In this document: positions 1 through 48,884 of the stretch, one piece after another | Layout: each line of letters starts with the position of its first letter | Position numbering within the stretch: position 1 is the first letter of the stretch | Assembly (NCBI GenBank): GCA_902826455.1 | Contig: CADEEV010000009.1 | Location: forward strand, 77,186 to 126,069 | Direction of reading: 5' to 3' | DNA from: an uncultured Acidobacteriota bacterium | GTDB taxonomy: Bacteria > Acidobacteriota > Vicinamibacteria > Fen-336 | Length of the DNA: 48,884 nucleotides | Program-made: the position numbers and the translations under genes | Notes under the pieces: model-generated | Told to the model about the DNA's origin: nothing | Database searches by the model: none | The model's input: the letters and a program-made list of their open reading frames with translations, nothing else

Positions 1-1884
1 CCTGGCGTGGGCGTCGCCGCGGTCTTCATGGCGCTCGCGTCGCTCGTCGCGTGCCGGCACTCCACGCGTCGTACCTTCCTGGCGTGCTACGCGCTCCTGC
101 TCGTGATCGGCGCCGCGGCGCAGCCCGACTATCGCCGCGCCGACTTCCGCACCTACTTCCAGTACCTGCAGTCGGCGGCCTTCGACCACGACCTCGACTT
201 CCGCGACGAGGCGGAGCAGTGGAACAGCCGGCCGCTGCCCGAGACGCCGGTCGGACGCCGGCCCTCCGACGCGACCTGCGGCGCGGCGCTCCTGTGGAGC
301 CCGTTCTTCGTCGTCGCTCATGCGTACGCCGCCGGCGCGAACGCCCTGGGTGTCGCGCGCTTCGGGCTCGACGGCTTCTCGGCGCCGTACTTCCGCTCGG
401 CCCTCGCCGGCACGCTGTTCTGGAGCCTCCTCGGCGCGTTCGCCCTGGGCCGTGTGATCGCGCGGCGCACGGACGCGACCGTGGCTGCCGTGGCGGTGGC
501 CGGCGCCGTCGGCGGGTCCTCGATCCTCTTCTATCTCTTCGTGCAGCCGGGGATGTCCCACGGCCTCGTGTTCGGCCTTCTCGGCCTGCTGCTGCTCGCC
601 GCCGACGACGCCGACGCCGCGCCGACGCCGCGCGCCTTCGCGCTCGTCGGGCTGCTGGCGGGGACGCTGGTGCTCGTGCGGCCCCAGGCGGCGCTCGCCT
701 GCGTATTCCTCTTGCCGCTGGCGTGGCGCCATCGCCGCACGGCGCCCCCGCGCAGCTGGCTCGCGGCGATGGCCACCGCCGCCGTGGTTTTCGTCCCGCA
801 GCTCCTCGCCTGGCGCTCGATCTACGGCCAATGGCTTCCGTTCGGCGGCGCCGCGGCGGCCGCCCAGGCGCAGCTCGCGGCGGCCCGGCCCGGGTTCGGC
901 CGCTATTCGACCTGGTTCGATCCCGCATCGCCGCACCTCGCCCTCACGCTGTTCGGCGCCGACCGCGGCCTGTTCGTCTGGACACCGCTGCTCCTGCCGG
1001 CCCTCCTGGCGCTTCCCTTCGCGGTGCGCCGCTTCGGCCGCCTGGCCCTGGGCGGCGTTCTCGCCGTGGCGCTGACGTTCTGGTTCAACGGCGCGCTCTC
1101 GACGCTCAAGGCCGGCGACAGCTATGGCGCGCGCCGCTTCGACGTGGTGGTGCCCTTCGCGGCCCTGGGCCTCGCCGTGCTGCTGCAGGCCGCGAGAAGG
1201 CGGCCGCTCGCGGCGCCCGTGCTCCTGCTCGCGGGGGTGGTCGCGTGGAACGCCGGTCTCATCCGCTTGACGCGCCTTCGGCTGGTGACCGCCGAGGCCG
1301 CGAGCGAGGACGTCGCGCGGCTGCAGGCCCGGCAGCTGCGCCTCGGCGCCGAGGGCGTCCTGGGCGACGCCTTCGGACCGCGTGGGCGCGCCCTGGCCCA
1401 CGAGGCGCTCGCGGGCGATTCCTTGTTCGACGCGAGCGATCCCGACGCCGTGTTCCGTCTCGGGGATCCCGGGGCCGGCTACCTGGCCGGCGGCTGGTCG
1501 GACGCCGTGAACGACGACGGGCCGCCGCGCTTCCGCGCCGCGGGCTACCCGCGGGCCTGCGTGCGCTTCGCGCTCATGGTCGCAGCACCCCTGGAGGTGA
1601 CGGTGACCGGCCGCGCGCCGGGCCGGCTCGCGAGCCAGCCCCTGCGCGTGAGCCTCAACGAGAGCGTCTCCGACCTGCAGAGCCTGACGCCCGATTGGAC
1701 CGACGTGAGCGTGCGGTTCCCGGCCGAGGCCGCGCTACCGGGGCCCAACCGGCTCTGCCTGGAGTTCGACACGGGCACGGCCCGCCCCGACGGATCCGGG
1801 GCCGCGGCCCAGATCCGGCGCATCGTCGTGGGCTCGCAGACGCCCGTCGACCCCACGCCGATCTGGGGTCTGCGCGGCCGCTAG
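1..1884 (+). CDS. GT-C-like multi-spanning membrane protein (5' end may be outside the window)
   Basis: The frame is open to the first base; the first usable start is GTG at 7, giving 625 residues, but the gene may begin upstream. The N-terminal two thirds holds about ten hydrophobic segments. After the first one or two comes a periplasmic-type loop with acidic residues (AFDHDLDF, RDEAEQW), as in polyprenyl-phosphate-sugar dependent GT-C glycosyltransferases. The last 150 or so residues are soluble and look like a beta-sandwich. No biochemical role can be read from the sequence; transfer of a lipid-linked sugar at the inner membrane is an inference. A protein of similar plan lies at 39802-41970. 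Confidence 0.65.
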   Translation, partial: PGVGVAAVFMALASLVACRHSTRRTFLACYALLLVIGAAAQPDYRRADFRTYFQYLQSAAFDHDLDFRDEAEQWNSRPLPETPVGRRPSDATCGAALLWSPFFVVAHAYAAGANALGVARFGLDGFSAPYFRSALAGTLFWSLLGAFALGRVIARRTDATVAAVAVAGAVGGSSILFYLFVQPGMSHGLVFGLLGLLLLAADDADAAPTPRAFALVGLLAGTLVLVRPQAALACVFLLPLAWRHRRTAPPRSWLAAMATAAVVFVPQLLAWRSIYGQWLPFGGAAAAAQAQLAAARPGFGRYSTWFDPASPHLALTLFGADRGLFVWTPLLLPALLALPFAVRRFGRLALGGVLAVALTFWFNGALSTLKAGDSYGARRFDVVVPFAALGLAVLLQAARRRPLAAPVLLLAGVVAWNAGLIRLTRLRLVTAEAASEDVARLQARQLRLGAEGVLGDAFGPRGRALAHEALAGDSLFDASDPDAVFRLGDPGAGYLAGGWSDAVNDDGPPRFRAAGYPRACVRFALMVAAPLEVTVTGRAPGRLASQPLRVSLNESVSDLQSLTPDWTDVSVRFPAEAALPGPNRLCLEFDTGTARPDGSGAAAQIRRIVVGSQTPVDPTPIWGLRGR

Positions 1885-1937
1885 GGAATTGTTCGCGGGG
1901 TAGCTAACCGTTCGGCCGCCGGCGCCGTCTCTCCGGG

Positions 1938-4385
1938 ATGGGAATCGCCACCGGGCTCGAGGAGCTGCGCCACGACGTGGGCTTCGCGCTGCGGCAGCTG
2001 CGCAGGACGCCCGCCTTCACCGCGGTCGCCGTCGCGACGCTGGCGCTCGGCATCGGCGCCAACAGCGCGATCTTCGCCCTCGTGGATGCCACGCTGCTGC
2101 GCCCGCTGCCGTTCGCCGAGCCCGATCGCCTGGTGGCGCTCCACGAGACCGTGGCCGGGGGCCGCAGCTACGTCTCCCCGCTCAACCTGCAGGACTGGGC
2201 CGCGCGCAGCCGCAGCCTCGACGGTGTCGCCGCCTTCACGCCGGGCGTCGGCGCGATGGTGATGGCGGGCGAGGACGGCAGCGCCGAGAACGTGTCGCGC
2301 CAGTGGGTCACCTCGGCCCTCTTCGACGTGCTGGGCGTCGAGCCGATCGTCGGGCGCACGTTCCTGCCGGCCGACGACGAGCAGCGCGCGAGGGTCGTCG
2401 TGATGAGCGAGCCGTACTGGCGCACGCGCTTCGCCGCCGACCCGCGCGTGGTCGGGCGCGAGCTCCGGCTCGACGGCATGCCGTTCACCGTCGTCGGCGT
2501 CGTGCCCGAGGCCTTCCGCCTGGTGGGCCGGAGCGACATCTGGGCCCTGCGCTCGTTCGTGGGCGCGCCGGATCGCATGCGCGGCTTCTACGGCCTCTCG
2601 GCCGTCGGGCGGCTGAAGCCGGGCGTCGGGCCCGAGGCGGCGCAGGCCGAGCTCCAGGGAGTGGCCGCGGGGCTAGCGCACGACTACCCGGCCACGAACA
2701 CCGGCCGCGGCATCGAGCTCGAGTCGCTGCGCGATGCGTACGTGGGCCTCGACGTGCGCCTGACGTCCCTGATGTTCCTGGGCGTCGTCGGCCTGGTCCT
2801 GCTCGCCTGCTGCGTCAACATCGCGAGCCTGCTGCTCGCCCGCGCGAGCGCGCGCAGCGGCGAGCTCGCCGTGCGCACGGCCCTGGGGGCCGGCCGCGGG
2901 CGCATCGTGCGCCAGCTCCTGACGGAGAGCGTCGTCCTCTCCGTCCTGGGCGGCGGCCTGGGCGTCGCGCTGGGCGCCGCCATCGTCGCCGGCGCGCCCT
3001 CCTTGTTGCCCGAGGGACTGCTGCCTCCGATCGTCCGGCTCGCCTTCGACCTGCGCGTCGTCGCGGCCTGCGCGGGCACGACGCTGCTGATCGGGGTGCT
3101 GTTCGGGCTGATACCGGCCTGGCAGGCGACGAGCGGGCCGCCCTCCGAGGCGTTGCGCTCCGAGTCGCGCGCGACCACGGGCGCGGGCGGCCGCGTGCGC
3201 GCCTTCCTGGTTGCGGGCGAGGTCTCCGCCGCCGTGCTCCTGCTCTTCGGCGCGGGCCTGCTGCTCCGCACGCTGGCCGCCGTCGGGTCGTTCGATCGCG
3301 GCTACCGGGCGGAGGGCGTCGTGTCGATGGTCGTCGACCCGTTGGGCTCGAAGTACCCGACGCCCGAGGCGTTGCAGCAGTTCTACGACGAGGTGGAGCG
3401 CGAGGTCCGCGGAGCCCCGGGCGTCGCCGACATGGCGTGGACGAGCGCCCTGCCTCTCGAGGCCCTCGAGGATCCGGGCGTGACGTACGAGATCGTCGGC
3501 GCCGCGCCCCTCGAGGCGAGCCGCCGGCCGAGCGCGCAGTACCAGGTCGTGAGCGCGAGCTACTTCTCGACGCTCGACCTGCCGATCGTCGCCGGCCGGG
3601 TCTTCGACCGGCGCGACGTGCGCGACGCCGTGCCGGTCGCGATCGTCAACGAAGCGTTCGCGCGATCCCTCGGGCGGTCTCCCGTCGGCCTGCGGCTGGC
3701 GCTCCGGGCCGCGTCGACACCCGACGCTCCCCCCGAGGAGCGCGAGGTCGTCGGCGTGGCGCGCCAGGTCAAGGGACGTCCGGACGAGGCCAGCGACCTG
3801 GTCCAGGTCTATGCGCCGGTCGTGCAGGACCTGACCGACGACCTCTACCTCGTGGCGCGGCCCGGCCCGGGCGCGGCCGCGGCACTCGCGGGCTCGGTGC
3901 GCGCCGCCATTGCGCGCGTCGACAAGGAGCGGCTCGTCGGCGTCCGGGACGTGATCACGCTGGCGGAGATCGACCGGGCGGCCACCGGCCGGCACCGCTT
4001 CCGGGCGCTGATGGTCGCGGCGTTCGCGGCGCTCGCCCTGGTGTTGGCGATGGCCGGGATCTTCGGCATCCTGGCCTACTCCGTCCAGCAGCGCCTGCGC
4101 GACCTGGGCGTGCGCCGGGCGCTGGGGGCGAGCACGCAGGACGTGGTCCGGCTCGTCGTGGCGAGCGCCGCGCGCCCCGTCGGCATCGGCATGCTCGTCG
4201 GGCTCGGGCTCGCGACGCTGCTCGGCCGCCTGATCGCGGCCTTCCTCTTCGGCGTGCGGCCGCTCGACCTCGCCACGTTCGCCGGCGTGACCGCCGTGCT
4301 GGCGGCGGCGGCCGCGCTCTCGGTGGCGGTCCCGGCGCTGCGGGCCGCGCGGGTCGACCCGGCGACGGCGCTGCGCGTGAAGTAG
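1938..4385 (+). CDS. ABC transporter permease, ADOP type (duplicated MacB/FtsX permease without its own ATPase)
   Basis: 815 residues starting at ATG 1938. The N-terminus (FALRQLRRTPAFT, then ATLALGIGANSAIF) is the hallmark of the acidobacterial duplicated orphan permease family. Order: first TM helix, MacB-type periplasmic domain (about 60-260), three TM helices with a FtsX core (about 275-405), one TM, a second periplasmic domain (about 450-680), and three C-terminal TM helices with the repeat LRDLGVRRALGAS. Such proteins export unknown substrates or act as MacB-like mechanotransmitters with an ATPase encoded elsewhere. No ATPase gene is adjacent. The stop is 9 bases from the convergent CreD-like gene. 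Confidence 0.9.
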   Translation: MGIATGLEELRHDVGFALRQLRRTPAFTAVAVATLALGIGANSAIFALVDATLLRPLPFAEPDRLVALHETVAGGRSYVSPLNLQDWAARSRSLDGVAAFTPGVGAMVMAGEDGSAENVSRQWVTSALFDVLGVEPIVGRTFLPADDEQRARVVVMSEPYWRTRFAADPRVVGRELRLDGMPFTVVGVVPEAFRLVGRSDIWALRSFVGAPDRMRGFYGLSAVGRLKPGVGPEAAQAELQGVAAGLAHDYPATNTGRGIELESLRDAYVGLDVRLTSLMFLGVVGLVLLACCVNIASLLLARASARSGELAVRTALGAGRGRIVRQLLTESVVLSVLGGGLGVALGAAIVAGAPSLLPEGLLPPIVRLAFDLRVVAACAGTTLLIGVLFGLIPAWQATSGPPSEALRSESRATTGAGGRVRAFLVAGEVSAAVLLLFGAGLLLRTLAAVGSFDRGYRAEGVVSMVVDPLGSKYPTPEALQQFYDEVEREVRGAPGVADMAWTSALPLEALEDPGVTYEIVGAAPLEASRRPSAQYQVVSASYFSTLDLPIVAGRVFDRRDVRDAVPVAIVNEAFARSLGRSPVGLRLALRAASTPDAPPEEREVVGVARQVKGRPDEASDLVQVYAPVVQDLTDDLYLVARPGPGAAAALAGSVRAAIARVDKERLVGVRDVITLAEIDRAATGRHRFRALMVAAFAALALVLAMAGIFGILAYSVQQRLRDLGVRRALGASTQDVVRLVVASAARPVGIGMLVGLGLATLLGRLIAAFLFGVRPLDLATFAGVTAVLAAAAALSVAVPALRAARVDPATALRVK

Positions 4386-4394
4386 CCGGGGCCC

Positions 4395-5651
4395 TTAGCC
4401 CGCGATCCTCTTCGCGAGCACGACGCCCCAGTCGACGCGCGCTGTGGCCTGCATCAGCACGAACAGCGTCGCCACCGACCCGAGGGTGACCGCGAGGCCC
4501 GTGTAGCCCTCGAAGAAGAACGCGTAGCTGAAGAGCACCAGGTACACGAGCTGGGCGAGCCCGGCCTCGAGGAGCGCGCTGCGCATGCCGGCCACGACGC
4601 GCAGGTAGCTCACCACGAGGAACACGCTGACGGCGGAGGCCAGCGCGAACGCGACGTGCAGGCTCACGTGGTCCACGAGGTAGGCGATCAGCAGGTGGAA
4701 CGCGAAGAACGCCGCCGACAGGAAGAAGTAGTTCATCGGGTGCAGGCTGTGCCCGCGCAGCACCCCGAGGATCACCATGACGGTGAAGAAGAACAGCAGC
4801 GAGACGGGCGCGAAGAACGTGATGCGCGCCGCGAGCGGGCCCGGGTTCAAGCGGTTGGGCGGGTCCATCCCGACGCGCTGGCCGGTCACGAGGCTCTCGA
4901 AATCCCAGCTCAAGCGGTAACCCGAGCCCTCGGGCGTGCGCTTCGTCGGCGACAGCGTCCCGGCGGGGAAGTCGATGCCGCCGAAGTTCGTCCGCAGGCC
5001 GAGGTGGAAGTCGCGCACCTGGGCGACGCCGCTCGGCGTGAAGGCATACGTCCACTCGCCGAGCCCGCGGGAGCGGTACGCGACCTTCACGACCGCGACA
5101 CCCCCCGGTGGGATCGTCGCGTCCATCACGAGGCCCTGGGAGAGATCGGTCACGGGCGGAGCGTCCTTGCCGTCGACGCTGAGCTGGAAGCCGTCGTAGA
5201 TCGCCTCCGTGGACGGGAACGCGAAGTGCACCTTGGCGTCGCGCGCGACGAGGCTGTCGTTGTGGACCCGGTACTCCCCGGAGAAGGTCACGCCGTAGGT
5301 GTCGTACCAGAGCAGGCCCTTCTTGCGCTGGTCGAGGTCGAGGGCGACCTCGACCCGGCTCGCGGCGAGGGGCAGCGGCACCTTGTCGCTGACCATGCGC
5401 GTCACGTCGCGCAGGACCGTCTTCCCGTCGGCGGTGGTCTCCTGGACCTTCTCGGTGACCGCCCGCGGCTGCTCGTACCATGTGTCCGGCGCCACTTGAT
5501 TGTGTCGGCCGCCCCACAGTTGAGCGACCTCGGTGGCGAGCTGCGCGTCCTTCTCGCCGGTGCGCTCGACCACGGACGCGCCCAACGTAAACCACGCTAC
5601 GGCCGCACAACAGTAGATGAACCCGATGGCCAGCACGCGAGCAGGTGTCAA
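4395..5651 (-). CDS. CreD-like inner membrane protein
   Basis: 418 residues. TM1 is at about 5-25, followed by a large periplasmic beta-rich domain (30-285) and about five C-terminal TM helices (from FFFTVMVILGVLRG onward). The final segment, GYTGLAVTLGSVATLFVL followed by ATARVDW, matches the conserved end of CreD-family proteins, where a glycine-rich helix is followed by a T/A-R-x-DW motif. CreD is linked to envelope stress and beta-lactam response; no CreBC genes are visible here. The start is TTG at 5651, supported by a strong Shine-Dalgarno AAAGGAGG four bases upstream (complement of 5656-5663). It is the last gene of the minus-strand run from ileS. Confidence 0.6.
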   Translation of the reverse strand: MTPARVLAIGFIYCCAAVAWFTLGASVVERTGEKDAQLATEVAQLWGGRHNQVAPDTWYEQPRAVTEKVQETTADGKTVLRDVTRMVSDKVPLPLAASRVEVALDLDQRKKGLLWYDTYGVTFSGEYRVHNDSLVARDAKVHFAFPSTEAIYDGFQLSVDGKDAPPVTDLSQGLVMDATIPPGGVAVVKVAYRSRGLGEWTYAFTPSGVAQVRDFHLGLRTNFGGIDFPAGTLSPTKRTPEGSGYRLSWDFESLVTGQRVGMDPPNRLNPGPLAARITFFAPVSLLFFFTVMVILGVLRGHSLHPMNYFFLSAAFFAFHLLIAYLVDHVSLHVAFALASAVSVFLVVSYLRVVAGMRSALLEAGLAQLVYLVLFSYAFFFEGYTGLAVTLGSVATLFVLMQATARVDWGVVLAKRIAG

Positions 5652-5702
5652 GGATCCTCCTTTGGATCGCTCGACCCGGACTGCATAGGCCGTGCCCGAC
5701 GT

Positions 5703-6089
5703 CTAGGCCAGGCGCGCCCCGTGCTCGCGCAGGAGCTCCCGGAGGACCGAGCGATGGCACCGGCCCTCGTCCTCGCAATAGCAGCCGACCGAGAAGTCGG
5801 CCGACTGCGACAGCAGCGCGAGGGCGGTCAGCAGCCGGTCCGCTTCCGGCCGCCTCATCTCCACGCGGTAGCGCTTCTCGAAGGCCCGCCATGCCGAGGC
5901 GGTCTCGGCGGCGAGTGCCTTCTTCACCAGGGCTTCGGACGGAGCGAGCTCCGGGAGCCAGGCGTCATAGAAGTCGCGCCGCGCGAACTCGGCTTTCGGC
6001 ACGCCCCGGGGCGGCCGGCGCACCGTCCCGAGGCGCACGCCTTCGTGCTTCCGGCGCGGGCTTCCGAGACGGACGACATGGACGGCCAT
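5703..6089 (-). CDS. DUF488 domain protein
   Basis: 128 residues, ATG at 6089. It carries the DUF488 signatures DFYDAWLPELAPS in the middle and CYCEDEGRCHR near the end, a C-x-C...CHR arrangement that may bind metal or serve redox chemistry. The family has no firmly established function. Its ATG shares one base with the stop of the upstream hydrolase (TGATG), so translation is probably coupled. The reading frame stays open far upstream, but that extension is antisense noise under the hydrolase; homology begins at this ATG. Confidence 0.8.
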   Translation of the reverse strand: MAVHVVRLGSPRRKHEGVRLGTVRRPPRGVPKAEFARRDFYDAWLPELAPSEALVKKALAAETASAWRAFEKRYRVEMRRPEADRLLTALALLSQSADFSVGCYCEDEGRCHRSVLRELLREHGARLA

Positions 6090-7123
6090 CAGCGCGCTCC
6101 TCCGTTCAGGAACCCGACGACCTCCTGGATCAGGCGGGTGCGTCCGTGCTCGGGTCGATCGAGATGGGCGAGGTGGGTCGCCTGGGGTAGCACCACGACC
6201 CTGACGCTCGAGGCGTGCACGAGCTCGTCGCGCAGCGCCTCGCGATCCCCCGGTCGCGACCAGAAGTCGAGCTCGGAGGCGATCACGAGAGTCGGTGCAT
6301 GGATCAAGGAGGCGTCCCAGAGTCGATGCCCGCTCGCGAGCAGGAACGAGTCCTCCATGGCGCCGGCAGGGGAGCGGAACGTCGCTGGAGTGCGAGCGGA
6401 CGACGTCGGATCGCTCGCGAGTGCCGCCTCGCCGTAGGCTTTCGCGACCGCGGGATCGCGCCACGAGGCCTTGTCCTCCACCGGGATGCTGCGATCCCAG
6501 GCTCCGAACAGCGAGGCCTCGGTGCCGAGCCGGTACGCGCCGAAGGCCGGATCGAACCGGCCGGGTCGTGCCGGATTCTCGAGGTCGGAGCCGGGACCGA
6601 GCATCGGGTGTCCCGAGGTCGCGCCGTAGAGCGTGTTGAACATCACGAGGTGGCTGACGCGCTCGGGATGCAGGGTCGCGAAGAAGCCGGCCCAGTGGCC
6701 GCCCGTGGCCCAGCCGAACAGCGCGACGCGCTCGACGCCGGCGCGTCCGCAGATCCACTCGACGATCGCGCCGATGTCGCGGACCACCTCGGGAGACCGC
6801 ACGAGCGGTGGGTGGGCCGAAGGCGGCTCGTCCATCGCGGCCGGTCGTGTCGAGCCGCCGTAGCCGCGCGCGTCCATCACGTAGACCGGGTGGCCGGCGG
6901 CTGCCAGGTCGGCGGCGAGAGAGCCCCCGGCGACGGCGAGGTCGAAGGACGCCAGCCCCGGAACCCGCGCGCCATGGAGCAGCAGGACCGGTACCCCCGT
7001 GGCCTTCTCGGGGCGCACCTCGCGGACGAAGAGCCGGATGCCAGGATCGCTCGGGACCAGGCTGTCCGCGCGCACCGGCCCGGCCGTGGCGGCGAGGGCG
7101 AGGCCCAGGAGGAGAGCCGTCAT
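6089..7123 (-). CDS. Secreted alpha/beta hydrolase fold protein with atypical nucleophile elbow
   Basis: 344 residues with an N-terminal signal peptide (cleavage near GPVRA-DS, residue 19/20). It shows an alpha/beta hydrolase layout: HG oxyanion loop at 50-51, DARGYGGS at 84-91, nucleophile elbow LFGWATGG at 135-142, acid region SELDFWSRPGD, and the histidine motif ATHLAHLDRPEHG near the C-terminus. The usual Gly-X-Ser-X-Gly reads GWATG, so Ala139 occupies the nucleophile position; Thr140 is next to it. It is either a non-classical or non-catalytic member. The substrate is unknown. It begins 12 bases after the DUF2007 gene and overlaps the DUF488 start. Confidence 0.8.
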   Translation of the reverse strand: MTALLLGLALAATAGPVRADSLVPSDPGIRLFVREVRPEKATGVPVLLLHGARVPGLASFDLAVAGGSLAADLAAAGHPVYVMDARGYGGSTRPAAMDEPPSAHPPLVRSPEVVRDIGAIVEWICGRAGVERVALFGWATGGHWAGFFATLHPERVSHLVMFNTLYGATSGHPMLGPGSDLENPARPGRFDPAFGAYRLGTEASLFGAWDRSIPVEDKASWRDPAVAKAYGEAALASDPTSSARTPATFRSPAGAMEDSFLLASGHRLWDASLIHAPTLVIASELDFWSRPGDREALRDELVHASSVRVVVLPQATHLAHLDRPEHGRTRLIQEVVGFLNGGAR

Positions 7124-7135
7124 GCGTCGCGCAGT

Positions 7136-7465
7136 CTACTCGACCGCGCCTCCGCAGCGCTCGCAGACGTACGTGGTGGCGCCCGTTCCGCCCACGAAGC
7201 GCACGCTCTCCGAGCCGCAGGCGGCGCACTGGAGCGCGACGCCACGCGACGTGAGGAGGATGCCGGAGTCGATCGCTCCCAGGAGGGCCCGGGCCTCGTC
7301 GGCGTCGGCCTTCGGCACGGCGACCTTGACGCCGCCGATCATCGGCCACAGCGCGGGATCGACGCCGATCAGGTTGGCGTCGAGGAGCGCCGCCTCGAAC
7401 CCAGCCGACTCCAGGGCCGAGCGGCACGCGTTCGCCTCGGTGGGCGTCGCGAAGCTAGCCACCAC
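7136..7465 (-). CDS. DUF2007 protein with C-terminal zinc ribbon
   Basis: 109 residues from GTG 7465, 14 bases after the stop of the TamB-Omp85 gene. The N-terminus (VVASFATPTEANACRSALES, with ALLDAN following) is the DUF2007 ferredoxin-like fold sometimes called a putative signal-transducing protein. The C-terminus adds a zinc ribbon with two CxxC pairs (CAAC and CERC). The open frame continues upstream through the fusion gene in another phase, but that part is a shadow. An in-frame alternative GTG lies at 7462. Function unknown. Confidence 0.75.
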   Translation of the reverse strand: MVASFATPTEANACRSALESAGFEAALLDANLIGVDPALWPMIGGVKVAVPKADADEARALLGAIDSGILLTSRGVALQCAACGSESVRFVGGTGATTYVCERCGGAVE

Positions 7466-7479
7466 CTCGAGCTCGTCGC

Positions 7480-10400
7480 TCAGAAGCTCTGGCCGAAGCT
7501 GAAGTAGTACCGCCAGGACCTGGTGCCGGGCTCGGGCTGGAGAGCGTGGCCGAGGTCGAAGCGCAGGAGGCCGACCGGCGACGCCCAGCGCAGCCCGACG
7601 CCGAGGCTGTGCTTCAGGTCGAAGCCGATGTCGCCGACCGCCGAGAACACGTTGCCCGCGTCCCAGAACACGACGCCTCCCCAGCCGGAGGCGTGGCGGT
7701 AGCGCAGCTCCTGGTTCATGACGACGGTCGCGTTGCCGCCGGCGGGGTCGCCCAGGAAGTCGCGGGGCCCGAGGCTGTCGGTGGCGTAGCCGCGCACGCT
7801 CGTGGCGCCGCCGGCCCGGAAGCGCTCGTCGGGGATGAGGTCCTGGCCCGCGAAGGTCCAGGCGAGGCCGGCGCGGTACGCCTGTCCCCACACCAGGGTC
7901 GGCGTGAGCTGGCGGTACACGAAGCCCTGGGCGAAGGTCTTGAAGAAGCGGAGATCGGAGCCCAGGGCCTCGGGCGAGTACTCGACGTTGAGGCTCAGGA
8001 ACTGGCCGCGCGTCGCGTCCAGGGCGAAGTCGCGGCTGTCGCGCACGAAGGACGCGTTGACCGTGGCGACGCTCACGGTGATGGGCTCGATCAGGATCGG
8101 CGAGGTGAGCGTGCTGCGCTTGAAGCGGTAGCCGAACAGCAGGTTCGTCAGGTCGCCCAGGGGGATCTTCTGCTGCAGGTCGAAGCCGCGCTCGAGAGAG
8201 TTGTTCTTCTCGGAGTCGGGGTCGAGCTCGTTGATCGGCAGGTCCTCGCTGATGCGGAACAGCGATCCCACGAGGTCGCCGCGGAACAGCGTCGGGATGC
8301 GCAGCGAGACGCGCTCCTCCTCGATGTTCCCGCCCAGTCTCAGGCGGCCGCCCAGGGCGATGCCACGCCCGAAGAGGTTGCCGCGCTCCGCGTCGATCTG
8401 GCCCGACAGGCGGTCCTCCTCGTTGTACCGCGCCTGGTAGCCGAGATAGACCGGGCCCTGCTCCTGAAGGTCGACCGTGATCGTCGACGGGTTCGAGCGC
8501 GCGTAGGTGATCGAGGCGCGCGTGAAGATGCCGAGCTCGAGGAGCCGCCGCTCGGCGCGGGTCAGCTCGCGGATGTCGAGGGGATCGCCCTCCTTCAGCT
8601 TGAGGCTGTGGAGGACCAGGCTCTCGCGGGTGCGGTCGATGCCCTTGACCTCGATGCTGCCCACCGTGAGGCGCTCGCCTTCGTCGATGCGCAGCGTGAG
8701 CTCGAGGTCGGGCGGCGCGGTCTTGATCTCGGTCGCGACGCGCACCGCGGGGAAGCCGAGGGCGAGGTAGTGGTCGCGCAGCCGCGCCACGGCGGCGATG
8801 ACCTGGTCCTCGACGTAGGGCTCGCCGATCTCGAGCTGCGCGGACGACTCGATCTCCTCGAGGGGCCGCGAGCTGCCCTCGACGTGCAGGGCCTTGATCG
8901 TGGCTTCGGGTCCTTCCACGACCGGCACCGTGATCGCGATCGCGGCGCCGTTCTCCTGGATCGACACCGGGCCCGCCTGGGCGGCGAGGTAGAGCTCCTC
9001 GCCATAGGCCTGGCGCACGCGGCCCAGGGCGGCCTCGGGCTCGACGACGAACGCGCCGGGCCCGCCGCCCGCGCGCGACAGCGCGGTGGTCGAGAGCTGT
9101 GTCGCGCCGGGGAACGTCAGGGCGACCGAGGTGTAGGCCGTCCCCGGCGTCGCGCGGAACACGAGGACGCGCTCGCCGGCGTTCGCCTCGGTGGACGTCT
9201 CGACCTTCGCCCGCAAGTGGCCCGCGTCGCGCAGCTCGGCCAGGACCAGGGCCTTGCCGCGCTCGGCGGCCTCGTCCTCGTAGAGCGAGTCGAGGAGCTC
9301 CTTTTCGAGCTTCGCAGGCACGGGGGCGCCCTCGACCCGCGTGGAGAAGTGGGGGCCCGGCCGCAGCGTGAACGTGGCGACGCCGTCCTTGACGCGAGCA
9401 CTCGCCTCCGCCTCGATGTAGCCGCGCTTCACGAGCTCGAGGCGCAGCGCCTCGGCGTCGTCCTGCAGCCGGCCGGAGCCGGCACGCTTGCCCTCCTTCA
9501 CCTTGAGACGGCCGCGCAGCGCCTCTTCCGTGCCCTGGGGCGCGCCGTCGATGACGACGCTCCTGAGCTCCGGAGAGCGCTCGCGCGCCGGCGCCTTGGG
9601 CTTCTTCGGGCCGCCGAAGCGCCGCTTCTGACCGACGCCGCCCGTGAGCACGCCGTCGTCGTCGCGCTGGCCGAGCACCTTCACTTCCTTGGGCAGGTCG
9701 GCCTCGAGCTGGGTGAAGCGCGCCTCGGCGTCGTTCAGCGAGTAGGACTGGATCAGCCGCAGGCGCCGGGCGAGCTGCTTCTCGAACGTGAAGCGCGCCC
9801 CGGGCTCCTTCTCGCGCGAGAGCAGCTCGGGCTGCAGGCTCACCCGGTCCAGGCCCAGGCCCCGGGCCAGGCCGCCCGTCAGCCGGCCCGTCATCAGGAT
9901 CGCCAGCTGGTTGCCGGCGAGATACCCGACGCTCTGGGTGGCGCCCGTGTCCAGGCGGCCGGTGCTGATGAGGCTCAGGACCTCCGCCTCGCTGTGGGTC
10001 GAGGGCTCCGACGAGAACGACAGCGTCGGGTTGTCGAGGCTCCCCGAGGCCGTGACGGCCACGGCGTAGTCCTGCTGCTCGTCGATGCTGTGGATCGTGG
10101 CGGTGAGGCGCATGGACACGTCCGGGTTCCACGTGCCGGCGTAGGTGAGCGCGCCCGACTCGACCGTGAACTCGTGGCCCTGGATCTCCACGGTCCCGCC
10201 CTCCGCGATGTCGAAGCGGCCGAAGGGCGCCGGGGTCTCGAGGTCGCCGCGCGCGGTCAGGCTGCCGCTCGCCTCCACGTTGATGAGGTCGTGGCGCACC
10301 ACCACGGGGGTGTCCGTGATGACGCGGATGTCGAGGGCAAGGCTGCGCAGGAGCGGGGAGGGCTCCGGCGACGTGTCGACGGTCGTGCCCTTGAGGCTCT

Positions 10401-13400
10401 GCTGCAGGACCGTGTCGATGTCGTAGCGACCGCGGTCGGCGTGCACGTCGCCCGCGAGCAGGAACGCGCCCGTGCGCCCCGTCAGGGTGAGGTCCACGGT
10501 GGCCCGCGAGCGCAGCCCCTCGGGATAGCGGAGGTTGAGGTCGCGGCCCTCGAGCTTCACGTTCACGTCCTTGAGGCCGCGGGCCCCCAGCACGCCGCCG
10601 CCGCTCGCCGTCACCGTGCCGCCGGCGAGATCCCCCGTGAGGCCCTCGAGGTGGAGCCCCTGGGGATCGAACACCACGCTGCCCTTGAGCGAGGTCAAGG
10701 CGTGGGGGAAGATCCGCGCCCGCACGCTGGCGTCGGCCACGTCGAGGCGGCCGAGGGGCTGGGGCGCGTCGAGGGTGCCCGACAGCTCGAGGTCGAGATC
10801 GGCGGTGCCCGCGACGGACGTGGCGGTGAGGAACGGCGAGAGCGCGCGCAGGTCGATGCGCCCCTTGCCGGAGCCCTGGATCTGCCGGCTCGCGAAATCG
10901 ACGCCGCCGCCGAGCGTCACCGAGGCGTTCGCGGCCGTGACCGTGACGTCCTTCGCCGTGGCCTTCTGCTGCGCGAGCGTCAGCTCGATCGGCGTCACCT
11001 CCACCGCGAGGTCGTTCATCCGGACGTTCTCGAGCGCGAGGCGCGCGGTGCCACGCAGCTCGGCCGGCGCCGCCAGGCCGCCTTCGGCCCTGGCCTCTCC
11101 GGACGAGGACGCCACGAGCGACTGCGCGACCTGGGGGGCCGCCTCGCGCAGCAGCGCGGGCACGTCGACGCCCTTCCAGGCGAGGTCGAGGTGCGCCTCC
11201 TCCGCGGGCGCGACGGCGTCGCGCCGCGCGCGCGCCGCGGGCCAGGCCGCGGCCAGCGGCACCCGCCCCTCGACGACGACCTCGCCGGTCGCGACCTCGA
11301 CCCTCGTCGGCGGCAGCACGAGCGTCTCGCCGTCGACCTTGGCCGTGGCCAGCGGGATGCCGACCGTCGGCAGCCTCGCCCCGGCGACGACGACGTCGGC
11401 CAGGGTCAGGTCGCCGCGGGCGGCCGGCCTCCGGGCCGTGCCCGAGAGCGCGAGCTCCCCGGCCAGCAGGCCCTTCGCCGTCGTGCCCTCGGGCAGCGGC
11501 AGCGCCCCGAGGTCCGCCGAGAAGCGCGCGCGCAGGTCGACGCGCGCCGCGCTGTCGGTGCCCACGCTGCCGTCGAGGAACAGCGTCGCGCCGTTGCCGG
11601 TCGCGCGCAGGCCCTCGACGCGCACCGAGCCCGCCTTCGCCTCGACGAGGAAGGGAGCCTCGGTCCGGGCGTTGTAGTCGCCCCGGGCGAGCGTGACGGC
11701 GTCGACGCTCCCGCGCAGTTCCGCGGCCGAGGGCGTCGCCACCGGCACGCTGAAGGTTCCGGTCGCAGAAACGCTGCCGGTGACGCCCGGCTGGCCCGCC
11801 GCCCGGGCCAGCACCTCGACGGGAGTCTCGCTCAGCGTCACGTGGCCCGTGATCGACTTCGCTCCGGCGCTCGCGCGCCGGGCGTCGCCGGAGAGCTTCA
11901 GGGCCGGCGCCTCGAAGCGAGCGGAGAGCGCGCCGCGCTGCGCCTCGAGGGTCGCGTTGGCCGGACCCAGGGCCGTGCCGTTCCACGCGACCGCGTCGAC
12001 GTCGAGCCGGCCCTGGCCGGCCGCCAGGCCGAGCGGGTCGGTCAGGTCGAACTCGAGGGTGAGGCTGCCTCCCGCGCGGGGATCGAGGAGCGACAGGTCC
12101 AGGGCCGAGCCCGACGCGGTGAGGCGTCGTGGCTCGGTGCCGGCCAGATCGAGGGCCAGGTCCAGGCGGCCCGTCCCGGGCTGAGCCAGCAGCTCGACGC
12201 GGCCGGCCCCGTTCTTCGCGTGGACCGAGCCCGTGAGCGGCACGTCGAGGCTGCCCTGGGGGCGCGCGACACGCGCCGTTCCGGAGAGCTCGCCGTCGAT
12301 GGCCGGCGGCCAGGCGCCGCGCGCCGTTCCGGCGCCGTGGGCCGTGAGGTTCTCGACCTGCGGCGCCGTGGCGTTCGCGTCGGCGGTCCAACGGAGGTCC
12401 AGGCTGCGGCCGGCCATCGCCACGCTGCCCTTGGCCGTGGACTTGAGCGTGTACCGCGTCCCTCCCTTCGCCCCGTCGACCGTGGCCGAGCCGTCGACGG
12501 CGAGCCGGCTCTCGAACGGCCCCCGGGCCTGGACGAGCGCCGACAGGCGGCCCACGTCGGGCAGGCTCAGGTTCTGCGCGGTGACGCGAGCGTCCAGGTT
12601 CGGCCCGCGCTTCTCGGCCCGCGCCACGACGCTGCCGCCCAGGACGCGGACGGTCGCGTCGAGCGTCGCGACGTCGGCCCGGTACGAAGCGGTCGCGGTC
12701 GTGGACTCGAGCGCATGGCCCGAGACGACGAGGCCTCGCGTGACGAGCGTGGCATCGGCCACGGGAGCCTCGAGGGTGCCCTGGATGCGGGCCTCGACGC
12801 CGACCTGGCCGCGGGCGTCGACCGTCGCGTCGGGGACGAGGGCCAGCACTTCCGGCAGCGTCGCCTGGGCCGCGACCTTCAGGTCGGGCTTCGGCGCCAT
12901 CAGGTCGCCGACGGTGCCCGTGATCTCCGCATGGAGCCCGGTCGTGTCGAAGGTCGAGGACTCGATCGTGGCCTCGAGGTTCGTCGCGATGCGCACGCTC
13001 GCCTTGGCCGCTCCGCTCCCGGGCCGCGGCTCCTTCCACGCGATGCGGGGCGCGTCGAGGGTCAGGGTTCCGTCGCCCACCGAGCCATGCGCCTCGAAAC
13101 CCGCGAGGGACCCCGCGGCCGCCTCGACGCTGCCGTCGGTGAGGTCGAGCTGGTCGATGCGCAGCCGCAACAGCCCGGAGGGACTCTTGGAGGTGTCGGT
13201 GGCCGGCTTCACGGTGATCCGGGGCGACTCGACCTGCAGCGACTTCAAGTCGATGAGCGTGCCCGTGACCGTGGCCCAACGCGACGCCAGCCGGACGCGC
13301 GGGGCCTCCAGGCGGAAGGCCGGCGCGTCGACCGACAGGCCCTCGATCTCCGCCGTCAGGCGGGCTGGCACCACGTGGACCCGGCCCAGCGTCACGGTGC

Positions 13401-13530
13401 CGCCCAGGGCGGTCGAGGCGCGCGATTCCAGGAACCTCCGCAGGGGGTCCTGAGGGAACAGCCCGAAGGCCACGAGAGCCAGGACGACGGCCAGCAGGCC
13501 GAGCGCCAGCCCGGCGCGCTTCCACGTCAC
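7480..13530 (-). CDS. TamB-Omp85 fusion: inner-membrane-anchored TamB joined to a five-POTRA BamA/TamA-like outer membrane barrel
   Basis: 2016 residues. An uncleaved signal-anchor helix (about 6-26) is followed by a long AsmA/TamB-like beta-rich region (about 30-1130) and the TamB C-terminal DUF490 core (about 1140-1305, with STGRL and ending GGVGQKRRF). A short Lys/Pro linker (PKKPKAPARER) leads into five POTRA-like repeats (about 1321-1690) and an Omp85 barrel (about 1692-2016). The barrel carries the diagnostic FRAGGATSVRGY (VRGY at 1912-1915) and ends in Phe (FSFGQSF). TamB and TamA normally act as separate partners in outer-membrane protein assembly and phospholipid transport between membranes. 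No second signal peptide precedes the POTRA part. The GTG start overlaps the NUDIX stop as GTGA. Confidence 0.9.
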   Translation of the reverse strand: MTWKRAGLALGLLAVVLALVAFGLFPQDPLRRFLESRASTALGGTVTLGRVHVVPARLTAEIEGLSVDAPAFRLEAPRVRLASRWATVTGTLIDLKSLQVESPRITVKPATDTSKSPSGLLRLRIDQLDLTDGSVEAAAGSLAGFEAHGSVGDGTLTLDAPRIAWKEPRPGSGAAKASVRIATNLEATIESSTFDTTGLHAEITGTVGDLMAPKPDLKVAAQATLPEVLALVPDATVDARGQVGVEARIQGTLEAPVADATLVTRGLVVSGHALESTTATASYRADVATLDATVRVLGGSVVARAEKRGPNLDARVTAQNLSLPDVGRLSALVQARGPFESRLAVDGSATVDGAKGGTRYTLKSTAKGSVAMAGRSLDLRWTADANATAPQVENLTAHGAGTARGAWPPAIDGELSGTARVARPQGSLDVPLTGSVHAKNGAGRVELLAQPGTGRLDLALDLAGTEPRRLTASGSALDLSLLDPRAGGSLTLEFDLTDPLGLAAGQGRLDVDAVAWNGTALGPANATLEAQRGALSARFEAPALKLSGDARRASAGAKSITGHVTLSETPVEVLARAAGQPGVTGSVSATGTFSVPVATPSAAELRGSVDAVTLARGDYNARTEAPFLVEAKAGSVRVEGLRATGNGATLFLDGSVGTDSAARVDLRARFSADLGALPLPEGTTAKGLLAGELALSGTARRPAARGDLTLADVVVAGARLPTVGIPLATAKVDGETLVLPPTRVEVATGEVVVEGRVPLAAAWPAARARRDAVAPAEEAHLDLAWKGVDVPALLREAAPQVAQSLVASSSGEARAEGGLAAPAELRGTARLALENVRMNDLAVEVTPIELTLAQQKATAKDVTVTAANASVTLGGGVDFASRQIQGSGKGRIDLRALSPFLTATSVAGTADLDLELSGTLDAPQPLGRLDVADASVRARIFPHALTSLKGSVVFDPQGLHLEGLTGDLAGGTVTASGGGVLGARGLKDVNVKLEGRDLNLRYPEGLRSRATVDLTLTGRTGAFLLAGDVHADRGRYDIDTVLQQSLKGTTVDTSPEPSPLLRSLALDIRVITDTPVVVRHDLINVEASGSLTARGDLETPAPFGRFDIAEGGTVEIQGHEFTVESGALTYAGTWNPDVSMRLTATIHSIDEQQDYAVAVTASGSLDNPTLSFSSEPSTHSEAEVLSLISTGRLDTGATQSVGYLAGNQLAILMTGRLTGGLARGLGLDRVSLQPELLSREKEPGARFTFEKQLARRLRLIQSYSLNDAEARFTQLEADLPKEVKVLGQRDDDGVLTGGVGQKRRFGGPKKPKAPARERSPELRSVVIDGAPQGTEEALRGRLKVKEGKRAGSGRLQDDAEALRLELVKRGYIEAEASARVKDGVATFTLRPGPHFSTRVEGAPVPAKLEKELLDSLYEDEAAERGKALVLAELRDAGHLRAKVETSTEANAGERVLVFRATPGTAYTSVALTFPGATQLSTTALSRAGGGPGAFVVEPEAALGRVRQAYGEELYLAAQAGPVSIQENGAAIAITVPVVEGPEATIKALHVEGSSRPLEEIESSAQLEIGEPYVEDQVIAAVARLRDHYLALGFPAVRVATEIKTAPPDLELTLRIDEGERLTVGSIEVKGIDRTRESLVLHSLKLKEGDPLDIRELTRAERRLLELGIFTRASITYARSNPSTITVDLQEQGPVYLGYQARYNEEDRLSGQIDAERGNLFGRGIALGGRLRLGGNIEEERVSLRIPTLFRGDLVGSLFRISEDLPINELDPDSEKNNSLERGFDLQQKIPLGDLTNLLFGYRFKRSTLTSPILIEPITVSVATVNASFVRDSRDFALDATRGQFLSLNVEYSPEALGSDLRFFKTFAQGFVYRQLTPTLVWGQAYRAGLAWTFAGQDLIPDERFRAGGATSVRGYATDSLGPRDFLGDPAGGNATVVMNQELRYRHASGWGGVVFWDAGNVFSAVGDIGFDLKHSLGVGLRWASPVGLLRFDLGHALQPEPGTRSWRYYFSFGQSF

Positions 13531-14078
13531 GCGGAGGGGGGCCCGCTGCCTTGCCGACGCTCACGCTCCAACAGGAGGGCCACGAGCGTCTTGCCTTCAC
13601 GAATCGCGCCAGATCCGATCATTGCCCGGGCTTCGTCGAGGGGCAGCGCGCGCACCTCGATCCGCTCGTCCGCCTCGGGCCTCGGAGGTCCCTGGCTGAG
13701 GCCGGTCGCCCGGAACAGGTGCATGACCTCGTCGCAGAATCCCGGCGTTGTGTAGAAAACGCCCATGGGCTCGATGTTTCTCGCCCGGAGACCGGTCTCT
13801 TCCTCGAGCTCGCGGCGGGCGCCTTCCAGGGCCGTTTCGCCGGGATCCAGCCTCCCGGCCGGCAGCTCCCAGACCCCGTCGTCGACGGGGTAGCGGTACT
13901 GCCGGATCAGCACCACCCGCCCGTCCTCGTGGACGGCCAGCGCCGCGACCGAGCCCCGGTGCCGGACGACCTCGCGGGTCGCCCGGACGCCCCCCGGCTC
14001 CTCGACCTCGTCCACGTCGAGCGACAGCACCTTGCCGTCGTAGAGCCGCGTCGTCGAGAGCCGGCGTCCCCCGGACAT
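13527..14078 (-). CDS. NUDIX hydrolase, ADP-ribose pyrophosphatase-like
   Basis: 183 residues. A complete Nudix box spans 75-97 (GRLDPGETALEGARRELEEE, then TGL), matching G-x5-E-x7-REUxEExGU, which binds divalent metal. The YRYPVDDGVWELPAG segment before it and the TTPGFCDEVMHLF segment after it are typical of ADP-ribose / nucleoside-diphosphate-sugar pyrophosphatases. Its stop overlaps the start of the TamB-Omp85 gene by four bases (GTGA), so the two are probably translated together, although no functional link is obvious. It lies 6 bases after the upstream secreted protein gene. Confidence 0.9.
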   Translation of the reverse strand: MSGGRRLSTTRLYDGKVLSLDVDEVEEPGGVRATREVVRHRGSVAALAVHEDGRVVLIRQYRYPVDDGVWELPAGRLDPGETALEGARRELEEETGLRARNIEPMGVFYTTPGFCDEVMHLFRATGLSQGPPRPEADERIEVRALPLDEARAMIGSGAIREGKTLVALLLERERRQGSGPPSA

Positions 14079-14084
14079 TCGGGC

Positions 14085-15611
14085 CTAGCGCGGGCTGATC
14101 GCGACGTTGTCGAAGCGCACGACGCCGCCTTCGGCGTTGACGCGAATCTCGGTGATCTTCGCGGGCTTGGGCCGCAGCGCGGCCAGGTCCTGGGTCCAGG
14201 GCGACCAGGCCCCCGGTCCCTCGCCGCCCGTGACCTCGAGGTTCGAGGTCCGCGTCTTGCCGGAGGCGTCGGCGTAGCTCACCTGGACGCGGATCACGGC
14301 CTCGCCCGAGATCACCTTGTAGTCGAGGCTCAGGGGCACGGCTCCGGAGCCGACGCCCACGTCGACGCTCTGCGAGGTCGAGACCGGCGCGCCGCTCGCC
14401 GCGGCCTCGAGCACGCTGCCGCGGCCGCTCTCCTGGGCCACGCGGCCCTTGCCGGTGACGGTCCAGGGCGCGAGGCTCGACTCGAAGGAGCCGTTGCGCA
14501 GCGGGGTGCCGCTCACGGCCAGCTTCACGGGCGCGGAAGGCGCCACCGCTGCGGGCTTCGAGGGGCTTGCCGGCTTCGACACCGCGCGCTGGGCCGGCTG
14601 CGGGTGCTTCTCGTCGCGGAAGTCGGCGAGCTCCTGCATGAACAGCGTCGCGGTGGCGGCGTAGGCCAGGCTCTGGTCGACGCGGGGCGGGGGCTCGCGG
14701 AAGTACTTCTCGCCGGAGTCGAGCTGCAGCGCCTTGAGGTAGAGCTCCTTCGCCTCGGTGAGGTGGCCGCGATGCTCGGGCGTGAAGGGCGGCATCTTGT
14801 AGGCCAGGGCCTCGTGGGCGACGCCGACGTTGTGCAGCCGCGCGGCCTCCGTGTCGCCCTTGAACGTGCGGCGGTTCCACTCCTCGAGGGCCTCCTGGAA
14901 CAAACCGGCCTCGGCCAGCTTGTTGCCCGCCTTGAGCTCGTCGTTCACGGCGAGCAGGGCTTCGACCGGGTCCGGAGCGAAGGTGATCTGGCCGATGACG
15001 TTGTCCGCGGTGGCCGAGACCAGGAAGCGCTTCAGCGACTCCTCCGTGGACGCCTCGGGAGGCAGGCCGCCCTCCATCTTGAACTGCTTGTGGTACGAGC
15101 CGCCGACGTCGGTGGTGCGGTCGCCGCCGCCGCCCTGCACGACGACCGTGGCCGACAGGCTGCCGTCCGCGATGCGCCAGTTCTCGGGCTCGGAGCGGTT
15201 GCCGTAGACGTCCTTCGTCTCCATCTTCTTCTTCTTGTCGTTCCACTCCTGGCGCTCGCCGATCTTCACGTACTTCGTCTCCATGCGGACCTCGTCGCGC
15301 ACCTCGGCGCGCAGGGCGGAGAGCGAGACGCGGAGCGTCGCGTCGGCGCCGCGCTCGCGGTCGACGAGGCGGTACATGTCGCTGCCGCGCAAGGCGTCCT
15401 CGACGCGGCCCTTCACGAGGGAGACGTGGGAGCCCGTGACCTCGGGGGACTCCGAGCGCACGTCGAGGAAGACGGTCTCGGCCAGCAGCGCGTTCACGGG
15501 GGGCCGCACGCGCGGCAGCATCACGCGCGTCTTGCTCATGCCGAACTTGGCCTCGGCCATCGAGCCGAGCCCCAGTAGAACCAAGGCCACGACGAGCCCC
15601 TTCATCCGCAT
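14085..15611 (-). CDS. Secreted multidomain protein: CsgG-like N-terminus, TPR-like middle, carbohydrate-binding-like C-terminus
   Basis: 508 residues with a signal peptide (about 1-22, ending SMAEA). Residues 40-240 resemble periplasmic CsgG/LpoB-like domains (VEDALRGSDMYRLVDRE, ADATLRVSLSALR). Residues 240-330 hold helical TPR-like repeats (EALEEWNR, EAKELYLKALQ). After a Pro/Ala/Ser linker, residues 365-508 form a jelly-roll-like module beginning NGSFESSLAPWTV, resembling CBM4/9. A Shine-Dalgarno-like GAGGG lies 6 bases before ATG 15611; ATG 15605 is also possible. The domain assignments are by eye. A scaffold or polysaccharide-related role is an inference. Confidence 0.55.
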   Translation of the reverse strand: MRMKGLVVALVLLGLGSMAEAKFGMSKTRVMLPRVRPPVNALLAETVFLDVRSESPEVTGSHVSLVKGRVEDALRGSDMYRLVDRERGADATLRVSLSALRAEVRDEVRMETKYVKIGERQEWNDKKKKMETKDVYGNRSEPENWRIADGSLSATVVVQGGGGDRTTDVGGSYHKQFKMEGGLPPEASTEESLKRFLVSATADNVIGQITFAPDPVEALLAVNDELKAGNKLAEAGLFQEALEEWNRRTFKGDTEAARLHNVGVAHEALAYKMPPFTPEHRGHLTEAKELYLKALQLDSGEKYFREPPPRVDQSLAYAATATLFMQELADFRDEKHPQPAQRAVSKPASPSKPAAVAPSAPVKLAVSGTPLRNGSFESSLAPWTVTGKGRVAQESGRGSVLEAAASGAPVSTSQSVDVGVGSGAVPLSLDYKVISGEAVIRVQVSYADASGKTRTSNLEVTGGEGPGAWSPWTQDLAALRPKPAKITEIRVNAEGGVVRFDNVAISPR

Positions 15612-15644
15612 CGGTTTCCCTCGCTTGTTCGCTTTGGCTGGATT

Positions 15645-16571
<927 letters not shown>

Positions 16572-17367
16572 GTTTCTTCACCAGGTACGGCCAGATGGCC
16601 GCGACGCCGAGCAGCATCGCGATCGCGATCACCTGGGAGGTCGAGAGCAGCCCGCCGAAGAAGAAGCCCCGCGCCAGGTCGCCGCGGTAGAACTCGAGGC
16701 CGAAGCGCGCCACGGCGTAGAGCCCGAAGTAGCTCAGGGCCACCTGGCCCGGGAAGCGCTTGCGCGGCGCGAGCCACAGCAGGAACAGCAGGATCAGCGT
16801 CGTGAGGATCGACTCGTAGAGCTGCGTGGGATGGACCGGCGTGTCCATCGGCGTGCCGACCGTGCGGGCCGCGTACAGGTCGGTGTAGCGCACGGCCCAG
16901 GGCACGTCGGCGGGACGGCCGTGGCAGCAGCCGGCGGCGAAGCAGCCGAGGCGGCCGATGGCCTGGCCGATCGCGACGCCCGGGGCCAGCACGTCCGCCG
17001 TGCGCCAGCCCTCGAGCTTGTGGCGCTTCACGTACCACCAGGCGACCGGCAGCGCGCCGAGCAGGCCGCCGTAGAACACGCCGCCGCTCTGGAAGATCGA
17101 CAGGAACTCCGAGGGGTTGGCCCGGTACATGGGCCACTCCACGAGCACGAGCATGAGCTTGGCGCCCACGAGGCCGGCGATCAGCACGTAGACGCCGAGG
17201 TCGGTGACGCGCGTCGCGTCGAGGCCCTCGCGGCGCGCCTGGCGCCCGGCGATCCAGAGGCCGGCCAGGAAGGCGATCGCGAGCAGCACGCCGTAGGTGT
17301 GCAGCGTCAGCGGGCCGTGGTGCCAGAGCAGGTCGAAGTCGGGTGTGGTGAAGAGGCGGGGATACAT

Positions 17368-17892
17368 CTATTCGCTCCTGCCGAGGGCCGGCGGTACGGG
17401 GCTGGGTTCGGCCGCGGCGTCGCGCTTCGGCGACCGCAGCATGTCGAGGAACAAGAGCACGACGCCGGTGCTGATGGCGGAGTCGGCCAGGTTGAAGTCG
17501 GGCCACACGTACTGGCGCCAGTACACGTGGATGAAGTCCACGACGTATCCGAAGCGCACGCGGTCGATCAGGTTGCCGAGGGCGCCGCCGAGGACGAGCA
17601 CCAGGGCGAGGCGCGGCAGCCGGGCCTCCTTCGGCAGGCGCAGCCAGTAGACCGCGATCGCGCCCAGGGCGAACAGGCTCACGACCGAGAGCAGCACGCC
17701 CTGGTAGGGCAGGCCCGCCTCGGCGAGGATCCCGAAGGCGGCGCCGCGGTTGCGCACGTGGGAGAGCGACAGCATGCCGTCGACCAGCGGGCGGTACTCG
17801 TGGAGCTCCAGGGACCGCTTCAGGATCTCCTTCGTGACCTGGTCGGCCACGATGACGGCGGGAATGATCGCGAGCTCGGCCTTGCGCGTCAT
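17368..17892 (-). CDS. lspA: Signal peptidase II (lipoprotein signal peptidase)
   Basis: 174 residues with four TM helices. The two catalytic Asp motifs are present: GNLIDR (Asp about 110) and NLADSAI (Asp about 137). DQVTK near the N-terminus and NRGAAFG are also conserved. LspA cleaves the signal peptide of diacylated prolipoproteins. The ATG at 17892 overlaps the ileS stop as ATGA, which fixes the start. The arrangement ileS-lspA is common in bacteria. The C-terminal tail after the last helix is rich in Pro/Ala. Confidence 0.97.
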
Positions 17893-20702
17893 CGCGCCTC
17901 GAGCACCGTGGCGCAGCGCTCGCACACGCCCGCATGGACCCTGAGCTTGCCGACGTTCGCCGAGTACGTCCAGCAGCGCTCGCACTTGCCGCCCTCGGCG
18001 CGCGTCGCCGTGACCGCGTAGGGCCCGGCCTCGCCGGGATCGCCTTCGGTCAGCCGCACGCCGCTGACGATGAACAGGTTCGCGAGGTTGCCGGGGAAGA
18101 CGGAGCTCGCGGCGTCGTGGGCCCGCAGCGGCGCCAGGGCTTCCTTGGTGGCCCGGATCTCGACCACGGCCTCGAGGCTGCCGGCGAGGGTCTTGTCCGC
18201 GCGCAGCGGCTCGAGGGCGGCGGTGACCGCCGCGCGGGCCTCGAGGAGCGCGGCCCAGTGCTGGAGGACCGACTCGTCCACGGCCTCGGCCTTCGGGAAG
18301 TGGGTCGTCGCGACCGGCGCGCCGTCGTGGCCCGGCACGAGCGGCCAGACCTCGTCGGACGTGAAGGGCAGCGCCGGAGCCATCAGCCGGGTGACGTCGC
18401 TCAGGATGCGCAGCATGACGGTCTGGGCCGAGCGGCGCCGCCTGGCCGCGGGCGCGTCGCAGTAGAGGCGGTCCTTGAGGATGTCGAGATAGAAGGCGGA
18501 GAGATCCACCGAGCAGTACTGGACGAGCTGGTGGTACACGACGTGGAACTCGTAGTCGTCGTACGCCTTCACGACGCGGGCCACGAACTGGCGGTGACGG
18601 TGCAGCGCGTAGCGGTCGAGCTCGTCGAGCTCGGCCTCGTCCACGGCGTGCTGGGCCGGCGCGAAGTCGTTGAGGTTCGAGAGCAGGTAGCGCAGCGTGT
18701 TGCGCACCTTGCGGTAGGCCTCGGAGACCCGCTTCAGCATCTCGTCGCTGAAGCGCATGTCCTCGCGGTAGTCGACCATGATCGTCCACAGCCGCAGGAT
18801 CTCGACCCCGTGGGTCTGGATCAGCTTCTGCGTGTCGACGTCGTTGCCGAGGCTCTTGGAGATCTTGCGGCCGTCCTTGTCAACGGTGAAGCCGTGGGTG
18901 ACGACCTGCTTGTAGGGCGCCGTGCCCCGGGTGCCCACGCCGATCAGCAGCGACGAGTGGAACCAGCCGCGGTGCTGGTCGCTGCCCTCGAGATACACGT
19001 CGGCAGGCCACTGGAGATACGGCCGCTTCCCGAGGACCGCCGCGTGGGACGAGCCCGAGTCGAACCAGACGTCGAGGATGTCCTTCTCCTTGTCGAAGTC
19101 GGTCTTTCCGCACTTCGTGCAGGCGAACCCGGGCGGCAGCAGGTCCTTCGCCTCGTGGTCGTACCAGGCGTCGGCCGTCTCCTTCTCGAAGACGTCGGCC
19201 ACGCGCCGCGCGAGCTCGGGCGTGAGGTGCACGGCGCCGCAGGCCTTGCAGTAGAACGCCGGGATCGGCACGCCCCACAGGCGCTGGCGCGAGATGCACC
19301 AGTCGGGCCGGGTCGCGATCATGTTGTGGATGCGCTCCTCGCCCCAGGCGGGGAACCACTTCACTGCCTCGATCGCCTTCAGGGTGCGCTCGCGGAAGCC
19401 GTCCTTGTCGAGGGCGATGAACCACTGCTCGGTGGCGCGGAAGATGATCGGGTTCTTGCAGCGCCAGCAGATCGGGTACGAGTGCTTGTTCTTGCCGGAG
19501 GCGAGCAGCACCCCGCGCTCCTTCAGGAACGCCACGATCTCGGGGTTCGCGTCGAACACCTTCTTGCCGGCCCAGGGCTCGATCTCGGGCAGGTAGCGGC
19601 CCGCCTCGTCCACGGGGCAGTAGATGTCGAGGCCGTACTTGACGCCGGTGAGGTAGTCGTCCCAGCCGTGGCCCGGCGCCGTGTGCACGACCCCGGTGCC
19701 GGCCTCGAGGGTCACGTAGTCCCCCAGCACGACCGGCGAGTCGCGGTCGAGCCAGGGATGGCGGAACCGCACGTGCTCGAGGGGCGCGCCCTTCGTCTCC
19801 GCGACGGGCCCGCCGAGCGTCAGCCCCCAGCGCGCGGCGCTCGCGTCCTTCAGGCCCTGCGCGACGAGCAGCACGTCGGAGGTGCCCTCGACCGGGTAGA
19901 AGCCGTAGTCGAGGTCGGGGTGCAGCGCCACCGCCAGGTTGGCCGGCATCGTCCACGGCGTCGTGGTCCAGATGACCGTGAAGACGTTGCGGCCCTTCAG
20001 GGCCGGGAACAGGTCCTCGAGCCGGGCCTTCTCGCTGTCCTTCAGCGGGAAGCGCACGTCGATCTGCGGGCTCACGTGGTCTTCGTCGTATTCGACCTCG
20101 GCCTCGGCCAGCGCGGTGCGGTCGGAGATGCACCAGTGCACGGACTTCTTGGCCTTGTAGACGAGGTCCTTCTCGACGAAGGTCGCGAGCTCGCGGACGA
20201 TCGCGGCCTGGTACGACGGCGCCATGGTCTTGTACGGGTCGCCCCACTCCCCGAGCACGCCCAGCCGCACGAACTCGGCCCTCTGGATCTCGAGGAACTT
20301 CTCGGCGTACGCGCGGCAGGCCTTGCGGAAGGCCACCGGCGACATCTCGCGCTTCTTGGACCCGAGGTCCTTGTCGACCTTGAGCTCGATGGGGAGGCCG
20401 TGGCAGTCCCAGCCCGGCACGTAGGGCGAGTCGAAGCCCGCCATCGTGCGGCTGCGCACCACCAGGTCCTTCAGGATCTTGTTGAGCGACGTGCCCAGGT
20501 GGATGTGGCCGTTCGCGTACGGCGGCCCGTCGTGGAGGATGAACTTCGGGGCGCCCTTCCGGGACGCACGCACCTTCTCGTACAGGCCGTCCGTCTGCCA
20601 GCCTTCCACCCGCTTCGGCTCCGTCTGCGGGAGGTTCGCCTTCATCGGGAACGTGGTCTGGGGAAGGTTGAGGGTGCCCTTGAGGTCGAGTGTCTCGCTC
20701 AT
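17889..20702 (-). CDS. ileS: Isoleucyl-tRNA synthetase
   Basis: 937 residues from ATG 20702. Class Ia motifs are in place: the HIGH region [11 protein letters not shown] at 60-70 and KISKSLGN at about 613-620. The editing (CP1) domain lies between them (TWTT-like [16 protein letters not shown] and [12 protein letters not shown]). A C-terminal zinc finger has CERCWTY and CERC. It charges tRNA-Ile and edits Val. An in-frame start further upstream at 20723 would add seven residues, but [14 protein letters not shown] is the usual beginning. No Shine-Dalgarno is visible; a -10-like TACGCT lies 11 bases upstream. Confidence 0.98.
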
Positions 20703-20713
20703 GCCAAAACGTA

Positions 20714-20719
20714 AGCGTA
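20714..20719 (-). promoter_or_regulatory. Possible -10 box (TACGCT) for ileS
   Basis: On the minus strand TACGCT lies 11 bases before the ileS ATG with no ribosome binding site between them. This matches the spacing seen at other transcription-unit starts in the window and would give a nearly leaderless transcript. The match to TATAAT is modest and no -35 is clear. Confidence 0.3.
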
Positions 20720-20773
20720 GCATTCGGGGCTAAAGCCCGTCAAAAGAACGCCTTGGCGGGGAGTTCGACTATC

Positions 20774-20971
20774 ATGCCCGGCATGCGCGCCGCGTTCGCC
20801 ACGATCCTTCTCGCGCTCTCCCTCGCGTCGTGCACCCAGAAGGACGAGTGCGAGGCTTGTTCCGGCGATTCCGACTGCAAGCCCGGCTTCGTGTGCTCGA
20901 ACTTCGACGACGGCGGGCGCCGCTGCGCCTCGGGCACCGGCTCGACGGGCTGCGCGACGCGCTCTCGGTAG
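20774..20971 (+). CDS. Small cysteine-rich lipoprotein
   Basis: 65 residues. The N-terminus is a lipoprotein signal with lipobox LASC. The mature part has seven further Cys in the pattern CEACSGDSDCKPGFVCSN and C...C near the end, resembling the Cys-rich DxDC..GxxC lipoproteins of myxobacteria-like genomes; the Cys probably form disulfides. Start ATG 20774 is preferred because GGGGAG lies 10 bases upstream; ATG 20783 is also in frame. It is the only plus-strand gene between two long minus-strand runs, sits divergent to ileS, and is convergent with the hydroxylase gene. Function unknown. Confidence 0.65.
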   Translation: MPGMRAAFATILLALSLASCTQKDECEACSGDSDCKPGFVCSNFDDGGRRCASGTGSTGCATRSR

Positions 20972-20987
20972 GGGAGCGTTCTCCCTT
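20970..20987. terminator. Short hairpin between convergent genes
   Basis: GGGAG-CGTT-CTCCC forms a five-base-pair stem, extendable by one G-T and one A-T pair, with a four-base loop. It fills the 14-base gap between the lipoprotein stop and the oppositely directed hydroxylase stop. There is no U-tract, so intrinsic termination is uncertain. Confidence 0.3.
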
Positions 20988-22074
20988 AGACCGCGGCGGG
21001 CGCCTTCTTCAGCTTCTTCATCTCGAGGTCGTGGGCCCGGGCCGCGGCCTGGTTGTCCTCGTGGACGCGGCCCTGCGGGCTGCGCTCGTAGGCCGTCCGG
21101 AAGCGCGAGAGCACCTCGATCTCCTGCGGCGAGAACGCCGGGTGCCAGAAGTTGATGAACAGCACGATGCGCGTCTCGGAGGAGTGGTTCCAGACCTCGT
21201 GCTCGTAGGAGTCGTCGAACACGAGGAGCTTGCCCTCTTCCCAGGTCCGCTGGTCGGGACCCACCCGGATCCAGCAGCCGTTCGGCACCACGAGCGGCAG
21301 GTGCGCGCGGATGATGCCGTTCATGGGGCCGGTGTGGGGCGGGATGTGGGCGTGGGCGTTCAGGGCCGAGAACATCACGTGGTCGCGCTCGAAGCGCGGC
21401 AGCGACTCGAGCAGCGCCGTCGTCTTCGGACAGCGCGCGCAGTTCTCCTCGAACTTCTTCCCGTAGAAGAAGAAGTTGAAGGTGTTCCAGCCGCCGATGC
21501 GCAGGTTGTTCTCGGTCAGGTAGGCCTTGAAGCCGGCGCCCTCCTGCTCGATGAGCGCCATGAGCTCGGACTTGATCACGGGATACGCGTCCGCGAGGGG
21601 CTGCGCCCACTCGAACTCGGCCGGGTCGTAGAAGGTCCGGGCCGGCAACCCCGGGATGTAGTACGCGGGGCGCTGCTGAGGGTGCGTGTAGGGCGACGGG
21701 ATCTTCGGCACCGCGCGGGTCGGCACCTCGAACAGCGACGGGATCTTGAGCGCATCGAGGCCCTTGCGGATCGTGGGCAGCCGGTCCATCTCGAGCAGCA
21801 CGTCGCGCAGCGGAACGATGTCCGACAGGGACGCCGAGTTGTAGGCGCTCAGCAGCTCGGCCGGCAGCTTGTGGCGCGGCACGAGTCCCAGGCCGCGCAC
21901 GAGCGACAGCATCGCGCCCTTCAGCCGGTACTCGACGAGGGACGTGTAGGGGAACAGGGCCGGCGTCTGCAGCTGGCGCTGGATGCGATTGCGCTTGAAG
22001 AGCGAGACGAAGATCGCGAAGCCGACCCAGAGCCACGCGAGCGCTCCGGTGCCGATCAGGAACCAGCGGATCAT
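20986..22074 (-). CDS. Aspartyl/asparaginyl beta-hydroxylase domain protein, membrane anchored
   Basis: 362 residues. An N-terminal TM helix (about 3-25) is followed by a soluble region and, from about 150, an Asp/Asn beta-hydroxylase fold. Visible motifs are HIPPHTGPMNGIIRAHLPL, NGCWIRVGPD and FDDSYEHEVWNHS, which supply the Fe(II) His ligands and the 2-oxoglutarate-binding Arg of this dioxygenase family. Family members hydroxylate Asp/Asn side chains or lipid A chains (LpxO-like); the substrate here is unknown. The ATG at 22074 overlaps the peptidase stop as ATGA. It is the last gene of the 30-gene minus-strand run. Confidence 0.85.
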   Translation of the reverse strand: MIRWFLIGTGALAWLWVGFAIFVSLFKRNRIQRQLQTPALFPYTSLVEYRLKGAMLSLVRGLGLVPRHKLPAELLSAYNSASLSDIVPLRDVLLEMDRLPTIRKGLDALKIPSLFEVPTRAVPKIPSPYTHPQQRPAYYIPGLPARTFYDPAEFEWAQPLADAYPVIKSELMALIEQEGAGFKAYLTENNLRIGGWNTFNFFFYGKKFEENCARCPKTTALLESLPRFERDHVMFSALNAHAHIPPHTGPMNGIIRAHLPLVVPNGCWIRVGPDQRTWEEGKLLVFDDSYEHEVWNHSSETRIVLFINFWHPAFSPQEIEVLSRFRTAYERSPQGRVHEDNQAAARAHDLEMKKLKKAPAAV

Positions 22075-23480
22075 CGCGCCCCGGGCCGGTAGAGGATCGC
22101 CCGCAGGGGCTCGAGCCTGGTGCGGGTGAGGATCTCCGTCGCCTCCGACGGCGTCAGGCGGCGGCCCGGCGCCGGCCCGTTCGCGAGAGCCCAGGCCGCG
22201 GCGGTCATCACCGCCGTGTCGAGGCTCAGCTTGAGCGGGTCCACCTTGTCGAAGGTGTCCGTGATCGCGTGGTGGTGGCTGTCGTAGGCACCCTCCTCGA
22301 CCCACAAGGAGAACGCGGGGACGCCGGCCGCGAGGAACGGGCCGTGGTCCATGTCGAAGCTGGCGTCGAGGCTCACCTGCGTCGCGCCGAGCGGCGCCAG
22401 GGGCGCCAGCACCGCCCGCGCTGCCGCCTCGAGATCGGCCCGGCCGTGGACCTTCAGGCCGCGGGGCGTCTCGGCGCCGGAGTCCATGACGAGCACCGCG
22501 CGGTGCTTGTCCAGCTCGGCTGCGTGACTCTCGACGTAGGCGCGGGAGCCGAGCAGCGCCTGCTCCTCTCCCGAGAAGAACGCGAAGCGGATCGTGCGCT
22601 TCGGCGTCAGGCCCGAGGCCTTGAGGAGGCGCGCGGCCTCGACCACCGCCGCGATGCCGGAGCCGTCGTCGTCGGCGCCCTCGGCCTGGTCCCACGAGTC
22701 GAAGTGGCCGCCGATCAGCACCACCTCGCCGGGCTCCGAGCCCGGCAGGTCCGCGATCACGTTGCGCTCCTTGTGCGGGCCGCGGTCGAGGCCGTTGGCG
22801 ACGTCGAGGCCGAGGCTCACGGGGCCCTTGGCGAGGAGCCGGCGCAGGAGCAGCGTGTCCTCCTTCGCGATCGAGAGCATCGGGAGCGGCCCATCGGGAT
22901 ACAGGCCGAACGCCGAGGTGAACAGCATGCGGCCGGCCTTGTCCGAGGGGATCAGCATCGCGGCGGCGCCGGCCCGCGCGAGGGCGCCGACGTACGCGAA
23001 GCGCATCACCTGGGACGGCGCACCGTCCAGGGCCTGGGGCTCGACCAGCACCACCGCGCCCTTGAGCTGCGCATCGGGCACCGCCGGCAGGCTCGTCTTC
23101 GGCGCGCCGAGGTCGACGAGCGGAGCGGTGATCGCCCCCTTCGTCCCCGGCACCCACGCGAACGACAGCACGTGGAGCGGTCGGTCGATCGGGCTCGCCA
23201 CGCGCACCTCGGCGTGGCCACGGGTCCAGCGCGCGCCGAGCGGGTACTCCTCGACGCGGGCGTTCGCGTAGCCGCGATCCTTCAGGGCCTTCACGAGGAA
23301 CGCGGCCGTGGCCTCGCTCTGGGGGCTGCCGGTCATGCGGCCGCCGATCGTGTCGGTCAGGGTCTCGAGGAACGCGGACGCGCCGCCGCTCGTCATGGCG
23401 CTGCCGACGAGCCTCGCCACCGTGTCGTCCTGCGGGGGCGCCGCCGCGGCCAGGGCGGCCAGCACGAGGCTCGTGAGCAT
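22071..23480 (-). CDS. Secreted M28 family metallopeptidase
   Basis: 469 residues with a short signal peptide (to about 14). A PA-like insert lies between about 110 and 235. The di-zinc M28 site follows: GGHFDSWD (257-264), ADDDGSG, SGEEQALLGS, an Asp in VLVMDSGAE, and HHHAITDTFDKVD. The layout resembles carboxypeptidase Q / aminopeptidase-type M28 enzymes that release amino acids from peptides in the periplasm or outside. It is 10 bases downstream of the YjbR-like gene and overlaps the hydroxylase start. Confidence 0.92.
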   Translation of the reverse strand: MLTSLVLAALAAAAPPQDDTVARLVGSAMTSGGASAFLETLTDTIGGRMTGSPQSEATAAFLVKALKDRGYANARVEEYPLGARWTRGHAEVRVASPIDRPLHVLSFAWVPGTKGAITAPLVDLGAPKTSLPAVPDAQLKGAVVLVEPQALDGAPSQVMRFAYVGALARAGAAAMLIPSDKAGRMLFTSAFGLYPDGPLPMLSIAKEDTLLLRRLLAKGPVSLGLDVANGLDRGPHKERNVIADLPGSEPGEVVLIGGHFDSWDQAEGADDDGSGIAAVVEAARLLKASGLTPKRTIRFAFFSGEEQALLGSRAYVESHAAELDKHRAVLVMDSGAETPRGLKVHGRADLEAAARAVLAPLAPLGATQVSLDASFDMDHGPFLAAGVPAFSLWVEEGAYDSHHHAITDTFDKVDPLKLSLDTAVMTAAAWALANGPAPGRRLTPSEATEILTRTRLEPLRAILYRPGAR

Positions 23481-23490
23481 GGGCAGGAGA

Positions 23491-23889
23491 CTACTCCAGT
23501 CGGGCCACGAGCGCTCGCGGGGCCGTCATGCGATATGCGGCCGTCAGCAGGTAGGCGACCTCGGCCCAGGCCACGGTCTTGCGGTCGAGGCGCATCGCGG
23601 TCCAGCCTCGCGGCCCCAGGTAGGGAGGCACGAAGAAACGGTCGGGGTCGTCGCCGACCAGCCGCGCCTGCTCGCCCGGCGTGGACTTGAGCCACAGCGT
23701 GACCATGCCGTCGCCGTGATGGTCGAAGCAGTAGTACGCGTAGTTCTTCTTGCGCACGCGGAACGCCCGGTGCTCCTCGCGCAGGCCCTGCACGAGCACC
23801 TCGGTCTCGGGCAGCGTGCGGACGATCGCCAGGAGCTTCGTCAGGCGCTTCTTCGACTCCGCCGTGGGCTTGATGCCGCTGGGCTTCAT
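23491..23889 (-). CDS. MmcQ/YjbR family protein
   Basis: 132 residues. It shows the MmcQ/YjbR (CyaY-like) fold pattern: EHRAFRVRKKNYAYYCFDHH, then TLWLKSTPGEQARLVGDDPDRFFVPPYLG split by short gaps, then GWTAMRLD and a C-terminal YLLTAAYRMTAP helix. The family is often called DNA-binding, but its function is not settled. It sits 7 bases after the DUF1287 gene and 10 bases before the M28 peptidase. Start ATG 23889. Confidence 0.85.
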   Translation of the reverse strand: MKPSGIKPTAESKKRLTKLLAIVRTLPETEVLVQGLREEHRAFRVRKKNYAYYCFDHHGDGMVTLWLKSTPGEQARLVGDDPDRFFVPPYLGPRGWTAMRLDRKTVAWAEVAYLLTAAYRMTAPRALVARLE

Positions 23890-23896
23890 GCGGACC

Positions 23897-24466
23897 TCAC
23901 TCTCCGAGGTAGCGATAGTGGCCGGTGATCTCGAACCCGAGCAGCATGTCCTCGAGCTCGGGGCCTCGGCCGATGTTGTGGACGATCAGCGGGCGCGCCC
24001 CGTCGGCCGTGCGGCGATCCGTCACGAGGCCGATGTGGGGCAGGGCGCCCGGCAGCATCCAGGTCACGAGGTCGCCGGCCTGGTAGTCGGCGGCGTTGCG
24101 GCTGACGGCAAGCTGCGCGTTCTGCCGCCGCAGGTAGGCCTGGAGGTTCGGCACCCGCCGGTGGTCGATGTTCGGGTCGGGCCGGGCGAGCCCCCAGGCC
24201 TTCGGGTAGCTCGAGAAGGCGCGCGCCATGTCCTCGTGGACACGCTGCTGGAGGTCGATGCCGATCGCGCGATAGGCGCGGATCACGACGTCGGTGCAGA
24301 CGCCGATGCCTGCGGGCACGTCGCCGTTCGGGTACGGGATCCGGCGGTAGCTCCCGTCATAGACGACGTGGGTTCGGGTCTGCGCGACGGCCGCAGCGAC
24401 GAGCGCGTCGATACGCGAAGGCGACGCGTCCGGCGTCAGGAGCAGGGCCAGCAGTAGGGAGGTCAG
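23897..24466 (-). CDS. DUF1287 domain protein, secreted, probable CTG start
   Basis: 189 residues if read from CTG 24466. Conserved DUF1287 segments are GVCTDVVIRAYRAIGID, MARAFSSYP, PDPNIDHRRVPNL, GDLVTWMLPGALPHIGLVTD and LIVHNIGRG. DUF1287 belongs to the NlpC/P60-like cysteine hydrolases; the Cys and His are retained. There is no ATG, GTG or TTG upstream of the domain in this frame except a GTG (24319) that would delete the N-terminus. CTG 24466 overlaps the DinB stop as CTGA, has GAGG six bases upstream, and yields a good signal peptide (TSLLLALLLTPDA). Confidence 0.75.
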   Translation of the reverse strand: MTSLLLALLLTPDASPSRIDALVAAAVAQTRTHVVYDGSYRRIPYPNGDVPAGIGVCTDVVIRAYRAIGIDLQQRVHEDMARAFSSYPKAWGLARPDPNIDHRRVPNLQAYLRRQNAQLAVSRNAADYQAGDLVTWMLPGALPHIGLVTDRRTADGARPLIVHNIGRGPELEDMLLGFEITGHYRYLGE

Positions 24467-24945
24467 GACGAGCCTCGGCGGTCGAGCTCCTTGCGGACGT
24501 ACGTCATCTGGCCCAGGTGCAGGTCGGCGTGGGCCGCCGACCGCAGGAACATCGCGAAGCGCGTCGGCACCTCCTCGACCGTGACGCCCTCGGCCTTGTA
24601 GGGCCGGCCCCAGTCGGCCTCGCCCTGCGCCTCGAGCGCGCGCACCACGACGTCGACGGCGTCGTCGAAGGCCCGCAGCACGTCGGCCTTCGGCCGGCGA
24701 CTCGCGTCGCTGAACTCGAGGGGCCGGTCGCGGACATAGCCGGTGTCGAGCATCCGCGTGCCCATGTAGAACTGCATGTTGCCGGTCAGGTGCAGCACGA
24801 GGTGGCCGATGCTGTTGCCGTACGGAAACGGCTTCGTCCAGAGCTGCGCGTCGTCGAGCGGGGCCACGAGATCGTGCACGCGACGCTGCGCGCGCCGGTA
24901 GTGGGCGGCCAGGTCGCGAGCGACGACCGCGGAAGCGTCGCTCAC
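24463..24945 (-). CDS. DinB family protein (first of four)
   Basis: 160 residues, GTG start at 24945. It has the four-helix DinB/YfiT fold with predicted metal-binding His in GHLVLHLTGN and HADLHLGQM near the C-terminus. DinB-like proteins include thiol-dependent S-transferases and metal-dependent hydrolases; no substrate is known here. It follows a second DinB gene by 10 bases and overlaps the DUF1287 gene as CTGA. Confidence 0.88.
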   Translation of the reverse strand: MSDASAVVARDLAAHYRRAQRRVHDLVAPLDDAQLWTKPFPYGNSIGHLVLHLTGNMQFYMGTRMLDTGYVRDRPLEFSDASRRPKADVLRAFDDAVDVVVRALEAQGEADWGRPYKAEGVTVEEVPTRFAMFLRSAAHADLHLGQMTYVRKELDRRGSS

Positions 24946-24955
24946 GCGACGCGCT

Positions 24956-25429
24956 TCAAGGCTGCTGCGCCGTCGCGAGCTTCTGCCGCACGGCCCCGAG
25001 GTGGTAGGCGACGTGGGCGATCGCGCCGATCGCGGCGCCCAGAGCGTCCTCGTTCGTTCCCGCGTGCGCCTCGATCGCCGTGATGAGGTTGGCGTACTCG
25101 TGGCGGAGCCGCCCCAGCAGGGCGTTCCACGTGGCGTCGTTGACCTTCGAGACGGTCCAGCTGCGGCTCCAGTCGCGCGGCTCGTTGTCGCCGGCCAGCG
25201 AGGCGGCCGACACGTCCATGGCGAAGGCGAGATGGTGGACGTGGGCCGCGATGCTCGAGCCGCCGATCAGGCGCGACGCCAGCTCGGGCGGGAGGCCCTC
25301 GAGGGCGCCCATCAGGCCCGCGCCCGGCTTGTTGTCGATGAAATGCGTCCAAGGCCCCGACGGACCGTCCACGGCCTCGCGCAGCACGACCAGGAGCTGG
25401 CGGACGACGTCGGCCTTGGGCAGGCTCAC
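24956..25429 (-). CDS. DinB-like protein (second)
   Basis: 157 residues from GTG 25429, which overlaps the stop of the GNAT gene as GTGA. A longer in-frame start at 25480 lies inside the GNAT gene and is rejected. Helix 2 carries SSIAAHVHHLAFAMD and the C-terminal helix carries IAHVAYHLGAVRQ, placing His residues as in DinB-type metal sites. Sequence similarity to the other three DinB genes of the window is low by eye, so this is not a fresh tandem copy. Confidence 0.8.
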   Translation of the reverse strand: MSLPKADVVRQLLVVLREAVDGPSGPWTHFIDNKPGAGLMGALEGLPPELASRLIGGSSIAAHVHHLAFAMDVSAASLAGDNEPRDWSRSWTVSKVNDATWNALLGRLRHEYANLITAIEAHAGTNEDALGAAIGAIAHVAYHLGAVRQKLATAQQP

Positions 25430-25863
25430 GACGCCCGCTCCGGCCGTGGCGGAAACACGTCGGTGGCGCTCAGCAGCCACGCGCTGTTGTGCTTCGTGAA
25501 GCCGATCCGGGGGTAGTAGTCGACGGCCTTCGGCGCCGAGAGCAGCACGAGGCTCGAGCGCGGCCCCATCGCCTCGCGGGTGCGCGCGATCATCTCGGTG
25601 CCGATCCCGCGGCGCTGGTGGCTGTCGCGCACCGCAAGGTCGGAGAGATAGCCGACGTACAGGAAGTCCGTCAGGGTCCTGCAGAAGCCGACCATCTGCG
25701 GGCCATCCCAGGCGGTCACGGTCAGGTTGCCGTGCTCGATCATCCTCTCGACGATGGCCCGGTCGTCGATGGGCCGGCGCTCTCCGAGCGTCGAGGCCCG
25801 CAGCAGCTCGATCACGGCGTCCACGTCGAGGGCGTTCCCGAACCGGTACTCGATCTCGGTCAT
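25426..25863 (-). CDS. GNAT family N-acetyltransferase (first of three)
   Basis: 145 residues. Motif A (SDLAVRDSHQRRGIGTEMI) contains the R/Q-x-x-G-x-G/A acetyl-CoA pyrophosphate loop; the C-terminal AVDYYPRIGFTKHNSAWLL is the usual motif B region. Acetyl acceptor unknown. ATG 25863 is preceded by TAAGAT at nine bases, without a Shine-Dalgarno, and by the largest gap (43 bases) of the long minus-strand run, so a promoter may lie here. Confidence 0.92.
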   Translation of the reverse strand: MTEIEYRFGNALDVDAVIELLRASTLGERRPIDDRAIVERMIEHGNLTVTAWDGPQMVGFCRTLTDFLYVGYLSDLAVRDSHQRRGIGTEMIARTREAMGPRSSLVLLSAPKAVDYYPRIGFTKHNSAWLLSATDVFPPRPERAS

Positions 25864-25872
25864 TTGTGCGCC

Positions 25873-25878
25873 ATCTTA
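25873..25878 (-). promoter_or_regulatory. Possible -10 box (TAAGAT) before a GNAT gene
   Basis: TAAGAT on the minus strand ends nine bases before ATG 25863. It lies in the widest spacer of the 30-gene run and would give a leaderless or nearly leaderless transcript. No strong -35 element is seen. Confidence 0.3.
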
Positions 25879-25906
25879 CGCCCGGCCGTCGCCCTCGGGC
25901 GGCCCC

Positions 25907-26284
25907 TTACCTGGACGGCTCCTCCATCGACTCGCAGCCCGGCACCTCGCGCAGGGCCGCGTAGACGGCGAGGCCGTGCTGGCGCGCCACCTTCGTCATC
26001 AGGTCGGCGCCCTGCGACGCGCCGCCCACGCGCAGGACGGCGTCGCAGTGCTCGAGCAGGCGCTCCGCGATGGGATGGAAGATCTCGTCGAACGCGGCGT
26101 CGCCCACCGTCTTCGAGCCGGCCAGCGCCACGAGCGGCAGCGCCAGCCACTCGCCCACGACCGGCACGTGGCCGCCGCGGAACAGCGGCAGCGCGTAGGC
26201 CTCCATGGCGTGGACGTTGGCCGCCATCTTCGCCGGGTCGTCGCCCGTGCCCGACCGGTAGGGACCTGCCACGAGGATCATCAT
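25907..26284 (-). CDS. DUF4406 domain protein (nucleoside 2-deoxyribosyltransferase-like fold)
   Basis: 125 residues. The N-terminus ILVAGPYRSGTGDDPAKMAAN and the later HCDAVLRVGGASQGAD follow the DUF4406 / nucleoside deoxyribosyltransferase-like pattern, in which a GPY loop and a late Ser/Asp bind a nucleotide or base. Catalysis is not shown. The start is ATG 26284, sharing one base with the upstream stop (TGATG); ATG 26281 is the next codon. Confidence 0.75.
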   Translation of the reverse strand: MMILVAGPYRSGTGDDPAKMAANVHAMEAYALPLFRGGHVPVVGEWLALPLVALAGSKTVGDAAFDEIFHPIAERLLEHCDAVLRVGGASQGADLMTKVARQHGLAVYAALREVPGCESMEEPSR

Positions 26285-26715
26285 CAGCGCGCTCCCGACG
26301 AGAGAAGGGCCCAGGCACTCGCGAACGACACGAACGCGAAGCCGCAGCCGAGGATCGGCGTCCGGAACCAGTACTGCGTCGCGAGATACAGGTACGCGGC
26401 CGAGACGGCCGTGGCCAGGGGCACGCACAGCGCGGCCTGGCTCGCGAAGCTCGCGTCGCTGCGGCCGATCACCACGACGAACAGGCCGAACAGGAGGGCG
26501 CCGAGGCTGTGGCTCAGGTTGAACCCGACCCACGCGAGCCACACGTTGGTGCGATTCGTCATCCGAACGGGGGACTCCGCCATGCGGCCCGCGAGCTCGG
26601 GGTCACGCGGCGAGAGCCCGCGGCGATCCCCCTGCCGCAGCGGGGTCGCGAGGGCATGGGCGGCGCCGAGCACCAGGTACGGCAAGGCGCCCAGGAGGAA
26701 CAGGTAGCGGCTCAA
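26284..26715 (-). CDS. Small four-helix membrane protein (LIC_13387-like)
   Basis: 143 residues with four hydrophobic helices. Recognisable segments are LFLLGALPYLVLGAAHALAT, LAWVGFNLSHSLGALLFG and LATQYWFRTPILGCGFA, a pattern I associate with the LIC_13387 family of uncharacterised membrane proteins. The start is TTG 26715, overlapping the previous stop as TTGA. No function known. Confidence 0.65.
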   Translation of the reverse strand: MSRYLFLLGALPYLVLGAAHALATPLRQGDRRGLSPRDPELAGRMAESPVRMTNRTNVWLAWVGFNLSHSLGALLFGLFVVVIGRSDASFASQAALCVPLATAVSAAYLYLATQYWFRTPILGCGFAFVSFASAWALLSSGAR

Positions 26716-27380
26716 CGGCTCACACCGATGCCCGCGACGATGCTGAAGGTGCGCCCGCGCCCAGGGAAGTCGAACACGTGGGGGTCGTGGGGCGTGCCGG
26801 CCGAGCCCAGCTCATGGAGGCTCGTGAGGCCGTAAGTGTACTGGGCCTGCACGCTCGCGACGAAGGAACCGGCCGTCCGCAAGCGCAGGCCCGCGGCGCC
26901 GAGCAGGCCCAGGTCCACGGCCTTGAGCGCGCCGAAGTCCGGATCCTCCCCGTCGGGTCCGCTGAAGAGCGACGCTCCGGTGCGGTTCCGCAGCCGGACC
27001 GACACCGCAGGGCCCGCACCAATGGTGAACGCGAGTCGACCGCCCGAGCGCCAGGCGGGCCGGACGGAGAACTCGAGGTAGTCGCCGAAGTAGCCGTACG
27101 TCTGGCGGAACGACACGCCGCCACCTCGCGGCACCCAGCGCGCCTCGAGCTCGAACATGCCCTGCGAGCCCCCATGCGAGCCCCAGTCGAGATCGCCGCG
27201 GACGCCGAACGTGGCCGCGTGGCGCGAGACGAACGGGATGGACGGCTCCTCCTTGCCGTCGGTGCGATGCAGCCGCGTCGACGCCCAGCCGCCCACGAGC
27301 TCAATCGAGTCGGCGCTCGCCTGTCCCGAGAGACCGAACGCGAACACCGTCACGACGTACTTCATCCGTATGAACTTCAC
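26712..27380 (-). CDS. Outer-membrane beta-barrel-like protein
   Basis: 222 residues. The chosen start is GTG 27380 because GGGAGG lies five bases upstream and gives a signal peptide with a basic n-region and cleavage near GQASA-DS; ATG 27365 is an alternative. The mature protein is made of alternating hydrophobic/polar strands (FELEARWVPRG, YLEFSVRPAWRS, FTIGAGPAVSVRL, AGLRLRTAGSFVASVQAQYTY in pieces) and ends FSIVAGIGVSR, as in small OmpA/OmpW-type barrels. Family not identified. The stop overlaps the next TTG start. Confidence 0.6.
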   Translation of the reverse strand: MKFIRMKYVVTVFAFGLSGQASADSIELVGGWASTRLHRTDGKEEPSIPFVSRHAATFGVRGDLDWGSHGGSQGMFELEARWVPRGGGVSFRQTYGYFGDYLEFSVRPAWRSGGRLAFTIGAGPAVSVRLRNRTGASLFSGPDGEDPDFGALKAVDLGLLGAAGLRLRTAGSFVASVQAQYTYGLTSLHELGSAGTPHDPHVFDFPGRGRTFSIVAGIGVSR

Positions 27381-27409
27381 CTCGGCCTCCCGTTGCCCCA
27401 AGGACGAGT

Positions 27410-27733
27410 CTAGGCCTGCGGCGCGCCCTCGATCGCGGGGACCAGGAATTGCTGGAGGAAATCGCGGACCAGCCTGCTCGCAAGGATCGCGGCCCACCCG
27501 CCGTCCAAGGGCGCGAGAAAAGGGAGCGGCACGGGCTCCCAGTCCTGATCCTTGCCCCGGGCCGTGACCTTGATCCTCCAGGTATGCGCGTCGTACCGCA
27601 CCAGCAGCAGCTCCGACTCCCGCACGGGGCTGTAGCGCTCGAACGAGAACTCGCCCGCGATGGTCTCCGCGAAGAGCACGAAGCCCACGGCGTTCAGGGC
27701 CCGGACGATCTCGTCGGGGATGCCCTCGCTCAT
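27410..27733 (-). CDS. Hypothetical protein
   Basis: 107 residues, ATG at 27733. A mixed alpha/beta soluble protein with no signal peptide or membrane segment. Visible features are an ERYSPVRESELLLVRYDAHT strand region and a C-terminal helix ending FLQQFLVPAIEGAPQA. I recognise no family. It is spaced 13 bases after a DinB gene and 29 bases before the barrel-like gene, and shares the base composition of its neighbours, which supports a real gene. Confidence 0.6.
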   Translation of the reverse strand: MSEGIPDEIVRALNAVGFVLFAETIAGEFSFERYSPVRESELLLVRYDAHTWRIKVTARGKDQDWEPVPLPFLAPLDGGWAAILASRLVRDFLQQFLVPAIEGAPQA

Positions 27734-27746
27734 GCGGCCTCGATCG

Positions 27747-28268
27747 CTATCGCGGCTTCTCGCCGGTCGGGTTGGCGTTGTACGCCGCCGACCCGCCGGG
27801 TGGAATCGTCAGGTACCTCCACTCGTCCCCGAGCAGGGCCTTGGCGATCACCACGATCTGGCCGACGTGATGGGCGGTGTGGGCCAGGGAGCGATGCAGC
27901 GCGTCGTGGACCGTGAGGGTGACGCCGCGGATCGCGACGTTCTTGTGGAGGTCGTCGTCTCCGAGCGCGGCCAACGTCGCGAACAGCACCGCGTAGCCGG
28001 CGTCGAGCCTGGCCTGGATCTCCGCATGGGTTGCGGCGCGGGCCAGGAACTCGGAGTCGCGGTCGCGCCAGGGCTTCTCGCCGTCCGAGGTCAGGAAGTC
28101 GGTGAAGCGCGACGCGAGGTTTCCCGAGATGTGCCAGGCGAGCGTCGCGATGGAGTTGCCGCCGAAGGGGCGGGAGAGCTCCGCTTCGGGCACCTGCTCG
28201 ATCGCCTTCGTGGCCGTCGTCCGGCCCCTGCGGTACTCGCCTTCGATCGACCCGACGATGTCGCGCAT
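27747..28268 (-). CDS. DinB-like protein, DUF1572 type (third)
   Basis: 173 residues. NSIATLAWHISGNLASRF followed by GEKPWRDRDSEF is characteristic of the DUF1572 branch of DinB-like proteins, and HTAHHVGQIVVIAK supplies the C-terminal His pair. Start ATG 28268 has GGAGG four bases upstream. The possible role is that of a metal- or thiol-dependent transferase. It is separated by 11 bases from the YidC-like gene. Confidence 0.88.
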   Translation of the reverse strand: MRDIVGSIEGEYRRGRTTATKAIEQVPEAELSRPFGGNSIATLAWHISGNLASRFTDFLTSDGEKPWRDRDSEFLARAATHAEIQARLDAGYAVLFATLAALGDDDLHKNVAIRGVTLTVHDALHRSLAHTAHHVGQIVVIAKALLGDEWRYLTIPPGGSAAYNANPTGEKPR

Positions 28269-28279
28269 GCGTCCTCCGC

Positions 28280-28915
28280 TCAGCCTTCGAACTGCAGCGC
28301 GCGCCGGCGGACGAGAGTCGCCTGGGCCACGCCGACCAGCCCCGAGGCCAGCGAATAGACGCTGATGCCGGCCGCGACGCGCGCCAGGAACACGAAGGTC
28401 AGCAGCGCCGGGATGGCGATCATGGGCACGCGTTGAGCCGCCGCGACGTTGGGCGCGAGGGCCGCAGCCCAGGCGGCGACGATGGCGCACAGCCCGGCCA
28501 GGAGGGCGTCGGGCGCCGCCAGGTCCTTGACCCAGAGGAATCGGCCCCCGTTCGCGACGCCGCGCTGGATCGCGCCGAACAGGCCCAGGAAGATCGGCGC
28601 CTGGACGGCCATGCCGGCGAGCGCGCCGCCGTCGGCGATCCGAACGCCATGGCGCTCGTAGAGCGCGCTCGTCTCCTCCAGGAGTCGCCGCGGATCCTTC
28701 TTGTGTCTTGCGCGCAGCGCTTCGAGCTGGGGCGCGAGACGCCGGAGCGCGCGCTGGGTCTCGAGGCCGCGGTAGGCGAGGCGCAGCGTCAAGGGGAACA
28801 ACAGGAGCCGCGCCGCCAGCGAGACGACGGCGATGGCCCAGCCCATGGATCCGCCCAGCGCCGTCGACGCCGTGAACAGCGCCACGTAGATGAGGTCCAC
28901 GAAGTCAGTCCACAT
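28280..28915 (-). CDS. Short YidC/Oxa1-like membrane insertase paralogue
   Basis: 211 residues with about five TM helices and no large periplasmic domain. RLLLFPLTLRLAYRG keeps the conserved first-helix Arg. The cytoplasmic hairpin (LAPQLEALRARHKKD, LYERHGV) and AVQAPIFLGLF follow the YidC core plan. YidC inserts membrane proteins. The genomic partners of the main yidC (rpmH, rnpA) are absent, so this is probably a second, specialised copy. It sits among unrelated small genes, 20 bases after a zinc-finger protein gene. Confidence 0.75.
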   Translation of the reverse strand: MWTDFVDLIYVALFTASTALGGSMGWAIAVVSLAARLLLFPLTLRLAYRGLETQRALRRLAPQLEALRARHKKDPRRLLEETSALYERHGVRIADGGALAGMAVQAPIFLGLFGAIQRGVANGGRFLWVKDLAAPDALLAGLCAIVAAWAAALAPNVAAAQRVPMIAIPALLTFVFLARVAAGISVYSLASGLVGVAQATLVRRRALQFEG

Positions 28916-28935
28916 CGACCCTCCTCCTCATGAGC

Positions 28936-29337
28936 TCAACTCTCGCGCTCCGCGGCGAGCTCCTTCGCGAAGTCGACGATGCAGAAGTTGCAGATACGGG
29001 CGTCGCCCTGGGCGAGCAGGTTCTTCACCTGGTCGGGACGGCGGCCGCAGAACGAGCACTTGAACTCCGTCGCGTCCTCCTCGAGCCAGGCGATCGCGTC
29101 CTCGCGCGAGACGCCGGCGTCGATCCAGAGCTCGCCCACGCCGGGCCACGCCTTCTCCGCCTCGGCCCGCGCATCCTCGACGGAGGCGTGGGTCGTCGAC
29201 GACACGACGCCCCAGTCGGCGTCGCAGTGGAGCAGCTGGATCTCGTGGGTCTCCACGGTCTCGCCGATGGCGAGATGCCGCGCGTCGCTCGCGAACGCCA
29301 GCACCCGGGCCGCGCCCAGGACGGGTGGCGGGCCCAC
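28936..29337 (-). CDS. ClpX-type C4 zinc finger protein
   Basis: 133 residues from GTG 29337, one base after the upstream stop. The frame is open further upstream, but that part lies under the neighbouring gene. The C-terminus has CSFCGRRPDQVKNLLAQG and ICNFCIVD, the ClpX zinc-binding domain pattern that dimerises and recruits substrates in ClpX; no AAA+ part is present. The N-terminal 80 residues (ARHLAIGETVETHEIQLLH) are of unknown fold. It may be an adaptor-like protein; this is an inference. Confidence 0.75.
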   Translation of the reverse strand: MGPPPVLGAARVLAFASDARHLAIGETVETHEIQLLHCDADWGVVSSTTHASVEDARAEAEKAWPGVGELWIDAGVSREDAIAWLEEDATEFKCSFCGRRPDQVKNLLAQGDARICNFCIVDFAKELAAERES

Positions 29338-29338
29338 G

Positions 29339-29650
29339 CTAGCGCTCCAGCGCGCCGGCCACGACGCGCAGCTTGCTGCCGTGAGCGCCGCAGGACTGGC
29401 ACGCCGCGCTGGTCTTGCCCTCCCAGACGGATTCCTCGTGACAGGTCGCGCAGCGCTTGCCGGCGGCGCGGTGCGCGCCACACGCGGCGCAACGATTGGC
29501 CGTCTGGCTCTTGCCCGAGAGGCTCGCGAGCCGCTGCAGGCAGGTGGGGCAGTGGCGTCCGTCGGTCCGGAGCTTCGTCTCGGCCTCGCGCCGGGCCTTG
29601 GGCGTGAGCTTCTTTGGCAGGTCGCTGTGCTTCTCGCGCAGGTTTCTCAT
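29339..29650 (-). CDS. Small protein with four CxxC zinc knuckles
   Basis: 103 residues. A basic N-terminal helix (RNLREKHSDLPKKLTPKARR) is followed by four CxxC pairs (CPTC, CAAC, CATC, CQSC), enough for two zinc ribbons. Possible roles include nucleic-acid binding, but nothing specific is shown. It is followed one base later by a second zinc-finger gene. ATG 29650 is 14 bases after the CPBP protease stop. Confidence 0.65.
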   Translation of the reverse strand: MRNLREKHSDLPKKLTPKARREAETKLRTDGRHCPTCLQRLASLSGKSQTANRCAACGAHRAAGKRCATCHEESVWEGKTSAACQSCGAHGSKLRVVAGALER

Positions 29651-29664
29651 CGTCTCGCTTTACT

Positions 29665-30456
29665 CTACGCCGAGGACGGCCTCTTCCCGAGCGCGCGCCC
29701 GCTCGACGCCACGATCGTGCCGCTCACCACGCACCACGCGAGGGCCGTGATCCAGTCGAAGGCGGGCTGGAACCCGCGGCGCGTGGCGGCCGGCAGCAGC
29801 TCGACCAGCGTGTAGGAGGCGGCGTTCATCGAGGCGTGCAGGAGTATCGGCGCCAGCAGGCTGCCGCCCGAGCGCAGGGTGATCCAGGAGAGCGCGACGG
29901 ACCAGGGCGCCATGATCAAGGCGAAGGGCAGGAGAGGATCGTCGTCGCCCTTGCCAAAGAGCGCGTAGGCCGGCAGATGCCAGGCGAACCAGGCGACGGC
30001 GACGAGCAGGCTCGCGGCCAGCGGGCTCCGTGTCTTCTCGAGCTGCGGTTGGAGGAAGCCGCGCCAGCCCAGTTCTTCGCCGAGCCCGCCACCCAGGAGC
30101 GCGTTCAGGACGAGCTGCACGCCGAAGACCTGCAGCACCGTTCCGGGCGACAGGAGCGACAGCTCTCCTCCATACCCGTGGGTCAACAGCACGCCGGTCA
30201 GGACGAGGGCCGGAGCGAGCAGCGCGAACGCGTAGAGGCCGACGGGGAAGCGGACGCGCCCGACGCGTCGGAGCAGGTCGCGAACGCCGTCCTGTCCCGA
30301 GATCAGTCCCACCGTGAGCAGGGCCGCGAGGCTCGGGCCGAACTTGAGGACCAGCTCGGTGCGGAGCGCGAGGAACGCCAGCGCCCCGACGGCGTAGGTG
30401 ATGAGCACGGCGGCGACGAGGAAGAACGCGACCGGCCAGCGTCGTGCGAGACGCAC
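29665..30456 (-). CDS. CPBP family intramembrane metalloprotease
   Basis: 263 residues with about eight TM helices. The CPBP/Abi motifs are complete: EELGWRGF (Glu127, Glu128, Arg132), FAWHLP (His160) and HASMN (His207, Asn211), the residues of the CAAX protease / Rce1-like active site. Bacterial members process membrane proteins or bacteriocins. It begins one base after the serine hydrolase stop. Confidence 0.92.
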   Translation of the reverse strand: MRLARRWPVAFFLVAAVLITYAVGALAFLALRTELVLKFGPSLAALLTVGLISGQDGVRDLLRRVGRVRFPVGLYAFALLAPALVLTGVLLTHGYGGELSLLSPGTVLQVFGVQLVLNALLGGGLGEELGWRGFLQPQLEKTRSPLAASLLVAVAWFAWHLPAYALFGKGDDDPLLPFALIMAPWSVALSWITLRSGGSLLAPILLHASMNAASYTLVELLPAATRRGFQPAFDWITALAWCVVSGTIVASSGRALGKRPSSA

Positions 30457-30457
30457 G

Positions 30458-31657
30458 CTACTGCAGCGCCTCCACGACGCCCTCGGCGAAGGCCCAGTCG
30501 TCGATCACCTCGCTGCCCGTCGGCTTTGCCCGCGCGCTCCACACGACGATCACGACGCGCGCGGTCGGGTCCACGAAAAGCCTCTGGCCGTAGATGCCGA
30601 TCGCCGAGTACGCGCCTCGGGCGAGGGCCGCGTCGATCGGCGGCGTCCACCAGAGATAGCCGTAGTCGAGAAGGGTCCCGCCACGCAGCGTCTTTGGGGT
30701 CGTGGCCTCGCGCAGCCAGCCTTCGGGCAGGATGCGCTCGCCGCCCGCAACGCCGTCGTTCAGCAGGAACTGACCGAAGCGGCCATAGTCGCGCAGGGTC
30801 GCGCTGAAGCCGCTGCCGCCGATCTCGACGCCGCCAGGCGAGTCCAGCCACCAGTTGGCGTCGTCTTCCATGCCGACGCGGTTCCAGATTCGCTCGTGCA
30901 GGTAGTCCGCGAGCGGCTGCCGGACCGCCGCGCGCAGGATCTCGCCCGCGATCTGCGTCTCGCCGGTGCTGTAGTTGTTGACGGTGCCGGGCTCGCCGGC
31001 TCGGGGCAGCGACGTCATGACCTTCAGGGCGGAGCCGGGCACCTGGGAGATCTGGGCCTCGAGCAGCCGCCGCCGGTCCGACGCCGGATCGGTGTAGGCC
31101 TCGTTCCAGCGCACGCCCGACGACATCATCAACACGTCCCGGACGGAGACGCCCTCGTAGCTGCTGCCCTTGAGGACCGGCACGTACTTCGTCACGGGAT
31201 CGGCGAGGCTCGCGATCGCGCCCTGCTTGACGGCGGCGCCGATCAACGTCGAGGTGATCGACTTCGCGACGGACATGGACATCCAGCGCGTGCGCTCGGT
31301 GTTGCCGAGACGGTAGCGCTCGAGCTTCACGCGGCCGTCCTTCAGGACGAGCAGACCCGTGACCCGGTTGAGCTCCAGGTAGCTCTCGAGGTCGTACGTC
31401 TTGCCACCGTCCTTGAAGCGCACATCGCGCAGCGGATCGGCGTCGACCGGTATGGGCAGGGCCAGGGGCTTGTTCGACCGGGGCACCGTGCGCGTGGGGA
31501 AGAGCCGGTCGATGTTCCGGAACGTGTTGACCGCCAGCTCCGGCGTGAGCGCGCCGTCGTAGACCTGGCGAACGGTGCCGATCGGCTCCACGGCATGAGG
31601 GTAAGGCTCCGGGCTCATCGCCGCCAGCGCGACGGCACAGACGCAGGCGCCGATCAT
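30458..31657 (-). CDS. Serine hydrolase, beta-lactamase class C-like
   Basis: 399 residues. It begins with a hydrophobic signal-like segment (1-14). SxxK is SVAK at 129-132. The second motif, normally Y-x-N, reads YST at 229-231. The third region, near SAIGIYGQRLF, takes the place of K-T/S-G. The whole resembles 6-aminohexanoate-dimer hydrolase/esterase-type members rather than true beta-lactamases. It is probably periplasmic. ATG 31657 overlaps the GNAT stop as ATGA. Confidence 0.88.
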   Translation of the reverse strand: MIGACVCAVALAAMSPEPYPHAVEPIGTVRQVYDGALTPELAVNTFRNIDRLFPTRTVPRSNKPLALPIPVDADPLRDVRFKDGGKTYDLESYLELNRVTGLLVLKDGRVKLERYRLGNTERTRWMSMSVAKSITSTLIGAAVKQGAIASLADPVTKYVPVLKGSSYEGVSVRDVLMMSSGVRWNEAYTDPASDRRRLLEAQISQVPGSALKVMTSLPRAGEPGTVNNYSTGETQIAGEILRAAVRQPLADYLHERIWNRVGMEDDANWWLDSPGGVEIGGSGFSATLRDYGRFGQFLLNDGVAGGERILPEGWLREATTPKTLRGGTLLDYGYLWWTPPIDAALARGAYSAIGIYGQRLFVDPTARVVIVVWSARAKPTGSEVIDDWAFAEGVVEALQ

Positions 31658-32118
31658 GCTCGATCCAGGCGCAGCTTCATGCCTTCGTGGCTGGCCACGA
31701 AGCCGAGGCTTTCGTAGAACTTCTTGGCCGCCGGCCGCGCCTTGTCGGTGGTGAGCTGAACCATCAGGCATCCTCGCTTCCGGGCTCGTTCGATCGCGTG
31801 CTCGAGCAGGGCCCTGCCGACCCCCTCGCGCCGGACTGCGGCATCCACCCGCACGCCCTCGATCAATGCGCGCGACGCGCCTTTGTAGGTGAGAGAGGGA
31901 ATGACCGTGAGCTGCAGCACGCCGACGACGTCGCGGCCGTGGCACGCGACGATCAGCGCGTTGTTGCGGTCCTTGCGGACCGCGTCGAACGCCCGTACGT
32001 AGCTGCGAAGCAAGGGCACGGAGTACCGCTCGCGCGTGGCGCCGAGCGGATCGTCCGCGAGCATGCGCACGATGCACTCGAGGTCCTTGCGAGATGCAGC
32101 CCGGAACGTCAGAGTCAC
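31654..32118 (-). CDS. GNAT family N-acetyltransferase (second)
   Basis: 154 residues from GTG 32118, overlapping the previous stop as GTGA. Motif A is EGVRVDAAVRREGVGRALLE and the C-terminus has KKFYESLGFVASHEGMKL, the classic acetyltransferase pattern with FYESLGF. It resembles GNAT members acting on small amines or amino acid analogues, but the acceptor cannot be read. A longer in-frame start at 32361 lies within the neighbour and is rejected. Confidence 0.9.
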   Translation of the reverse strand: MTLTFRAASRKDLECIVRMLADDPLGATRERYSVPLLRSYVRAFDAVRKDRNNALIVACHGRDVVGVLQLTVIPSLTYKGASRALIEGVRVDAAVRREGVGRALLEHAIERARKRGCLMVQLTTDKARPAAKKFYESLGFVASHEGMKLRLDRA

Positions 32119-33083
32119 CGCGACTGGACCCACTCGACAACCGGCTTGACCCATTCGGGAATCGGCCGATACAGGAAGCCGTGGCTGAGCCCCGTATCGA
32201 GCACCATTTCGCGGACGACCAGGCCCGTGGCCTTCGCCTCCGGAGTCCAGGCTGGGCAGTCGGCGGTCAGCTCGTCCGTGGTCTCCCGGATCGCCAGCAC
32301 ATGGCCGCTCGGAGCCTTGCCCTCGTCCTTGATCAGCGCCTGGACGTTCTGGCTCAGGCACACGCCCATGACGGCGAAGCGCACGCCGGGCTCCTGCAGG
32401 CGCGCCGAGGCGACGAGCGCGGTGCCGCCGCCCATCGAGGCTCCCACGACCGTGACGTGATCGGGCGCCACGCCCTTCCTAAGCAGGGCACGCACCTGGC
32501 CGACCACGACGTCGGCCGATTGGCTGACGCTCGCCGCCTTCGGCCGGATGCCGCCGGTGACGACGAAGCCCTTGTCCCGGAACGTCGTGAGGATCTGCTC
32601 GAGCTCGTAGAAGCCGAAACGCGGCTGCTGCGGCCGAGCGCTCTGCTGCTCCTGGACGATGCGGCCGTGCAGGTAGAGAAGATGACGCGGCGTGTCGGCG
32701 GCGAGGCTGGGAAGCGTCAGCGCCAGGAGCACGAGCGAGGCCAGGAACTTCCTTCGCTTCGCCGGCAGCGAGAGGGCGTGCTCGACACCATGGCCGATCC
32801 AGCGCTCGAGGTCGGCGTCGGCGTCGACGCCCGTCGGCCCCACGAGAAGCAGGCCCTTCATCGGCCGCCCGGTCATGTCCATGACGCGCGCGTGCGGCTT
32901 CCGGACGAGGTCGGCATGGGCGTCGGGGCTGACTCGCACCATGAGCGAGTCCTTGATGATGCCCACGGCCATGTGCCCGTGCACCATGAACACCACGCCG
33001 CCGAACATGCGCTTCTCCACCACGTCGTGGCGGTCGCTCAAGACACCGCGAATGCGCTCGGCCAGCCCTTGGTCAAAGGCCAT
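32115..33083 (-). CDS. Chimeric frame: TfoX N-terminal domain followed by signal peptide and alpha/beta hydrolase
   Basis: 322 residues. Residues 1-112 are a complete TfoX_N/Sxy domain (RMFGGVVFMVHGHMAVGI, DLERWIGHGVEHALSLPAKRR). Residues 107-130 read as a signal peptide (basic KRRK, hydrophobic FLASLVLLALTLPSLAA). Residues 131-322 form a small alpha/beta hydrolase with LLYLHG, GASMGG (Ser216) and a C-terminal LSHGFL His. TfoX domains are cytoplasmic, so a functional single protein would need an internal membrane helix. Two genes merged by loss of a stop and start, or a separate internal start such as CTG 32768, are alternatives. Confidence 0.75.
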   Translation of the reverse strand: MAFDQGLAERIRGVLSDRHDVVEKRMFGGVVFMVHGHMAVGIIKDSLMVRVSPDAHADLVRKPHARVMDMTGRPMKGLLLVGPTGVDADADLERWIGHGVEHALSLPAKRRKFLASLVLLALTLPSLAADTPRHLLYLHGRIVQEQQSARPQQPRFGFYELEQILTTFRDKGFVVTGGIRPKAASVSQSADVVVGQVRALLRKGVAPDHVTVVGASMGGGTALVASARLQEPGVRFAVMGVCLSQNVQALIKDEGKAPSGHVLAIRETTDELTADCPAWTPEAKATGLVVREMVLDTGLSHGFLYRPIPEWVKPVVEWVQSR

Positions 33084-33085
33084 GG

Positions 33086-33538
33086 TCAGAGTGTCTTGAC
33101 ATAGCGAAGGGTCTCCGGCGCATAGCCCAGGTGCGCGTAGACCGCGCGAGCGGCATGGTTGCCCTCGAACACGTTCAAGGTGAGCGTACGGTGGCCCTGC
33201 TCGCGGGCCCAATCCTCGGCCGCCTTCACCAGCGCGCTGCCGACGCCGTGGCCGGCTGCCGCCTCGGTCACGACCAGCATCCCGATGTGGGCGTGGACCG
33301 CCTGCGTGAAGTAGTCCTGCTGCCGCTCCAGGTACACGAAGCCCAGGGAGCCCGCGTCCGAGTCCGCGACGAGCAGGCGCGCGCCCGCGGGAGGCGCCTC
33401 GAAGTACGCCCGCAGCGCGCGGACCTCCGCGCTCACGATGTCCTCGGCCCTGCGCCACGGGGGCGGGCCGAAGCTGGCGAGGCGCCGCGCGGCTTCGAAG
33501 ACGAACGCCGCGTCGGCGGACGTCGCGGGGCGGATCAC
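33086..33538 (-). CDS. GNAT family N-acetyltransferase (third)
   Basis: 150 residues from GTG 33538, which overlaps the DJ-1-like stop as GTGA. HIGMLVVTEAAAGHGVGSALV is motif A with its acetyl-CoA loop, and LTLNVFEGNHAARAVYAHLGY is motif B. Typical of acetyltransferases acting on small molecules or protein N-termini; acceptor unknown. Two bases separate its stop from the TfoX-hydrolase gene. Confidence 0.92.
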   Translation of the reverse strand: MIRPATSADAAFVFEAARRLASFGPPPWRRAEDIVSAEVRALRAYFEAPPAGARLLVADSDAGSLGFVYLERQQDYFTQAVHAHIGMLVVTEAAAGHGVGSALVKAAEDWAREQGHRTLTLNVFEGNHAARAVYAHLGYAPETLRYVKTL

Positions 33539-34119
33539 GGCATGCGGCCGCTGCGGAACATCGCAGCCCAGACCGCGCGATCCTCGGCGCTCAGGACGTC
33601 GAGCTCCTCGAAGATCTCCCGCGCGAACTCCACCGCGCCCAGGCCGCTGGCCGTGATGAGCCCGCGATCCCTTACGGCGGGGGCGTCGACGTAGCCGGCC
33701 GCCTCGGCGTAGGCCGGCACCTGGTGCCGCAGGTAGTCGAGGCCGTTGCTCGTGTGGCGCCGGCCGCGCAGCAGGCCGATGCCGGCGATGGCCGCGGACG
33801 CGGCGCAGATCGCCGCGATCGGGACGCCGGCGGCGTCGAGCCGCTTCAAGAGCGCCTCGAGCTCCGTTTCCATCGGGCCCTGCTCCCACCGATCGCCGCC
33901 CGGAAGGATGAAGATCGCCACGTCGTCGATCGCGACCTCTTCGAGCGCGCGCGTCGGCACCACGCGGAGCCCGCCCATGGACTCGACCGGATCGCGCGTG
34001 AGCCCGACGGCCTCGATGCGCCGGCCGCCGCTGCGGCGCAGCTCGGCGACGGCGAACGACGGCTCCCAGTCGGCGAAGCCCTCGAAGACGAACAGATAGG
34101 CCGCTTTCAGGTCCGTCAT
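33535..34119 (-). CDS. DJ-1/PfpI family protein
   Basis: 194 residues. The fold markers are VFEGFADWE (Glu19), FILPGGDRWE and the nucleophile elbow IAAICAAS (Cys105), followed by RRHTSNG. It resembles YdeA-like/type-1 glutamine-amidotransferase-like members. The family contains deglycase/glyoxalase, protease-like and chaperone proteins, so no activity is assigned. ATG 34119 overlaps the DinB stop as ATGA. Confidence 0.9.
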   Translation of the reverse strand: MTDLKAAYLFVFEGFADWEPSFAVAELRRSGGRRIEAVGLTRDPVESMGGLRVVPTRALEEVAIDDVAIFILPGGDRWEQGPMETELEALLKRLDAAGVPIAAICAASAAIAGIGLLRGRRHTSNGLDYLRHQVPAYAEAAGYVDAPAVRDRGLITASGLGAVEFAREIFEELDVLSAEDRAVWAAMFRSGRMP

Positions 34120-34637
34120 CGATTGAGTATCCCCAGGTACGCCTTCCACGGTCCGACCGCCGCGTCGTACCGCGCGCTCATCACCCGCACGATCTGGCCG
34201 ACGTGGTTGAGGTCGTGGACGACCCACGTCGCGAGGAGCTGGCCGAGCGTCACCGGCCCGAGCTCGGGATGCCGGCCCGGCAACGCCAACTGGGTTTCGG
34301 TCAGCTGGAGCCCATCGAGGAAGACCAGGTTCGCGGCGCGCAGCGCCTGGAACTCGTCGAGCATGTCGGCGAGCGTCACGCTGTCGGGCTCGTCGAAGCC
34401 GCGCCGGTCGAACGGTTCGAAGGGCCGGCTGTCGCCGTGCTCGAGGATCCGCTTCATCCGCGGCACCCAGTCGGTCTTCTCGCCGTGGATCAGGTGGCCC
34501 ACCACCTCGCGCGGCCCGAAGGTGTCCTCGCCTTCGAACTTCTGCAGCCACTCGGCCGGGAGTCCGTGCAGAAGGCCGCGGAGCAGCGACGGCGTGCGCT
34601 CCAGGACGGCGATCGCTTCCGACACCACGGGGTCCAT
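34116..34637 (-). CDS. DinB family protein (fourth)
   Basis: 173 residues. REVVGHLIHGEKTDWVPRM contains the first His region and ATWVVHDLNHVGQIVRVMS the second, a canonical DinB metal triad layout. Helix content is high throughout. ATG 34637 shares a base with the upstream stop (TGATG). Divergent from the other three DinB genes here. Confidence 0.9.
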   Translation of the reverse strand: MDPVVSEAIAVLERTPSLLRGLLHGLPAEWLQKFEGEDTFGPREVVGHLIHGEKTDWVPRMKRILEHGDSRPFEPFDRRGFDEPDSVTLADMLDEFQALRAANLVFLDGLQLTETQLALPGRHPELGPVTLGQLLATWVVHDLNHVGQIVRVMSARYDAAVGPWKAYLGILNR

Positions 34638-34984
34638 CAACGGCCCTCCAATGCCCGCCACCAGCCGCCGGTCAGCACGAAGCGCGGGAACGTCACCCAC
34701 TGCTCCAGGAAGGTCCGGGCGAGCGCGTTGGCGGGGCTCGTGAACGGCACCGGAGGGTTCTCCTCGCCCTTGTGGCCGCGGCCCTGCAAGGCCATCGAGG
34801 CGACCATGACGCCCAGGCCGATCCCGGACGCGGGGAGCGAGCCGCGAGCCACACCCGCGAGGAGCGTGACGTTGCCGACCAGGAACGCCGGCACGAGCAC
34901 GATGTGCATGAGCAGGTTCGCGCGCGAGCGGTGATAGCGCGGGTAGCCCTCCCACTGCCACTTCAGGAGCTGCGAAGGACTCAT
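34637..34984 (-). CDS. Small membrane protein, possibly Mpo1/DUF962-like
   Basis: 115 residues with two hydrophobic helices (MHIVLVPAFLVGNVTLLAG and GIGLGVMVASMAL). A HRSRANLLMH motif and a GRGHKGEENPPVPF motif resemble the histidine arrangement of the DUF962/Mpo1 fatty-acid dioxygenase family, but the match is only by eye. ATG 34984 overlaps the previous stop as ATGA. Confidence 0.5.
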   Translation of the reverse strand: MSPSQLLKWQWEGYPRYHRSRANLLMHIVLVPAFLVGNVTLLAGVARGSLPASGIGLGVMVASMALQGRGHKGEENPPVPFTSPANALARTFLEQWVTFPRFVLTGGWWRALEGR

Positions 34985-35934
34985 TCCTGGCTCCAGGAGC
35001 TCCAGAGGGGCCCTGCCTTAGGGTGGGAACGGACGCCCTCCCGCAGCTTTCGGATCGTGGCCTCGGCGGCCTCCGGCGATTGCACCCGCCCACGCACGAA
35101 CAGGTGCGGATCGCCGACGACGCGGAAGCGCCCCCGCGTCGCGAACGGCTCGATCTGTTGCACGAGGGCGACGGCTCCCGCCGGCATGCCCTTGGACCAG
35201 CACGTGACGACCAGCGCGTCCACCTTCGAGGCCTGCACCGTGACGTGCCCGGCGTGGGCGAGGGCCCAGGCGTCCCCGGCCTCCATGGCTTCGGCCATGG
35301 CCGCCCGCGCCTCGGCGATGCCTTCCTCCTCCGAGTCGGCCTCGAACCGCTTCAGCTCGCGCTCGTCGCCGCGCAGGACGAGAGCGATCGGAGCGAGGGT
35401 CTCGCCCTTCCGGAGCTCGGACGCGCTCCAGGCCGCGTGGCCCAGCGCGAAGCCCGCCAAGAGCGTCGCGAGATCCGACACGTCCTGGCTCGCGGCCGTC
35501 TCTCCTTCGAACGTGAGCGACGTGAAGAAGCGCCCGTAGTGCGGTCGGCGCGCGAAGTAGTCGGCCGAGGTCGTGTAGAGGGACAGCGTGACGAAGACCT
35601 CGCCGCTGTTGGCGCAGAGCAGGATGCGCCGGGCTTTCTCCTTGTCCTCGGCCTCCTGGATCAGGCCGCGCCATCCGGCGCCGCGCAGCTCGACGGCCGG
35701 GCCCGCGGGCGCGAACGTCTCGGCCTGCACGGCGAACCGGAAAGCCGCGAAGTCCTCGAGCGTGCCTCCCGGCTTCGCGAACGCGGTCATGTAGAGGAAC
35801 TCGGTCTCGTCGGGGCTCACGAACTGGATTGCGGAAGCGCCCTCGACCGGCCCGACGCGCCAGTCGGCCGGATGCTCGAGGCTGAAGCCCGGGCCCGATC
35901 GGACATCGGGCCGGTAGCGGATCCACTCGGTCAT
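34981..35934 (-). CDS. Hypothetical two-domain protein
   Basis: 317 residues, no signal peptide. The N-terminal part (GFSLEHPADWRVGP, with LYMTAFAKPGGTLEDFAAF) resembles PsbP/DUF1795-like domains that start with a short peptide and end in a helix near RFFTSLTFEGE. The C-terminal half (about 165-317) alternates helices and strands, with a Cys in VVTCWSKGMP. Function unknown. Confidence 0.55.
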   Translation of the reverse strand: MTEWIRYRPDVRSGPGFSLEHPADWRVGPVEGASAIQFVSPDETEFLYMTAFAKPGGTLEDFAAFRFAVQAETFAPAGPAVELRGAGWRGLIQEAEDKEKARRILLCANSGEVFVTLSLYTTSADYFARRPHYGRFFTSLTFEGETAASQDVSDLATLLAGFALGHAAWSASELRKGETLAPIALVLRGDERELKRFEADSEEEGIAEARAAMAEAMEAGDAWALAHAGHVTVQASKVDALVVTCWSKGMPAGAVALVQQIEPFATRGRFRVVGDPHLFVRGRVQSPEAAEATIRKLREGVRSHPKAGPLWSSWSQE

Positions 35935-35944
35935 CGGATCCAGC

Positions 35945-36304
35945 CTACCTCAGGGTCTCGACCATTCGAAGGATCCGTGCCCACTCGGCACTGACCATCC
36001 CGCGCCCCACGTAGAGCCAGCGCGGGCACCGGAAGCGGCGCCGCTTGCGCGCGAGGATCCGCTCCTCGAGCCAGGCGGAATCGAAGCCGGCCCAAGCGCC
36101 GGCGACCGTTCGCAGGTTCCAGATCAGGATCGGGTAGAGCTCGTCGTAGAGGATCGCCTCGAGCTCCGACGCCGAGTAGCCCGATGCGGCGGCGACCCGT
36201 GCGATCCGCCGCAGGTCGGGCTCGCGCAGCTCCGTGTCGAGGAAGAGCTCCGAGAGCGCCTCCCGGACGGGACGCCGGCGCGCGAGATCGACGGCCTCGT
36301 TCAG
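35945..36304 (-). CDS. Small helical protein (DUF7079-like), probable CTG start
   Basis: 119 residues from CTG 36304. Helical throughout: PVREALSELFLDTEL, LRRIARVAAASGYSASELE, IWNLRTVAGAWAGFDSAWLE. By eye it resembles DUF7079-type proteins of unknown role. No ATG, GTG or TTG lies between the end of the preceding gene and the conserved region; CTG 36304 overlaps that gene's stop as CTGA, the same geometry as the other coupled genes here. The C-terminus is basic (RKRRRFRCPRW). Confidence 0.6.
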   Translation of the reverse strand: MNEAVDLARRRPVREALSELFLDTELREPDLRRIARVAAASGYSASELEAILYDELYPILIWNLRTVAGAWAGFDSAWLEERILARKRRRFRCPRWLYVGRGMVSAEWARILRMVETLR

Positions 36305-36966
36305 CGCAGCCGTGCCGCCAGGTCGATGACGCCCGTCACCAGCAGCCCTCCACCCACGAGGCCCGCGACCCAGAGCATCGTTTCGCGGGCGCCGCTCTCC
36401 AGTTTTCGACCGAGGGCAGCATAGGACTGCGCCAACCGCTGCCGCAAGACGAGGTGCCCGAGCAGCAGGGCGATCGGCGGGAGCACGAAGATCACGTCGT
36501 AGACCGCGAGCAGCGGCGCCCAGGCCCGCATCGGCAGCCCGGCCTCCGTGATGAGCGCGACCGCCGCGAGGTACGGAACGGCCGTGGGCAGCTCCATGGC
36601 CGTGACGGTGACGCCCAGAGCCAGCAGCGCCGCGGTCGTGGTCACCGAAGGGCGCGCGACCGGCGCCGAAGGGCTTCCATCGGAGGCGGTCAGGCTGTAG
36701 GCGAGAAGGAGCAGCCCGGCCAGGCTCTGGAGGATCAGTCCCGTCGTGCCGTCGAGGAGTCGGCCGAGAGACGGCAGCAGCGATTCGAGTCCCAGGATCA
36801 TCGCGACGCCGAGCAGCAGATACGTGACGAAGATCGCGGCAACGTACGTGCCGACCTGCACGACGGCTCGCGCCCCCGACGTCGAGAGCAGGTACAGCGT
36901 CACGACGATCGCCGACGGGTTGATGCTGTCGACCACTGCGAGAAGCAGGACGCTCGCGATCAGCAC
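36301..36966 (-). CDS. GAP/LysE-like multi-spanning membrane protein
   Basis: 221 residues with six TM helices. LLLAVVDSINPSAIVVTLYLL near the start and VTVTAMELPTAVPYLAAVA in the middle follow the GAP (Sap, sulfolipid-addressing) / LysE exporter pattern, with the intrahelical NP and P residues. The substrate is unknown. GTG 36966 is the chosen start. Confidence 0.7.
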   Translation of the reverse strand: MLIASVLLLAVVDSINPSAIVVTLYLLSTSGARAVVQVGTYVAAIFVTYLLLGVAMILGLESLLPSLGRLLDGTTGLILQSLAGLLLLAYSLTASDGSPSAPVARPSVTTTAALLALGVTVTAMELPTAVPYLAAVALITEAGLPMRAWAPLLAVYDVIFVLPPIALLLGHLVLRQRLAQSYAALGRKLESGARETMLWVAGLVGGGLLVTGVIDLAARLR

Positions 36967-37005
36967 GGCGCGGAGCGCTCCGTCTCAAGGACTAGCGCCA
37001 TCGGC

Positions 37006-37389
37006 TCACTGTGGGCTGCGGAAGGCGGCGAGGAGCGCGGCCGCGGACAGGAGCCCGACGAAAAGACCAAGGGTGACGGGGCGGTGGCTGCCCAGAAGCG
37101 GATGCACTGTCGTCCCGAGCCAGCCGAGGCCCACATGCAACGCTGCGGCAAGGGCCAAGACGAGCACCAGCGCGAGCACCGCCCTGGGGACATCGAAGGT
37201 CAGCGCCGCGGATCCCAGCTGGTCGGCGGTTCCTCGAAGCCAGGCCACGCTCACCGCGACCGTGCTGAGGAGGGCCGCGACCATGGCCGACGCCAGGCTC
37301 TGAGACATCGCGGTCAACGCAAGGCGCTCAGAGAGCAGCCCGGAGCTGAGCCCCACGAGGATGCCGAGCGCGAGCATGGCCACGGTCAT
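37006..37389 (-). CDS. Hypothetical small membrane protein
   Basis: 127 residues, four hydrophobic helices (LALGILVGLSSGLLSE; SAMVAALLSTVAVSVAWL; AVLALVLVLALAAALHVGL; TLGLFVGLLSAAALLAAF). No family recognised. ATG 37389 follows the TAG of the S41-like gene with no gap, so the two are certainly on one transcript. Confidence 0.55.
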   Translation of the reverse strand: MTVAMLALGILVGLSSGLLSERLALTAMSQSLASAMVAALLSTVAVSVAWLRGTADQLGSAALTFDVPRAVLALVLVLALAAALHVGLGWLGTTVHPLLGSHRPVTLGLFVGLLSAAALLAAFRSPQ

Positions 37390-38379
37390 CTAGCCTCCGC
37401 TCCCGCGCAGCCACGCGATCGCCCTGCTGACCACCTGCGCATCCCCCGCCACGGACTCGTCCGGCACGAGAGGAACGCCGTACGGCGCGAGGCTGCGATC
37501 GGCCATCACCGAGACGGTGAGATACAACGTGGCGCCGTCGCTCAGGCCGAAGCTCTGATTGGCCGTCGAGAGGCCACAGGTGGCGGTTCCGAAGCTGCGT
37601 GTGTTCGGCCGCGCGCGAAACGCCACGACGACTGCTTCACCGGAGCTGGCGACGGCGATGTCCGTGAGCACCGCGACCTTCGCGGTGCCGCCGATGAGCG
37701 TGTACGGCTGCGACGCTCGGACGACCTGGCTCGGCCCGGAGAAGGATTCTCCGTTGCGGTAGCCCCACGGCGTCGATGGTCCGCTGACGGGGACGAAGTA
37801 CCCGGCCACACCCTCGCCAAGGACGGGCCCGACGCCCGCGATCATCGGCCACATGTTGCCGCCGGTGTTTCCCCTGACGTCCACGATCCAGCCGGCGAGC
37901 CCGGGCCTGTCCCGTGATCGGATCTGCTGCTGGATCTCGTCCGCGAAGGCCACGTCGGCGCCAAGAGCGCTGTTGCTGAACCCGGCGACGCGGACGTAGC
38001 CGATGTCGGACGGAGTCGCGGCGTTGGGCACCGGTGCCGCGCTGCACTGCGGAAGCGTCGGGTTGTTGACGAAGGTGCCCGAGGCCGACAGGTAGAAGCT
38101 GTGATGGTCGTCCAGCAGCCGGAGCGCCAGCGCGATCGCGGGATAGAGATCGGGAATCGTGGTCGCGCCCTGCGCCGCCTGGTTGACCTGGGCCCTGACG
38201 TCCGTCCAGTTGATGCGGCTGCGATTGATCGAGTTGCCCTGCATGATGTCGAGGATCTCTTTGGTGTAGTCGCTGGGCTGGCGCGAGGGCGGCGGCATAC
38301 TGGACTCGCTGCCGCACGCCGTGCCGAGTAGCACGGCACAGGCCAGTGCTCGCAGTGTGTGATGCGTGCCGAGGTTCAT
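37390..38379 (-). CDS. S41 family peptidase-like lipoprotein
   Basis: 329 residues from ATG 38379, preferred because GAGGA lies five bases upstream; ATG 38394 is the longer option. The signal peptide ends in GTAC, a passable lipobox. The S41 (tail-specific protease) core is seen in WIVDVRGNTGGNMWP and TDIAVASSGEAVVVAF, where the Ser of SSGE is the likely nucleophile. No PDZ domain is evident. A periplasmic degradative role is the family expectation. Confidence 0.78.
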   Translation of the reverse strand: MNLGTHHTLRALACAVLLGTACGSESSMPPPSRQPSDYTKEILDIMQGNSINRSRINWTDVRAQVNQAAQGATTIPDLYPAIALALRLLDDHHSFYLSASGTFVNNPTLPQCSAAPVPNAATPSDIGYVRVAGFSNSALGADVAFADEIQQQIRSRDRPGLAGWIVDVRGNTGGNMWPMIAGVGPVLGEGVAGYFVPVSGPSTPWGYRNGESFSGPSQVVRASQPYTLIGGTAKVAVLTDIAVASSGEAVVVAFRARPNTRSFGTATCGLSTANQSFGLSDGATLYLTVSVMADRSLAPYGVPLVPDESVAGDAQVVSRAIAWLRGSGG

Positions 38380-38403
38380 AGGAGTCCTCGCCATGAACGG
38401 CCT

Positions 38404-38901
38404 CTAGCCGAGGCTTTCAAGATACGCCACTGCCTTGAGTTTGCCCAGGTTCCGGGCCTCCTCGAGCGGTGTGGCGTAGTCGTCGATCTCGGTCCGGATG
38501 GACAAGTCCGCACCGTGGCGCACCAGCAGGGTGAGCGCGTCCACATCGTCGTAGGCTGCGGCCATGTGGGTCGGCGTCCAGTCGTTGATGCCCTTCAGGT
38601 TCACCGGCGCTCCGTGGTCCAGCAGGAGCTCGAGGATACGAAGGCGATCGGGGCCCTTGCTCTCGAGCGTGAGATGCACCGCCGTGTAGCCATCCTCACC
38701 CCTGTAGGCGAGGTCCATGGGATGAGCGAGCATCCACTCCACGGACGCCGCATTTCCACTCTCGACAGCGGCCAGGATCCAGGGCTGGTCCAGGAGAGGG
38801 TCCGCTCCGGTGGGGAAGCCGGGGATGCGATGGGACAGCTCGTTCAGGCGCTCGACCGAGCCCGAGCGCAGTGCTGCCACGACACTCTCGTACTCGCGCA
38901 T
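38404..38901 (-). CDS. Ankyrin repeat protein
   Basis: 165 residues with about four ankyrin repeats: PWILAAVESGNAASVEWML; GYTAVHLTLESKG with LRILELLLDHGAPVN; TPTHMAAAYDDVDALTLLVR, HGADLS; and TPLEEARNLGKLKAVAYL. A protein-binding scaffold in the cytoplasm. Start ATG 38901; 25 bases follow the membrane protein upstream. Confidence 0.88.
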   Translation of the reverse strand: MREYESVVAALRSGSVERLNELSHRIPGFPTGADPLLDQPWILAAVESGNAASVEWMLAHPMDLAYRGEDGYTAVHLTLESKGPDRLRILELLLDHGAPVNLKGINDWTPTHMAAAYDDVDALTLLVRHGADLSIRTEIDDYATPLEEARNLGKLKAVAYLESLG

Positions 38902-38926
38902 GTCCGTGCTGCCCCAGCTCGCTCCG

Positions 38927-39718
38927 CTACGACGTCGACGTGGCTCGTTCCCAAGAGGTGCCGATGACGGCGGCCACCGCCACGCCGATCAGGCCCGACA
39001 CCACCGTGTACACCGGCCAGATCACGAGCTGGGGGACGAGCACCAGGGTCGTGATCTGCGAGAGGCTGCCCGAGACGAAGTGATAGCTGGCACCCCAGGG
39101 CGTGCGCACGTTCGTCAGCGAGCTGATGTCGTAGTGCGAGCCGAGGTGCAGCAGCGTCGCCACCAGGTAGATGGCAGTGGCCGCGCCGCGGACCATCAGG
39201 CCGTACAGCAGAAGCCGGCCGGCGACGTAGCCGACGCGACGCGGCCGGGGCTGGCGGAACCAGAAGAAGGCGCCGACCATCGGCGTCAGCCAGACGACAC
39301 CGAACAGGTGGGCGAGGGGCTCCGGCGCCGCGGCCTTCTCGAGCAGGAAGCGCACGAACAGCACCAGCAGGCTCACGCCGACGGCCGCAGTCATAGGCCG
39401 GCCGGCCAGCACCTCGGCGCCACGATCGCCCAGGGCGAGGCCCAGGGTCCCGAGCATCAGGAAGAGGCCGGTGAGGACGTAGTAGGGAAGTCCCGCGGAG
39501 GCCTCCGCCTGGCTCGTGACGTACGGCGTGCCGAGCAGGAACACGGCCGTCGACGGCGTCTCCCGCAGGCCTTCGCTGTTGAGAGCGATCATCAGGCTCG
39601 CCAGGCCCGCGACGCTCGCGAGCAGGGCGGCGGCACGGCGCCAGCGCGGCGGCAGCGAGCTCCAGAACAGCAGGAGCGCCGCGAGCGTCGTGGCTCCGAC
39701 CGAGCTCGCGAGGGTCAC
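38927..39718 (-). CDS. Hypothetical multi-spanning membrane protein
   Basis: 263 residues from GTG 39718, or 266 from GTG 39727. About seven TM helices (for example LASVAGLASLMIAL, LPYYVLTGLFLMLGTLGL, VWLTPMVGAFFWF, VVSGLIGVAVAAVIG). No family recognised. GTG 39718 overlaps the stop of a 13-codon upstream frame as GTGA, matching the coupling style of the region. It is the first gene of the long minus-strand run and is divergent from the GT-C-like gene. Confidence 0.6.
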   Translation of the reverse strand: MTLASSVGATTLAALLLFWSSLPPRWRRAAALLASVAGLASLMIALNSEGLRETPSTAVFLLGTPYVTSQAEASAGLPYYVLTGLFLMLGTLGLALGDRGAEVLAGRPMTAAVGVSLLVLFVRFLLEKAAAPEPLAHLFGVVWLTPMVGAFFWFRQPRPRRVGYVAGRLLLYGLMVRGAATAIYLVATLLHLGSHYDISSLTNVRTPWGASYHFVSGSLSQITTLVLVPQLVIWPVYTVVSGLIGVAVAAVIGTSWERATSTS

Positions 39719-39756
39719 CGCAGACACGCGGACGTGGCCTGCGAGGGGGGAGCCAT
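39715..39756 (-). CDS. Possible 13-codon upstream leader frame
   Basis: ATG 39756 opens a 13-residue frame (MAPPSQATSACLR) whose TGA overlaps the GTG start of the membrane protein gene (GTGA). TAGAGT lies eight bases upstream, so the ATG would be at the 5' end of the message. It could be a coupling leader or chance. Confidence 0.3.
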   Translation of the reverse strand: MAPPSQATSACLR

Positions 39757-39764
39757 GGTCGCGG

Positions 39765-39770
39765 ACTCTA
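39765..39770 (-). promoter_or_regulatory. Possible -10 box (TAGAGT) for the 30-gene run
   Basis: TAGAGT on the minus strand lies eight bases before ATG 39756, in the 83-base divergent spacer that also carries TATAAT on the plus strand. No clear -35 is visible. Confidence 0.35.
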
Positions 39771-39786
39771 GCACACCGTGCAGGCC

Positions 39787-39792
39787 TATAAT
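39787..39792 (+). promoter_or_regulatory. -10 box (TATAAT), leaderless promoter candidate
   Basis: A perfect TATAAT in a GC-rich region ends nine bases before ATG 39802, with no Shine-Dalgarno between. Transcription would begin within a few bases of the start codon. Confidence 0.5.
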
Positions 39793-39801
39793 CCGCCGGG
39801 A

Positions 39802-41970
39802 ATGGAGCGAGAGAAGCGGCTTCGGGCCGCCGCGGCTGCTGCGCTCGCCTATCTCGCCATCGCCGTCCTGTGGGCCGCGCCGTCGTCCCTCTCGCCGACC
39901 GACGCCGTGCCCGACCTCGGCGACCCCGTGCACCTCTCGTACGTCATGGCGTGGGACGCGCACCAGCTCGTGCGGGCGCCCTGGGCCCTGTTCGACTCCA
40001 ACAGCTTCCACCCCTACCCGAGGAGCCTGACGTTCGGCGACCACCTGCTGCCCGAGGCGATCCTGGTGGCGCCGATCAACTGGGCCACGGGCAACGCCGT
40101 GCTGGCCTCGAACGTGGGCGTGCTGCTCGCCCTCACGCTGTCCGCGTTCACGATGTTCCTGCTGGTGCGGCGCGTGACCGGCTCGTCGGCCGCGGCGTTC
40201 CTGGCCGGCCTCGCGTACGCCTTCAACAGCTTCACGCGCCACGAGCTGCCGCGGGTCCACGTCCTCAACGTCCAGTGGTGGCCCCTCGCGCTCCTTTTCC
40301 TGGATCGCTACGTGCGCGACGGACGGCGGCGCGACGCCAGCTGGCTCGCGCTGCTCCTGCTCGTCCAGGGCCTGTCCGGCACGTACTACCTCGTGTACAC
40401 GGCGCTCCTCGCGCCCGTGTGGTTCGCGATCGTGTACGGCAGCGCCGGGCGCTGGCCGCGCGCGGCCGAGTGGCGCGCGCTCGGCATCGCCGGCGCGATC
40501 GCCTGCGTGCCGCTGCTCGTCGTGATGGCGCCGTACCTGGCGCAGATGCGATCGATGGCGTTCGAGAAAGGCCTCGAGCCCGGTGTCGATCTGCTCTCGT
40601 ACCTCGCGCCGTTGTCGGCGCTCACGCTGTGGGGCGGCCTGAGCCCGAAGGGCATCCCGGGCACCGGCAGCCACTTCATCGGCTACGTCACCCTGGCGAC
40701 CGCCGTGCTCGGCGCCGTGCTCGCGCCGCGCACCGCGCCCGTGTGGGCCCGCCGCGTCGCGATCGCCACGGCCGGGCTCGGGCTCGTGCTGTCCCTGGGG
40801 TGGACCGTGAAGTGGGGCGGGGCCGACCTGGTGGCCGGACCGTACCGGCTTCTCTACTGGGGCTTCCCGCCGGCCCGGGGCATGGCCGGCCCCGAGCGTC
40901 TCGGCGTGCTCGTCCCGCTGGGACTCGCGATCCTGATCGGGCTCGGGGCCGCGGCGCTCCTGGCGCGCCTGGAGGGAGCGGGCCGCGCCGCTCTCTTCGT
41001 GGCGCTCGCCGTCCTGCTCCCGCTCGAGCACTGGCGCGCGCCGCGCGAGGCGTCGTACGTCCCGACCGGCGCCGCCGTCCCGGCGGTGTACGCGTGGGCC
41101 GCGGCCGAGTCGCGCGCGCCGATCGTCGACCTGCCGCTCTATCCCGACGTGGCCCGCAAGTTCTACGCCGTCTATCTCAACCTCTCGACCCACCACTTCC
41201 GTCCGATCCCGATCGGACGGACCTCGTTCTACCCGCCGATCCACGACCTGCTCGCGTGGTACCTGCGAGACTTCCCGGACGACACGTCGCTCACGCTGCT
41301 CGAGCGCCTCGGAGTGCGCGAGATCGTCGTTCACCCGCGGGCCTGGGAGGACGAGGCGGAGCGGACGCAACGCCTGGCGGCGCTCGCCTCCGAGCCGCGA
41401 CTCGCGCTCCTGAAGGAGTTCACCGACGTTCCGGCGGCGCGCTACGACGCCCTCAACCTGGGCCGCGAGAGCGTCTACCGGATCGTCGGCGAGGCGGCGC
41501 TCGCGACGCCCTGCGTGCCTCGGGACGAGGTGCCGCGCACGGGCTGGCGCGTCTCGGCGACCGGCACGGGGGATCCCGAGCTCGCGCGCGACGGGGACCG
41601 GCGCACCGCGTGGCGCATCGGACCGCCGCAGCGCCCGACCGACGCCTTCGACGTGGCGCTCCCGCGCAGCGAGACGCTGTCGGCCGTGGCCCTCGACCTC
41701 TACTATCCCTACGGCGAGTTCCCGCGGAACCTCAAGCTGTTCGCGCGCGACGGCGAGCGCTGGGAGCGTGTCGACTACGCCGACGGCCCCGCCGAGCGCT
41801 GGGCGACGCTGCAGGCCCTCCTCGAGCGCCCGCGCGAAGCGAGCCTCGTGCTGCGCTTCCAGCCGCGCGTGGCGAACGGCCTGCGCCTCGCGATCGGCGG
41901 CCGCGAGGGAGACGCGGCGTGGCCGCCGTGGTCCCTGCCGGAGCTCCACCTCTACCGCGCCTGCCCCTAG
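39802..41970 (+). CDS. GT-C-like multi-spanning membrane protein with C-terminal discoidin-like domain
   Basis: 722 residues from ATG 39802. TM1 is followed by a loop with DAVPDLGDPVHLSYVMAWD and NSFHPYPRSLTFGDH, the acidic first loop of GT-C glycosyltransferase-like proteins. About ten further TM helices run to about 410. A soluble region (420-560) with DLPLYPDVARKFYAVYLN and a beta domain (about 570-722; ARDGDRRTAWRIGPPQ, SLVLRFQPRVANGLRL) reminiscent of discoidin/F5-8C modules follow. A lipid-linked sugar transferase at the inner membrane is the best guess. Similar in plan to the protein at the left edge. Confidence 0.65.
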   Translation: MEREKRLRAAAAAALAYLAIAVLWAAPSSLSPTDAVPDLGDPVHLSYVMAWDAHQLVRAPWALFDSNSFHPYPRSLTFGDHLLPEAILVAPINWATGNAVLASNVGVLLALTLSAFTMFLLVRRVTGSSAAAFLAGLAYAFNSFTRHELPRVHVLNVQWWPLALLFLDRYVRDGRRRDASWLALLLLVQGLSGTYYLVYTALLAPVWFAIVYGSAGRWPRAAEWRALGIAGAIACVPLLVVMAPYLAQMRSMAFEKGLEPGVDLLSYLAPLSALTLWGGLSPKGIPGTGSHFIGYVTLATAVLGAVLAPRTAPVWARRVAIATAGLGLVLSLGWTVKWGGADLVAGPYRLLYWGFPPARGMAGPERLGVLVPLGLAILIGLGAAALLARLEGAGRAALFVALAVLLPLEHWRAPREASYVPTGAAVPAVYAWAAAESRAPIVDLPLYPDVARKFYAVYLNLSTHHFRPIPIGRTSFYPPIHDLLAWYLRDFPDDTSLTLLERLGVREIVVHPRAWEDEAERTQRLAALASEPRLALLKEFTDVPAARYDALNLGRESVYRIVGEAALATPCVPRDEVPRTGWRVSATGTGDPELARDGDRRTAWRIGPPQRPTDAFDVALPRSETLSAVALDLYYPYGEFPRNLKLFARDGERWERVDYADGPAERWATLQALLERPREASLVLRFQPRVANGLRLAIGGREGDAAWPPWSLPELHLYRACP

Positions 41971-41995
41971 GACCGCGGGTTATACTCGCGGTCCT
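41969..41995. promoter_or_regulatory. Perfect 9-bp inverted repeat enclosing a -10-like TATACT
   Basis: AGGACCGCG and CGCGGTCCT flank a nine-base loop GGTTATACT. The left arm begins within the stop codon of the GT-C-like gene and the right arm ends one base before ATG 41997 of the GAF gene. TATACT (41981-41986) could be its -10. The structure may be an operator, a terminator for the upstream gene, or a leader hairpin. Confidence 0.5.
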
Positions 41996-41996
41996 C

Positions 41997-42533
41997 ATGG
42001 AAGTCGTCGAGATCCTCGCCGCGATGGCGGCCAGCAAGGCCGAGACGAAGGACCCCCTCGGGCTGTTCCTCGACATGTGCGACCGCGTCGTCAAGGTCGC
42101 GAGCGCCACGTTCGCGTGCAAGAGCGACGAGGTGGCCATCCTGCTGCTCACCGCCGACGCCAAGCACCTGCGCTTCGCGGCGCCGCGGAAGCTGATGGAG
42201 CTCGGCACGATCCCGATCTCCAAGCGCGAGTCGATCGCCGTGGGCGTCTTCAACAAGAAGGCGTCCGAGGTGATGAACAACGTGCCGATGGTGAAGCACG
42301 TGTCGTTCTTCGAGAGCGTCAAGCTGCGGGACAAGCCGGCGCCGATCCAGAAGATGGTCACGGTGCCGATCCTGCGGCGCGGGGACGTCGTCGGGGTCGC
42401 CCAGATCAGCCGCAAGGGCGAGAACGCCGCGGCCGCCGGGCCCGACTTCTCGCCCGCGGACGTGCGCAAGGCCGAGGACCTGTTCGAGGCCGTGGCACCC
42501 TACCTGCTCGCCGCCCGCCCGGAGAAGTTCTAG
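41997..42533 (+). CDS. GAF domain protein
   Basis: 178 residues. A single GAF-like fold: FLDMCDRVVKVASATFACKS, VAILLLTADAKHLRF, SIAVGVFNKKASEVMNNV, PIQKMVTVPILRRGDVVGVA, ending with a helix (ADVRKAEDLFEAVAPYLL). It is a probable cytoplasmic ligand-binding or signalling module without an output domain. Its stop lies two bases from the stop of the convergent kinase gene; the two stops form the palindrome TAGATCTA. The gene is preceded by the inverted repeat. Confidence 0.8.
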   Translation: MEVVEILAAMAASKAETKDPLGLFLDMCDRVVKVASATFACKSDEVAILLLTADAKHLRFAAPRKLMELGTIPISKRESIAVGVFNKKASEVMNNVPMVKHVSFFESVKLRDKPAPIQKMVTVPILRRGDVVGVAQISRKGENAAAAGPDFSPADVRKAEDLFEAVAPYLLAARPEKF

Positions 42534-42535
42534 AT

Positions 42536-44410
42536 CTACTCGGTGCCGGCGCGGATGATGCCGGAGTCGTCGCCGACGAACGGACGGCCGCCGGGGGCGA
42601 TGGGCACGGCGCTGATGCGGAAGCTGTCGCCCGACTGCTGCAGCTCGAAGCGATAGCCGCGGCGCACGAAGCCGCTGGGCTGCACCGAGACGTCGAGGAA
42701 CAGCGTGCCGGCCTTCGCCATCTCGGTGAGCGTGCCGTAGCGGCCGTTCTTCGCGTGGAACTGTTCTTCGGCGTCGATGACGTGGCGGGTCGTGCCGAGA
42801 GCGGGACGCTCGATCGCGGCCATGGGCCGCGGCGTGCGGGCGCGGGCCTGGAAGCGGCCGGTCGCGCCGAAGGTGCCGCTGCGCGAGGAGCCGTTCGAGC
42901 TGCGATAGCCGTCGGCCAGGCGCTGGCCGGCCTCGCGGCCGTCGGCCTGCTCCTCGACGGGCTCTTCGTCCAGGAACGAGCCGCCCTGGTCCTCCTGCGG
43001 CGGCGGCGCCTGCTGGCGTGGCGGCGCGGTGCGTACGGCCTGTGTCGGCGGCGGCGCGGCCTGGGTCGGGGGCGGAGCGGTCACGGGCGGGGCCGTCACC
43101 GGCGGCGCCGTCTCGGGAGGCGTCTGCTGCTGGTACGCCGGCTGGGTCGTGGCCGGCGCGACCGGCGGGGGCGTGATCGCCGTGCGCGGGTCGTCGGATG
43201 GCGTCACGACGGCCGTCTGCACCGCCGGCTTGCGCAGGAACAGGTACCAGCCGGCGACCACCGTGCCGATCGCGAGGAACAGGAAGATCGCGCCGAAGGC
43301 GATCAGCGGCCCCATGCTCCCCTTGCGCGTGACGACGGGGCGTGGCGCCGGAACCGGCGGGGGAGCCCCGACCGGCGGCGGCGGCGTGCGCTTCTGCGTG
43401 CCCGGCGACGTCGAGACGCGCGTGGCCTCGGCCGCGCTCTGGATCGTCACTGGCGTCGCGAGGGTCATCGGCGTGTTGAGCGTCGGGGGCCCGGCGGGAT
43501 GCTTGCTGCCGGGCGAGGTGGCCACCTCGGCCTGACGCACGGTGGGCGTCGAGCCGGCGCGGGTCAGCGTGAGCAGGTCGTCGGCCAGCTCGCGGCCGTT
43601 CTGGTACCGGGTCTCGGGCGCCTTGGACAGCGCTTTCGAGAGGATCCGGCTGACCTCGTCCGGGAGGTTCGCGTCGACCTCGCGGATCGGCGTCGGCTCC
43701 TCCGCGATGATCTTGAAGATCAGGCCCGTGATCGACTCGCCGCGGAAGGCCTTGGTCCCGGCCAGCATCTCGTAGAAGACGGCGCCCACCGCGAACAGGT
43801 CGCTGCGGCCGTCGAGGGCGCTGCCGCGAGCCTGTTCCGGGCTCATGTACGAGGGCGTGCCGAGCAGGCTGCCGGTGGCCGTGAGGTGGTCGACCGAGTT
43901 CGTGACCTTCGCGATGCCGAAGTCCGTGACCTTCACGCGGTCGCCGGGCTCGATCATGATGTTCGCGGGCTTGATGTCGCGGTGCACGACGCTGTTCTTG
44001 TGGGCGAAGTCGAGGGCGTCCGCGACCTGGGCGGCGATCGACGCCGCGCGCTCCAGGGGCAGGCGGCCCGTGCTCGCAATGATCTTCTCGAGCCCGACGC
44101 CGTCGATGAACTCCATCGCGAGGTACGACATGCCGTCGGCCTCGCCGATGTCGTAGATCGTCACGATGTTCGGATGCCGGAGCTGGGCCGAGACCTGGGC
44201 CTCGCGCTCGAAGCGGTCGACCAGCTCCTCGAGGGAGGCGCCCTGGGCGGCGAGGCCCTCGAGACGGATGGTCTTGATCGCCACCATGCGGCCCAGGATC
44301 TTGTCCTTGGCCTTGTAGACGGTGCCGAAAGCGCCGGCGCCGAGGCGCTGGACGACCTGGTAGCGGCCCGCGATCTCGGAGGGCTCGGCGTTCGGTTTCG
44401 ACTGGCCCAT
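42536..44410 (-). CDS. Transmembrane Ser/Thr protein kinase with pilin-like extracytoplasmic domain
   Basis: 624 residues. The kinase domain is about 17-285: GAGAFGTVYKAKD glycine loop (24-36), Lys46 in AIK, HRDIKPAN from 143, DFGIAK and GTPSYMSPEQARG, so it should be active. A Pro/Thr-rich stretch leads to one TM helix (about 368-390), then a second long Pro/Gln-rich stretch to about 480. The last 110 residues (AEEQFHAKNGRYGTLTEMA, GYRFELQQSGDSF, DDSGIIR) resemble the globular part of type IV pilin/pseudopilin-like proteins and may act as a periplasmic sensor. ATG 44410 follows the HIT gene by three bases. Confidence 0.92.
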   Translation of the reverse strand: MGQSKPNAEPSEIAGRYQVVQRLGAGAFGTVYKAKDKILGRMVAIKTIRLEGLAAQGASLEELVDRFEREAQVSAQLRHPNIVTIYDIGEADGMSYLAMEFIDGVGLEKIIASTGRLPLERAASIAAQVADALDFAHKNSVVHRDIKPANIMIEPGDRVKVTDFGIAKVTNSVDHLTATGSLLGTPSYMSPEQARGSALDGRSDLFAVGAVFYEMLAGTKAFRGESITGLIFKIIAEEPTPIREVDANLPDEVSRILSKALSKAPETRYQNGRELADDLLTLTRAGSTPTVRQAEVATSPGSKHPAGPPTLNTPMTLATPVTIQSAAEATRVSTSPGTQKRTPPPPVGAPPPVPAPRPVVTRKGSMGPLIAFGAIFLFLAIGTVVAGWYLFLRKPAVQTAVVTPSDDPRTAITPPPVAPATTQPAYQQQTPPETAPPVTAPPVTAPPPTQAAPPPTQAVRTAPPRQQAPPPQEDQGGSFLDEEPVEEQADGREAGQRLADGYRSSNGSSRSGTFGATGRFQARARTPRPMAAIERPALGTTRHVIDAEEQFHAKNGRYGTLTEMAKAGTLFLDVSVQPSGFVRRGYRFELQQSGDSFRISAVPIAPGGRPFVGDDSGIIRAGTE

Positions 44411-44413
44411 GCC

Positions 44414-44755
44414 TTAGCCCGGGGGCCAGCCGAGACGCCGGCCGCCCAGAAGGTGGAGGTGCACGTGGTGGACGCTGTAGCCCGCGTCCTCGCCGTAGTT
44501 CAGGGCGAGGCGGAAACCGCGCGGCACGAGGCCCAGCTCCTTCGCGATCTCCTTGGCCCGGCGCACGAGGGAGCCGACCAGCGCGTCGTCGTCCGGAGTC
44601 AGGTCCTCGAGGCTCGCGATGTGGCGCTTGGGGATCACGAGGACGTGGTGGGGAGCCTGCGGAGACACGTCGAGGAAGGCGAGCACGCTCTCGTCCTCGT
44701 AGGCCTTCTTGGACGGGATGCGGCCCGCCACGATCTCGCAGAAGAGACAAGCCAT
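44414..44755 (-). CDS. HIT family protein
   Basis: 113 residues. CLFCEIVAGRIPSKK at the N-terminus and the histidine triad HVHLHLL (97-103) define an HINT-type nucleotide hydrolase acting on adenosine phosphoramidates or related dinucleotides. Slightly shorter than average but complete. ATG 44755 has no Shine-Dalgarno; TAGACT lies 11 bases upstream. Confidence 0.95.
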   Translation of the reverse strand: MACLFCEIVAGRIPSKKAYEDESVLAFLDVSPQAPHHVLVIPKRHIASLEDLTPDDDALVGSLVRRAKEIAKELGLVPRGFRLALNYGEDAGYSVHHVHLHLLGGRRLGWPPG

Positions 44756-44766
44756 GCGAAAACGGG

Positions 44767-44772
44767 AGTCTA
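44767..44772 (-). promoter_or_regulatory. Possible -10 box (TAGACT) before the HIT gene
   Basis: TAGACT on the minus strand ends 11 bases before ATG 44755 in the 31-base spacer after the DUF1499 gene. No ribosome binding site follows. Confidence 0.35.
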
Positions 44773-44786
44773 CACCGTCCCCGGAG

Positions 44787-45212
44787 CTAGAACACTTCCC
44801 GGTCGAGGGCGTAGAGCAGGTCGCCGATGGCGCGGGCCTGGCGGCCCAGGTCCGGGGCGTCGAGGCGGGCCTTGGAGTGGACGCTCACGACGCTGCGGCC
44901 CTTCTCGCGCCGGATGCTCACGACCACGTCGTCGCGCAGCGGCAGCAGCGCGTGCTTGTGGACGGCCTGGATGCGGGCGCCCTCGGGTCCCTTGCCCTCG
45001 CCCACGATCTCCCAGCGGCCGAGGTCGCCCATCACCTTCTTGACGCCCTTCGCCACCGTGTCGACGGGGTACCCGTAGTCGTGAGGTACCAGCTCGGGGT
45101 ACTCGGGGGTCTTGCCGGTCTCGACCTCGCGCAGCCGGGGATAGGCCGTGAACAGGTAGAAGGCGTAGGCGATCAGGCCGAGGGCGAGGAGCTGCTTGAC
45201 GAGGGTCTTCAT
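44787..45212 (-). CDS. DUF1499 domain protein
   Basis: 141 residues with an N-terminal membrane anchor (about 5-23). The DUF1499 pattern is visible: GRWEIVGEGKG, LLPLRDDVVVSIRREKG, and a C-terminal DLGRQARAIGDLLYAL helix. The family is uncharacterised and often envelope associated. Its ATG overlaps the mutY stop (ATGA at 45212-45209). Confidence 0.85.
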   Translation of the reverse strand: MKTLVKQLLALGLIAYAFYLFTAYPRLREVETGKTPEYPELVPHDYGYPVDTVAKGVKKVMGDLGRWEIVGEGKGPEGARIQAVHKHALLPLRDDVVVSIRREKGRSVVSVHSKARLDAPDLGRQARAIGDLLYALDREVF

Positions 45213-46276
45213 GAGGTGGGCTCCAGGGTTAGAGACAGCTGCGCCGCCGCGGCGGCCTTCAGCACCTTGCGGGTGAGCGAGGAGGTGGGGAACGTGCCGA
45301 GCTCCGCGGGCGCCGCCCAGCGCAGCCGCTCGGGGTCTTCGGCGGGGACGCGGCTGAGGCGGCTCTTGTAGGCCTCGACGCGGATCCGCCGGAACGTGAT
45401 CGCGTGGCGGGCACGGGCCACCAGCGGCCCGGGCTCGATCTCGAGGCCATGGCGTTCCCGCACCTCGCGCACCAGGTCAGCATGGCCTTTCGACTCGAGG
45501 GACGTCTGTGGGATTTCCCACATCCGGCCCATCAGACGCCCTTCGGCCCGACGCACCAGGAGCACGCGGCCCTTGCGCTCGATGAGGGCCGCGGCCACGG
45601 TCACGTCGACGCTGGCCCGGCGCGCCTTGCTCTCGGGCAGCTCCTCCGTCAGGCCCTTGGCCCGCGCGACGCAGACCGTGCGCAGCGGGCAGGCCGGGCA
45701 CGCGGGGTTGCGCGGCGTGCAGATCGTGGCGCCCAGCTCCATCACGGCCTGGTTCCAGTCGCCGGGGTGGCCCCGGTCGAGGAGCTCCTCGGCCTTGTCG
45801 TAGAACGGCCCGTCGCTCTTCCACTTCGGGCCGCGCAACGCGAACAGCCGGGCGAGCACACGGCGCACGTTGCCGTCGACGACCGGCAGCGCGACGTCGT
45901 AGGCGATCGAGAGGATGGCGCTCGCCGTGTAGAGCCCGACGCCGGGGACGGAGAGCGCCGCCTCGAGGGTCTTCGGGAAGCGGCCGCCGTGATGGCTCAC
46001 CACGTGCTGGGCCCCGCGCCGCAGGTTGCGGGCGCGATGGTAGTAGCCGAGGCCCGACCAGGCCGCGAGGACTTCCTCCTCCTTGGCGGAAGCGAGGCGC
46101 TCGACCGCCGGGAAGCGCTGCAGGAAAGCCTCGTAGTACGGCGTCGCGGTCTTGACCGTGGTCTGCTGCAGCATGACCTCGGAGATCCAGATCGCGTACG
46201 GGTCGCGGGTGCTGCGCCAGGCGAGGTCGCGCTTGTTCCGGCGGTACCACTCGAGGAGCGGCGTCCCGTCGAACAC
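45209..46276 (-). CDS. mutY: A/G-specific adenine glycosylase
   Basis: 355 residues from GTG 46276, which has GAGG six bases upstream; CTG 46288, overlapping the murA stop as CTGA, is an alternative. Catalytic Glu sits in SEVMLQQTTVKT, the helix-hairpin-helix is VPGVGLYTASAI, the Asp is in VVDGNVRR, and the 4Fe-4S ligands are in CTPRNPACPACPLRTVC. A NUDIX-like C-terminal domain (VAAALIERKGRVLLVRR) recognises 8-oxoG. It removes adenine opposite 8-oxoguanine in DNA. Confidence 0.96.
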   Translation of the reverse strand: MFDGTPLLEWYRRNKRDLAWRSTRDPYAIWISEVMLQQTTVKTATPYYEAFLQRFPAVERLASAKEEEVLAAWSGLGYYHRARNLRRGAQHVVSHHGGRFPKTLEAALSVPGVGLYTASAILSIAYDVALPVVDGNVRRVLARLFALRGPKWKSDGPFYDKAEELLDRGHPGDWNQAVMELGATICTPRNPACPACPLRTVCVARAKGLTEELPESKARRASVDVTVAAALIERKGRVLLVRRAEGRLMGRMWEIPQTSLESKGHADLVREVRERHGLEIEPGPLVARARHAITFRRIRVEAYKSRLSRVPAEDPERLRWAAPAELGTFPTSSLTRKVLKAAAAAQLSLTLEPTS

Positions 46277-46284
46277 GCTCGGCC

Positions 46285-47538
46285 TCAGGTCAGCCGTTCG
46301 ATGTCGGCGCCGAGGCCGCGCAGCTTCTCGTCGATGCGGTAGTAGCCGCGGTCGAGGTGGTAGACCCGGTCGATGATCGTCTCGCCGCCGGCCGCGAGGC
46401 CGGCGAGGACGAGGGAGGCCGAGGCCCGCAGGTCGGTGGCCATGACCTGGGCGCCCGACAAGGCCGTCGGTCCGCTCACGATCGCGACGCGGCCGTTCTC
46501 CGCGATGCTCGCGCCCATGCGGCTCAGCTCGGCCACGTGCATGAAGCGGTTCTCGAAGATCGACTCCGTGATCGTGCTGGTCCCGGTGGCCTGGGTCATC
46601 AGGGTCATGAACTGCGCCTGCATGTCGGTGGGGAAGCCGGGATGGGGCTGGGTCGTGACGTTCGCGGGCCGGATGACCCGGGGAGCCCGTATGCGCAGGT
46701 TGTCGGGGCCCTCCTCGACGCGCACGCCGATCTCGCGGAACTTGTCGAGCACCGCCCGGAGGTGCTGAGGCCGGCAGGCGCGGATCTCGATCTCGCCGCC
46801 GGCGATCGCGCAGGCCGCGACGAACGTGCCCGTCTCGATGCGGTCGGGGATCACGGAGTGGCTGGCGCCATGCAGGCGCTCGACGCCCTCGACCCGGATC
46901 TCGGAGGTGCCGGCGCCGCTGACCTTGGCGCCCATGGCGTTCAGCATCTGCGCCAGGTCCTCGATCTCGGGCTCGCAGGCCGAGTTCTGGATCAGCGTCA
47001 CGCCCTCGGCCCGGGACGCGGCCATCATCACGTTCTCGGTGCCGGTCACGGTCACGGTGTCGAAGTAGATCTCGGCGCCGTGCAGGCGATCCGCCCGGGC
47101 CTCGACGTAGCCGTGCTCGACCGCGATCGTGGCGCCCATCTTCTCGAGGGCCATGAGGTGGAGGTTGATGGGCCGCGCGCCGATCGCGCAGCCGCCGGGC
47201 AGCGACACGCGCGCCTTGCCCTCGCGGGCGAGGAGCGGGCCGAGCACCAGCACCGAGGCGCGCATGGTCTTGACCAGGTCGTAGGGCGCCTCGACCGAGG
47301 TGAGACTGCCGGCCTTCACGTCGACGACGCCGCCCACCCGGAAGTCCACCTCGGCGCCCATGGCCGCGAGCACCCGGCCCATGGTCCGGATGTCGCGGAC
47401 CTCGGGCACGTTGCTGAGCCGCACCGGCTCGTCGGTGAGGAGGGCCGCGCAGAGGTCGGGGAGCGAGGCGTTCTTGGCGCCGGAGATGCGCACCGTGCCC
47501 TCGAGGGGACGGCCGCCCACCACGCGGATCTTGTCCAT
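46285..47538 (-). CDS. murA: UDP-N-acetylglucosamine 1-carboxyvinyltransferase
   Basis: 417 residues, the usual MurA length. [20 protein letters not shown] at the N-terminus and the loop [16 protein letters not shown], with catalytic Cys117, identify it. It transfers enolpyruvate to UDP-GlcNAc in the first committed step of peptidoglycan synthesis; Cys at this position implies sensitivity to fosfomycin-type inhibition in the family. The common RPxD reads RPIN here, a mild variant. Followed by mutY; divergent from the PotD-like lipoprotein across 56 bases. Confidence 0.97.
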
Positions 47539-47547
47539 CGAGGGCCA

Positions 47548-47559
47548 AGTCTATATCCT
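47548..47559. promoter_or_regulatory. Overlapping divergent -10 boxes between murA and the PotD-like gene
   Basis: AGTCTATATCCT carries TATAGACT on the minus strand, nine bases before the murA ATG, and TATCCT on the plus strand upstream of the lipoprotein gene. The divergent spacer is only 56 bases, so the two promoters must overlap. The plus-strand gene has a normal leader with GGAGGG at 47584-47589; murA appears nearly leaderless. Confidence 0.4.
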
Positions 47560-47594
47560 TCGCCGAAATCTCACGGAAACTGCGGAGGGAAGCC

Positions 47595-48779
47595 ATGCGC
47601 ACCCCGATCCTCGCGAGCCTCGCCGTCCTGGCCCTCGTCGCGTGCGGCAAGGAGCCCGAGAAGCCCGCCGCGACGCCCGCCCCGAAAGGCGCGGCGCTCA
47701 AGGAGCTCGGCGCCCGGGAGGGCGCCCTCTCGATCATCGCCTGGGCCGGCTACGTCGAGCGCGGCGAGACCGACAAGGCCTACGACTGGGTGACGGGCTT
47801 CGAGAAGGACTCGGGCTGCAAGGTCTCGGTGAAGACCGCGGCCACGTCCGACGAGATGGTCGCGCTCATGAACCAGGGCGGCTTCGACCTCGCCACGGCC
47901 TCGGGCGACGCCAGCCTGCGCCTCGTGTCGGGCGGCCGCGTCCAGGAGATCAACACCTCCCTCGTGCCGAGCTGGTCGACGCTCGACCCGCGACTGCAGA
48001 ACGCGCCGTGGCACACGGTGGGCGGCAGGCACTACGGCGTGCCGTACCAGTGGGGCTCGAACCTGCTCGCCTACAACACGAAGGTGTTCGGCAAGACGCC
48101 GCCGGACTCGTGGAGCGTCGTGTTCGAGGAGACGAAGCTGCCCGACGGCAAGTCGAACAAGGGCCGCGTGCAGGCCTTCGACGGGCCGATCTACGTGGCC
48201 GATGCCGCGCTGTACCTCATGGCCCACAAGCCGGAGCTGGGCATCACCGATCCCTACGCCCTCGACCGCAAGCAGTTCGACGCCGCGATCGCGCTGCTGC
48301 AGGGACAGCGCAAGCTGGTGGGGCGCTACTGGCACGACGCGGCGGCGCAGGTCGACGACTTCGTGAACGAGGGCGTCGCGGCCTCGAGCTCGTGGCCGTT
48401 CCAGGTGAACCTGCTGAAGAGCAAGAAGGCGCCCATCGCGAGCGTCATCCCGAAGGAAGGCGCCACGGGCTGGGCCGACACGACGATGATGCACGTGGAC
48501 GCGCCGCACCCCAACTGCGCGTACGCGTGGCTCGACCACTCGATCCAGAAGAAGCCCCAGGGCGACCTCGCCGCCTGGTTCGGCTCGGTGCCGGTGGTGC
48601 TCGCCGCCTGCAAGGACAACGCGCTGCTGGGCGAGAAGGGCTGCGAGACGAACGGCCTCGGCAACTTCGAGAGCATCCGCTTCTGGCGCACGCCGGTGGC
48701 GGCCTGCGGCGTCGGCCGCGAGTGCGTGCCGTACAACGAGTGGGTCTCGAGCTACATCGCCGTGATCGGTGGGCGATAG
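47595..48779 (+). CDS. PotD-like ABC transporter substrate-binding lipoprotein
   Basis: 394 residues. A lipoprotein signal with lipobox LVAC is followed by an Ala/Pro spacer. The binding fold begins LSIIAWAGYVE and continues with CKVSVKTAATSDEMVALM, FDLATASGDAS, YGVPYQWGSNLLAYN, as in spermidine/putrescine-type binding proteins. The ligand cannot be named. The C-terminal third has four Cys, possibly disulfides. GGAGGG lies five bases before ATG 47595. The ATPase gene starts inside its last codons. Confidence 0.88.
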   Translation: MRTPILASLAVLALVACGKEPEKPAATPAPKGAALKELGAREGALSIIAWAGYVERGETDKAYDWVTGFEKDSGCKVSVKTAATSDEMVALMNQGGFDLATASGDASLRLVSGGRVQEINTSLVPSWSTLDPRLQNAPWHTVGGRHYGVPYQWGSNLLAYNTKVFGKTPPDSWSVVFEETKLPDGKSNKGRVQAFDGPIYVADAALYLMAHKPELGITDPYALDRKQFDAAIALLQGQRKLVGRYWHDAAAQVDDFVNEGVAASSSWPFQVNLLKSKKAPIASVIPKEGATGWADTTMMHVDAPHPNCAYAWLDHSIQKKPQGDLAAWFGSVPVVLAACKDNALLGEKGCETNGLGNFESIRFWRTPVAACGVGRECVPYNEWVSSYIAVIGGR

Positions 48780-48884
48780 CCCCGCGGCCGTCCGGCTGCG
48801 CGGCGTCGTGCGCCGCTTCGGCGATGTCGTGGCGGTGGACGGCGCGTCGCTCGAGGTCCGGGCGGGCGCGTTCTTCTCCATGCT
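48769..48884 (+). CDS. ABC transporter ATP-binding protein, PotA-like, cut by the window end
   Basis: GTG 48769 overlaps the end of the substrate-binding protein gene by 11 bases. The 38 visible residues (VRLRGVVRRFGDVVAVDG, ASLEVRAGAFFSML) are the beginning of a PotA-type ATPase just before the Walker A motif. With the preceding lipoprotein this should form a polyamine-type import operon; permease genes are expected to the right. Confidence 0.8.
   Translation, partial: MGDSPAAVRLRGVVRRFGDVVAVDGASLEVRAGAFFSM

Follow-up and report, generated by a model that had tools for sequence, protein, structure and literature searches.

Can a TamB protein and its Omp85 partner be a single polypeptide? 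In the TAM of Pseudomonadota, TamA and TamB are encoded by separate genes, with tamA first in E. coli. The question is raised by one gene of an uncultured Acidobacteriota soil bacterium (contig CADEEV010000009.1), located in a stretch of 48,884 nucleotides that was analyzed as a whole and is called the window here. In this gene, a TamB part is followed by POTRA domains and an Omp85 barrel. We found no description of a TamB-Omp85 fusion in the literature searched, which covered few subscription journals or preprints and named TamB-BamA and TamB-TamA operons. The text of Heinz et al. 2015 (PMC4494059), which describes the TamB-BamA operons, does not contain the words "fusion" or "fused". The parts of TAM are therefore already known, and the covalent one-chain architecture is new as far as this search shows.

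The fusion gene and its reading frame

The fusion gene (Table 1) starts with GTG and has a 4-nt overlap with the stop of the upstream NUDIX gene. Its GC content is 73.6%, and the same stretch is also stop-free in another minus frame (2154 codons) and in one plus frame (2069 codons). Because other frames are likewise open at 74% GC, the open frame is weak evidence, and we rejected it as proof of the fusion. The coding status of the frame rests on GC3, which is 0.91-1.00 along its whole length, and on homology in the same frame on both sides of the junction. Matches to Pfam TamB (PF04357, residues 964-1292, 8.5e-37, 127.7 bits versus a cut-off of 22.4), POTRA (three stretches, 7.4e-24, 84.7 bits versus 21.3) and Omp85 (PF01103, 2.4e-40, 139.5 bits versus 24) all fall in one reading frame, indicating that TamB and Omp85 are not encoded as separate chains at this locus.

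The genes upstream of the fusion (window 13527-20723, minus strand) encode the NUDIX protein, a 508-residue ORF without a Pfam match, an RNA pseudouridine synthase and an IleRS-like tRNA synthetase. In two of the ortholog loci, L036 and L041, the fusion likewise has a NUDIX gene and a pseudouridine synthase gene nearby. A MacB/FtsX-type ABC permease is encoded at window 1938-4385 on the plus strand.

Table 1 Features of the fusion gene and its upstream neighbor, in window coordinates.
Feature	Residues	Position	Strand	Basis
tamB-omp85 fusion gene	2016 codons + stop	7480..13530	-	ORF/translation; Pfam TamB, POTRA and Omp85
N-terminal hydrophobic anchor (putative), basic residues ahead	~5-24	13459..13518	-	KD 12-residue maximum 3.05
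TamB/AsmA-like beta-groove (predicted)	45-1180	9991..13398	-	AlphaFold2 and face analysis; overlaps Pfam TamB
TamB C-terminal domain, two helices and six strands	1181-1305	9616..9990	-	model secondary structure
Linker, 14 aa, without signal peptide	1308-1321	9568..9609	-	sequence, KD12
Five POTRA-like domains (predicted)	1324-1390, 1394-1461, 1468-1534, 1544-1616, 1626-1690	8461..9561	-	model, BamA alignment, Pfam
Omp85 16-strand barrel, final residue Phe	1694-2016	7483..8451	-	model strands; Pfam Omp85 1718-2016
VRGY motif of barrel (Omp85 loop-6 type)	1912-1915	7786..7797	-	sequence
Upstream NUDIX gene (context only)		13527..14078	-	Pfam PF00293, 3e-24

Domain architecture of the fused protein

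The AlphaFold2 model of residues 1-1160 (mean pLDDT 82.8) contains 69 strands of at least 3 residues and forms continuous beta-structure from about residue 45. The groove strands are one-sidedly hydrophobic: over the 60 predicted strands of at least 8 residues, the face difference is 2.53, versus 1.43 ± 0.13 in shuffled strands, which, on the predicted model, fits a lipid groove. A PDB fold search with the groove found TamAB chain B (9xdd, 9xdc), but ApoB and LPD-3 score above or near it, so the search may back a lipid-groove fold only in broad terms. The fusion is not a member of the NCBIfam equivalog for proteobacterial TamB (NF047952, 55.7 bits versus a cut-off of 825). The N-terminal anchor was assigned by hydrophobicity only. 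In relatives, a conserved FPQ-P-R stretch follows this hydrophobic segment, and no AxA site is evident after it in the orthologs.

The model of residues 951-2016 (mean pLDDT 83.6) shows, in order, the end of the groove, the TamB C-terminal domain, the linker, five beta-alpha-alpha-beta-beta units and 16 barrel strands. The TamB C-terminal domain of E. coli likewise has two helices and six strands (PMC12800296). The POTRAs and barrel align along their whole length with residues 24-808 of the five-POTRA E. coli BamA; the rmsd is large, as expected of a hinged arm. The model and this structural alignment support a prediction of five POTRAs, as in canonical BamA, which also shares the barrel and a VRG[FY]-type motif but has no TamB part. 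The S/R/G columns of the motif are invariant in alignment A2. The fusion also shares with the TAM of Pseudomonadota a TamB groove with its C-terminal domain and an Omp85 part with POTRAs and a 16-strand barrel, but TamA has three POTRAs, and the last strand of TamB, which ends the chain in that system, is internal in the fusion. It belongs to neither the TamA equivalog (NF047950, 119.5 bits versus a cut-off of 625) nor the BamA equivalog (TIGR03303, 221.4 bits versus 297.15), although some other fusions surpass the latter cut-off (325.6 in genome G092 and 323.1 in G180).

The linker separating the last TamB strand from POTRA1 is basic and Pro-rich and has low predicted confidence in the AlphaFold2 model. 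No hydrophobic segment was found in it by KD12 (maximum 0.32, versus 2.0-3.3 in the tested N-termini of split Omp85 proteins). Across 73 fused genes, the median linker length is 16 residues, and 68 linkers have 9-29 residues; a few values of about 256-306 arose because the POTRA1 model had matched a later repeat at those loci. The linker sequence is variable among relatives, and the flanking domains are conserved. The last TamB strand is kept in the fusions, with alternating hydrophobic residues usually followed by Gly-Gly. A looser alternating pattern ends the TamB part in 58 of the 73 genes, versus 24.2 in shuffles. The strict beta-signal GXX(aromatic)X(aromatic) was also tried and is only weakly supported (8/73 versus 2.0 in shuffles).

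These results bear on a sequence-only reading of the locus, which had proposed one uninterrupted frame joining a membrane anchor, a TamB groove with its DUF490 end, POTRA domains and an Omp85 barrel. Every named element was found, including the VRGY motif and the terminal Phe, which hold by sequence. The claim that the Omp85 half has only a basic, Pro-rich linker and no signal peptide of its own also held, with the linker placed at 1308-1321 rather than at about 1306-1320. The structure prediction of the C-terminal half that this reading proposed gave the domains as claimed, and five BamA-like POTRAs, rather than the three of TamA, are supported. The weight placed on the uninterrupted frame had to be corrected, as it is weak evidence alone at this GC.

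Distribution and phylogeny of fused and split genes

The in-frame junction is kept in all 12 orthologous loci of the host's relatives, and the named copies among them are Vicinamibacteria or Acidobacteria MAGs. One further fused locus (L084) is labeled Candidatus Aminicenantes. In a search limited to 396 sampled Acidobacteriota genomes, at least 81 had a stop-free match that begins in TamB and continues through the barrel, covering about 31 family codes; this is a lower bound, counted by hand from the search table. One of these carriers, G092, is a single-contig genome of 6.0 Mb with 99% completeness, and its fused protein contains TamB, four POTRA stretches and Omp85. Because the same in-frame junction recurs in the 12 loci and in this many genomes, including one of a single contig, we conclude that the fusion is real. 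We checked 20 genomes that carry the fusion, and 13 of them have no TamB above the cut-off other than the fused protein; therefore, whatever the role of TamB is in these 13, it is done by the one-chain form.

Several individual loci deserve separate mention. In the ortholog L031, the frame changes within the TamB part, near residue 800 (near 5160-5380) and not at the junction; this may be an assembly error or a real split. Six genomes (G002, G186, G210, G215, G307 and G382) have two fused genes apiece, and two relatives (L060 and L061) have unusually long fused frames of 2969 codons.

The host genome has two TamB domains in total, one fused and one in a split TamB/Omp85 pair on contig C17. The split genes form a separate paralogous lineage that coexists with the fusion in the same genome. 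The host also carries two canonical BamA genes on contigs C24 and C29 (L044 and L045; 504 and 498 bits versus a cut-off of 297). We considered whether the fusion could be the host's BamA and rejected this, because two canonical BamAs are present in the same genome and the fusion itself scores below the cut-off.

The split pair of the host (locus L043) is of the TamB-BamA operon type described in Acidobacteriota and Spirochaetes (PMC4494059). These operons likewise place a BamA-like Omp85 beside TamB, but they consist of two genes, the Omp85 usually carries a signal peptide of its own, and they belong to a clade separate from the fusions. In the split operons we examined, the omp85 start overlaps or sits near the tamB stop, and the Omp85 N-terminus is mostly signal-peptide-like; the omp85 start could not be assigned for some loci (e.g., L066-L068). 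In four Blastocatellia loci (L087-L089 and L103; near 7044-7050), tamB and omp85 are in the same frame with one stop and 6-15 nt between them. This arrangement is a plausible pre-fusion state, from which a fusion could arise easily. Terriglobia loci (L092-L148) also have separate genes, in the reversed order of omp85 then tamB, an order noted for Acidobacteria by Heinz et al. 2015 (PMC4494059).

Phylogenetic trees were built with FastTree and, for a set of 47 rows, with IQ-TREE. With the Omp85 half, FastTree places 53 of 54 fused genes in one group, and IQ-TREE places 23 of 24 in one clade (SH-aLRT 97). For the TamB half, all 50 fused genes lie on one side of a branch with a support of 79. The two halves give a concordant history, as would follow from joint duplication or divergence, and one old fusion accounts for nearly all cases. 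The exception is L211 (genome G077, family f35), which groups with split genes on the Omp85 half (SH-aLRT 98), and a single clade for all fused Omp85 halves is rejected (p-AU 0.013). A single origin of every fusion is therefore not favored, although the TamB tree disagrees and does not show L211 apart from other fused genes. We consider a second, independent fusion in the L211 family, and hence two origins, likely but not certain. L211 itself has a longer linker and six POTRA stretches, and two more genomes of family f35 have similarly long frames.

The sequence-only reading had argued for an evolved fusion rather than the recent loss of a stop, and this is supported by the deep clade, which takes in every fused gene in the TamB tree and nearly every one in the Omp85 tree. 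It had also stated that close relatives with two separate genes would refute it; this did not occur, as the orthologs are fused and the split genes belong to a paralogous lineage of their own. The fusion of TamB, POTRA and Omp85 recurs in relatives across Acidobacteriota, and the gene belongs to a widespread family rather than being peculiar to one genome.

A proposed single-chain bridge and its alternatives

We think it likely that the fusion is a single-chain TAM, in which TamB and a BamA-like Omp85 form one polypeptide bridging both membranes. The domain content, order, frame, conservation and phylogeny, the co-occurrence with canonical BamA and the status as sole TamB in several genomes are shown. 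Export as one chain, survival without cleavage, simultaneous residence in both membranes and function in phospholipid transfer or OMP insertion are all inferred, and no experiment exists on any fused member. In the proposed arrangement, the N-terminal helix would serve as the inner-membrane anchor, the amphipathic beta-groove would cross the periplasm and lead through the short linker to POTRA1, and the barrel would be seated in the outer membrane by BAM. The fusion would then be a bridge docked at all times, conducting phospholipid, helping to insert a subset of OMPs, or both. TamAB of E. coli reportedly carries phospholipid along TamB and helps insert some OMPs (PMC12800296), and TAM inserts OMPs in vitro, with both parts required (PMC11341756). 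A 1:1 stoichiometry and assembly of the barrel while tethered, both proposed by the sequence-only reading, remain inferences.

In E. coli, TamB reportedly touches all three POTRAs, and its last strand pairs with barrel strand 1, giving a hybrid barrel with the free C-terminal strand of TamB inside the TamA barrel (PMC12800296); in Borreliella, TamB binds POTRA2 and 3 of BamA (PMC11361582). By analogy, the order in the fusion, with the end of TamB followed by POTRA1, agrees with these TamB-POTRA contacts. A point against the single-chain reading is that the barrel-pairing strand lies about 14 residues from POTRA1, at the far end of a five-POTRA arm, and its contact with the barrel in cis looks strained. 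We infer that this strand, being retained, is probably still used. It may pair with POTRA1, with its own barrel if the arm folds back, or with a neighboring molecule.

Three alternatives need to be weighed. The fusion could be an artefact in which two genes were joined by a sequencing or assembly error, and in its favor the open frame is weak evidence, as other frames are open at this GC. However, the identical junction in independent orthologous loci, its recurrence across many genomes including the one-contig genome, and the clade formed by the fused genes all but exclude this explanation, which we rejected on the evidence of relatives. Alternatively, the chain could be cut in the linker after export to give an ordinary two-part TamB/Omp85 complex, with the fusion only ensuring equal amounts and co-delivery. 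In favor of this, the linker is short, Pro-rich and basic and was modeled with low confidence, its sequence varies between conserved domains, and split relatives function as two proteins. However, the fused clade shares no conserved cleavage motif, and the narrow range of linker lengths fits a structural joint at least equally well, so cleavage seems unlikely but is not excluded.

The N-terminal helix could also be removed as a signal peptide, leaving an outer-membrane Omp85 with a long periplasmic groove and no inner-membrane anchor. The N-terminus is indeed basic and then hydrophobic, as in secretory signals. Nevertheless, the orthologs keep the FPQ-P-R stretch after the hydrophobic segment without an evident AxA motif, and in E. 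coli the TamB anchor is a single helix that is not cleaved off (PMC11341756). We regard this as very improbable, without being able to exclude it. A bolder version of the single-chain reading holds that one uncut polypeptide is integral to both membranes and has taken the place of all separate TamB proteins in several lineages of Acidobacteriota, with its barrel assembled while tethered and its TamB active without a free C-terminus; the balance of evidence tips slightly towards it.

Other pairs of a TamB family protein with an Omp85 protein include TamL-TamB of Bacteroidota (PMC4494059, PMC12045153), where TamL, unlike the fusion, is a lipoprotein. Tic236-Toc75 of chloroplasts is another such pair. 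To our knowledge, both are always made as two chains. How TamB pairs with its partner, in what ratio, and whether it needs a free C-terminal strand in the partner barrel are open in the TAM field. In a natural fusion, the pairing is set and no free end is left, which makes all of these questions testable with one gene. If intact, the chain would be integral to both membranes, raising the question of how BAM can insert a barrel that is still tied to the inner membrane. Because the fusion is the only TamB in some lineages, these lineages suggest that a fixed bridge may be sufficient.

Follow-up and report, generated by a model that had tools for sequence, protein, structure and literature searches.

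A TfoX_N domain and an exported hydrolase read as a single gene in one Acidobacteriota genome, probably after the merging of two genes

The window, i.e. the whole stretch of 48,884 nucleotides analysed, carries on its minus strand an open frame of 322 amino acids (P0002, 32115-33083) that starts at the ATG in 33083-33081, ends with a TGA finishing at 32115 and contains no internal stop. It comprises three parts, all on the minus strand: (i) a TfoX half, residues 1-109 (32757-33083), which matches PF04993 and whose last residue, K109, is the usual stop point in relatives, (ii) what appears from hydropathy to be a former signal peptide, residues 110-129 (32697-32756), made of RRK, a hydrophobic segment (FLASLVLLALTLPSLA) and a cleavage-like SLA/A, and (iii) an alpha/beta hydrolase half, residues 130-322 (32118-32696), which carries Ser216, Asp270 and His301 and is supported by invariant columns and Foldseek. 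The basic motif KRRK occupies residues 109-112 (K109-R110-R111-K112) and is followed by hydrophobic FLASLVLLALTLPSLAA. Judged by eye, signal peptidase could plausibly cut at SLA/A. The basic, hydrophobic and cleavage-site parts, the hydrophobic one supported by the hydropathy computation, are thus all present, but they are internal, after 109 residues. The hydrolase half displays an HGR motif and GASMGG at residues 214-219. The sequence-only reading, which had seen a TfoX_N domain, a signal-peptide-like segment and a GASMGG hydrolase in one frame, is borne out: from 33083 to 32115, the genes of a TfoX-domain protein and of an exported, esterase-like hydrolase are read as one. In terms of codon-position composition, the two halves share one frame, with a GC3 of 0.91 in the TfoX half and 0.90 in the hydrolase half. 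Since this composition is gene-like in both halves, the fused frame is no chance open frame.

The N-terminal half belongs to the TfoX_N family by domain match, which does not on its own imply competence regulator activity. The Pfam profile PF04993 covers residues 15-103 (profile positions 3-91 of 91) and scores 49.4 bits, well over its cut-off of 30.1. Identity is 44-49% to seven close relatives and reaches 61% among 60 relatives. A PDB search with the TfoX-side alignment gave no match at 0.01, and a plasmid search retrieved five of 72,556 records, all of them matching 32-34% of the query, at its TfoX end. The fused protein shares with the small TfoX/Sxy-like proteins a full-length domain scoring over the cut-off. 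However, these relatives finish at LP(A/P)K or with a short, often basic tail, whereas the fused protein continues into a hydrophobic segment. Among 40 distinct TfoX loci (41 minus L025, which overlaps L020), and as read from the printed tails, the stop lies directly after the equivalent of K109 in 23 and elsewhere in 16, often after a basic tail; in the remaining one (L068 of G389), the TfoX_N gene is interrupted by a stop inside the domain. None of the 40 has a hydrophobic segment behind TfoX_N: the mean hydropathy of a 12-residue stretch does not exceed 1.26 in the scorable tails, against 2.66 in the leader of the window protein. Two of several alignments that extend beyond the TfoX end, L069 (G406) and L074 (G439), were rejected as possible fusions, the frame stopping right after the domain and the locus showing no hydrolase match.

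The hydrolase half scores below the cut-offs of curated models, with at best 15.5 bits against 25 for Pfam, and 15.3 against 400 and 15.3 against 201 for NCBIfam. It is assigned to the alpha/beta hydrolase fold by its relatives and by fold search. When it is aligned with 16 relatives (31-57% identity), S216, D270 and H301 are invariant in all 17 sequences and, from their position and motif, would form a putative Ser-Asp-His triad. The nearest full-length relative (L010) is 58% identical and keeps the three triad columns. Foldseek returned 20 matches at E <= 0.001 (best 1.0e-4), mostly esterases and one dehydroquinate synthase, with low TM-scores (0.25-0.39, query-normalised); the query was a moderate-confidence model (mean pLDDT 65.2, residues 262-322 under 50), for which the alignment rows covered the TfoX half only. 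A search of PDB sequences gave 18 at E <= 1, every one on the hydrolase side, the best at 0.0057. As for the exported hydrolases themselves, the family has a YLHGRI(V/I)E-like start and a GASxGG-type elbow, the 17 sequences share 24 invariant columns, and the window member lies under every Pfam and NCBIfam cut-off; this may be a family without a curated model. One close relative (L055 of G449, 61% identity over its longer piece) is divided between two frames, so that either the gene is broken or its sequence contains an error.

The relatives of the hydrolase locate the other side of the boundary. Among 20 full-length loci (23 minus the partial matches L039 and L041 and the broken frame of L055), 15 carry a hydrophobic leader at most 70 residues upstream, with a 12-residue hydropathy of 2.12-3.18. 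In the other five (L012, L016, L017, L059 and L061), the hydrolase lies behind another Pfam domain, each over its cut-off, and the intervening hydropathy is just 0.67-1.72. Hence, these hydrolases have either a leader or another domain without a leader, whereas the window protein has an internal leader after a cytoplasmic domain. Three of the joins (L012, L016 and L017, from G005, G006 and G011) have the hydrolase follow a metallo-beta-lactamase domain (PF00753, scoring above its cut-off) and seem, by eye, to start with a leader of their own; they keep one topology, which the window fusion does not. Other joins are found behind an esterase (PF00756, L061), behind a FAD-binding domain (PF01565, L059) and before an aspartyl-protease domain (PF13650, L058).

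The boundary placed at KRRK by the sequence-only reading therefore agrees with both sets of relatives, most TfoX proteins stopping at the equivalent of K109 and the hydrolases carrying a leader. Since the TfoX genes stop at this boundary and the hydrolases have their leader beyond it, the window protein corresponds to a complete TfoX gene plus a complete exported-hydrolase gene, minus a stop and a start. Furthermore, the leader is retained at the window join, unlike in the five leaderless joins, which fits an unadapted merge. None of the 65 loci given for the best matches of the relative, class and phylum searches contains both halves: TfoX is matched in 41, the hydrolase in 23, and neither in L040.

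The joined form was found in one of 60 relatives, one of 193 genomes of the class and one of 396 sampled genomes of the phylum, always the window's own genome (G000), which is included in each of these overlapping sets; the class and phylum scans scored at most 11 and 5 candidates per genome, so that a weak fused copy could escape them. Separate genes exist in relatives, a point that the sequence-only reading had proposed to check: both halves occur on different contigs in G005, G012, G523 and G534. G425 has a hydrolase on one contig and a partial match to TfoX on another. A pattern scan of genome contigs, which covers close relatives and may omit very near genomes, gave TfoX-side matches only, in seven relatives. 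A literature search of titles and abstract openings of open papers found no fusion of TfoX_N with a hydrolase. The genus is represented by one genome in the comparison sets, and the fusion therefore rests on a single assembly.

The fused gene is the sixth in a packed run of nine minus-strand genes (35934-29665), which encode, in order, an unknown protein of 317 amino acids, an Mpo1-like protein, DinB, DJ-1/PfpI, a GNAT acetyltransferase, the fused protein, a second GNAT acetyltransferase, a beta-lactamase-family protein and a CAAX-type protease. Neighbours in this run either overlap, by 1 or 4 nt, or are separated by just 1 or 2 nt. For instance, the upstream GNAT gene (33086-33538, minus strand) ends 2 nt ahead of the fused gene's ATG, and the downstream one (31654-32118, minus strand) starts with a GTG in a 4-nt overlap with the stop of the fused gene. 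In so tightly packed a run, a very small change could merge two neighbours, provided that the two genes were once spaced in this way. The 317-residue protein (34981-35934, minus strand) has no Pfam match at E 0.001.

The same tightness means that a very small sequence or assembly error would suffice to produce the joint frame from a true genome with two abutting genes. This explanation is unlikely in our view but weighs more than the other alternatives: the genome is a single draft of 108 contigs and the sole representative of its genus in the comparison, and neither the leader nor either of the domains is damaged. Against it, both halves give a clean codon-position signal and the assembly is rated 100% complete with 0.97% contamination. 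As a mild further argument, seven of nine neighbouring proteins reach their Pfam cut-off (the Mpo1-like protein scores slightly below its own and one protein matches no family), and the stretch is thus not full of broken genes.

We favour, as the probable origin of this gene, two separate genes, probably adjacent and co-translated, that became one frame here through loss of a stop and a start at a tight junction. The first would have been a small TfoX_N gene, and the second would have encoded an exported, esterase-like alpha/beta hydrolase; once the first had lost its stop and the second its start, a single frame would have remained, in which both domains are otherwise whole and nothing else is missing. 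A tblastn search with the 253 open frames of the window covered 12 stretches taken from 10 genomes and found no unfused pair at an equivalent place. Apart from the fused gene itself and frames antisense to it, two similarities appeared: frame 1908-4382 matches L048 (36%), and frame 30461-32266, which contains the beta-lactamase-family gene, matches L050 of G014 (26%), roughly 0.8 kb from the TfoX gene there. This second similarity hints weakly at a shared neighbourhood and is the one exception, itself weak, to the rule that relatives carry the halves at unrelated loci with other surroundings. These unrelated loci and the lack of an unfused pair in the stretches searched speak against the favoured origin, in which the former adjacency of the two genes is inferred. 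The sequence-only reading had proposed two genes merged by a deletion around 32750-32780; the merger stands, as the halves are separate in relatives, whereas a deletion, of whatever size, stays hypothetical, with no unfused pair in the 12 stretches and no second genome of the genus in the comparison sets.

One frame might also yield two proteins, if an internal start produced the hydrolase on its own, as a precursor whose signal peptide is normal. The purine-rich CGA AGG AAG at the join resembles a Shine-Dalgarno site, with an anti-SD pairing of -5.6 kcal/mol that beats 11 of 18 gene starts of the window and, by far, the fused gene's own ATG (-0.2 kcal/mol). In a rough set of window genes, CGA and AGG account for 6% and 5% of the codons for arginine. 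However, such a value is reached by 11% of 23,001 internal 10-mers from 12 window genes, and codons 91-130 contain no in-frame ATG or TTG. The sole GTG (codon 118) and a CTG at codon 114 would drop the basic part of the leader. The CTG at 32768 (codon 106), put forward as an internal start on the first reading, pairs weakly (-2.2 kcal/mol) and is disfavoured by this pairing strength together with the missing normal start codon. Since pairing is no stronger at the ATG of the fused gene itself, it is not decisive on its own against an internal start. On balance, we regard this as the least probable of the explanations considered.

The topology of the product had been called contradictory for one protein. 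This is overstated, because a cytoplasmic domain followed by basic residues, then by a hydrophobic helix and finally by an exported domain, is the order of an ordinary N-in/C-out protein. TfoX_N would lie in the cytoplasm, KRRK and the former signal peptide would act as an internal signal-anchor, and the hydrolase would be exported. If signal peptidase still cuts SLA/A, the hydrolase would be set free in the periplasm while TfoX_N remained at the membrane with a stub, and both ancestral functions could survive. ToxR has the N-in/C-out layout, and the fused protein could likewise be a selected membrane protein in which TfoX_N, anchored by an uncleaved helix, is coupled to a periplasmic hydrolase. 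The basic residues ahead of the helix and the domain order fit such a layout, and the columns invariant among relatives are kept in both halves. This alternative is nevertheless very improbable: the protein was found in one genome only (193 class and 396 phylum genomes), has no linker and still contains a cleavage-like site. To our knowledge, no biological link connects TfoX_N and hydrolase domains.

A bolder extension of the merger, which we consider improbable, would see here a newborn membrane-tethered TfoX_N, i.e. a regulator-type domain joined to a periplasmic hydrolase, either as a ToxR-like unit or as a polyprotein split by signal peptidase into two working proteins. If the fusion is real, a packed gene run can yield a two-compartment protein in one small step, and a retained internal signal peptide could still free the enzyme. 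As a caution, a domain architecture known from just one draft genome may reflect a chance merge or an error.

The preferred reading, a merger of two neighbouring genes, belongs to a known kind of event, the fusion of two genes in one lineage, and represents a tidy case rather than a new system. The 'deletion-born fusions' of PMC12803068 are described as joining distant gene fragments through adaptive deletions. As in those fusions, two coding stretches have given one new frame in one lineage. However, they join distant fragments, whereas the window gene joins two whole domains, probably of adjacent genes.
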